This document shows, in pieces, positions 1 to 34,210 of a DNA stretch of 34,210 nucleotides. The notes under the pieces are model-generated. The model was not told where the DNA came from, searched no databases, and saw nothing but the letters and a program-made list of their open reading frames with translations. The translations under genes were made by a program, and so were the position numbers. Positions within the stretch are counted from its first letter, which is position 1. Each line of letters begins with the position of its first letter. The DNA comes from Erysipelotrichaceae bacterium (GTDB lineage: Bacteria > Bacillota_I > Bacilli_A > Erysipelotrichales > Coprobacillaceae): positions 1-34,210 of the forward strand of contig JAJQFG010000116.1 in NCBI GenBank assembly GCA_021201315.1. Reading direction: 5' to 3'.

Positions 1-26
1 AGGCACCCCATAAATTTTGAGTGCCT
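1..26. repeat. 6-bp inverted repeat hairpin at window edge
   Basis: AGGCAC (1-6) and GTGCCT (21-26) are exact reverse complements around a 14-nt loop. There is no T-run after it, so it is a poor intrinsic terminator. It could be the tail of a gene or element lying left of the window. Function unknown. Confidence 0.3.
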
Positions 27-111
27 ATCGATTTCCCAAGTTATTTGAGAACATCCTATGTGATTGCTTCTTTTTATTTGATGTTAGTTTTTTTGTTTAA
101 TTCAATTAATT

Positions 112-198
112 ACAATACTGGCAATTTATACAAATATATTTGAGTTTGCTTATACTTCACCATATATAGAAAAACATATTGAAAGAGCTATTTTTTAA
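112..198 (+). pseudogene. Remnant of an Rpn-family nuclease C-terminus
   Basis: One frame through 151-198 reads YTSPYIEKHIERAIF followed by a stop. This closely matches YVSPYVEKHIVKA in the C-terminal part of the broken Rpn-family gene at 369-1350. No start, ribosome binding site or catalytic core lies in front of it, so this is a decayed tail of a second copy. The upstream stretch (about 100-147) also matches a segment at about 1450-1496 (peptide NYNTGNLYKYI here, NYNTSNLYKYI there, in a different frame), so the two relics share a common source. Seen directly: the local similarity. Inferred: paralogue decay. Confidence 0.5.
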
Positions 199-223
199 TT
201 ATCATTTTTATATTTATTTATTA

Positions 224-245
224 TATGCAAATTTGTATTTGCATA
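224..245. promoter_or_regulatory. 9-bp dyad overlapping a -35 box (possible operator)
   Basis: TATGCAAAT (224-232) and ATTTGCATA (237-245) form a perfect inverted repeat around the 4-nt spacer TTGT. The right arm covers the -35 hexamer of the promoter at 239-267, a position where a bound repressor would block RNA polymerase. The cognate regulator is not in the window. Confidence 0.4.
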
Positions 246-267
246 TTGTAACAATGCTTGCTATAAT
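239..267 (+). promoter_or_regulatory. Sigma-A promoter of the Rpn-family gene
   Basis: The -35 box TTGCAT (239-244) is separated by exactly 17 nt from a consensus -10 TATAAT (262-267). A TG one base before the -10 makes it an extended -10 promoter. Predicted transcription would start near 274, leaving a leader of about 95 nt before the ATG at 369. That leader contains the block shared with the ABC exporter gene. Confidence 0.65.
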
Positions 268-314
268 GTAACAAAGTATCCTACTATTTAAAAAAATTTA
301 AAAAATTTCATTTT

Positions 315-350
315 AAAAAAAGAAAAATGACTACTTTAAAGCGTATATAT
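315..350 (+). repeat. Duplicated leader block, copy 1
   Basis: 23 nt (315-337) are identical to 1832-1854, ending in ATGACTACTTT, and the next 12 nt match at 9 positions. This copy ends shortly before the ribosome binding site AGGAGG at 356-361 of the Rpn-family gene. The other copy sits at the same place in front of an unrelated ABC exporter gene. It may be a shared regulatory leader or a scar of recombination. Confidence 0.5.
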
Positions 351-368
351 ATAATAGGAGGGTATTTT

Positions 369-1350
369 ATGGAGTTAAATTTTGAAAGAAACACAGTTTT
401 ATAAGGATTATATGAATAATGTTTATCCATCACTAAAAGAATATTTTGATATACGTGGTACACCCGCAAGATATCGTGGTGATCTGTTTTTAAAATATGC
501 ATTGACTAAAAAGCAAGAAATTCTTATTAGATTATGTGAAGATTTATCACATGATAGAATTAATGGTATTACGATACTTCATACTCATCTTGCGAGTTCA
601 TCAATTATAAACAAACAGCTAAGACTGGACTTTTATATTGAAGATGATCAGCATCGTTATTATAATCTGGAATTTCAAAACTATGATATGACAATTGGCG
701 AACGTAAACGAATCAATTATTATGGTATAAGAATGATGAATGAACATATTATTCAAGGTCAATCATATGTGGATGTTCCAGATTCTTATTAGGCTATTTA
801 TTACTTAGACAATCCATTATCAATGTTTCATGGTTTTGAAGATGATTATTTAAAATGTATTAGAAGCAGCAGTTTACCATATGATGGTGAAAATCTAACC
901 TCAAAAATTTTCACCATACAACGTATTGATAAACATCTAGAAGGAAAAACAAATCTAACATTTACTGAACAATTATGTTATTTATTATTACATGATGCTC
1001 CTTATCCATATGAGGATGCTGATGAGTTAATAAAGGAGATGATTACAATGTTAATAACATTTAACAGTGATGAAGAACGATGGAAAGCATATGATGAAGA
1101 TGATGACAGAAAGTTTGATAATACTTTAATTGCAGAAGCTAAAATTGAAGCTAGAGAAGAAACAAAATTAGAACATTCTAGATTATTGGCTGAAAAACTA
1201 AGAATCATGATAAAAGCAAAATTCTTCTATGTTTCACCATATGTAGAAAAACATATTGTAAAAGCTAGTTTTGAGGCTTTATGCAACGCTATTATTGCAG
1301 TATCAAATATCTATAATCCTGATGATTTAATTCCAATTTTAGAGTCTTAA
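369..1350 (+). pseudogene. Broken Rpn/PD-(D/E)XK nuclease family (transposase-like) gene
   Basis: Intact members of this family are about 300-residue proteins with a PD-(D/E)XK nuclease core, often annotated as Rpn family recombination-promoting nuclease or transposase. The core is visible here as RLDFYIEDDQH followed by YNLEFQ (the Asp and the Glu-x-Gln). Two lesions break the gene. First, the only start with a good ribosome binding site (AGGAGG at 356-361, ATG at 369) reads 11 codons into a stop. The family reading frame begins at TTG 382 in another frame, so a small indel lies near 380-390. Second, an in-frame TAG at 790-792 interrupts the frame, which continues unbroken from 793 to TAA at 1350. 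The C-terminus keeps YVSPYVEKHIVKA, shared with the relic at 151-198. Two short products are possible if internal starts (ATG 823) are used, but the simplest reading is a pseudogene. Confidence 0.75.
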
Positions 1351-1351
1351 A

Positions 1352-1384
1352 ATAACTATTTCATACCCTCTGTAGAATAGTTAT
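1352..1384 (+). repeat. 9-bp inverted repeat after the Rpn-family stop codon
   Basis: ATAACTATT (1352-1360) and AATAGTTAT (1376-1384) pair perfectly around a 15-nt loop. It sits just before the stronger terminator at 1391-1417 and may fold in the same transcript. Confidence 0.35.
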
Positions 1385-1390
1385 AAAGCA

Positions 1391-1417
1391 AATGAAACCA
1401 GTAATGGTTTCATTTTT
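1391..1417 (+). terminator. Intrinsic terminator of the Rpn-family gene
   Basis: AATGAAACC (1391-1399) pairs with GGTTTCATT (1406-1414) around a 6-nt loop, and a run of T follows the stem (1413-1417, then GTTT). Confidence 0.75.
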
Positions 1418-1831
1418 GTTTCAGATACTAGTTATTTTTATAATTTAACCAATTATAATACAAGCAATCTTTATAAATATATTAGAATTTGCAAAACATT
1501 GTAGGATACCTAGCCTTTATGATTATAAACTAATCTTATTATATATTGAACATATCATTAATACGTTTATAATCTTGATGAATTAAGTTCAATTATTAGT
1601 CCTAAAATAGCTAATAAATTAGAAAATATTTCTATGTTATTTCCTATAGTTTGATTAATAATCATATCTGCAATTTTTATATTTCTATGGAGTTTGCTGA
1701 GGCTTTTGAGTGTATAAATGATGGTAATTGTTAAGTATATAATTTGGTAATAATATATGTATATTAGTGTTTTATTTGCTTTGTGTAATGATCATTAAAA
1801 AAATATCTCCAATTTTAAAAAAATTTAAAAT
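1418..1831 (+). other. Gene-free AT-rich stretch with decayed Rpn-family sequence
   Basis: I see no intact gene. About 1450-1496 matches the stretch at about 100-147. About 1555-1605 resembles the last codons of the Rpn-family gene: TATAATC-TTGATGAA-TTAA lines up with the segment encoding IYNPDDLIPILES. Multiple stops interrupt every frame, so this is at least one further decayed tail. Apart from the palindrome at 1786-1797 and the leader block at 1832-1868, nothing else is recognisable, and no convincing promoter for the next gene was found. Confidence 0.5.
1786..1797. promoter_or_regulatory. 12-bp perfect palindrome upstream of the ABC exporter
   Basis: TAATGATCATTA at 1786-1797 is fully self-complementary. 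It lies about 90 nt upstream of the C39-type ABC exporter gene and could bind a dimeric regulator. No matching regulator gene is present in the window. Confidence 0.3.
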
Positions 1832-1868
1832 AAAAAAAGAAAAATGACTACTTTTTAGCGAATATAAA
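1832..1868 (+). repeat. Duplicated leader block, copy 2
   Basis: Second copy of the block at 315-350, with 23 identical nt at 1832-1854. Here the ATGACTACTTTTTAG inside it can be read as a four-codon open frame (M-T-T-F-stop) just upstream of the ribosome binding site GAGGAGG of the exporter gene. In copy 1 the same ATG has no early stop, which argues against a conserved leader peptide. Confidence 0.5.
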
Positions 1869-1886
1869 TAGTGAGGAGGTTTTTTT

Positions 1887-3920
1887 ATGAGTAAATATAT
1901 TATTGAATTACAAGATGAAGAAAAAGCATGTGGTGCATTTTGTATATTAATGATTTTAAAACATTATGGATTTAAAGAAGAGGTTAAAGAGATTAAGGCA
2001 AAAGCACGCATGAATCAAAACGGTATATCTATTAAAGGTATGCTTGAATGTCTCAAGGAGTATCAAATAGAAGCAACGACTTATGAAGCTTCGTTAGATG
2101 ATATTGAGGAAAATGTAAAGTTGCCATGTATTTTATATATGATATATGGTGATTTAGGTCATTATGTTGTATTGTATGAAATAAAGGATGATGAATATAT
2201 TATAGGTGATCCTGCAAAAGGTTTAGTAACATTATATCGAGATGCCTTAGAAGAAAACTATACAAAACGTATGATTGCTATAACACATGTTGGTCGTGTA
2301 CCAGAGTTGAATTATAAGCCTTATACAACTTTTCTTAAAGAAACTTTTATAGCTTATAAGAAAAATATGATGTCACTTATTTTTAAAGGCATTTATATTT
2401 CGTTATTAGGGTATATTAGTAGTTATTTCTTTCAAGTATTAATTGATCGTATTACGATTACAACACCTTTTTTCTATATGGTTGTTTTATCACTGGCTTA
2501 TTGTCTTGTTGAAATCATCAAAACTAAAATTGAAAAAACAAAGACTGATGAGATGATTAACTTACAAAGAGCTATTGATGAGGATGATGTTTTTGTTTCA
2601 TCTATGAATATACTAAAACAGCCGTATTCGTTTTTTTATCAAGATAAAGGTGCTCTGCAAAGCCAATTATTAAGTTTATTTGATTTAAGTGAAATGAGTA
2701 TTGCTTGCTTTGAAAGACTTTTTGTGGATGGTTCTTCGTTTATTATTTTTATGATAGGTATGCTTGTTCTTAATTATAAAATGGCTTTATGCGTTATTAT
2801 TATGTCTATTCTTATTACATTATTAACCTATAAACGTTTAACTACTTTACAGGAAATGAATAGACAATATTTAGAGGCAGGGTATGTTTATCAGCATCAT
2901 ATTTTAGAACTTATTGAAAATCAATTCTTGATTAAACGTTTCCTAATCTTACAAAAACAAAGAGAACGCAGTTACCATCTATATCTAGATGAAGCATTAC
3001 TTAAACAACAACAAGCCCTTTTTGTCAATAAGATGCAAACAACCATTCAATATATTATCTATTTCTTTTATGGTATCATTCTTATACTTGGATTTTATTT
3101 CTATCAAAATAAACACTTAAGCATTGGACAACTTCTTATGTTTTATATGTTAGTTTCTTATTGCATCCAACCACTCATGAATATGGTTGCTTTAGCAGCC
3201 CAATATAAACAAGTCAGTATCATCTATGAAAAATATAAAGCTTTTGAGGTTGAAGAAACCAATGATAAAGAAGATATTCAAGAAAAAATAACTTCTATAA
3301 CATTTGATAATGTAGGTTATGCCTATGGCTATCAATTGCCTATTTTAGAACATATTGATTTCACTATTTCACGTCATCTACTACTTAAAGGCATCACAGG
3401 TTCAGGTAAATCAACATTATTAAGATTACTGATGGGTGTTGATTTAAATTATACTGGTGATATTTATTTAAACAATCAAGAATTACGTACCATTAATCTA
3501 AATTCATTATATCAGCATATTGGATATACTAATGAAACACCAACGTTCTTACATATGAGTGTTTATGATAATTTTCTATGTGATGATGAAGATTTAATTA
3601 AAAAGTATTTAAAAGCATTTGGTCAAGAAGACTTATGTGATATGTTCCACTGTATTTTATCAGAGGATGGTAGTCCTTTATCGTTAGGTCAAAGACAAAT
3701 TGTGGCTTTGGTGAGATTATTGTGTCAGGATTATGATGTTTATATTTTGGATGAGGCTTTTTCGCATATGGATACGCGTTTAGCGGGTAAAGTAATGCGT
3801 TATTTATTAAAGAATTTTGATGATAAAATTTTTATTATGGTGAATCATCAAACAAAAGTGATGAATAAGAATTTGGATTGTGTTATAATCGAGGATGGAA
3901 AAATTAAAAGTAAAGGGTGA
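1887..3920 (+). CDS. Peptidase-containing ABC exporter (C39 PCAT, bacteriocin-type)
   Basis: 677-residue membrane protein that should cut a double-glycine leader from a peptide and export the peptide using ATP. Domains in order: C39 cysteine peptidase (about 1-130) with Gln9, Cys15 (in ACGAFC), His92 (GHYVVLY) and Asp108 (GDPAKG), so the catalytic set is complete; a transmembrane domain (about 155-440); and a nucleotide-binding domain with Walker A GITGSGKST (502-510), signature LSLGQRQ (a variant of LSGGQ), Walker B YILDEAF and an H-loop His (VNHQ). The start has the ribosome binding site GAGGAGG. Length is slightly short of the usual 700-730. No gene for a double-glycine peptide or an accessory protein lies near it, and it is followed directly by ybeY, an unusual place for such a transporter. 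The substrate is unknown. Confidence 0.9.
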   Translation: MSKYIIELQDEEKACGAFCILMILKHYGFKEEVKEIKAKARMNQNGISIKGMLECLKEYQIEATTYEASLDDIEENVKLPCILYMIYGDLGHYVVLYEIKDDEYIIGDPAKGLVTLYRDALEENYTKRMIAITHVGRVPELNYKPYTTFLKETFIAYKKNMMSLIFKGIYISLLGYISSYFFQVLIDRITITTPFFYMVVLSLAYCLVEIIKTKIEKTKTDEMINLQRAIDEDDVFVSSMNILKQPYSFFYQDKGALQSQLLSLFDLSEMSIACFERLFVDGSSFIIFMIGMLVLNYKMALCVIIMSILITLLTYKRLTTLQEMNRQYLEAGYVYQHHILELIENQFLIKRFLILQKQRERSYHLYLDEALLKQQQALFVNKMQTTIQYIIYFFYGIILILGFYFYQNKHLSIGQLLMFYMLVSYCIQPLMNMVALAAQYKQVSIIYEKYKAFEVEETNDKEDIQEKITSITFDNVGYAYGYQLPILEHIDFTISRHLLLKGITGSGKSTLLRLLMGVDLNYTGDIYLNNQELRTINLNSLYQHIGYTNETPTFLHMSVYDNFLCDDEDLIKKYLKAFGQEDLCDMFHCILSEDGSPLSLGQRQIVALVRLLCQDYDVYILDEAFSHMDTRLAGKVMRYLLKNFDDKIFIMVNHQTKVMNKNLDCVIIEDGKIKSKG

Positions 3921-3924
3921 TTTT

Positions 3925-4392
3925 GTGGTAATAGATTTTGTATATAATGATAAGAATCATTTATGTGATGAATCTTATGAAGATAAGTATATAGAAATTA
4001 TTGAAACTACTTTAAATTATTTAGAAATAGATGATGATGTTGAACTATCATGTGTGATTGTGGATGATGAGATGATTCATGAAATTAATAGAGATTATCG
4101 TCATATTGATCGTTCAACAGATGTAATTAGTTTTGCTTTAGAAGATAATGATCAGTTTTATGTAGATGATATGCCTAGAGAGTTAGGAGATATCTTTATT
4201 TCTTATGATCATGCTTTATTACAAGCTAAAGAATATGGACATTCTATTCATCGAGAAATGTGTTTTCTTTTTACTCATGGATTGTTGCATTTATTAGGAT
4301 ATGATCATATGAATGAGGATGATGCTCAAGAAATGTTTGCATTACAAGATGAAATATTAGGAAAATTAAAAATAGAAAGAGGGGTAGTATGA
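3925..4392 (+). CDS. ybeY: Endoribonuclease YbeY (rRNA maturation factor)
   Basis: Single-strand metal-dependent endoribonuclease needed for 16S rRNA 3'-end processing and ribosome quality control. The zinc motif HGLLHLLGYDH (H-x3-H-x5-H pattern) is intact near the C-terminus, and ELGDIFIS is typical of the family. I prefer GTG 3925 (MVIDFVYND) because AAAGGGTG stands 5-6 nt upstream and the family starts at this point. An ATG at 3895 in the same frame would add ten residues and overlap the exporter gene by 26 nt. The stop overlaps the start of cdd (ATGA), so the two are translationally coupled. The ybeY-cdd-era-recO order is a classic Bacillota arrangement. Confidence 0.93.
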   Translation: MVIDFVYNDKNHLCDESYEDKYIEIIETTLNYLEIDDDVELSCVIVDDEMIHEINRDYRHIDRSTDVISFALEDNDQFYVDDMPRELGDIFISYDHALLQAKEYGHSIHREMCFLFTHGLLHLLGYDHMNEDDAQEMFALQDEILGKLKIERGVV

Positions 4393-4784
4393 ATTATCAA
4401 GATTTAGTGAATGAGGCATTTGCAGCAAGTCAAAATGCTTATACACCATATTCTCATTTTGCGGTAGGTGCTTGTGTGTTACTCAAAAATGGTAAGACAG
4501 TTCATGGATGCAATATTGAAAATGCCGCTTATGGATCAACTATGTGTGCTGAAAGAAATGCCATATTTGCCTCATATTGTCAAGGCTATCGTAAAGATGA
4601 TATTATAGCTTTAGCCATTGTTGCTAATTGTAGCCCACTGGTTTCTCCATGTGGGGCTTGTAGACAGGTTTTATCTGAACTATTAGATCCTCATACACCA
4701 ATTATATTAGGATGCAAGGAATATTATGAAGTAACCAATATGGAAGAATTACTACCACGTATGTTTATAGGAGAAAGCTTATGA
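4389..4784 (+). CDS. cdd: Cytidine deaminase
   Basis: 131-residue small tetrameric-type cytidine deaminase for pyrimidine salvage (cytidine or deoxycytidine to uridine or deoxyuridine). The zinc site is visible as CAERNAI (Cys and catalytic Glu) and PCGACRQ (two Cys), and the N-terminal AYTPYSHFAVGA is the nucleoside-binding segment. Length is normal. It overlaps ybeY and era by 4 nt at each end (ATGA), so it is part of a coupled operon. Nothing unusual. Confidence 0.96.
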   Translation: MNYQDLVNEAFAASQNAYTPYSHFAVGACVLLKNGKTVHGCNIENAAYGSTMCAERNAIFASYCQGYRKDDIIALAIVANCSPLVSPCGACRQVLSELLDPHTPIILGCKEYYEVTNMEELLPRMFIGESL

Positions 4785-5674
4785 GTTTTAAATCAGGTTT
4801 TGTAAGTATTGTTGGTCGTCCAAATGTAGGAAAATCAACATTATTGAATCATATTTTAGGTACAAAGTTAGCCATTACATCTTCTACGGCACAAACAACT
4901 AGAAACACCATTCAAGGTATTTATACAGACGATGAAGCTCAAATTATTTTTATGGATACACCTGGTATTCATAAGCCTCAAGATGCTTTAGGTTCATTTA
5001 TGAATACGAATGCTTTAAATAGTATTTTTGGCGTGGATATTGTTTTATTGATTGCACCTGGAGATGAGTATATTGGTAAGGGCGATCGTTATATTGTGAA
5101 TCGTTTAAAAGAAAGTGAAGCCCCTGTTTATTTATTATTAAATAAGATTGATTTATTATCACAGGATGAAATAGCTGAAAAACTTGTACAATGGAAAGAA
5201 TTATATGATTTTAAAGAAATCATTCCTATTAGTGCTTTAAATGGCGATCATGTAGATGAATTAGTTCAAACCATTAAAAATGACTTAAATGAAGGTATTA
5301 TGTATTATCCTAAAGATCATATTACAGATCATCCTGAACGTTTCATTATGGCAGAATTTATTAGAGAAAAGATTTTGTATTTTACTCGTGAAGAAGTACC
5401 TCATAGTGTAGCTATTGTGATTGAAAAAATGGAAGAAGATGAAGATGGGGTTTATGTAATGGCTTGCATTGTTGTCGATCATCCAAGTCAAAAAGCAATT
5501 ATTATAGGTAAACAAGGATCGATGATTAAAAAAATCAGAAAGAATGCTAGACGTGAAATGAAACGTTTCTTACAAGTACCAGTAGATTTGGAACTTTTTG
5601 TCAAAGTAGAAAAAAACTGGCGTAATAAACAAAAATATTTACGTGAATTTGGTTATGATGAAAACGACTATTAA
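4781..5674 (+). CDS. era: GTPase Era
   Basis: 297-residue essential GTPase that binds the 3' end of 16S rRNA during 30S maturation. G1 GRPNVGKST (residues 12-20), G3 DTPGIH and G4 NKID are present, followed by a C-terminal KH RNA-binding domain with GKQGSMIKKI. Length is that of the family. The start overlaps the stop of cdd. Together with YbeY upstream it forms a ribosome-maturation module. Confidence 0.97.
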   Translation: MSFKSGFVSIVGRPNVGKSTLLNHILGTKLAITSSTAQTTRNTIQGIYTDDEAQIIFMDTPGIHKPQDALGSFMNTNALNSIFGVDIVLLIAPGDEYIGKGDRYIVNRLKESEAPVYLLLNKIDLLSQDEIAEKLVQWKELYDFKEIIPISALNGDHVDELVQTIKNDLNEGIMYYPKDHITDHPERFIMAEFIREKILYFTREEVPHSVAIVIEKMEEDEDGVYVMACIVVDHPSQKAIIIGKQGSMIKKIRKNARREMKRFLQVPVDLELFVKVEKNWRNKQKYLREFGYDENDY

Positions 5675-6395
5675 TGAAGTAGAAGTTGAAGCTATTATTC
5701 TAAAAAAATCAGACTATAAAGAAAATGATCAAATTCTTTATATCTATACAAAAGAATACGGTAAATTATCAGTATTAGCTAAAGGCATCAAAAAACTCAC
5801 AAGTAAAAATGCTAGAGCATGCCAAACACTGATGATCAGTCAACTAACCATTCATTTAAAAAAAGGTATGTGTTTGTTGATGCGTGCTACACCTATTAAT
5901 TATCTAAGACATATTCAAGAAGATATAGAACGTGATATGATAGCTCAATACATATGTGAATATTTTTATCGCTATATTGAGGATAATGTTCCTGATTTAT
6001 TAGAATATCAATATATATCAAAATGCTTAACATATTTAGATGAAGGAATGAATCCATTACTTACTTATCTATTATTTAATGTTTTTATACTAGAACATAA
6101 TGGTGTTTCTATTTATGTAGATGGTTGTGTGATGTGTCAAAGTTCTAAAGTTGTTGCAATTTCTCTTAAACATGGTGGCTTTGTATGTCATGAGCATTTA
6201 GAGAGTGATAAAGTATTGGACAAAGATGTTTTAAAAAACTTTAGACATTTATGTAAAGTACCTATTGATAAAGCGTTTCAACTAGATATTTGCGATGAAG
6301 CTATTCATACGATGATACCCATTATGGATAGTTTCGTAGAAGAATATACGGGAATTCATCTTAAAACATCAAAATTTATAAAAAAAATATTATAA
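5658..6395 (+). CDS. recO: DNA repair protein RecO
   Basis: About 245-residue recombination mediator that loads RecA with RecF and RecR. The N-terminal OB fold reads EAIILKKSDYKENDQILYIY, a typical RecO start, and a C-terminal zinc ribbon shows CVMC and FVCHEH. The start is uncertain. ATG 5655 or 5658 is likely, GTG 5643 is possible, and all overlap the end of era. No clear ribosome binding site exists, so coupling to era translation is probable. It is the last gene before the terminator at 6404-6437. Confidence 0.92.
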   Translation: MKTTINEVEVEAIILKKSDYKENDQILYIYTKEYGKLSVLAKGIKKLTSKNARACQTLMISQLTIHLKKGMCLLMRATPINYLRHIQEDIERDMIAQYICEYFYRYIEDNVPDLLEYQYISKCLTYLDEGMNPLLTYLLFNVFILEHNGVSIYVDGCVMCQSSKVVAISLKHGGFVCHEHLESDKVLDKDVLKNFRHLCKVPIDKAFQLDICDEAIHTMIPIMDSFVEEYTGIHLKTSKFIKKIL

Positions 6396-6403
6396 AAATG
6401 ACT

Positions 6404-6437
6404 ATGAAACTATTTTTTGTGATAAAAATAGTTTCAT
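6404..6437 (+). terminator. Terminator after recO
   Basis: A perfect 14-bp stem, 6404-6417 with 6424-6437, and a 6-nt loop TGTGAT. The T-tract after it is short (TTGTTT) but the stem itself carries A- and T-runs. It closes the exporter-ybeY-cdd-era-recO run. Confidence 0.7.
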
Positions 6438-6474
6438 TTGTTTATAAAATCTTTTTCTTATGAAAATTTTAGTG

Positions 6475-6480
6475 TATAAT
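6475..6480 (+). promoter_or_regulatory. -10 box for the alpha/beta hydrolase gene
   Basis: TATAAT at 6475-6480, 37 nt before the ATG at 6517. No good -35 hexamer is visible 16-18 nt upstream. Its place between a terminator and an isolated gene supports it. Confidence 0.4.
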
Positions 6481-6516
6481 GTTGTCATATTGAGGGGATG
6501 TTAGGGAGGAAGTTAT

Positions 6517-7431
6517 ATGAAGTATACAGATCATTATACCTCATCCATGCATGTTCATGTGAGATTTCATGTTTATGAACCAAAAGTGGTTATTAGGGTG
6601 AAAGCTGTTTTGAATATTTTGCATGGATTTGGGGAACATGCGGATCGATATGATCATTTTGCAACATTTTTAATGAATCAAGGCTTTGTTGTTGTGGTTA
6701 GTGATATTGTTGGTCATGGTCAATCTTTGATTGATTTGGAACAAGGTTATTTTGGTAGGCAAAATGGTGGCAAAAACTTGATTTTAGATATGTATCATCT
6801 CCAGGAGATTATTCGTCGTGATTATCCTGATGTGCCTTGTTTTATGCTTGGCTATGATATGGGAAGTGTATTGGTACGTAAATTTGTAAGCGTATACGGA
6901 GATTATATTGATGGGATTTTATTATTGTCTACACCTTATAAGGTAGAACATTATTCTTTAAAACAGGCTTATTTTAATATCTTACGCTTATTTAAAGGAC
7001 CACTTGGAAAAGTGAATCATTATTATAAATATTATCATGCTCATTTTAATAAAAAAATACATGATTCATCACCAGTAAGCTGGTTAACATCAGATGAAAA
7101 TGAACAAAAAAAATTACTAGAAGATCCCATGGCACATTTCATCTATACAATACAAGGCTATAAAGACATATTAAGTTTACTTCATGATGTCTCTAAAGAA
7201 GAAGCAATAACTTCTATACCAAAAGAACTACCAATATATATTGCTGCAGGCAGCGATGATCCATTATGTTTTGACATACATAAATTATATGATTTATATA
7301 TCAAAAATCATTTACGAGATGTTACTTTAAAAATATTCGAAAAAAAACGTCATGCTTTACTATTTGAAAGCAACAAAGATGAAATATATCGTGATATATT
7401 AAATTGGTTAAACGATAGGACATACTTATAG
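6517..7431 (+). CDS. Alpha/beta hydrolase, lysophospholipase-like, with Asp at the nucleophile position
   Basis: 304-residue cytoplasmic protein of the monoacylglycerol lipase / lysophospholipase (PldB) group. The fold markers are in place: oxyanion-hole LHGFGEH (35-41), DIVGHGQS (63-70), a nucleophile elbow, an acid Asp248 in GSDDPLC and the last catalytic His279 (KKRHALLFE). The elbow reads GYDMGS (112-117), with Asp114 instead of the Ser of the family's G-H-S-M-G. The GAT codon is at 6856-6858. Asp nucleophiles are known in other alpha/beta hydrolases (haloalkane dehalogenases, soluble epoxide hydrolases), but I know of none in this group. The protein may have changed chemistry or lost hydrolase activity. 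The start has the ribosome binding site GGGAGGA. It stands alone between two promoters. Confidence 0.85.
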   Translation: MKYTDHYTSSMHVHVRFHVYEPKVVIRVKAVLNILHGFGEHADRYDHFATFLMNQGFVVVVSDIVGHGQSLIDLEQGYFGRQNGGKNLILDMYHLQEIIRRDYPDVPCFMLGYDMGSVLVRKFVSVYGDYIDGILLLSTPYKVEHYSLKQAYFNILRLFKGPLGKVNHYYKYYHAHFNKKIHDSSPVSWLTSDENEQKKLLEDPMAHFIYTIQGYKDILSLLHDVSKEEAITSIPKELPIYIAAGSDDPLCFDIHKLYDLYIKNHLRDVTLKIFEKKRHALLFESNKDEIYRDILNWLNDRTYL

Positions 7432-7448
7432 TGTACCCTTATAATTGG

Positions 7449-7477
7449 TTGACAAAATCACGCTATGAGAGTATAAA
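7449..7477 (+). promoter_or_regulatory. Promoter of the glyRS-dnaG-rpoD operon
   Basis: Perfect -35 TTGACA (7449-7454), 17-nt spacer, -10 TATAAA (7472-7477). It should drive the seven genes up to 14704. Confidence 0.8.
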
Positions 7478-7502
7478 ATACAATGTTATATTATAAATAG
7501 AT

Positions 7503-7521
7503 GACTTAGCTTAGCTAAGTC
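7503..7521 (+). promoter_or_regulatory. Leader hairpin before glycyl-tRNA synthetase gene
   Basis: GACTTAGC (7503-7510) and GCTAAGTC (7514-7521) form a perfect 8-bp stem with a 3-nt loop, downstream of the promoter and 32 nt before the start codon. Only three T follow, so it may be a weak attenuator or an mRNA-stabilising structure. The T-box sequence common in leaders of aminoacyl-tRNA synthetase genes is absent, and the leader is too short to hold one. Confidence 0.5.
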
Positions 7522-7553
7522 TTTCATGTTATATAAGAAAAGGGGTATTATAA

Positions 7554-8918
7554 ATGAATGATATGGACAAATTAATTGCGCATGCTAAGAATTCTGGTTT
7601 TGTTTATCAAGGATCAGAAATTTATGATGGACTTGCGAATACTTGGGACTATGGACCTTTAGGCGTAGAAATGAAAAACAATATTAAACAACTATGGTGG
7701 AAGCGATTTATTCAGCAATCTCCTTATAATGTTGGTTTAGATTCAGCTATTTTCATGAATCCTAAAGTTTGGGAAGCTAGTGGTCATGTAGGTGGATTCT
7801 CTGATCCATTGATTGATTGTAAACATTGTAAAACAAGACATCGTGCTGATAAATTAATTGAAGCTTATGATCCTACGATTCATAGTGATGGTTGGGATAG
7901 CGAAAAAATGATGTCATTTATTAGAGAACATCATATTGCTTGTCCTAATTGTGGTAGTGAAGATTTTACCGATATTCGTCAATTTGATTTAATGTTTAAA
8001 ACTTATATGGGTGTTGTTGAAGATGCTAAAAGTACTGTTTATTTACGTCCTGAAACAGCTCAAGGTATTTTTGTGAATTTTAAAAATATTCAAAGAACGA
8101 CACGTAAGAAAGTACCTTTTGGTATTGGCCAAATTGGTAAATCTTTTAGAAATGAAATTACACCTGGTAACTTTATCTTTAGAACCAGAGAATTTGAACA
8201 AATGGAATTAGAATTCTTTTGTAAACCAGATACTGATTTAGAATGGTTTGATTATTGGAAAGAACAATGTATGAATTTCTTATTAGATTTAGGATTGAAT
8301 AAAGATAATCTTTATTTTAGAGATCATGAAAAAGAAGAATTATCATTTTATTCAAAAGCTACAAGTGATATTGAATATTTATTCCCATTTGGTTGGGGCG
8401 AATTATGGGGTATTGCTGATAGAACAGATTATGATTTATCAAGACATCAGGAATATTCTAAAAAGAGTTTAGAATATCTAGATCCTCAAACTAACCAAAA
8501 ATACATACCATATGTTATTGAACCATCAGTAGGTGTTGATAGATTATTCTTAAGCTTATTAAGTGATGCTTATGATGAAGAAGAATTAGAAAAAGATAGT
8601 CGTATTGTTATGCATTTATCACCAGCTGTAGCTCCAGTTAAGGCAGCAGTTTTACCATTAACTAAAAAATTAAGTGATAAAGCATTAGAAGTATATGATA
8701 TGTTATCAAAACAATTAAATGTAGAATATGATGTTACAGGTCAAATTGGTAAAAGATATCGTCGTCAAGATGCAATTGGTACACCATATTGTATTACGAT
8801 TGATTTTGATACTTTAGAAGATGAAACAGTGACTGTAAGAGAACGTGACTCTATGGCACAAATTCGTTTACCTATTCATGAATTATCAGATTATTTATTA
8901 GAAAAAGTGAAGTTTTAG
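7554..8918 (+). CDS. glyQS: Glycyl-tRNA synthetase (dimeric type)
   Basis: 454-residue class II synthetase that charges tRNA-Gly, of the single-chain alpha2 type found in many Bacillota, as opposed to the two-subunit GlyQ/GlyS type. Visible: motif 2 region [30 protein letters not shown], motif 3 [10 protein letters not shown], and two Cys pairs of the inserted zinc-binding segment (CKHC and CPNC). The C-terminal anticodon-binding domain is complete ([21 protein letters not shown]). It is first in the operon and is followed after 13 nt by dnaG. No sign of disruption. Confidence 0.97.
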
Positions 8919-8931
8919 ATAAGGAGGGCAT

Positions 8932-10674
8932 ATGATGCGCTTATCACAGGAAAAAATCAATGAGATAAGACAAAGTGTTGATATTGTAGATGTGATTGGT
9001 GAATATCTGCCTTTAGAAAAGAGTGGTAGAAATTATAAAACGATTTGTCCTTTTCATGATGATAAGCATCCTTCATTATCTATTTCACAGGATAAACAAA
9101 TTTATAAGTGTTTTGTTTGTGGTGCTGGTGGTAATGTTTATGGTTTTTTAATGAAGTATTTGAATATTTCATTTATGGAAGCTGTTAAAATGATAGCTGA
9201 TAGGGCTAATATTGATTTAAGTGAATATGATATAGAAGTAGTTAAGCCACAATCAAATCAAAAATTTCAATCTCTTTATGATATGCATAAAGAGGCTACA
9301 AGATTATATTCATATTATTTACATACCAAATTAGGCTTAGAAGCTAAGACTTATCTTATCAAAAGACATTTTAATGATGATATTATTAAAGAATTTCAAA
9401 TTGGTTATGCACCAATGGAATCTATATTATATCAGTCGTTTTCGAAACTAGGTTTTTCAAATATTGATATGGTTAAATCGGGTTTAGTGTTGGAAAATGA
9501 TTATTATTCAGATCGTTTTAATGATCGAATTATGTTTCCTTTATTTGATGTTAATGGTAGTGTGATTGGTTTTAGTGGTCGTATATATAAGCCGACACAA
9601 ACAAGTGCTAAATATGTGAATTCACCAGAATCGGATATATTTATTAAAGGTGATATTTTATATCATTATCATCGCTGTCGAGAAGCTGTTAAACAAGCAG
9701 GTTTTGTCTATTTATTAGAAGGTTTTATGGATGTGATAGCGATGTATAAAGCAGGTATTGAAAATACGATGGCGTTAATGGGTACGGCTTTAACGAGTGG
9801 ACATATACGTATGCTTAGACGTTTGACTCATAACATTTATCTATGTTTGGATGGTGATAAAGCAGGACTAGCAGCTATGAGTAAGGCATCACAGTTGTTA
9901 TTGGATGCTGGTTTTAATGTATCTATTATAGTTTTACCTGATAATCATGATCCAGACGAAATTTATGAATTACAAGGAGAAAGTGGATTAAAGGCTATAT
10001 TACAAAAGACATATAAACCAATAGAGTTTATGATGGATTATGAATATGTAGATACAAATAATTATGATGATCGTAAACAATATATGGAAAAAATGTGTGA
10101 ACATATATCAAAACTCAATGATGATGTTGATAAAGATTACTATAGTCGTATGTTATCACAAAAGTCAGGTTTTTCCTTTGAAATTATTCAACAGAAAGTA
10201 AGTGGTATTGCTCAACCACAAGTAGCATATGTTGAGAAGAAGAAAACGATAAAATATGAAGATAAATATCAAAAAGCTGAACATGATTTATTATTTTATA
10301 TGATGAATAGTCGTGAGGTTGCTTTAAAATATGAAGCTAAAGCTGGTTTTATGTATGATGACGATTATCGTGTTATAGCTTCATATATTCTTGATTATTA
10401 TCGTCATCATAGTCATTTAGAAGTAGCTGATTTAATTAATCGTATTCATGATGAAAAAATAATATCAAAAATCATTGATATATCACAATCTCATTTACCA
10501 TTGAATTATCAATCTGAAGCCATTGATGATTATATTACAACAATTGGTGAAAACGCCAAGAAATTAAAGAAAAAACAATTGTTAGAACAATTTAATTATA
10601 TATTAGATCCTTATCAAAAAGCACAAATATTAAATGAAATATTAAAACTTGATGAGGAAACAAAGAAGGAGTAA
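8932..10674 (+). CDS. dnaG: DNA primase DnaG
   Basis: 580-residue primase that makes RNA primers at the replication fork with the replicative helicase. N-terminal CHC2 zinc finger (CPFHDDKHPS and KCFVCGAGG, residues about 39-67), RNA-polymerase core, and TOPRIM motifs (LLEGFMDVIAMY and LCLDGDKAG). The C-terminal helicase-binding region is present but divergent. Ribosome binding site AAGGAGGG; ATG 8932 and ATG 8935 are both usable. It sits 3 nt upstream of rpoD, the ancient dnaG-rpoD macromolecular-synthesis pair. Confidence 0.97.
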   Translation: MMRLSQEKINEIRQSVDIVDVIGEYLPLEKSGRNYKTICPFHDDKHPSLSISQDKQIYKCFVCGAGGNVYGFLMKYLNISFMEAVKMIADRANIDLSEYDIEVVKPQSNQKFQSLYDMHKEATRLYSYYLHTKLGLEAKTYLIKRHFNDDIIKEFQIGYAPMESILYQSFSKLGFSNIDMVKSGLVLENDYYSDRFNDRIMFPLFDVNGSVIGFSGRIYKPTQTSAKYVNSPESDIFIKGDILYHYHRCREAVKQAGFVYLLEGFMDVIAMYKAGIENTMALMGTALTSGHIRMLRRLTHNIYLCLDGDKAGLAAMSKASQLLLDAGFNVSIIVLPDNHDPDEIYELQGESGLKAILQKTYKPIEFMMDYEYVDTNNYDDRKQYMEKMCEHISKLNDDVDKDYYSRMLSQKSGFSFEIIQQKVSGIAQPQVAYVEKKKTIKYEDKYQKAEHDLLFYMMNSREVALKYEAKAGFMYDDDYRVIASYILDYYRHHSHLEVADLINRIHDEKIISKIIDISQSHLPLNYQSEAIDDYITTIGENAKKLKKKQLLEQFNYILDPYQKAQILNEILKLDEETKKE

Positions 10675-10677
10675 ATA

Positions 10678-11964
10678 ATGAAAGAAAAAAGTAAAAAAGC
10701 AACACCAGTAACTCTTGATGATTTAAAAACATTAATTAAAGAAACAGCTCAAGCAATGGGTGGCACATTATCTCAAGATGATCTTGATGCTTTTTTAACA
10801 AAGTATGATCTTGATGATGAAGCTGCTGAAGAATTATTAGAATTTATCACTGATAATAATATCGTGATAGAAGATGGATTAGATGCCCTTGAAGTGGATG
10901 ATGAAGAATTACTTAAAGGTATGGATGATGATTTAGGTGACTTGGAATCTATAGAAGATTTAGAGGAACTTGATGATTTAGGTGATTTAGATAGTTTAGG
11001 TGATGATTTAGAAAGTGATATGCCTAACTTAGATTTTAGCGGTGATTTTGATATGATGACTACGGATACAGCTGATTTGTATTCATCACAAGATGAAGCT
11101 GATGATCCTAATCAACTTGGCAGTAATGTTAAGATTAATGATCCAGTTAAAATGTATCTTAAGGAAATTGGTCGTGCAGAATTATTGACTCATGAAGAAG
11201 AAATTGAGCTTGCTAAACGTATTCTTGATGGCGATGAAGAAGCGAAAAAGAAATTGGCTGCGGCTAATTTACGTTTGGTTGTTTCCATTGCTAAAAGATA
11301 TGTTGGTAGGGGTATGTTATTCTTAGATCTTATTCAAGAAGGTAATATGGGATTAATCAAAGCTGTTGAAAAGTTTGATTATACAAAAGGATTTAAATTT
11401 TCTACATATGCCACATGGTGGATTAGACAAGCAATTACGCGTGCCATTGCTGATCAAGCTAGAACCATTCGTATACCTGTTCATATGGTTGAAACCATCA
11501 ATAAATTAACACGTGTTCAAAGACAATTGGTACAAGAATTAGGTAGAGAGCCTACAGCTGAAGAAATTGCTGAATTAATGGATGGTATGACACCTGAAAA
11601 AGTAAGAGAAATTCAAAAGATTTCTTTAGAGCCAGTCTCTTTGGAAACACCAATTGGTGAAGAAGATGATTCTCATTTAGGTGATTTTATTGAAGATGAA
11701 GGTGCTATGTCTCCAGATGACTATGCTGCAAACGAATTATTGAAAGATGAATTAAACGAAGTATTATTAGAATTAACAGACCGTGAAGAAAAAGTATTAC
11801 GATTAAGATTTGGTTTGGATGATGGTCGTACAAGAACGCTTGAAGAAGTTGGTAAAGAATTCAATGTTACGCGTGAACGTATTCGTCAAATTGAGGCTAA
11901 AGCCTTAAGAAAATTAAAACATCCATCTCGTTCTAAACGTTTAAAGGATTTCTTAGATAAATAA
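10678..11964 (+). CDS. rpoD: Primary RNA polymerase sigma factor RpoD (SigA)
   Basis: 428-residue housekeeping sigma factor. Residues about 1-75 are a region 1.1-like helical domain, followed by a strongly acidic linker (about 77-137, rich in Asp/Glu/Leu/Gly). Then come region 1.2 ([11 protein letters not shown]), region 2 with [19 protein letters not shown] for -10 recognition and melting, region 3, and region 4.2 [20 protein letters not shown] for -35 binding. All key residues match the textbook pattern, in line with the many consensus promoters in this window. Its stop shares one base with the trmK start (TAATG). Confidence 0.97.
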
Positions 11965-12641
11965 TGAAACTATCGCAAAGATTACAAGCTATTGCAGATA
12001 TTATTATACAACAACAAAAAGGACATATTTTAGCGGATATTGGCAGTGATCATGCTTATTTACCAGTTTATCTGGTTTTAAATAACATAATTGATAAGGC
12101 TTATGCCTGTGATATTGCTAGTGGTCCACTAAATGCTGCAATTGAGACAATTGATACTTATCATGTAGAAAGAAAAGTTAAACCACTTCAAGGAAGTGGT
12201 TTAAATCCTATTATTGATAAAAATGTGGATATGATTAGTATATGCGGAATGGGTGGAAAACTTACGGTCGAAATTTTAGATGAATTTCCAGAGTATTTAA
12301 ATCATCATCGTTTTATCTTACAAGTTAATGTCGGTTTAGAAATACTTAGAGAATATTTATATAAGCATCAAATGAAAATTATCGCTGAAGATATTGTTAA
12401 AGATGCTTCACATATTTATGAAATTATTGTTTGTGAAAAAACAGATGAATTATTGACTTATAATGAACAAGACTTTTATTTTGGTCCAATCTTACGACAA
12501 AATAAAAATGATCTCTTTAAAGAAAAATGGCTTAGACAATTAAAAATATATCAAAATATCTTAACTTCTTTAACACCAAGTCAACCACGCTACCAAGAAG
12601 TAACACATATGATTGCAATGATTGAAGAAGAAATATATTAA
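11964..12641 (+). CDS. trmK: tRNA (adenine(22)-N1)-methyltransferase TrmK
   Basis: 225-residue SAM-dependent enzyme that methylates A22 of tRNAs. The SAM-binding motif [14 protein letters not shown] near the N-terminus and the motif ISICGMGG are characteristic of this family (B. subtilis YqfN). The C-terminal half is helical and tRNA-binding in known members. Start overlaps the rpoD stop. In Bacillota trmK usually lies directly before a nif3-family gene. Here a second sigma gene sits between them. Confidence 0.93.
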
Positions 12642-12652
12642 AGAAAGGGTGT

Positions 12653-13489
12653 ATGGTTATAAGTAATCAAGAAACAATGATTTTAGATGATTCTGTTAAG
12701 TTGTATTTGCATGAAATTGGACAAATTGATTTATTAAATCAAGATGAAGAAATTGAATTAGCCAAAAGAATTAAACAAGGTGATGAAGAAGCCAAACAAC
12801 AGCTTATTGATGCTAATTTACGTTTGGTGGTTTCTATTGCAAGAGGTTACACAGGTAGAGGTTTATCTCTTTTGGATTTAATTCAAGAAGGAAATATTGG
12901 ATTAATGAAAGCTGTCGATATGTTTGACTATACGAAAGGTTTTAAATTTTCTACGTATGCAACCTATTGGATAAAACAAACCATTTCTCGTAGTCTTGCT
13001 AATCAAGCAAGAAGTATCCGTTTACCTGTACATATGGTCGAAAATATCCAAAAGCTCAATTATGCTCAAAAACAATTATCTCAACAATTAGGCAGAACTG
13101 CCACCGATGAAGAAATTGCTGATTATATGGATATTTCTATCAATAAAGTGAATCAATTAAAAACGATTGCTGTAAATCCTATATCTTTACAAACACCTCT
13201 TGGTGAAAAAAATACCCATTTAGATGATTTTGTTGAAGATAAAAATAGTATATCTCCTGATGAATATACTACTAATGAATTATTAAAAGACGAATTAAAT
13301 GAAGCATTTATGAAACTAACTGAACGTGAAGAAAAAGTACTACGTCTAAGATTTGGTTTAGATGATGGACAAAAGCGAACATTAGAAGAAGTTGGACAAT
13401 ACTTTCATTTGACACGTGAACGTATACGTCAAATTGAAGCTAAAGCATTAAGAAAACTTAGACAATCTCAACTAAAAGATTTTTTATAA
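12653..13489 (+). CDS. Second RpoD-like (group 2) sigma factor lacking region 1.1
   Basis: 278-residue sigma-70 protein very similar to RpoD at 10678 but starting just before region 1.2 ([11 protein letters not shown]), with no acidic N-terminal domain. Regions 2, 3 and 4 are complete, and the region 4.2 helix [16 protein letters not shown] is identical to that of RpoD. In region 2.4 it reads [19 protein letters not shown]. Relative to E. coli numbering, W433 is Tyr, R436 is Lys and T440 is Ser, while W434 and Q437 are kept. These positions contact or melt the -10 element, so promoter preference may differ subtly. It probably arose by duplication within the operon. Short-spaced ribosome binding site GAAAGGG. 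Its condition of use is not visible. Confidence 0.9.
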
Positions 13490-13502
13490 GAAGGTGAAAA
13501 AT

Positions 13503-14249
13503 ATGTTACTTAAACAAATTATAGAAATCATGGAAAATCATTATCCATTATCAAAACAGGAAGAATGGGATAAATGTGGCTTACAAATTGGCGATAAAAA
13601 TCAAGAAATTTCTAAAATCATGATTTCTTTAAATGCTGATAATAATACATTACAAGAAGCCATTGATCATCATTGTCAATTACTAATAACACATCATCCT
13701 TTTTTATTAGATCCTATTGATAATATTGATAAAGATAACTTTATGGGTAAATTTATATATAAAGCTATTGAAAATCATATTGCTGTATATAGTAGTCATA
13801 CTGCTTTAGATAATGTTTCTATGAATCAATGGCTAATTGAAGCATTAGGTGTTCATGATATTGAAGTTGGTGATGATTCTGGTATGACCAGAATCGCTAC
13901 ACTCAATCAAACCATGAATCAAGATCAATTTATTAATCATGTAAAAGAAACCTATCATATAGAACACTTAAAATATGCAGGAAGTGCTAAACAAGTATCA
14001 CGTATTGCAATATGTGGTGGTAGTGGTGCTGATTTTATGCATGAATTTTATGGTAAGGTTGATGCCTATTTAACTGGTGATTCAAAATATCGTCATGCCA
14101 AAAATGCTTTTGATCATGATATTTTATTGGTTGATATCAATCACCACGCAGAAAACATTATGGTTCACAAACTTAAAGAACTATTAGAAAAGGAAGTGGA
14201 TTGTGAAATAATCGAAGGTTCTTCACCTGATTATTATCACTATATATGA
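13503..14249 (+). CDS. Nif3-like dinuclear metal-centre protein (YqfO family)
   Basis: About 248-residue member of the NIF3/YqfO family. These are hexameric proteins with two metal ions per subunit whose biochemical role is still debated (GTP cyclohydrolase 1 type 2 homologue is the usual database name). Metal-ligand motifs are visible: LLITHHPFLL (His pair), YSSHTALDN (His and Asp) and, near the end, DINHHAENIM (His and Glu). It is the short form, without the PII-like insert found in the B. subtilis protein (about 370 residues). AAGGTG lies 6 nt before ATG 13503, making that the better start than GTG 13494. The next gene begins 4 nt inside its end. Confidence 0.88.
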   Translation: MLLKQIIEIMENHYPLSKQEEWDKCGLQIGDKNQEISKIMISLNADNNTLQEAIDHHCQLLITHHPFLLDPIDNIDKDNFMGKFIYKAIENHIAVYSSHTALDNVSMNQWLIEALGVHDIEVGDDSGMTRIATLNQTMNQDQFINHVKETYHIEHLKYAGSAKQVSRIAICGGSGADFMHEFYGKVDAYLTGDSKYRHAKNAFDHDILLVDINHHAENIMVHKLKELLEKEVDCEIIEGSSPDYYHYI

Positions 14250-14704
14250 TTATAACAACCATGTGTTATTTAAAACGTCATCATCAAACTTTATTATTAC
14301 ATCGCATCAAAAAAGAAAATGATATCAATGCTAGTAAATGGATTGGTGTTGGTGGAAAGATGGAAAGTGGCGAAAGTGTGGAAGAATGTATGAGAAGAGA
14401 AATTCTTGAGGAGACAGGATTTGTTGCACATACACTGCATCTTCATGGCTTTGTGGTTTTTCCTGGTCTTTATTATGGTAAAGATGAAGGTATGTTTGTA
14501 TATAGTTGTGATGATTTTAGTGGCGAGATGATTGAATGCAATGAAGGTGTTTTGTCTTGGATTGATGATGATAAGATATCTGATTTAAAGATGTGGGAAG
14601 GCGATTATCATTTCTTTGATTGGATGAAGGATGATTATTTCCATAGTGCTAAAATTGTTTATCAAAACGATCATGTGATAGAATACAAAGAAGAGACCTA
14701 TTAG
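14246..14704 (+). CDS. Nudix hydrolase (8-oxo-dGTP diphosphatase-like)
   Basis: 152-residue Nudix enzyme. The Nudix box spans residues 37-59 (G37, E43, R51-E52, E55-E56, G58) and is complete, so it should hydrolyse a nucleoside diphosphate linked to another group with Mg2+ or Mn2+. The N-terminal strand TMCYLKRHHQTLLLHR and the GKWIGVGGK-type segment resemble MutT-like 8-oxo-dGTP diphosphatases, but substrate assignment from sequence alone is weak. Start overlaps the stop of the nif3-family gene (ATGA), and it is the last gene of the glyRS operon, ending inside the terminator at 14691-14711. Confidence 0.88.
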   Translation: MIITTMCYLKRHHQTLLLHRIKKENDINASKWIGVGGKMESGESVEECMRREILEETGFVAHTLHLHGFVVFPGLYYGKDEGMFVYSCDDFSGEMIECNEGVLSWIDDDKISDLKMWEGDYHFFDWMKDDYFHSAKIVYQNDHVIEYKEETY

Positions 14705-14714
14705 GTCTCTTTTA
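14691..14714. terminator. Terminator of the glyRS operon (convergent)
   Basis: AAGAGACCT (14691-14699) pairs with AGGTCTCTT (14703-14711) with a 3-nt loop, followed by T residues. It overlaps the Nudix stop codon and the stop of the convergent HAD gene, and may serve both strands. Confidence 0.7.
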
Positions 14715-15563
14715 GATTAAACCATGTTTTTTCATTGAATTATAAATACCATCATCTGCAATATCGTCTGTTATTTCATCCGCAATATCCTTTAAACCTT
14801 GTTTAGCATTTCCCACAGCAATACCATATTGACAATATTCAAGCATATCAGCATCATTCATACCATCACCATAACCATATGTATGATTTCTAGGAATACC
14901 TAAATGATTAATAAGTGTTTCAATGGCATAGGATTTACTAACACCAGGAACTGATAATTCACCACTATTATCGCCAAAAGATGGAACTGTACATTGTATA
15001 ACATTAAATTCATGTTCAAATTCTTTTTTGACTTCATCAAAAGGAATACCATCTTTTTCTAAAAAACAAATCTTATTAACATCACTTCTATGTAAATCAC
15101 AACCTTCAATAAGTGATGGAATAAAATGACTTGGTGTTTCTTTTTTCTTTCTTCGAGCTTCAGGATCATTTTCTAAATCACCATAAGTAATCCATTCTAA
15201 ACGTGGAACCAAATGCTTACTAGCATATAATCCACCATTACTTTCAATATAATAATCAAAATTATTTTCTTCAAAATAATCTACAATATGATTGATTTCT
15301 TTGCTACCAACTTTCTTATGATAAAGCATCTCACCATTAATTTCTACAAAACCACCACCAGCACCAATAATACCATCAAAGCCAACATCCAAAATATAAG
15401 GATAAATTTCAGCTTTACTTCTACCTGTACATAAAAAACACAAATTGCCTTTTTCTCTTGTTTGATGAATGGCTTTTATCGTGGATTCAGGTATATATTC
15501 TCTAGCTGGTCTAACATCAACTAAAGTCCCATCAACATCAAAAAATAGTATATTCTTACTCAT
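14712..15563 (-). CDS. HAD-superfamily hydrolase (Cof/IIB subfamily phosphatase)
   Basis: 283-residue haloacid-dehalogenase phosphatase. Motif I is FFDVDGTLVD with nucleophile Asp9 and Asp11, motif II is in LCTGRS, and motif IV reads GYGDGMNDADML. The middle portion forms the large cap of the Cof type. Substrates of such proteins are usually small phosphosugars or flavin/pyridoxal phosphates, but none can be named from sequence. I place the start at 15563 (MSKNILFF) because GGAGGG precedes it at the right distance. A longer frame to 15611 would run through the promoter. It has its own promoter at 15583-15611. Confidence 0.88.
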   Translation of the reverse strand: MSKNILFFDVDGTLVDVRPAREYIPESTIKAIHQTREKGNLCFLCTGRSKAEIYPYILDVGFDGIIGAGGGFVEINGEMLYHKKVGSKEINHIVDYFEENNFDYYIESNGGLYASKHLVPRLEWITYGDLENDPEARRKKKETPSHFIPSLIEGCDLHRSDVNKICFLEKDGIPFDEVKKEFEHEFNVIQCTVPSFGDNSGELSVPGVSKSYAIETLINHLGIPRNHTYGYGDGMNDADMLEYCQYGIAVGNAKQGLKDIADEITDDIADDGIYNSMKKHGLI

Positions 15564-15582
15564 AAATTCCCTCCGTGATTTT

Positions 15583-15611
15583 ATTATAGGGTATATTTTA
15601 ATGAATGTCAT
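15583..15611 (-). promoter_or_regulatory. Promoter of the HAD hydrolase gene
   Basis: On the minus strand: -35 ATGACA (15606-15611), 17-nt spacer, -10 TATAAT (15583-15588). It separates this gene from ispH upstream. Confidence 0.7.
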
Positions 15612-15631
15612 TAATTTTCATTATTAGAAAT

Positions 15632-16540
15632 TTATAATATCTTTGATTTATCAATCTTTGGTTTATTATAAGTATTGATATCATTTTCATCAAATTGTTG
15701 CAAGAATTGAATGACTTGATTGGTTAGATAAGTTGGCGTAGAAGCTCCTGATGATATAGCGGCTTTTTTCTTGTTTCTTAAGACATTGATATCTAAATCT
15801 TCAATACTTTCAATCATATAGACTTCTTTATTATCAGCAGCAATAGAAGCTAATTTTTTGGTATTATTTGAATGAGGATCACCAATAATAAAAACAATAT
15901 CAATATCATCATCCATATTCTTAATTGCTTCTTGTCTTATTTTTGTAGCACTACATGTTTCTTTCGCTATTTCTATATGTGGTAATAAGTCTTTAGCATA
16001 TTCACATAAATCATAAACATCATAAAGCGACATAGTTGTTTGATTGGTCATGACATATTTTTTGTTTTTATCTAATGATAAAAGATCATCTTTACTTGTT
16101 ATTAAATGAATCTTTTGCTCATCTATAGAAATAGCACCTTCAGCCTCAGGATGCCCAGCTTTACCAATATATAAAATTTCAAAGCCATCATTAAGCTTTT
16201 CTTTAATTAAATCATGTGTCTTAATCACATCTAAACATGAAGCATCAATAACCTTTAAACCCTTATCCTTAGCCTTTTGAAAAACAGCATCACTTGCACC
16301 ATGAGCGGTAATAATCACTGTACCATGATCTATTTCATCTAGTAACTCTAATCTAGTCTTACCTTTATGATCAATCGTATAAACGCCTAACTCCTCTAAA
16401 GCATTAACAATATATTGATTATGAACAATCATACCTAAAATATAAATATCTTCATCTTCTTCACTAGCTTTTTTAGCTATATCAATAGCTCTAATAACCC
16501 CTTTACAATATCCTCTTGGGATAATTGCTTTAACTTCCAT
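15632..16540 (-). CDS. ispH: 4-hydroxy-3-methylbut-2-enyl diphosphate reductase IspH
   Basis: 302-residue [4Fe-4S] enzyme for the last step of the MEP isoprenoid pathway, giving IPP and DMAPP. Cluster cysteines are visible at Cys12 (RGYCKGV), Cys102 (DASCLDV) and in ETCSATKIRQ. The catalytic Glu is in GHPEAEG, and the C-terminal SGASTPTYL is typical. Start chosen at 16540 (MEVKAIIPRGYC) because GGAGGA stands just before it. A longer frame to 16570 would begin inside the upstream terminator. No promoter is visible between the terminator at 16552-16581 and this start, so ispH expression may depend on read-through from the lactate permease gene or on a promoter inside it. Confidence 0.95.
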   Translation of the reverse strand: MEVKAIIPRGYCKGVIRAIDIAKKASEEDEDIYILGMIVHNQYIVNALEELGVYTIDHKGKTRLELLDEIDHGTVIITAHGASDAVFQKAKDKGLKVIDASCLDVIKTHDLIKEKLNDGFEILYIGKAGHPEAEGAISIDEQKIHLITSKDDLLSLDKNKKYVMTNQTTMSLYDVYDLCEYAKDLLPHIEIAKETCSATKIRQEAIKNMDDDIDIVFIIGDPHSNNTKKLASIAADNKEVYMIESIEDLDINVLRNKKKAAISSGASTPTYLTNQVIQFLQQFDENDINTYNKPKIDKSKIL

Positions 16541-16551
16541 AACTTCCTCCT

Positions 16552-16581
16552 TTAAAAAAAGCTGTATCAATGATACAGCTT
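16552..16581 (-). terminator. Terminator of the lactate permease gene, abutting ispH
   Basis: AAGCTGTATC (16559-16568) pairs with GATACAGCTT (16572-16581), a 10-bp stem with a 3-nt loop. On the minus strand it is followed by seven T (16560-16554). It overlaps the permease stop codon and ends right before the ispH ribosome binding site. Confidence 0.8.
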
Positions 16582-18136
16582 ATCCAATTCCAAATATTGA
16601 CCAAATACCTTGTCCAAAGAAACAAATCAACATACTTATCACAATAAAGACAATTGCATAAGGAACAACTTTTCCTAGCAACTCACCATCTTTACCAGCT
16701 TCATTAACAGAAACCAATCCAATCGCAATACTTTGTGGTGCCATCATCTTACCAGTTGCTACACCTAAACTATTGGCTGCTACTAACCAATAAGGATTAG
16801 CATTAATTGTTTCTGCAATTGAATATTGGACAGAGCCAAATAATGCTGATGAACTAGTACCAGATCCTGTAACAAATGTTCCTAAAGCACCAAGAAGTGG
16901 GGCAAAGAATGGATAGAATGAACCAAATATTGAGAACAATGCAGCCACTGCACTAATCATACCAGAATATTGCATAACTCTTGCAGTTCCTAAAATAAAT
17001 AACATCGTCAAAACTGTAAAAGCCATTTGTTTTAATGTTGAAATAAAGACATTAACCATATCCTGAATCGTTGAATTCTGAATAAAACCACCAATAATAG
17101 CACAAATAAATATGAGCACACCAGGGGTATTAATCCATGAGAAACTTGATGCGCTTGCACTTTCGTAAGTTGAAATCTTAATCGTTGTTTTAAATTGTCC
17201 TAAGAAAGTATTGATAGGAGCACAAATCTTACTTGTAAGTAATAACACAACAAAGATAAGAATAAATGGTGATAAGGCTTTTAATGTATCACCTAAATTA
17301 ATATGTTCAGGTTTCTTCTTAACTGCAATCTTATATTCCTCAGGAATCTTATCCTTATTCACTAACTTCATACAAGCAAATACTGTACAAAACAGTGAAC
17401 AAACAGAACCAGCCACAACTGTTAATTCTGCTCCTACAAAATAAGAAACAATCAATTCAGGAATCAAAAAACTAAAACCACTAATCAATAATACAGGCAC
17501 AATTCCTTTAAAAGCTTTAAAACCTTTACCAATAATCATAACCATAATAAATGGTGTAATAATAATCAAAATACTTAAAATACAAACAGTTGCAAAACTA
17601 ATCAAATTATTTTGCATACCTAAATTTGTAGCTAATGTTACTGTAGGAATACCTATAGAACCAAAAGGCGTAGGTGTTGCATTAGCAACCAAACACACAA
17701 GACAAGCCGTAATCGGATCAAAACCTAACCCCCATAACATACTTGCTGGAATTGCTACTGCTGTTCCAAAACCAGCCATACCTTCCATAAAACCACCAAA
17801 ACACCATCCAATTAAAACAACTAATAATCGCTTATCATTTGTAACACTAGTAAGCAATAACTTAATTCTTTCAATTGAACCTGTTGATAAACACAAGTTA
17901 TAAGTAAAAACTGCTGCAATAATAACAATCACAATTGGCCATAACGCTGCTGCAAAACCTTCTAGCATCGATGTCATAGTATCTACAACTGAAAAATTGA
18001 AATAAGCTATCGCTTCAACAACTGCAATAAGTAATGCACCAAAACTTGCTTTATAGCCAGGCCATTTCATCCCACATAAAGAAATGACAAGCCAAATAAT
18101 CGGTAATAATCCTAATATAAAATTAACTATTAACAT
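16580..18136 (-). CDS. lctP: L-lactate permease (LctP/LldP family)
   Basis: About 518-residue integral membrane protein with some 12 or more hydrophobic segments along its length. It is a lactate:H+ symporter in known members, which also accept glycolate and both lactate stereoisomers. Family segments visible include GFGTAVAIPASML, ATPTPFGSIGIPTVTLA and GTFVTGSGTSSSALFG, plus the C-terminal MMAPQSIAIG. The internal ATG at 18136 is preferred because GGAGG lies at a suitable distance before it. That ribosome binding site would fall inside the coding region if ATG 18151 were used. It is divergent from the HPr-D-lactate dehydrogenase gene, which makes a joint role in lactate production and export or uptake likely. 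Confidence 0.9.
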   Translation of the reverse strand: MLIVNFILGLLPIIWLVISLCGMKWPGYKASFGALLIAVVEAIAYFNFSVVDTMTSMLEGFAAALWPIVIVIIAAVFTYNLCLSTGSIERIKLLLTSVTNDKRLLVVLIGWCFGGFMEGMAGFGTAVAIPASMLWGLGFDPITACLVCLVANATPTPFGSIGIPTVTLATNLGMQNNLISFATVCILSILIIITPFIMVMIIGKGFKAFKGIVPVLLISGFSFLIPELIVSYFVGAELTVVAGSVCSLFCTVFACMKLVNKDKIPEEYKIAVKKKPEHINLGDTLKALSPFILIFVVLLLTSKICAPINTFLGQFKTTIKISTYESASASSFSWINTPGVLIFICAIIGGFIQNSTIQDMVNVFISTLKQMAFTVLTMLFILGTARVMQYSGMISAVAALFSIFGSFYPFFAPLLGALGTFVTGSGTSSSALFGSVQYSIAETINANPYWLVAANSLGVATGKMMAPQSIAIGLVSVNEAGKDGELLGKVVPYAIVFIVISMLICFFGQGIWSIFGIG

Positions 18137-18236
18137 AAAGAACGCCTCCATAACAGTATTTTACAATATTTTAAGTCAAAGATACATATTTTTCTATATG
18201 TTTTTTGATAAAATATTTTTAAATAACGAAAAAGCG

Positions 18237-18252
18237 ATGTTTTTTAAAACAT
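18237..18252. promoter_or_regulatory. 16-bp palindrome in the lctP / HPr-LDH divergent region
   Basis: ATGTTTT and AAAACAT flank TT at 18237-18252, ending 3 nt before the -35 of the HPr-LDH promoter and lying between the two divergent genes. It does not fit the Rex redox operator (TTGTTA-N6-TAACAA). It could be a site for another lactate or carbon regulator. Confidence 0.35.
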
Positions 18253-18255
18253 TTT

Positions 18256-18285
18256 TTGAAAATATATAGAGATTTGTGATACAAT
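18256..18285 (+). promoter_or_regulatory. Promoter of the HPr-D-lactate dehydrogenase gene
   Basis: -35 TTGAAA (18256-18261), 18-nt spacer, -10 TACAAT (18280-18285). The ribosome binding site AGGAGG is at 18300-18305. Confidence 0.65.
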
Positions 18286-18311
18286 AAAACTATAAAATTA
18301 GGAGGTAAAAA

Positions 18312-19607
18312 ATGAAAGAACTTACTTATATTGTCAATAATCCATTAGGAATCCATGCCCGTCCTGCTGCTTTATTGGCTCAATGCTGTGTGAATTTTAA
18401 AAGTAGTGTAATTATTACATGCAACGGGGCAGATGCTAGTGGAGACAATGTCTTACAGATTTTAGCTTTGGGTGCTAAGAATGGAGATACTTTATCAGTT
18501 AAGGCTGAAGGCGAAGATGAAGATGAAGCAATTGCTGCAGTTGATAAGCTATTACATGGTGAATTTGAAGAAAAGAAACCTGTAAAAGTATTAAAGATTG
18601 CATTCTTTGGAACTAAGGATTATGATCGTACTTTCTTTAGTGAATTAGTTAAGGACAAGGGAGAAGGAACTTACAATTCAGATATTAAATATTTTACAAC
18701 TCGTTTAACTCCTGAAACTGCTGGTTTGGCTAAAGGTTATGATGCTGTTTGTGCATTCGTTAATGATGATCTTTCTCGTCCAGTTATTGAAACAATTCAC
18801 GAATGTGGTGTACGTTTAATTTTAATGCGTTGTGCAGGGTTCAATAATATTGACTTACAAGCTGCTAAAGAATGTGGTATTACTATTTTACGTGTACCTG
18901 CTTATTCACCTTATGCAGTTGCTGAACATGCTATGGCAATCGTTCAAGAAGCTAACCGTCGTTTACACAAAGCTCATAACAAAGTAAAAGATAATAACTT
19001 TGCTTTAAGTGGTTTATTAGGTTTAGACTTACATAACAAGGTTGCTGGTATTATTGGTACTGGGAAGATTGGCGTTTGTATGGCTAGAATTTGTAAAGGT
19101 TATGGTATGACTGTACTTGGTTGGGATGCTTATCCAAATCAAGCATTGGTTGATGAAGGTTTATTAACTTATGTAGAAAAAGAAGAATTATTTGCTAAAG
19201 CAGATTTGATTTCTTTACATGCACCTTTATTCCCTTCAACTTATCATATCATCAATGCTGAATCAATCGCTTTGATGAAAGATACAGCTATGCTTGTTAA
19301 TACTGCTCGTGGTGCTTTAATTGATAACGAAGCATTAATTGATGCCTTAAAACAAGGTAAATTCCATGCTGTAGCATTAGACGTTTATGAAGGTGAAGAT
19401 AATAACGTTTACACTGATAGAAGTGATGAACCATTAACTAATGATATTACAGCTCGTTTAATGATGTTCCCACAAGTTGTTTTAACAAGTCACCAAGCAT
19501 TCTTTACTAGAGAAGCATTACAAGCTATTGCTGTTGTAACAATGGAAAATGCTAGAAACTTCAACGAAGGTAATGACTACGGTAATGCAGAAGTAAAAGC
19601 TCAATAA
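18312..19607 (+). CDS. Fusion of HPr phosphocarrier domain and D-lactate dehydrogenase
   Basis: 431-residue two-domain protein. Residues 1-88 are a full HPr domain: GIHARPA places the phosphorylatable His exactly at position 15, and the fold aligns without gaps to B. subtilis HPr through LGAKNGD (53-59). Position 46, the regulatory Ser of Gram-positive HPr, is Asn here. After a short charged linker (84-93), KIAFFGTKDYD opens a complete D-lactate dehydrogenase of the D-2-hydroxyacid family. It has NAD motif GTGKIG (249-254), Asp272 for NAD preference, catalytic Arg333 (NTARGAL), Glu362 and His394 (SHQAFF). The likely reaction is pyruvate plus NADH to D-lactate. One strong ribosome binding site and an unbroken frame argue against a sequencing artefact. 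The lactate permease gene is divergent next door. The HPr part could accept phosphate from enzyme I and tie LDH activity or location to sugar uptake, which is an inference. Confidence 0.92.
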   Translation: MKELTYIVNNPLGIHARPAALLAQCCVNFKSSVIITCNGADASGDNVLQILALGAKNGDTLSVKAEGEDEDEAIAAVDKLLHGEFEEKKPVKVLKIAFFGTKDYDRTFFSELVKDKGEGTYNSDIKYFTTRLTPETAGLAKGYDAVCAFVNDDLSRPVIETIHECGVRLILMRCAGFNNIDLQAAKECGITILRVPAYSPYAVAEHAMAIVQEANRRLHKAHNKVKDNNFALSGLLGLDLHNKVAGIIGTGKIGVCMARICKGYGMTVLGWDAYPNQALVDEGLLTYVEKEELFAKADLISLHAPLFPSTYHIINAESIALMKDTAMLVNTARGALIDNEALIDALKQGKFHAVALDVYEGEDNNVYTDRSDEPLTNDITARLMMFPQVVLTSHQAFFTREALQAIAVVTMENARNFNEGNDYGNAEVKAQ

Positions 19608-19610
19608 TTT

Positions 19611-19639
19611 AAAACATGGAGATATCTCCATGTTTTTTT
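19611..19639. terminator. Bidirectional terminator after HPr-LDH
   Basis: A 26-bp perfect palindrome (19611-19636) centred on GATATC, with A-run before and T-run after, so it can stop transcription from both sides. It also serves the convergent YqfQ-like gene. Confidence 0.8.
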
Positions 19640-19862
19640 AAATCTCTTTAACGGCTTTGGCAACTTTCAAAGCCGTTTTTGCATTACTTATAATAGGCCT
19701 TACTTGATTAATAATTGGAATAATTTGATTAACTGTATATAATGTCTTCTGTGTAGTTTGCAAAGCTTTAGAAACATTTTCACGATTAAAAGTATATTTT
19801 AGTGATTGCATCATTGATGGCTTATAATAAATAGGATAATAGTAATAATCATAATAATACAT
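19638..19862 (-). CDS. Small Tyr-rich YqfQ/VrrA-like protein (possible spore protein)
   Basis: 74-residue protein with a Tyr-rich N-terminus (about ten Tyr in the first 15 residues) and a helical tail LQTTQKTLYTVNQIIPIINQVRPI. That tail resembles the conserved part of YqfQ (VrrA) proteins of Bacillus. In B. subtilis yqfQ lies near ispH (yqfP) and the sigA region, as here. Tyr-rich small proteins are common in spore coats, so a sporulation role is plausible but inferred. The start has GGAGGTG at the right spacing. An upstream CATATATTA (minus strand, 19887-19879) fits the -10 of mother-cell sigma factors (CATA-N3-TA). It is convergent with the HPr-LDH gene. Confidence 0.65.
   Translation of the reverse strand: MYYYDYYYYPIYYKPSMMQSLKYTFNRENVSKALQTTQKTLYTVNQIIPIINQVRPIISNAKTALKVAKAVKEI
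19650..19680 (+). terminator. Second plus-strand terminator, inside the YqfQ-like gene
   Basis: AACGGCTTTG (19650-19659) pairs with CAAAGCCGTT (19668-19677), loop of 8 nt, then T-run to 19680. It lies in the coding sequence of the minus-strand gene but is oriented as a backup terminator for the HPr-LDH transcript. Confidence 0.55.
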
Positions 19863-19924
19863 AAAAACACCTCCACTTTAATATATGTGTAAAACAAAAT
19901 AATGATATTATTAAAAATCTGTGT

Positions 19925-19930
19925 TATAAT
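19925..19930 (+). promoter_or_regulatory. Extended -10 promoter of scpA
   Basis: TATAAT at 19925-19930 with TG one base upstream (extended -10), and a weak -35 ATGATA (19902-19907) 17 nt away. The leader before ATG 19948 is short. Confidence 0.55.
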
Positions 19931-19947
19931 GGCCAAGGGGTGATTGG

Positions 19948-20676
19948 ATGAGTTATGAAGTTGTTTTAGATGAATTTCAAGGACCATTAGATTTATTATT
20001 ACATTTAATCAAAGAGAAAGAAATGGACTTAGAAACCTTAGAAGTATCACTCATTACCGATCAATATCTTGCTTATATCAATGCCTGTGATCCAAATCAA
20101 TTAGAAACAATGTCTGAATATCTAGTCATGGCTTCACAACTCATTGAAATGAAAAGCAAGCTTCTTTTACCAAAAGAAAAAGTCACATTAGAAGATGATT
20201 ATCAAGAAGATCCTAGAGAACAATTAATTAAACGATTAATTGAATATAAAAAATATAAAGATGTCTTAGATGATTTTAAAGAAGCCTATGAAACAAGACA
20301 TACAAAATTCACAAAAGCACCAGCTATCATGGATGAATATACTATTGATACGGATCATCAAATACCTAGTAATCTAGAAGTCTATGACTTAATTAAAGCT
20401 ATGCAAAAAATGTATCAAAGGAAAGCCTTAATGACACCTCTAGAATCAAAAATTGCTAGAGTAGAAATATCTATTGAAGAGCGCAGCGAACAAATCAAAC
20501 AATTCTTTGCATTACATAAACATCAAAAAATCAAACTTGATGATTTATTTGATGAACCCACAAAAAACTATTTTGTAGTGACATTTTTATCCATATTAGA
20601 TCTAGTCAATAAAAATATCCTATCCATTGAACAAGATAGTAATTTTTCAGATATATATTTAAAGGAGTTGGCATAA
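19948..20676 (+). CDS. scpA: Segregation and condensation protein ScpA
   Basis: 242-residue kleisin subunit of the SMC-ScpAB condensin, which organises the chromosome at replication origins. The N-terminus EFQGPLDLLLHLIKEKEMD is diagnostic, with the SMC-neck-binding helices in the first 90 residues. The C-terminal winged helix (VTFLSILDLVNKNILSIEQ) closes the SMC ring at the head domain. Ribosome binding site AAGGGGTGA. It abuts scpB with no gap. Confidence 0.96.
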   Translation: MSYEVVLDEFQGPLDLLLHLIKEKEMDLETLEVSLITDQYLAYINACDPNQLETMSEYLVMASQLIEMKSKLLLPKEKVTLEDDYQEDPREQLIKRLIEYKKYKDVLDDFKEAYETRHTKFTKAPAIMDEYTIDTDHQIPSNLEVYDLIKAMQKMYQRKALMTPLESKIARVEISIEERSEQIKQFFALHKHQKIKLDDLFDEPTKNYFVVTFLSILDLVNKNILSIEQDSNFSDIYLKELA

Positions 20677-21249
20677 TTGGAACATGATGAATTGTTAAGT
20701 ATTATAGAGGGAATGTTATTTTTATCAGGAGATGAAGGATTAACGCTTAAACAAATTTCATCTATACTTAACATAAAAAAAATAGAAGCTACTAACTATT
20801 TAGATGAATTAGCACAAATCATCAATGAAAGAATAGTAAAAGGCTATGAACTAGTCAATTATGGTGGAGTATATAAATTAGTGACTTTATCAAAGTATCA
20901 TGATATTTATACTAAAATGATTGAACAAAACGAAAAAAGTCTCTCAAATGCTGCCTTAGAAACACTAGCTATCATTGCATATAACCAGCCTGTAACACGT
21001 TTACGTGTAGAAGAAATACGTGGTGTAGGCAGTGATGCTATGATTAGAAAACTGGTTGCGAAAGCTTTGATTAAAGAAGTTGGTAGAGAAGACAGTCCAG
21101 GTAAGCCAATTCTTTATGGTGTAACGGATGAATTTATGGATGCTTTTTCGTTGACATCGTTAGATGAATTACCACAACTTAAAGAAATAGAAAATGATTT
21201 TGATGAAGATGATATTTTTAATACAAAATATAGCGAAGAGCTTGACTAA
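20677..21249 (+). CDS. scpB: Segregation and condensation protein ScpB
   Basis: 190-residue kite subunit of SMC-ScpAB, which binds ScpA as a dimer through two winged-helix domains. Family segments: IIEGMLFLSGDEGLTLKQI at the start and LETLAIIAYNQPVTRLRVEEIRGV in the second winged helix. It uses a TTG start directly after the scpA stop (TAATTG). AAGGAG in the last codons of scpA provides the ribosome binding site, and no ATG or GTG in frame fits better. An acidic C-terminal tail (DFDEDDIF) follows the folded part. Confidence 0.95.
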   Translation: MEHDELLSIIEGMLFLSGDEGLTLKQISSILNIKKIEATNYLDELAQIINERIVKGYELVNYGGVYKLVTLSKYHDIYTKMIEQNEKSLSNAALETLAIIAYNQPVTRLRVEEIRGVGSDAMIRKLVAKALIKEVGREDSPGKPILYGVTDEFMDAFSLTSLDELPQLKEIENDFDEDDIFNTKYSEELD

Positions 21250-21264
21250 TGAGCTCTTTTTTTG
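21236..21264 (+). terminator. Terminator after scpB
   Basis: AAGAGCT (21236-21242) pairs with AGCTCTT (21252-21258), 9-nt loop, then a T-run to 21263. It overlaps the end of scpB. Confidence 0.75.
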
Positions 21265-21273
21265 AGATAATAG

Positions 21274-21289
21274 GTTAGCGTTTGCTAAC
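21274..21289 (+). promoter_or_regulatory. Small hairpin just before the ABC exporter ribosome binding site
   Basis: GTTAGC (21274-21279) and GCTAAC (21284-21289) pair around GTTT, immediately before AAGGAGG. It may influence translation of the first ABC subunit. No promoter was recognised between the scpB terminator and this gene, so partial read-through from scpAB is possible. Confidence 0.35.
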
Positions 21290-21301
21290 AAGGAGGAAAT
21301 T

Positions 21302-23014
21302 ATGTTTGATAAAAGATTAATGAAAGAATTATCAGATACTATGCCATATATTATTAAACAAGTTCTATTTCAATGGCTTAGTCTTATTTGTAATATAGTA
21401 TTTACAATGAGTTTATGCATAATGTTTCATCAATTGATACATCATACTTTAACTATGAATCATATTGGAACAACATTAATCATTATATTAATCTCATTGA
21501 TAATAAGAGGCATTTCACTAAAACAACAAAGCAACTATGCCTATCTATCAGCTGCTCAAACAAAACGTACATTACGTATCAAATTATTTGATAAGATTAA
21601 TGAAATAGGTATGCATTATCAAGATTATGTGACTACTAGTGAATTGGTACAATTATCAGTAGAAGGTATTAATCAATTAGAAACTTATGTTTCACTATAT
21701 TTACCACAATTATTTTATAGTGTTTTAGCACCTATAACCTTATTTGTAATCACTTTATTCTTTGATATACGTTGTGCACTCATATTATTAATATTTGTGC
21801 CATTAATACCTATTAGTATTGTTGTTGTACAAAAATTTGCAAAGAAATTATTATCTAAATACTGGACGAGTTATACAACATTAGGTGATGGATTTTTAGA
21901 AAACTTACAAGGTTTAACAACCCTAAAGATTTATAGTAGTGATGCTTATAAGCAACAACAAATGAATATTGAGGCAGAAAACTTTAGAAAAGTTACGATG
22001 CGTGTTTTAATTATGCAACTTAATAGTATTAGTATTATGGATATTGTTGCTTATGGTGGGGCAGCAGTGGGTAGTTTTTGTGCTTTATTAGGTTATTATC
22101 AAGGTAGTATTTCATTAATAGGAACCATGTTTATTATTTTGATGTCTTTTGAGTATTTTATTCCTATGCGTCAATTGGGCAGCTATTTTCATATTGCGAT
22201 GAATGGTATGGCTGCAAGTGAAAAGATTTTTAGAATTATAGATATTGATACAAAGGATCAAGGCAATGAAACTTTAAGTGATCAGGATATGAATATTGAT
22301 ATTCATCATTTAGATTTTTCCTACGATAAAGATAGACAAATACTAAAAGATGTTTCATTATCTATTCATAAAGGATTTACTGGAATTGTTGGTGAAAGTG
22401 GTTCTGGTAAGAGTACATTAGCTAAATTAATCATGGGTTATTATCCTAGCCAACATATCCAAATTCAAAATATTGAAAGAAATCAATTAGATGATACAGA
22501 TTTTATGAAACATTTTGTTTATGTTACTCATGATCCAATGATATTTAAGGGAAATGTAAAAGATAATTTAAATTATTTACAAAAACATACAGATCAAGAA
22601 TTATGGGAAGCTTTAGAAAAGGTAAAATTAGATGGTTATTTTAAAAACCAGGATGGTTTAGATACCATGATATTAGAATCTGGTAGTAATTTAAGTGGTG
22701 GTCAAAAACAGCGATTAAATTTAGCTAGAGCATTATTATATAATGGTGATGTATATATTTTTGATGAAGCTACAAGTAATATAGATGTAGAATCAGAAGA
22801 AGCAATTCTTGATGTCATTCATCAAATCGCTAAAGTAAAGAAAGTTATTCTTATAACCCATCGTTTAAGTAGTGTTACACAATGTGATGAAATATATGTC
22901 TTAGACAAAGGTCAAATCGTTGAAACAGGTAACCATGAAAGTTTAAGAAAACAACATGGCTTATATGATAGCTTGTTTCTTCAACAAGAAGCATTGGAGG
23001 TGTATCAAGCATGA
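21302..23014 (+). CDS. cydD: ABC exporter subunit, CydD-like (membrane plus ATPase)
   Basis: 570-residue half-transporter with about six transmembrane helices (residues 1-300) and a C-terminal ATPase. ATPase motifs: Walker A GESGSGKST, signature LSGGQKQR, Walker B VYIFDEATS, H-loop ITHR, all canonical. The membrane domain carries segments typical of CydD-like proteins (LENLQGLTTLKIY, MDIVAYGGAAVG, FFIPMR-type). CydDC exports cysteine and glutathione and binds haem, which is needed for cytochrome bd assembly in other bacteria. No cydAB genes lie in this window, so the real substrate is open. The stop overlaps the start of the partner gene by 4 nt, so the two form a heterodimer. Confidence 0.82.
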   Translation: MFDKRLMKELSDTMPYIIKQVLFQWLSLICNIVFTMSLCIMFHQLIHHTLTMNHIGTTLIIILISLIIRGISLKQQSNYAYLSAAQTKRTLRIKLFDKINEIGMHYQDYVTTSELVQLSVEGINQLETYVSLYLPQLFYSVLAPITLFVITLFFDIRCALILLIFVPLIPISIVVVQKFAKKLLSKYWTSYTTLGDGFLENLQGLTTLKIYSSDAYKQQQMNIEAENFRKVTMRVLIMQLNSISIMDIVAYGGAAVGSFCALLGYYQGSISLIGTMFIILMSFEYFIPMRQLGSYFHIAMNGMAASEKIFRIIDIDTKDQGNETLSDQDMNIDIHHLDFSYDKDRQILKDVSLSIHKGFTGIVGESGSGKSTLAKLIMGYYPSQHIQIQNIERNQLDDTDFMKHFVYVTHDPMIFKGNVKDNLNYLQKHTDQELWEALEKVKLDGYFKNQDGLDTMILESGSNLSGGQKQRLNLARALLYNGDVYIFDEATSNIDVESEEAILDVIHQIAKVKKVILITHRLSSVTQCDEIYVLDKGQIVETGNHESLRKQHGLYDSLFLQQEALEVYQA

Positions 23015-24648
23015 AATTATCAGGATTTCAAGTAATGCGTAGACTTATTGTATTAGTAAAACCATTGATGCCAATTATGTTTATAGCGATTTTAATGGGG
23101 GTTTTAGGTTTTGTATGTGCTATTGGTATACCAATCATATCAATTCATGCTTTGCTTAATATACAAACCATATCATTAAAATATATATTGATTATTCTTA
23201 TTATATTAGCCTTGCTAAGAGGTATTCTTCATTATATTGAACAAGCTTGTAATCATTATATAGCTTTTAAATTATTAGCAATTATTAGAGATCATGTTTA
23301 TACTGCTTTAAGACGTTTAGCACCTGCTAAATTAGATGGTAAAGATAAAGGTGATTTAATTTCATTGATTACTAATGATATAGAACTCTTAGAAGTCTTT
23401 TATGCTCATACCATATCCCCTTGTATGATTGCAATCATTATGGCTATCATATTATTATCATTATTTTATCGTATGAATGTTATTGCGATGTTTATTGCTT
23501 TAATTGCTTATTTTATCATGGCTATTGTTATACCATATATTGTAAGCTTAAAAGGTTCTACTATAGGACAGAAAAATCGTGATGAAATAGGTCATATGAG
23601 TAGTTTCTTATTAGAAACTTACCGAGGATTAAATACATTATTTCAATATCATATGGGAAATAAAAGAAAAAAAGAAATGATTAAGCTTTCTGATGATATT
23701 GATCATTTATCAAAGAAGATGAAAAACATCGAAGGAAATCAAATGATAGTATCGCAAATATTGATATCTTTATCAGTATGTGTGATGTTTATCGTTATGT
23801 TTATGCTTTATCAAAATGGTGATGCAACGATTTATGAAGTGATAATGTGTAGTGTTTTAATGGCTTCTAGTTTTGGCCCTTTTACAGCTCTATCACAATT
23901 ATCTAATAATTTATTATCAACAATTAGTAGTGGTAGACGTGTGATTGCGATTCTTGATGAAGAAGAACTTATTCATGAAGTGAAAGATCAAGATACAACA
24001 TTATTTAATGATATACAAGTAAACCATGTAGATTTTAAATATGATAGTGAAATGATTTTAAAAGATATTCATATTTCATTACCAAAAGGAAAAACAACAG
24101 GTATTATAGGTAAAAGTGGTAGTGGAAAATCTACGTTGTTAAAGTTACTTATGCGTTTTTATGATCCTACTAGTGGTATGATTTGTATCAATGATACTGA
24201 TTTAAAACAGATTAATACCTCTGATATGCGTGATATGTTTGCCTATGTGACACAGGAAACTGTTTTATTTCATGATAGTATCGAAAATAATTTAAAAATA
24301 GCTAAATTAGATGCAACCCATGAAGAAATCGTTTCAGCTTGTCAAAAAGCAAGTATTCATGATTTCATTATGAGTTTACCAGATGGTTATCAAAGTAATG
24401 TGAGTGAACTTGGGGCATCGCTTTCAGGAGGGGAAAGACAGCGTTTAGGATTAGCGAGAGCTTTTTTATCAGATAAACCTTGTATTTTATTAGATGAACC
24501 AACAAGTAATTTAGATGTTTTAAATGAAGCCATTATTTTACGTTCCTTAGAAGAAGTTAATAAAACAATCATTCTTGTATCACATCGTTCTTCTACGATG
24601 AAAATAGCTGATCAAATTATATCCATGGATCAAGGAAGGATATCTTAA
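23011..24648 (+). CDS. cydC: ABC exporter subunit, CydC-like (membrane plus ATPase)
   Basis: 545-residue partner of the preceding half-transporter: six transmembrane segments (first about 15-65, last about 270-300) and a canonical ATPase with Walker A GKSGSGKST, signature LSGGERQR, Walker B CILLDEPTS and H-loop VSHR. Both subunits have intact catalytic residues, so neither site looks degenerate. Start ATGA overlaps the upstream stop. The last codon and stop lie within the first copy of a 23-bp direct repeat (24646-24691), which marks the boundary to the gene-free region behind. No clear intrinsic terminator follows directly. Confidence 0.82.
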   Translation: MKLSGFQVMRRLIVLVKPLMPIMFIAILMGVLGFVCAIGIPIISIHALLNIQTISLKYILIILIILALLRGILHYIEQACNHYIAFKLLAIIRDHVYTALRRLAPAKLDGKDKGDLISLITNDIELLEVFYAHTISPCMIAIIMAIILLSLFYRMNVIAMFIALIAYFIMAIVIPYIVSLKGSTIGQKNRDEIGHMSSFLLETYRGLNTLFQYHMGNKRKKEMIKLSDDIDHLSKKMKNIEGNQMIVSQILISLSVCVMFIVMFMLYQNGDATIYEVIMCSVLMASSFGPFTALSQLSNNLLSTISSGRRVIAILDEEELIHEVKDQDTTLFNDIQVNHVDFKYDSEMILKDIHISLPKGKTTGIIGKSGSGKSTLLKLLMRFYDPTSGMICINDTDLKQINTSDMRDMFAYVTQETVLFHDSIENNLKIAKLDATHEEIVSACQKASIHDFIMSLPDGYQSNVSELGASLSGGERQRLGLARAFLSDKPCILLDEPTSNLDVLNEAIILRSLEEVNKTIILVSHRSSTMKIADQIISMDQGRIS

Positions 24649-24691
24649 TGTTTTACACAAGCAATCTTTAATGTTTTACACAAGCAATCTT
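24646..24691. repeat. Two perfect tandem copies of a 23-bp unit
   Basis: The unit begins with TAATGTTTTACACAAGC and is present at 24646-24668 and 24669-24691 without mismatch. The first copy starts with the stop codon of the CydC-like gene. The core ACAAGCAATCTTTA also occurs at about 1458-1475, among the Rpn-family relics. Confidence 0.8.
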
Positions 24692-24692
24692 A

Positions 24693-24721
24693 TTGACAAA
24701 TAAATAAAAATATTGTATATT
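24693..24721 (+). promoter_or_regulatory. Consensus promoter in a gene-free stretch
   Basis: Perfect -35 TTGACA (24693-24698), 17-nt spacer, -10 TATATT (24716-24721). No protein gene follows on this strand before 25353, so it should transcribe the candidate small RNA. A second TATAAT lies near 24763-24768. Confidence 0.75.
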
Positions 24722-24727
24722 GAAGTT

Positions 24728-24923
24728 ACTTAAGGAATTAAGTTATACTTAGTTGCATATAATAAGGATGCTAGATATTTAGCATTGAAAAAAGCTAGTG
24801 ATTCCAACTATGATAGGAACTGAAAAAAGAAGTGATTCCGACTTTAACAGGAACTGAAAAAAGAAGTGATTCCGACTTTAACAGGAACTGAAAAAAGAAC
24901 TAGAGAGCACACTCTAGTTCTTT
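24728..24923 (+). ncRNA. Candidate small RNA with three tandem repeat units
   Basis: Predicted transcript of about 195 nt from the promoter at 24693-24721 to the hairpin ending at 24923. It contains three head-to-tail units: 24786-24820 (35 nt, diverged), 24821-24854 and 24855-24888 (34 nt each, identical), and a partial fourth at 24889-24899. Each unit reads TGAAAAAAG, then AGTGATTCC, a 10-nt segment, and GGAAC. AGT-TCC can pair with GGAACT, leaving a small hairpin in each unit, separated by A-rich linkers. A 34-nt period breaks reading frames, and the longest open frame is about 15 codons, so it is unlikely to code for protein. It matches no riboswitch or RNA family that I recognise. Confidence 0.55.
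24786..24899. repeat. 34-35 bp tandem repeat array (3.3 units)
   Basis: Units at 24786-24820, 24821-24854, 24855-24888 and a partial one at 24889-24899. The second and third are identical; the first differs at several positions in the middle (CTAGTGATTCCAACTATGAT). There are no spacers between units, so it is not a CRISPR array. Confidence 0.85.
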
Positions 24924-24925
24924 AT
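24894..24925 (+). terminator. Hairpin terminator of the candidate small RNA
   Basis: AAAGAACTAGAG (24894-24905) pairs perfectly with CTCTAGTTCTTT (24912-24923), loop AGCACA. The T-tract is short (TTTATT), so termination may be partial, but the 12-bp stem is strong. Confidence 0.65.
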
Positions 24926-24935
24926 TGTGAGAAAT

Positions 24936-24960
24936 AAAAAGATGTCGTTTTGACATCTTT
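24936..24960 (-). terminator. Terminator of the cold-shock gene
   Basis: AAAGATGTC (24938-24946) and GACATCTTT (24952-24960) form a 9-bp stem. Read on the minus strand it is followed by TTTTTATTT, and it lies directly after the csp stop. Confidence 0.75.
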
Positions 24961-24967
24961 ATTGGTT

Positions 24968-25174
24968 TTAACCTACAACTGTTACATTTGCAGCTTGTGG
25001 TCCTCTGTCACCTTCAACAACTTCGAATTCAACAATTTGACCTTCTTCTAAAGTTTTGTACCCACTGGCGTTAATTGCGCTAAAGTGAACAAAAATATCT
25101 CTTGTTTCACCTTCAAGTGTGATGAAGCCATAACCTTTATCGGCTTTAAACCATTTTACTTTACCTGTACTCAT
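24968..25174 (-). CDS. csp: Cold-shock protein, CspA family
   Basis: 68-residue single cold-shock domain that binds single-stranded RNA and DNA as an RNA chaperone. RNP1 is [10 protein letters not shown] and RNP2 is [23 protein letters not shown] at the start is diagnostic, and the length is standard. The start has the ribosome binding site GGGGAGGT. The 5' leader of about 80 nt from the promoter at 25265-25293 is long for this genome, as is usual for cold-shock mRNAs whose translation depends on leader folding. Confidence 0.97.
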
Positions 25175-25264
25175 TGAAGTACCTCCCCTATAATTTTCGC
25201 AAATAACCAGTACGTATATAACTTTTTTTTGGAAACTACGATGCTATGTTCGTTTGCTAAATTT

Positions 25265-25293
25265 ATTATATCACTTAATTAAATTTCATACAA
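25265..25293 (-). promoter_or_regulatory. Promoter of the cold-shock gene
   Basis: Minus strand: -35 TTGTAT (25288-25293), 17-nt spacer, -10 TATAAT (25265-25270). Confidence 0.75.
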
Positions 25294-25300
25294 GTTAATG

Positions 25301-25328
25301 TTGACAAGGAATATTATTTGGGTAAGAT
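25301..25328 (+). promoter_or_regulatory. Promoter of the M29 aminopeptidase gene
   Basis: -35 TTGACA (25301-25306), 16-nt spacer, -10 TAAGAT (25323-25328). It lies back to back with the csp promoter, 8 nt away. Confidence 0.6.
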
Positions 25329-25352
25329 AAAGTAAGAAAAGGTGTGAAAGAT

Positions 25353-26582
25353 ATGTTTGATCATTTATTAAAAAATTATGCAAAACTTATTGTAAGACAA
25401 GGTGTTAATTTACAACCACATCAAGAATTGGTTATTAGTGGTTCTATTGAATGTTATGAATTAATTAGAGCTATTACTAAAGAAGCTTATCAAGTTGGTG
25501 CTAAGGATGTTGTTGTATTTTATAATGATGAAGAAATTACGAAATTGAGATATTTAAATTGTGAAGAAGAGCATTTTAAACATGTTCCTAAGTATATATC
25601 TGCTTTAAGAAATGAATATGCTAAAAGAAATGCGGCAGTGATTACCATTACGAGTGAAGATCCTGAAGCTATGAAGGATGTTGATCCGATGAAGATGCAA
25701 TATTATAGTAAAGCTGTTCATGAAGAGTGTAAGTTGTTTTATGATCATTTGGATTTGGGCATTGATCGTTGGTGTATTGCTGGAGCACCTAGTTTAGGAT
25801 GGGCGAATAAGGTTTTTCCTGATATGAGTGATAAGGAAGCTGTGAATGCTTTGTGGCAGGCTATTTTTAAGGTATGTCGATGTTATGAGGATGATGTGAT
25901 TGAAGCGTGGAATAAGCATCGTTATTCTTTTGAAAGTCGTGTAAAAATGCTTAATGAGCATAGGATTCAATCGATTCATTATCAAAATAGTTTAGGTACA
26001 GATTTAACGGTTGGGATGAATGAGGATTATCTTTTTGCAGGTGGAGGTAGTTATACAACGGATGGTATTTATTCTTTTCCTAATATTCCTACTGAAGAGA
26101 TTTTTACTTCACCTAATAAGGATAGTGTTAATGGTATTGTTTATAATGCGTTGCCACTAAATTATAATGGTCATATCATTGATGATTTTTCTATAACATT
26201 TAAAGATGGTCGTATTATTGATTATGATGCTAAAGTAGGTTATGATGTTTTAAAAAGTATTATTGAAACTGATGAAGGTAGTCATTATTTGGGAGAAATT
26301 GCTTTTGTACCTTATGATTCACCTATTAGAAATACAGGTATTCTATTTTATAATACATTATTTGATGAAAATGCTTCTTGTCATTTGGCTATTGGTAAAG
26401 GTTTTAGTGAATGTATAAAGAATGGTTTATCAATGAATAAGGAACAATTATATGCTAAGGGAATTAATGATTCTTTGACTCATGTAGATTTTATGATTGG
26501 AACAAAGGATTTATCTATTATTGCGACTTTAGAAAATGGGGAAGAATTTGTGATATTTAAGGATGGAAATTATAATTTTTAA
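25353..26582 (+). CDS. M29 family aminopeptidase (AmpS/PepS-like)
   Basis: About 409-residue cytoplasmic metallo-aminopeptidase (thermophilic aminopeptidase family M29) that trims N-terminal residues from peptides. The N-terminus NYAKLIVRQGVNLQPHQELVISG is typical. Metal ligands expected in the C-terminal half include the Glu of DEGSHYLGEIAFVP, the His in that segment and the His-x-Asp in LTHVDFMIG. Length matches the family. ATG 25353 is preferred over GTG 25344 because AAAAGGTG is spaced correctly for it. It lies 11 nt upstream of prfC and probably shares its transcript. Confidence 0.92.
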   Translation: MFDHLLKNYAKLIVRQGVNLQPHQELVISGSIECYELIRAITKEAYQVGAKDVVVFYNDEEITKLRYLNCEEEHFKHVPKYISALRNEYAKRNAAVITITSEDPEAMKDVDPMKMQYYSKAVHEECKLFYDHLDLGIDRWCIAGAPSLGWANKVFPDMSDKEAVNALWQAIFKVCRCYEDDVIEAWNKHRYSFESRVKMLNEHRIQSIHYQNSLGTDLTVGMNEDYLFAGGGSYTTDGIYSFPNIPTEEIFTSPNKDSVNGIVYNALPLNYNGHIIDDFSITFKDGRIIDYDAKVGYDVLKSIIETDEGSHYLGEIAFVPYDSPIRNTGILFYNTLFDENASCHLAIGKGFSECIKNGLSMNKEQLYAKGINDSLTHVDFMIGTKDLSIIATLENGEEFVIFKDGNYNF

Positions 26583-26593
26583 AGGAGATAGTT

Positions 26594-28183
26594 ATGTCGA
26601 ATTTTATTGATGAAGTAAAGAAAAGAAGAACATTTGCGATTATATCGCATCCTGATGCTGGTAAGACAACTTTAACAGAGAAGTTTTTATTATATGGAGG
26701 TGCTATTCAGGAAGCAGGTATGGTCAAAGGGAAAAAACAATCTAGGCATGCGGTAAGCGACTGGATGGAAATAGAAAAACAAAGAGGAATCTCTGTGACC
26801 TCATCTGTTTTACAGTTTAATTATGATGGTTTTTGTATTAATATTTTGGATACACCAGGTCACCAGGATTTTTCTGAAGATACCTATCGTACTTTAATGG
26901 CGGCAGATAGTGCAGTGATGGTGATTGATGGTTCTAAGGGTGTTGAAGATCAAACACGTAAATTGTTTAAAGTTTGTGCGATGCGTCATATTCCTATTTT
27001 TACTTTTATTAATAAGATGGATAGAGAAGCTAAGGATCCTTATGAATTAATGGAAGAGATTGAACAAGAATTAGGGGTAGAAACTTGTGCTGTTAATTGG
27101 CCTATTGGTAATGGTAAAGAGTTTAAAGGTGTCTATGAAAGAGAAAGTCATCAAGTGATTCGTTTTATACCCGTACAAGGTGGTAAAAAGGAAGTAGATA
27201 CAGAAGTATGTGATGGACATGATGAAAAATTGAAAGATGTTTTTGGAGAAGATTTATATCAACAATTACAAGATGATATCGAATTATTGGATGGCGCAGG
27301 TGCAGAGTTTGATTTAGAACGTGTACAAAAAGGAGAATTATCTCCAGTATGTTTTGGCTCAGCCTTAACGAATTTTGGAGTCGAACCATTTTTAAAACAC
27401 TTTTTAAATATGTCTACGACTCCTTTAGCACGTCATAGTGATATAGGAAATATTGATCCATTTGACGAGGAATTTAGTGCTTTTGTATTTAAAATTCAAG
27501 CAAATATGAATAAAGCACATCGTGATAGAATGGCTTTTATGCGTATTTGTTCAGGTAAATTTACTAAAGGTATGGAAGTTTATCATTATCAGGGTAAAAA
27601 GAAGATAAAATTAAATCAATCTAAATCCATTATGGCTGAAAATCGTCAAGAAATTGAAGAAGCTTATAGTGGTGATATTATTGGGGTTTTTGATCCAGGT
27701 ATCTTTTCTATTGGTGATACTTTGTGTAGTGCTAAGAATAAATTTGCCTATGATGGTATTCCCACATTTGCACCCGAACATTTTGCGATGATTAGAAATA
27801 AAGATACGATGAAACGTAAACAATTTGTGAAAGGTGTTGAACAAATTGCGCAGGAAGGTGCTATTCAAATATTTACTGAACTTGGTGGCGGTATGGAAGA
27901 GATTATTGTTGGGGTTGTTGGTGTTTTACAATTTGAAGTTTTATCTTATCGTTTGAAAAATGAATATAATGTTGATATTGTCTCAACTCCTTTACCATAT
28001 CAATTTATTCGTTGGATTCAAAATAAAGATATTGATCTTAAGAAGCTTAATCTTTCTTCAGATACTAAAAAAGTTCAAGACTTAAAAGGACAATATTTAT
28101 TACTATTTGCAAGTGAATGGGCTGTTAGATGGGCTAATGATAAAAATAAAGATCTTATATTAACAGAATTTTCCAATAATTAA
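26594..28183 (+). CDS. prfC: Peptide chain release factor 3
   Basis: 529-residue translational GTPase that recycles RF1 and RF2 from the ribosome after peptide release. Motifs: G1 SHPDAGKTT near residue 18, switch region EKQRGISV, G3 DTPGHQDF, G4 NKMD, and the family's C-terminal segment QFEVLSYRLKNEYNVD. Length and order are those of RF3 and not of EF-G. Ribosome binding site AAAGGAGA. No terminator was recognised before ezrA. Confidence 0.97.
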   Translation: MSNFIDEVKKRRTFAIISHPDAGKTTLTEKFLLYGGAIQEAGMVKGKKQSRHAVSDWMEIEKQRGISVTSSVLQFNYDGFCINILDTPGHQDFSEDTYRTLMAADSAVMVIDGSKGVEDQTRKLFKVCAMRHIPIFTFINKMDREAKDPYELMEEIEQELGVETCAVNWPIGNGKEFKGVYERESHQVIRFIPVQGGKKEVDTEVCDGHDEKLKDVFGEDLYQQLQDDIELLDGAGAEFDLERVQKGELSPVCFGSALTNFGVEPFLKHFLNMSTTPLARHSDIGNIDPFDEEFSAFVFKIQANMNKAHRDRMAFMRICSGKFTKGMEVYHYQGKKKIKLNQSKSIMAENRQEIEEAYSGDIIGVFDPGIFSIGDTLCSAKNKFAYDGIPTFAPEHFAMIRNKDTMKRKQFVKGVEQIAQEGAIQIFTELGGGMEEIIVGVVGVLQFEVLSYRLKNEYNVDIVSTPLPYQFIRWIQNKDIDLKKLNLSSDTKKVQDLKGQYLLLFASEWAVRWANDKNKDLILTEFSNN

Positions 28184-28212
28184 AAAATAGTGAAATATGT
28201 GTTTGTTTATGT

Positions 28213-28218
28213 TACAAT
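28213..28218 (+). promoter_or_regulatory. -10 box of ezrA
   Basis: TACAAT at 28213-28218, in the 65-nt gap before ezrA. The -35 is poor (TAGTGA-like). Confidence 0.35.
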
Positions 28219-28248
28219 ATAAATAGTTTTGAGGAGGGTTTTTGTTTT

Positions 28249-29991
28249 ATGGATCAAGTTAAAGAATATATCAATCAAATAGGTATGAGAAATATAGCTA
28301 TTATATTTATTGTTGTAGCAGTTATGATTATTATTTATATTGTACAAAGGGCTATGCGTTTAAGAAAGTATCGTAGTCTTATTGTTGAGTATGAAAATAA
28401 TATGAATGCTATTAAATCACTTCCTTTACAATATCGTTTAGGTAGAGTTCAAAGTATTTCTAAGAATATGAAAGAAATTGTCCCTTTATATGATGAATAT
28501 GTAGAAGAATATGATAGGATTAGTCTTTTTCAAAAGAATGAACTTTCAGTTTTAATGAATGAAGTTGATGAACAACTCTTTTATGGTAAATTAAGAAAAA
28601 TAGCTTCTAAAATGAACCAGCTTGATGATATGTTAAAAACCTATGAAAAAGATTCAAAGACATTACTTGCTAAAATTGAAGAAATAACAGAAATAGAAAA
28701 TGTTCAAAGAGTTGAAATCATTCGAGTTAAAGAAAACTATCGTCGTTTAATTGATCGTTATGAAACAATCCGTTTTCAACTTGAAAGTTATATTCCTCAA
28801 TTAGCTCAATATTTCAATAATATTGATGATTCTTTTGTACAATTAGAAGATCTAATGAATAATCAACGTTTTGATGATGCCAAAGAATTTACAGCAGATA
28901 TTGATAAGCGTGTAACTTGGTTGGATGAACGTATTGATGATTTACCTCATTATGTGGCTTTAGTAAAACAATATATTCCTAAAAAACTGGATGCTTTAAA
29001 TACCATGATGGATGAAATGTCTCAAAACAATTTCGCTTTAAATCAATTAGATGCTTATCAACGCTTAGAAGTAATGAATAATACATTAAAAGAATCTCAA
29101 AGTCATATTAAGCAATTGGAGTTAGATGGTGTGGGTGAAGTTTTACAATCTCTAGTTGAAAGTATTGATGCTTTAATCGATGATTTAGATAATGAACAAA
29201 AAGCCTATGAAGATTTTAAACAAAAATGGAATAAAGCTTATGATACGATTACCAATATTTATGAACAATATAAGCAAGCCCTCAAAGATTATCATCGTAT
29301 TAAAGATTTATATGTTGTAGATGAAGATGAGCTTATTAATATTGAAGAAAAGTATGAAGATTTTGATAAGATATTAAAAGAATCCTATGAATTGGAAGAA
29401 GAAATGAATCAAGGTGAATTTGCTTATTCTAAAATGATTAATAAGGTTGTACAAATGGAAAATAATGCCATTTCACATGAAGATGATTTGAATACTTTCT
29501 TTTCATATCGTGATCAGTTATTCCTTAAGGAACAACGTGCAATTGATGAATTAGAAAATATTAATATTGTTTTATTAGAAATAAAATCAGAAATTAAAAA
29601 TAAACATTTACCAATGATTAATGAATCTTATAAAGATTATATTCAGGATTCTTATGATAAAGCAGCACAAATTCAAGCTTATCGTAATAATCGACCAATT
29701 GAGTTGAGTGAATTATCTAAACGTGTTGATAATGCTAGAGATATTATTTATAAGTTATATGATAATGTTCATAATTTGATTGTAACTGCAGAAATGGTAG
29801 AAGAAGCTATTGTTTTTGGAAATCGTTATCGTTCGACTTTTTTAGAAGTGAATACTGAATTAACAAAAGCAGAGGTTTTGTTTAGAAATGGTGAATATAC
29901 TAAAGCTTTATCTACAGCTGTGGAGATCATAGAAAAAATACAACCTGGTTCTTATGAAGAATTAATTAAGAATTCATCAGTTAAGGCTTAA
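28249..29991 (+). CDS. ezrA: Septation ring formation regulator EzrA
   Basis: 580-residue membrane-anchored protein that restrains FtsZ ring assembly and links it to cell-wall enzymes in Bacillota. One N-terminal transmembrane helix (about residues 14-32, AIIFIVVAVMIIIYIV) is followed by a long spectrin-like coiled-coil region to the C-terminus, with the early segment KSLPLQYRLGRVQ typical of EzrA. Length is normal. GAGGAGGG gives a strong ribosome binding site with a 10-nt spacer. The next two genes, a desulfurase and thiI, follow ezrA in many Bacillota too. Confidence 0.95.
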   Translation: MDQVKEYINQIGMRNIAIIFIVVAVMIIIYIVQRAMRLRKYRSLIVEYENNMNAIKSLPLQYRLGRVQSISKNMKEIVPLYDEYVEEYDRISLFQKNELSVLMNEVDEQLFYGKLRKIASKMNQLDDMLKTYEKDSKTLLAKIEEITEIENVQRVEIIRVKENYRRLIDRYETIRFQLESYIPQLAQYFNNIDDSFVQLEDLMNNQRFDDAKEFTADIDKRVTWLDERIDDLPHYVALVKQYIPKKLDALNTMMDEMSQNNFALNQLDAYQRLEVMNNTLKESQSHIKQLELDGVGEVLQSLVESIDALIDDLDNEQKAYEDFKQKWNKAYDTITNIYEQYKQALKDYHRIKDLYVVDEDELINIEEKYEDFDKILKESYELEEEMNQGEFAYSKMINKVVQMENNAISHEDDLNTFFSYRDQLFLKEQRAIDELENINIVLLEIKSEIKNKHLPMINESYKDYIQDSYDKAAQIQAYRNNRPIELSELSKRVDNARDIIYKLYDNVHNLIVTAEMVEEAIVFGNRYRSTFLEVNTELTKAEVLFRNGEYTKALSTAVEIIEKIQPGSYEELIKNSSVKA

Positions 29992-30016
29992 ACATTGGAT
30001 TTTATCCAATGTTTTT
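29990..30016 (+). terminator. Terminator after ezrA
   Basis: AAACATTGGA (29990-29999) pairs with TCCAATGTTT (30005-30014), 5-nt loop, then T residues. It overlaps the ezrA stop codon. Confidence 0.75.
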
Positions 30017-30023
30017 ATATCTG

Positions 30024-30051
30024 TTGATTTTTTTTATGAAATGTATATAAT
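30024..30051 (+). promoter_or_regulatory. Promoter of the desulfurase-thiI pair
   Basis: -35 TTGATT (30024-30029), 16-nt spacer, -10 TATAAT (30046-30051). Confidence 0.6.
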
Positions 30052-30089
30052 TTGTAAGAAATAAGCATATATTAAATAGGAGGTAAAAT

Positions 30090-31229
30090 ATGATATATTT
30101 AGATTATGTGTCAACCACACCATTAAATCCTCAGATTAATCAATCTTATCAATCATTATTGAATGATTATTTTGCGAATGCGGATTCATTATATAATTTA
30201 GGTATTCAAACTAGTTCTTTGATGGAAAAATCACGTTCACTAGTAGCACAAATGTTAAAAGTTAAAAGTAATGAGATCATTTTTACAAGTGGTGCTAGTG
30301 AAGCCAATAATATGGCTATTAAAGGTATTGCTTTTCAATATCAAAATAGAGGAAAGCATATTATTACAAGTTCTATTGAACATTCTAGTGTTTATAATAC
30401 ATGTTTACAATTAAGAGATGTGTTTGATTTTGATGTTGATTTTGTTTCAGTAGATAAATATGGGCATATTGATTTAGATGAATTAAGAAGTTTAATTAGA
30501 GATGATACCATTTTAATAGCTATTATGCATGTTAATAATGAAGTAGGAAGCATTCAGCCAATTCGTCAAATAAAAAAAATCATAGATGAAACCAATCCTA
30601 AAGTTAAATTTCATGTTGATCATGTCCAAGCATTAGGAAAAATCCCTGTTGATTTATCATTTGTCGATACTGCTAGTTTTTCTGCTCATAAGATTTATGG
30701 CTTAAAAGGAAGTGGTGTTTTATATAAAAATGAGTCTACGACACTTGTACCACTTATAAACGGAGGCCAACAGGAAAATAATTTAAGAGGAGGAACCTCT
30801 AATACAGCAACTCATACCATGTTTGCGAAAACATTACGATTAGCTTTAGAAAATAATGAAAAGAAATATCAATATGTTCAATCATTAAATAGTTATGTAA
30901 GAAATGAACTTAATCAAATAGAAGATATTGTCATTAATACACCTATTAATCAAAGTTCACCCTATATTTTAAATTTTTCTTGTATTGGTTATAAACCAGA
31001 AGTCATTTTACACGCTCTAGAAGAAAAAGATATATATGTATCTACTAAGAGTACTTGTTCATCTCATAAAAATGATATCTCACGTACTTTAAAAGCAATG
31101 GGGGTAGATGAAAAAATAGGACAAAGTGCTATTCGAATTAGTTTTTCTGATATGACAACAATGAATGAGGTAGAAACATTTATTAATACATTAAAAGAAA
31201 TATTAAAGAAAGTAAAAAAACAGAGGTAA
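30090..31229 (+). CDS. iscS: Cysteine desulfurase (NifS/IscS family, ThiI partner)
   Basis: 379-residue PLP enzyme that takes sulfur from cysteine as a persulfide. The PLP lysine is in SFSAHKIYG, the cofactor His in HVDHVQALGK, and the active-site cysteine in STKSTCSSHK. Directly followed (4-nt gap) by thiI, the arrangement known in Bacillus where NifZ supplies sulfur for 4-thiouridine in tRNA. That pairing makes it the dedicated ThiI donor more than the general Fe-S cluster enzyme, an inference from context. Ribosome binding site TAGGAGG. Confidence 0.93.
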   Translation: MIYLDYVSTTPLNPQINQSYQSLLNDYFANADSLYNLGIQTSSLMEKSRSLVAQMLKVKSNEIIFTSGASEANNMAIKGIAFQYQNRGKHIITSSIEHSSVYNTCLQLRDVFDFDVDFVSVDKYGHIDLDELRSLIRDDTILIAIMHVNNEVGSIQPIRQIKKIIDETNPKVKFHVDHVQALGKIPVDLSFVDTASFSAHKIYGLKGSGVLYKNESTTLVPLINGGQQENNLRGGTSNTATHTMFAKTLRLALENNEKKYQYVQSLNSYVRNELNQIEDIVINTPINQSSPYILNFSCIGYKPEVILHALEEKDIYVSTKSTCSSHKNDISRTLKAMGVDEKIGQSAIRISFSDMTTMNEVETFINTLKEILKKVKKQR

Positions 31230-31233
31230 AATC

Positions 31234-32430
31234 ATGGAATGTAATCATATCTTAGTAAGATTTGGAGAATTAACAACCAAAGGTAAAAATAGAAAAACAT
31301 TTATTCATAAATTAACACGAAATACAAAAGAAATCCTACATGCTTTTAAAAACTTAACATATAAGGATACACATGATCGTTTATATATTATGCTTAATGG
31401 AGAAGATCCGACATTAGTTTGCGATAAATTAAAAACAGTGTTTGGTATTCATTCTTTTAGTGTTTGTTATAAAGTAGAAAGTGATTTAGAGAAAATAAGT
31501 GAAGTAGCTTTATATTTAATTGAAAAGAATGATGGTTCCACTTTTAAGATTGATACCAAACGTGTTAATAAGGATTATCCATTATTATCTCATGATATTA
31601 ATACAAGTATTGCTGGCTATGTTTTTCATCATACAACAAAAGATTTGAAGGTTGATGTACATCATCCTGAGATACTTATTAAAGTTGAATTAAGAAAAGA
31701 ATGTACTTATGTTATGGATAATGTTGCATTAGGTGCTGGTGGCTATCCTGTTGGTGTAGGTGGTAAAGCGTTACTTATGTTATCAGGTGGTATTGATTCG
31801 CCTGTAGCTGGCTATTTAACGTTAAAAAGAGGAATTGATATTGAATGTATTCATTATGTATCACCACCTTATACAAGTGATTTGGCAAGAGAAAAAGTAA
31901 CCGATATTTTAGATGTTTTAAGACAATATACCCATGGAAGAATTTTGATTCATTTTATTCCTTTTACTGATTTACAATTAGCTGTTTATGAACATTGTGA
32001 TGAATCTTATGCCATGACAGTCATGCGTCGTATGATGTATCGTATTGCTCAAGGAATTGCCCAAAAGAATAACTGTTTAGCGATTGTTAATGGTGAAAGT
32101 ATTGGTCAAGTTGCTTCGCAAACTTTACAAAGCATGTCTACTATTAATGAAGTTATTAAAATGCCTGTTATTCGTCCTGTTGCTTGTTTAGATAAACTAG
32201 AAATTATTGATTTATCTAAACAAATCAATACATATGATATTTCAGTTCGTCCTTATGAAGACTGTTGTACGATTTTTACCCCAAAACAACCTGCTACTAA
32301 GCCAAAAAGTGATAAAGCCCAAATGTATGAATCACGTTGGGACTATGCTTCTATGGTACAAGAATGTATCGATAATAGTGAAGATATATGGATTGATGAT
32401 AACTATAAAAAAATAGATGATTTATTTTAA
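31234..32430 (+). CDS. thiI: tRNA 4-thiouridine synthetase ThiI
   Basis: 398-residue enzyme that makes 4-thiouridine at position 8 of tRNA. N-terminal ferredoxin-like and THUMP domains (about 1-165), then the PP-loop ATPase domain with LSGGIDSPVAG. The C-terminal rhodanese domain of the E. coli enzyme is absent, as usual in Bacillota. A Cys pair in YEDCCTIFTPKQPATKP near the end is conserved. Paired with the desulfurase upstream. Confidence 0.95.
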   Translation: MECNHILVRFGELTTKGKNRKTFIHKLTRNTKEILHAFKNLTYKDTHDRLYIMLNGEDPTLVCDKLKTVFGIHSFSVCYKVESDLEKISEVALYLIEKNDGSTFKIDTKRVNKDYPLLSHDINTSIAGYVFHHTTKDLKVDVHHPEILIKVELRKECTYVMDNVALGAGGYPVGVGGKALLMLSGGIDSPVAGYLTLKRGIDIECIHYVSPPYTSDLAREKVTDILDVLRQYTHGRILIHFIPFTDLQLAVYEHCDESYAMTVMRRMMYRIAQGIAQKNNCLAIVNGESIGQVASQTLQSMSTINEVIKMPVIRPVACLDKLEIIDLSKQINTYDISVRPYEDCCTIFTPKQPATKPKSDKAQMYESRWDYASMVQECIDNSEDIWIDDNYKKIDDLF

Positions 32431-32436
32431 AAAAAT

Positions 32437-32466
32437 TGAATAATTTTGTTTAACCTTCACACAATA
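32437..32466 (+). promoter_or_regulatory. Forespore sigma-G/F-like promoter of the SASP gene
   Basis: TGAATA (32437-32442) and CACAATA (32460-32466) are separated by 17 nt. This fits the sigma-G pattern (TGMATA, 17-18 nt, CATAMTA) with one mismatch in the -10, and no sigma-A promoter is evident. A predicted start near 32473 leaves a short leader of about 16 nt. Confidence 0.6.
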
Positions 32467-32488
32467 GTAGTGTCAGGAGGTGAAAACA

Positions 32489-32707
32489 ATGAATTCAAAC
32501 AACAACTCAAGTAAAAATAAATTAGTTGTCCCTGGTGCCCAAAACGCTATTGATCAAATGAAATATGAAATAGCTAATGAATTTGGTGTTAACCTAGGAC
32601 CCGATGAAACATCTCGTGCGAATGGATCTGTTGGTGGTGAAATTACCAAGAGATTGGTTCAAATGGGACAAAATCAAATTTCAGGACAACAATCTCAAAA
32701 TAATTAA
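32489..32707 (+). CDS. Small acid-soluble spore protein, alpha/beta type
   Basis: 72-residue DNA-binding protein that coats and protects chromosomal DNA in spores. The two signature parts are present: [10 protein letters not shown], containing the site cut by the germination protease GPR (Glu-Ile-Ala), and [16 protein letters not shown]. The N-terminal Asn/Ser/Lys-rich stretch and C-terminal Gln/Asn-rich tail are typical. ATG 32489 has AGGAGG 8 nt upstream. A GTG at 32480 in the same frame would overlap that site and is unlikely. This gene is the best evidence that the organism is or was a spore former. Confidence 0.93.
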
Positions 32708-32713
32708 TTAAGG

Positions 32714-32739
32714 AAACCTATTCGATTGAATAGGTTTTT
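32714..32739 (+). terminator. Terminator after the SASP gene
   Basis: AAACCTATTC (32714-32723) pairs with GAATAGGTTT (32728-32737), loop GATT, followed by T. Confidence 0.75.
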
Positions 32740-32757
32740 AAATATTTCAAAAGAATA

Positions 32758-32786
32758 TTGCAGTTATAAAAAAAGATAGATATAAT
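32758..32786 (+). promoter_or_regulatory. Promoter of the acyl carrier protein gene
   Basis: -35 TTGCAG (32758-32763), 17-nt spacer, perfect -10 TATAAT (32781-32786). Confidence 0.7.
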
Positions 32787-32805
32787 AAGATAGAGGTGAG
32801 TAATA

Positions 32806-33027
32806 ATGGATTATTTTGATAAAATTAATGAAAGACTTTCTAGTAAATTAAAAGGTAAAACATTGACTAAAGAATCGTCTTTGAGAGATTTAGGGATTGA
32901 TTCATTGGGTTTGGTGGATTTAGTATTTGAATTAGAAGAAGAAATTGGTGTACAGTTTGAAGATGATGATTTATTAAAAATTAAAACGGTTCAAGATTTA
33001 TTAGATTTAATTGATGCTAAAAAATAG
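32806..33027 (+). CDS. acpP: Acyl carrier protein
   Basis: 73-residue four-helix carrier protein. The phosphopantetheine attachment serine is Ser33 in GIDSLGLVDLV, and the protein is acidic as expected (EELEEE- and EDDD-type stretches). It probably carries acyl chains for fatty acid synthesis. It stands as a single transcription unit away from fab genes, so it could also be a second ACP serving another pathway. The AT-rich leader has GAGGTGAG as ribosome binding site. Confidence 0.93.
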   Translation: MDYFDKINERLSSKLKGKTLTKESSLRDLGIDSLGLVDLVFELEEEIGVQFEDDDLLKIKTVQDLLDLIDAKK

Positions 33028-33045
33028 AGTTAACTCTATTTTTTT
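33019..33045. terminator. Bidirectional terminator between acpP and the carboxypeptidase gene
   Basis: A near-perfect palindrome centred on GTTAAC (AATAGAG with CTCTATT) with A-run on the left and T-run on the right. The convergent genes share it. Confidence 0.75.
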
Positions 33046-33046
33046 G

Positions 33047-34168
33047 TTATAGAAAATCAAGTAAGTTTTCATATGCTTTTTCAATCAATGATAAAGCTTC
33101 AACATCTTCTTTAACACTTAACTCATAACTTCCAATACTTTCATTATCCTGCATTATTATCAAATAACCTACTACATCCCCTTGATTTAATGGTGGATTA
33201 AGATTGGTATATTCTAAGTTGTAAGTTATTTCACTTGTATTATTTTTATTTTTAATATAGGTAATATCATTTAATGCAACAATATCAACAGACGATACTG
33301 TTGCATTTTTTATGTCTACATTTTCAATAACTTCATCTTTCTTAAATAAAGTCACACTTTCATATAACGAAAAACCATAATCCAACAACGCTGCAACTTC
33401 ACTATTTCTTATCTTTGGATCACTCTCTTTTAAAACAACTCCAATAAGTCTTAAACCATTTCGTTTTGCTGTAGAAACAATACAATAACCAGCTTCCTTT
33501 GTATAACCAGTCTTAAGACCATCACAACCCTCATAAGAATTCAACAACTTATTAGTATTTACAAGCCAAAACTTTGAATCACTATCTTCTCTAATATAAC
33601 TATCATATAAAGAAGTTGTTGCAAATAAAGTATCACCACCAATCTCAATCAAATAAGCAGCCATTGTTGATAAATCCAAAGCACATGTATAATGATTATC
33701 ATCATGTAAACCAGTAGCATTTTCAAAATGCGTATTGGTAAGATTCAGTTCCTTTGCTTTTTCATTCATCATATCTACAAATCCTTCAATACTACCTCCA
33801 ATCCTTTCACCAATCATGACACATGAATCATTAGCAGAGGCAATCGCAATGGATTTAAACAAATCGGAAACACTCATTGTTTCTCCTTGTTCTAAATAAA
33901 TTTGACTACCACCCATACTAGCAGCATACTCACTACATGTTAGCATCTCATCCCATGATAATGTACCCTTATTAATAGCTTCAAACATTAATATCATGGT
34001 CATAATTTTGGTTGTAGAGGCTGGATAGAGCTTTTCGGTTTCATTATTTTTGTATAAAACTTGTTTTGTTGTAGCTTCAATGAGTATACAACTTTGGGCG
34101 TTAGCTGCTAAGTCTTCACCGTAGATAAGTTGAATCGAAAATAAAAAGCATAAACTTATAAAGTGTAC
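33047..34168 (-). CDS. dacA: D-alanyl-D-alanine carboxypeptidase (PBP5-like), start codon lost
   Basis: Low-molecular-weight penicillin-binding protein that removes the terminal D-Ala from peptidoglycan peptides. All three active-site motifs are present: SxxK in YPASTTKIM (about 34010-34030), SxN in ASANDSC, and KTG in GLKTGYT. The C-terminal beta-rich domain follows. The mature part is intact from the signal peptide core FISLCFLFSIQLIYG onward. Going upstream the frame meets a stop at 34175-34177 with no ATG, GTG or TTG in between, so the first residues of the signal peptide are missing. The break coincides with a sequence that looks like an insertion-sequence end (from about 34164). An ATG at 34003 lies after the SxxK motif and could not give an active enzyme. 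Probably inactivated, or started from a non-standard codon (ATA at 34157-34159). Confidence 0.8.
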   Translation of the reverse strand, partial: VHFISLCFLFSIQLIYGEDLAANAQSCILIEATTKQVLYKNNETEKLYPASTTKIMTMILMFEAINKGTLSWDEMLTCSEYAASMGGSQIYLEQGETMSVSDLFKSIAIASANDSCVMIGERIGGSIEGFVDMMNEKAKELNLTNTHFENATGLHDDNHYTCALDLSTMAAYLIEIGGDTLFATTSLYDSYIREDSDSKFWLVNTNKLLNSYEGCDGLKTGYTKEAGYCIVSTAKRNGLRLIGVVLKESDPKIRNSEVAALLDYGFSLYESVTLFKKDEVIENVDIKNATVSSVDIVALNDITYIKNKNNTSEITYNLEYTNLNPPLNQGDVVGYLIIMQDNESIGSYELSVKEDVEALSLIEKAYENLLDFL

Positions 34169-34210
34169 CCCTTGTCAAGGACAATTAAATAAAAAAGAGT
34201 ATTTTCATAG
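34164..34210. mobile_element. Probable insertion-sequence terminus
   Basis: TGTACCCCTTGTCAAGGACA begins exactly where the carboxypeptidase gene loses its start. A TG start fits elements with TG...CA ends (for example the IS3 family). The inner CCTTGTCAAGG is itself palindromic. No transposase is visible because the window ends, so family assignment is not possible. Confidence 0.45.

What the first reader, a model, noticed from the sequence alone, without database searches (positions are those of the whole stretch)
18312..19607. HPr phosphocarrier domain fused to D-lactate dehydrogenase
A single frame encodes an HPr domain with His15 in GIHARPA and a complete NAD-dependent D-lactate dehydrogenase. 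I know of no described enzyme with this architecture. The Ser46 position is Asn, so the HPr kinase switch is absent while the enzyme I phosphorylation site remains. This would let the PEP:sugar phosphotransferase state (PEP/pyruvate ratio) act directly on the enzyme that consumes pyruvate. The lactate permease is divergent next door, supporting a shared lactate module. Seen: the two domains and residues. Known: HPr and D-LDH family functions. Inferred: the regulatory link.
Basis: partly seen in the sequence, partly recalled or inferred. Interest (0 to 1): 0.85.

Follow-up and report, generated by a model that had tools for sequence, protein, structure and literature searches.

The report
HPr domain fused to D-lactate dehydrogenase
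In a group of gut and rumen bacteria the enzyme that turns pyruvate into D-lactate carries a built-in copy of HPr, the protein that relays phosphate during sugar uptake, so the cell may throttle lactate production directly by how fast it imports sugar; the fusion is real and old, the control is not yet tested.

Summary
One intact 431-residue gene (18312-19607, own promoter-like site, ribosome site and terminator) joins a complete HPr domain (residues 1-85) to a complete NAD-dependent D-lactate dehydrogenase (94-431). It is not a peculiarity of this genome: 70 of 295 sampled genomes of the order carry it full length, and so do Kandleria vitulina, Eggerthia catenaformis and, in another class, Eubacterium pyruvativorans and two relatives. 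All fused dehydrogenases form one fully supported clade, so the fusion probably arose once, and I found no member that lost the HPr part. Among 53 distinct fusions His15 and Arg17 never vary, the catalytic dehydrogenase residues are kept, and position 46 is Asn in 49 (Asp 3, Ser 1). The HPr part is under purifying selection. Host genomes almost always also keep a separate HPr and enzyme I, so this HPr is an extra, dedicated module; most lack an L-lactate dehydrogenase. Most likely enzyme I phosphorylates His15 and the phosphorylation state sets dehydrogenase activity, outside HPr kinase control. That regulatory step is inferred, not shown. The permease neighbour is conserved in two genera only. 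I found no paper describing this architecture. Verdict: real, conserved, apparently undescribed, mechanism plausible.

The parts
18256..18285 (+). promoter-like site TTGAAA-18-TACAAT with TG before the second hexamer
   Evidence: consensus match only; the region has no more such sites than shuffles do
18300..18305 (+). ribosome-binding site AGGAGG, 6 bases before the ATG; translation starts at the HPr domain
   Evidence: sequence
18312..19607 (+). HPr-D-lactate dehydrogenase fusion gene, 431 aa
18312..18566 (+). HPr domain, residues 1-85 (Pfam PTS-HPr 4-81)
18354..18356 (+). His15, the enzyme I phosphorylation site; invariant in 53 of 53 fusions
18447..18449 (+). Asn46 in place of the Ser46 that HPr kinase phosphorylates; Asn 49, Asp 3, Ser 1 of 53
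18567..18590 (+). linker, residues 86-93; variable in sequence, nearly constant in length
18591..19604 (+). D-lactate dehydrogenase, residues 94-431, LdhA type; catalytic Arg333, Asp357, Glu362, His394; NAD motif GTGKIG
19611..19636 (+). terminator: 11-pair hairpin followed by a T run
16580..18151 (-). divergently transcribed lactate permease (LctP family)

Best explanation
It is a D-lactate dehydrogenase with a built-in sensor of the PEP:sugar phosphotransferase system. Enzyme I, charged by PEP, phosphorylates His15 of the HPr domain; incoming PTS sugar, or a high pyruvate/PEP ratio, drains that phosphate. The phosphorylation state then alters the docking of the HPr domain on the dehydrogenase, or on enzyme I, and so changes catalytic activity. 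By analogy with dephospho-HPr activation of Vibrio pyruvate kinase A, the unphosphorylated form (sugar plentiful, pyruvate rising) is most likely the active one, giving fast NADH re-oxidation during rapid sugar uptake. With Ser46 replaced, HPr kinase cannot overrule this switch. Shown: the architecture, one origin, conservation of both active sites, selection on the HPr part, and presence of enzyme I and a separate HPr. Inferred: phosphorylation by enzyme I, the effect on activity, and its sign.
For: His15 and Arg17 are invariant in 53 of 53 distinct fusions although the HPr part averages only 59% identity to the window's (LDH part 80%); only 6 of 85 HPr columns are invariant and 4 of them are Gly13, His15, Ala16, Arg17. 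Arg17 mutations are reported to impair phosphocarrier function (PMC5320558). HPr dN/dS is mostly 0.02-0.31, LDH 0.02-0.09, linker looser. Single origin with no loss found: fused LDHs form one clade, SH-aLRT 100, one change on the tree. The original LDH start is gone: codon 94 is TTA, CTG, CTC or CTT in 51 of 53 and ATG in 2, so the dehydrogenase is probably made only with its HPr. Enzyme I is in 49 of 52 and a stand-alone HPr in 49 of 50 fusion genomes, so the fused HPr is not the cell's only phosphocarrier. Own genome and 39 of 52 fusion genomes have no L-LDH/malate dehydrogenase family match over the cut-off, so this enzyme probably carries the lactate flux. The closest solved relatives are tetrameric allosteric D-LDHs (PMC4230899). 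Precedent in trans: dephospho-HPr binds and activates V. vulnificus pyruvate kinase A (PMC5987630), and HPr binds E. coli glycogen phosphorylase (PMC5320558; PDB 9s8b).
Against: No biochemistry. Three of 53 fusions (L036, L072, L079) have Asp46, and Ser46Asp cuts phosphorylation of HPr by enzyme I about 2000-fold (PMC5320558). The AlphaFold result gives no information on how the two domains pack. Enzyme I is nearly universal in the order (279 of 295), so its co-occurrence is not informative. Three fusion genomes show no enzyme I match (G146, G711, G717; incomplete assembly is possible but not shown).
Confidence: 0.5

Rival explanations
1. Docking, not switching: the HPr domain tethers the dehydrogenase to enzyme I or a membrane PTS permease, so that pyruvate released by enzyme I is reduced on the spot. 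Phosphorylation matters only because it controls binding.
For: Enzyme I makes pyruvate from PEP and the fused enzyme consumes pyruvate (established pathway knowledge). The partner face (positions 20, 24, 46-48, 51) is highly conserved and differs consistently from stand-alone HPr.
Against: Docking alone would not obviously need His15 to be invariant in 53 of 53. Free diffusion of pyruvate makes the gain uncertain.
Confidence: 0.2
2. Auxiliary phosphocarrier: the HPr domain passes phosphate to one dedicated sugar permease or regulator and the dehydrogenase is a passenger or a dose coupler.
For: The phosphocarrier active site is fully kept. Loss of Ser46 would keep it chargeable when HPr kinase blocks the normal HPr.
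Against: No PTS permease or regulator gene is a conserved neighbour. A duplicated ptsH would do the same without fusion, and several relatives have extra stand-alone HPrs. Fusion to this one enzyme was not undone in the sample.
Confidence: 0.15
3. The HPr domain is a structural or stabilising appendage whose conservation reflects folding, not signalling.
For: The HPr part varies faster than the dehydrogenase.
Against: The invariant columns are mainly the phosphotransfer ones (His15, Ala16, Arg17, with Gly13), not mainly the core.
Confidence: 0.1
4. Assembly or annotation artefact joining two genes.
For: The window genome is a draft in 136 contigs.
Against: Same frame and nearly the same junction length in 53 distinct sequences from many assemblies and isolates.
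Confidence: 0.01

Closest known systems
HPr (ptsH), phosphocarrier of the PEP:sugar phosphotransferase system
   Same: Fold (0.8 A rmsd over 86 residues to B. subtilis HPr 1kkl_J, Z 17.8), His15, Arg17 and gap-free alignment.
   Different: Fused to an enzyme; Ser46, Met48 and Met51 of the HPr kinase/CcpA face replaced by Asn, Leu, Leu.
Tetrameric allosteric D-lactate dehydrogenases (F. nucleatum 5z21, P. aeruginosa 5z20, E. coli LdhA)
   Same: 45-47% identity over the whole dehydrogenase, all catalytic residues.
   Different: Those have no HPr domain. The Fusobacterium and Pseudomonas enzymes respond to fructose 1,6-bisphosphate (PMC4230899); effectors of the fusion are unknown.
Dephospho-HPr activation of Vibrio vulnificus pyruvate kinase A; HPr binding to E. 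coli glycogen phosphorylase
   Same: HPr, in a phosphorylation-dependent way for PykA, controls a metabolic enzyme, one of them at the pyruvate node (PMC5987630, PMC5320558).
   Different: There HPr is a free protein acting in trans; here it is covalently part of one enzyme and the effect is unproven.
Fused HPr domains of FPr/FruB, DhaM and multiphosphoryl transfer proteins (from general knowledge; only a DhaM model match was seen here)
   Same: An HPr domain inside a longer polypeptide.
   Different: Their partners are PTS domains (EIIA, enzyme I); here the partner is a dehydrogenase outside the PTS.
Crh
   Same: HPr paralogue specialised for one arm of HPr signalling.
   Different: Opposite specialisation: Crh lost His15 and kept Ser46; the fusion kept His15 and lost Ser46.

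Membership tests
HPr family phosphocarrier | HPr sequence family above curated cut-off | tested here: met
   PF00381 81.8 bits (cut-off 23); TIGR01003 77.4 bits (cut-off 47.9)
HPr family phosphocarrier | HPr open-faced beta-sandwich fold | tested here: met
   model of residues 1-88, pLDDT 95; top matches are all HPr, Z 16-18
HPr family phosphocarrier | phosphorylatable His15 with Arg17 | tested here: met
   invariant in 53 of 53 fusions
HPr family phosphocarrier | accepts phosphate from enzyme I | not testable with these tools
   needs purified proteins; the enzyme I gene is present
HPr kinase-regulated HPr / CcpA co-repressor | Ser46 with the Met48/Met51 face | tested here: not met
   Asn46, Leu48, Leu51; the genome's separate HPr keeps Ser46
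Crh | His15 replaced, Ser46 kept | tested here: not met
   His15 kept, Ser46 lost
NAD-dependent D-lactate dehydrogenase (LdhA type) | 2-Hacid_dh domains, NAD motif, catalytic Arg/Asp/Glu/His | tested here: met
   nearest solved relatives are D-LDHs
NAD-dependent D-lactate dehydrogenase (LdhA type) | reduces pyruvate to D-lactate | not testable with these tools
   homology only; some relatives prefer other 2-ketoacids (PMC4230899)
Tetrameric allosteric D-LDH | tetramer with cooperative or effector-controlled kinetics | not testable with these tools
   45-47% identity to such enzymes
Multidomain PTS proteins (FPr, DhaM, MTP) | HPr fused to EIIA or enzyme I domains | tested here: not met
   the only other domains found are the dehydrogenase ones

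The most novel reading that the evidence does not exclude
A one-polypeptide metabolic switch: the phosphorylation state of the sugar uptake system is wired covalently into the main lactate-forming enzyme of a bacterial lineage, acting in place of, or on top of, the fructose-bisphosphate control known from other lactate dehydrogenases, and insulated from HPr kinase by loss of Ser46.
Probability: 0.45. Interest if true: 0.8.

Novelty: new variant of a known kind. Interest (0 to 1): 0.66.

Why it matters
HPr is known to adjust metabolic enzymes by transient binding. Here evolution has fused it to one enzyme and kept both active sites across two families of an order that includes the lactate producers Kandleria and Eggerthia. 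That makes a direct link between sugar uptake and fermentation output testable with one purified protein, and it bears on lactate formation in the rumen: the D-LDH transcript of Sharpea azabuensis is reported 12-fold higher in low-methane sheep (PMC5069950), although I did not confirm by name that the Sharpea enzyme is the fusion.

Tried and rejected
Assembly artefact: rejected by recurrence. Unfused members inside the clade: the candidate checked was a fragment at a contig end (G284 C77, contig length 5100). Conserved operon or neighbour: none across 25 loci beyond the permease in two genera. Co-occurrence with enzyme I as a statistical test: uninformative because enzyme I is in 279 of 295 genomes. 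Fusion outside the order: none seen among the other genomes of the class (395 searched) and phylum (392 searched) samples, but present in 3 of 149 genomes of the Eubacterium pyruvativorans family. Ten literature searches gave no description of the architecture; subscription papers and InterPro architecture tables could not be checked. The fold search of the whole model matched the dehydrogenase only, so the HPr domain was folded and searched alone.

Full report
What is there. The frame 18312-19607 on the + strand encodes 431 residues without interruption. It has an AGGAGG ribosome site at 18300-18305, a promoter-like site at 18256-18285 and a strong terminator hairpin at 19611-19636 (-13.9 kcal/mol, z -5.6), so it looks like a single-gene transcript whose translation begins at the HPr domain. 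Pfam finds PTS-HPr (4-81), 2-Hacid_dh (103-423) and 2-Hacid_dh_C (210-396).

HPr part. Alignment to solved HPrs is gap-free, with His15 and Arg17 in place and Asn at position 46. Folded alone it is a confident HPr (pLDDT 95) that superposes on B. subtilis HPr at 0.8 A over 86 residues. Over 53 distinct fusions, His15, Ala16, Arg17 and Gly13 never vary; position 46 is Asn in 49, Asp in 3 and Ser in 1. Against the canonical stand-alone HPrs of the same lineage, the partner-binding face is consistently different: Ala20, Gln24, Asn46, Val47, Leu48 and Leu51 in place of Thr, Asn, Ser, Ile, Met, Met. Ser46 is the HPr kinase site, and residues near 47, 48 and 51 belong to the face used by partner proteins (established knowledge of HPr; for E. 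coli, positions 17, 27, 46 and 47/48 are treated in PMC5320558).

Dehydrogenase part. The nearest solved relatives are the D-lactate dehydrogenases of Fusobacterium, Pseudomonas, Salmonella and E. coli at 45-47% identity. The catalytic Arg333, Asp357 and His394 are invariant and Glu362 is kept in 52 of 53; the correspondence to the Lactobacillus enzyme (Arg235, Asp259, Glu264, His296) is from my own knowledge, and the spacing matches. The enzymes of Fusobacterium, Pseudomonas and E. coli are tetrameric and allosteric, and two of them respond to fructose 1,6-bisphosphate (PMC4230899).

Distribution and history. Of 295 sampled genomes of the order, 70 have the fusion nearly full length at 63-97% identity, in two families; four more show only pieces. 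The class and phylum samples gave no further host outside the order. The scan of named genomes gave Eggerthia catenaformis, Kandleria vitulina, Eubacterium pyruvativorans and many uncultured gut and rumen bacteria. E. pyruvativorans belongs to the class Clostridia in NCBI taxonomy, and 3 of 149 genomes of its family carry the fusion, nested inside the fusion clade, which points to horizontal transfer. In a tree of the dehydrogenase part alone, 55 fused sequences form one group with SH-aLRT 100 against 73 unfused ones, and one change explains the trait (quick method). So one fusion event is the simplest history, and no reversal was seen.

Selection. Between close pairs dN/dS is mostly 0.02-0.31 in HPr and 0.02-0.09 in the dehydrogenase, while the linker is freer. 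Codon 94, where the old dehydrogenase start would be, is not ATG, GTG or TTG in 51 of 53, so no separate dehydrogenase is expected.

Cell context. The genome holds a normal separate HPr with His15 and Ser46, one enzyme I and one HPr kinase. Of 50 fusion genomes tested, 49 have a separate HPr; of 52 tested, 49 have enzyme I. The own genome and 39 of 52 fusion genomes have no L-LDH/malate dehydrogenase family match above cut-off, which makes the fusion the likely lactate-forming enzyme, although other 2-hydroxyacid dehydrogenases are present, the nearest at about 35% identity. The divergent lactate permease is kept in 8 genomes of two genera and was not detected next to the fusion elsewhere (flanks of 1.5 kb or more).

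How it probably works. The invariance of the phosphotransfer residues, next to the loss of the HPr kinase site, argues that the domain is there to be phosphorylated by enzyme I and to report the PEP/pyruvate and sugar-uptake state. A free-standing precedent exists: dephospho-HPr lowers the Km of Vibrio vulnificus pyruvate kinase A for PEP (PMC5987630). I therefore favour a switch in which unphosphorylated HPr favours lactate formation. This step, and its sign, are inference. Against uniform operation, three fusions carry Asp46, a change that in HPr strongly impairs phosphorylation by enzyme I (PMC5320558).

Novelty. Literature searches in 5.39 million open papers found no description of this architecture. 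HPr control of metabolic enzymes is known; the covalent fusion to a dehydrogenase appears undescribed. I class it as a new variant of a known kind.

Noticed in passing
L171, L172, L173, L174, L185 (G011, G021, G025, G044, Kandleria vitulina G007): Crh-like HPr paralogues with Tyr at position 15 and Ser46 kept, in genomes that also carry the fusion: the mirror image of the fused HPr.
   Followed up: partly
L170, L177, L178, L179, L180, L184: Further stand-alone HPrs with His15 but Lys at position 46 (KKLL motif), so loss of Ser46 is not unique to the fusion.
   Followed up: partly
window 16580-18151 (-): Lactate permease divergent from the fusion in 8 genomes of two genera only.
   Followed up: yes
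G638, G711, G717 (L080, L167, L169): The fusion in Eubacterium pyruvativorans and two relatives in another class, nested inside the clade: probable horizontal transfer. No enzyme I match was found in G711 and G717.
   Followed up: partly
L175, L176: Stand-alone HPrs with Asn46 (PKNI motif), possible parallels to the fused domain.
   Followed up: no

Follow-up and report, generated by a model that had tools for sequence, protein, structure and literature searches.

The window analyzed here, a 34,210-nucleotide stretch from an Erysipelotrichaceae bacterium, carries a short tandem array in a gene-free gap. Its upstream neighbors are a cydDC-like ABC transporter gene pair, of which the cydC-like gene occupies positions 23011-24648 on the forward strand (PF00005, PF00664), and its downstream neighbors are a convergent cold-shock protein gene, csp (24968-25174, reverse strand; PF00313, E 7e-30), and an M29 aminopeptidase gene; the cydC-like gene and csp flank the element and lie outside it. 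As originally predicted, the gap is faced by a near-consensus promoter on the forward strand (24693-24721), consisting of TTGACA at 24693-24698, a 17-nt spacer and TATATT at 24716-24721, with 11 of the 12 consensus positions matched. Promoter-like sites in general are no commoner than in shuffles of the region (5 found, 5.3 expected), but the window has this exact string only once, and similar promoters lie upstream of two homologous arrays, L163 and L155. Folding places a leader hairpin at 24767-24786 on the same strand (GATGCTAGATATTTAGCATT), and the L155 leader has a hairpin of different sequence at the same place (GTGCTACAATGTAGCA).

The array itself spans 24786-24899 and was detected by TRF with a period of 34 nt, 3.3 copies, 92% matches and a score of 184, compared with a best score of 75 among 50 dinucleotide-shuffled windows. 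The three head-to-tail units that had been proposed are thus real; they are directly contiguous, and units 2 and 3 are identical across the full period. A CRISPR array was rejected on these grounds, as no unique spacers are present. The predicted 12-bp terminal stem was likewise found, at 24894-24923 on the forward strand, as a terminator stem-loop (AAAGAACTAGAG-AGCACA-CTCTAGTTCTTT) with homologous terminators in L155, L163 and L174 that carry paired changes on both sides. In complete toxIN loci, a terminator sits between toxI and toxN. No ORF of at least 60 aa overlaps the array on either strand, in agreement with the earlier view that no frame is open. The predicted transcript is about 198 nt long, and the fold of 24725-24925 has a z of -2.9. 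Since the array is single-copy in its genome, the dispersed genome-wide repeat raised as an objection in the original prediction was ruled out.

In toxIN loci, which are type III toxin-antitoxin modules of phage defense, the RNase ToxN is bound by ToxI units, each folded as an H-type pseudoknot. The window unit, AAGUGAUUCCGACUUUAACAGGAACUGAAAAAAG, has a stem 1 of AAGU:ACUU, a loop 1 starting with G-A, a stem 2 of UUCC:GGAA and an A-rich tail starting with C-U, and both its layout and its tail are those of the ToxI prototype from Pectobacterium plasmid pECA1039 (AGGUGAUUUGCUACCUUUAAGUGCAGCUAGAAAUUC). The prototype has four-bp stems, a G5/A6 loop, C27/U28 contacts and an A-rich cleavage site (PMC8860590, PMC3475682), ToxN cleaving at A-rich sites (PMC8860590). 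Known ToxI repeats measure 36 nt in 5.5 copies on pECA1039, 34 nt in 2.9 copies in Bacillus thuringiensis and 35 nt in 2.8 copies in the antiQ of Lactococcus AbiQ (PMC5086642), and the period and copy number of the window array are typical of ToxI tandem repeats of about 34-37 nt. Computationally, both short stems form in all three units. The pseudoknot core of unit 1 (24796-24819, forward strand) pairs UAGU:ACUA and UUCC:GGAA between flanking A-rich linkers, unit 2 (24830-24853, forward strand) pairs AAGU:ACUU and UUCC:GGAA, and the core of unit 3 (24864-24887, forward strand) is identical to that of unit 2. All three were placed by repeat coordinates and pseudoknot layout, with a held-out model supporting unit 1 (match at 24789-24862) and unit 2, and with homologues that keep the stem pairs despite changes on both sides supporting unit 3. 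The linker between units, GAAAAAAG, is A-rich and by sequence suited to ToxN cleavage as a single strand. A single unit could adopt the small bulged hairpin that was originally proposed, but comparison favors the H-type pseudoknot.

The held-out model, R2, is a covariance model built from 19 ToxN-linked arrays, from which the window was excluded to avoid circularity. In its training set, double changes occur at 9 of the 14 pseudoknot pairs, a number reached in none of 500 shuffles; since related sequences can exceed shuffles, the slid-partner control matters here, and it also favors the true register. Searched against the 34-kb window, R2 gave the array as its sole match (32.3 bits, E 4.5e-6), and against the whole genome it matched only this array and two toxIN arrays on contigs C109 and C83. 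The window departs from the references in stem 1, where it has an A-U pair at a position that is G-C in 18 of 19 arrays. Because a hand-set pseudoknot score for single units was barely above shuffles for several known arrays, the assessment was based instead on covariation, direct homology and the held-out model. A covariance search had been suggested in the original prediction. Rfam, at the gathering threshold and at E values up to 10, returned nothing credible for the window array; however, this null is uninformative, because Rfam release 15 assigns no family to the ToxI prototype locus either, nor to any further ToxI array that was tried (L085 and other ToxN-linked loci). The window array is, judged by its sequence, a set of ToxI-type antitoxin repeats. 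The RNA is therefore not undescribed in kind, as had been thought, and its partner class, which had been called unknown, is the ToxN/AbiQ RNase, because the units are homologous to ToxI repeats both in the R2 match and in a homologue that precedes an intact toxN. A CsrB-like sponge was rejected because each unit has a single GGA, which is on the 3' side of stem 2 and not in a loop; the original prediction had likewise noted no obvious GGA-loop motif of CsrA type. The more general idea of an RNA gene with repeated modules survives: the element is a predicted promoter-driven, terminated and non-coding RNA gene whose modules plausibly bind a protein several times.

Searching the class with R2 gave direct homologues, only four in all from this sub-lineage. 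Of the complete ones, the closest is L155 (genome G437, in the same class), which has a promoter, a hairpin leader, three units, a terminator, a Shine-Dalgarno-like sequence and an intact 166-aa ToxN; its leader, units and terminator are 77% identical to those of the window over 168 columns (E 9.5e-27). L174 (G335) is likewise complete with an intact ToxN (E 3.8e-19 to the window). L163 (G639) has a promoter, two units and a terminator, followed by just the last ~18 toxN codons, about 29 nt past the terminator stem. In the four loci compared, A-U is replaced by G-C, through changes on both sides, in stem 1 of the first and last units; the terminator stem is likewise altered on both sides at several positions with pairing kept. 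On the strength of this homology to L155, L174 and L163, the window element is best read as the same kind of element with toxN wholly gone.

The space in which toxN would be expected to start (24924-24967) contains neither a Shine-Dalgarno sequence nor toxN or a recognizable remnant of it, as judged by a local ToxN profile and by ORFs, and is partly occupied by the csp terminator at 24938-24960; the profile also found no toxN within 1.3 kb downstream of the array. The locus thus has the promoter, antitoxin repeats and Rho-independent terminator of toxIN but is not a complete toxIN system, because no ToxN/AbiQ-family gene lies directly downstream. In those sister genomes in which the region is present (L012, L059), homology to the window ends at 24649-24650 and restarts at 24931-24932, with unrelated sequence between. 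The element takes up exactly the space that separates the cydC-like gene from csp, and these sisters do not share it. Either an arrival as toxIN or an arrival already without toxin would fit this site, which alone cannot tell the two apart. A perfect 23-bp tandem duplication (TTAATGTTTTACACAAGCAATCT) at 24645-24691, which covers the cydC-like stop codon and stops immediately short of the promoter, is a possible mark of the element's left junction.

Elsewhere in the same genome, contigs C51, C83 and C109 carry three other ToxN genes (PF13958), and each of these genes follows a separate array of 35-36 nt repeats. The repeats of C109 have a tail, AAUGAAAAAAG, that is similar to the tail of the window unit. 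The C51 array (L008, 2183-2282 in G000:C51) contains a run of Ns, and its copy number in the assembly is unreliable.

Since the locus lacks toxN, the sisters lack the element at this site and the three resident toxN genes each have their own array, we consider the locus very probably to be an orphan antitoxin gene of type III, with the toxI half of a toxIN locus complete and toxN missing. If transcribed, the RNA would consist of three H-type pseudoknots with A-rich linkers between them. Where the system is complete, ToxN cuts linkers of this kind and the freed units keep the toxin inactive. Most probably the element reached its place next to csp and the cydC-like gene in this lineage and not in its sisters, as toxIN or in toxin-less form, and toxN was deleted as far as the terminator. 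Its likeliest present status is that of a remnant of toxin loss that could still act in trans on a cognate ToxN; by analogy with the toxin-less pseudo-ToxI of phage PhiTE, which neutralizes the ToxN of its host (PMC3475682), the RNA, if expressed, would be expected to neutralize the ToxN of its own lineage. Antitoxin-only remnants are an expected intermediate in this process if, as the logic of toxin-antitoxin systems suggests, the toxin must be lost before the antitoxin. Against the orphan reading, no sister locus with toxN at this site is known, and toxin loss there is therefore not seen directly; the small number of homologues in the sub-lineage and the A-U pair in stem 1 also count against it.

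An antitoxin-first survey covered the order (315 genomes) and the class (395 genomes); the 1.3 kb downstream of each R2 locus was tested with the local ToxN profile, and toxin-less contexts were read. Two of the 62 loci examined, in G517 and G481, were dropped because the matches lie inside coding genes. ToxN was found downstream of 39 of the 60 credible ToxI loci, a broken, truncated or barely recognizable toxin at 5 (G639, G133, G080, G034 and G212) and none at 16, the window included; these counts depend on the reach and thresholds of R2, chance may account for a few of the single-unit cases, and the toxin-less count includes an array just downstream of a complete toxIN (G030:C82) and one at a contig end (G041:C352). 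Toxin-less arrays of two or more units include L132/L145, L156, L165, L167, L170 and L177, the last of which is followed by same-strand ORFs of no recognized family and may have a toxin of unrecognized type downstream. L144 (572-866; G104:C6:199408-199665) has about eight clean ToxI units and a terminator, with no toxin and a convergent gene behind. Single units with a terminator are also among the toxin-less cases (L099, L122, L137/L146, L098/L152, L140/L148). Since toxin-less and toxin-linked arrays are alike in pseudoknot and promoter scores, the former are not visibly decayed.

This lack of decay bears on the possibility that the array is kept by selection, either neutralizing ToxN from incoming plasmids or phages or buffering a resident ToxN, for which C109 would be the best candidate. 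All units, the promoter and the terminator of the window look intact, L144 has retained its clean units without a toxin, and the toxin-less pseudo-ToxI of PhiTE suppresses ToxN (PMC3475682). However, intactness may merely reflect recent loss, because the element is not common to the sister species, and type III antitoxins act selectively on the cognate toxin (PMC4627078); the G437 ToxN and the C109 toxin share only 43% identity. We regard maintenance by selection as unlikely at this locus; for buffering of a resident ToxN, the similar repeat tail at C109 is to be set against the divergence of the toxins and the selectivity of the antitoxins. It is equally doubtful that toxin-less ToxI genes throughout the order and class form a maintained class of chromosomal RNA antitoxins, an anti-addiction system directed against plasmid- and phage-borne toxIN. 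If they did, repeat number would be free to grow, as to about eight in L144, or to shrink to a single unit with a terminator.

Two further explanations would set aside the loss of a toxin altogether. Repeats are error-prone in a draft genome, as the Ns in the C51 array illustrate, and toxN might be present in the organism but have been dropped between the repeats and csp in the contig. Such an artefact is very unlikely: sister homology restarts right after the element, so that toxN would fit only if an entire gene had been cleanly dropped, toxin-less arrays occur mid-contig in other genomes, and G639 keeps a truncated toxN behind the same element. A promoter, repeats and a terminator without a neighboring toxin might also suggest a free-standing regulatory RNA, such as the protein sponge or base-pairing RNA originally suggested, with no relation to toxin-antitoxin systems, but direct homology to arrays that precede ToxN and the R2 match make this barely credible.

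The window element resembles the ToxI of toxIN in unit length, tandem layout, pseudoknot stems, loop positions, A-rich linkers, promoter, Rho-independent terminator and homology, and differs from it in the missing toxN, in the A-U pair that replaces the G-C pair of stem 1 and in the lineage-specific sequence of its three units. Orphan antitoxins of type II have already been described. Like these and like anti-addiction modules, the window locus is a chromosomal antitoxin without a toxin that possibly protects against an incoming module, but here the antitoxin would be RNA and not protein. The PhiTE pseudo-ToxI (PMC3475682) shares with it ToxI-like repeats without a toxin gene and a repeat number able to expand; it is, however, phage-borne and selected as counter-defense, whereas the window copy lies on a chromosome and has a promoter, leader and terminator of its own, from a toxIN locus. 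ToxI itself is known; the toxin-less chromosomal form is undescribed in the literature searched, from which most subscription journals and the main 2012 survey are excepted. Type III surveys, as described in a review (PMC5086642), start from the toxin protein, and toxin-less antitoxin arrays are for that reason invisible to them. With 21 of 60 loci in the order and class lacking a toxin or having a damaged or barely recognizable one, it can now be asked whether the antitoxin routinely outlasts the toxin as such modules decay, and whether leftover RNA antitoxins shield their hosts from toxIN-carrying elements in the manner of phage pseudo-ToxI.

Neither unit-pattern nor ToxN-based searches of viral contigs yielded any loci, and nucleotide searches of plasmids and phages gave no match. 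Nucleotide matches in relatives were AT-rich promoter-like sequences and one site inside a gene (L003), and were judged to be chance. The unit pattern, with three mismatches allowed, gave no further array in the 315 order genomes and one single-unit look-alike with a terminator (L052/L153), which is possible but near chance. Near-identical single ToxI-like units (GCGGTGTACCCTACC..AAGTGGGA), each with a terminator immediately after and no toxin, occur at unrelated loci in three genera (L137/L146 in G229:C98, L140/L148 in G095:C22 and L098/L152 in G050:C3). The single unit of L122 (1037-1094; G030:C112:2736), also without toxin, has the same terminator as a complete toxIN at 28341 on the same contig and looks like a duplicated or collapsed copy. 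Additional degenerate ToxI-like units lie 3' of a complete toxIN at L121 (2916-3164; G030:C82), and G104, the genome of L144, has a complete toxIN with a different repeat on contig C1. ToxN-like domains were also seen within open frames of about 570-620 codons (G030:C150, G036:C153, G023:C33, G103:C15, G286:C71, G152:C339 and G019:C38), several of them behind TCGGAG-type arrays, and these frames are possibly an extended form of the toxin.
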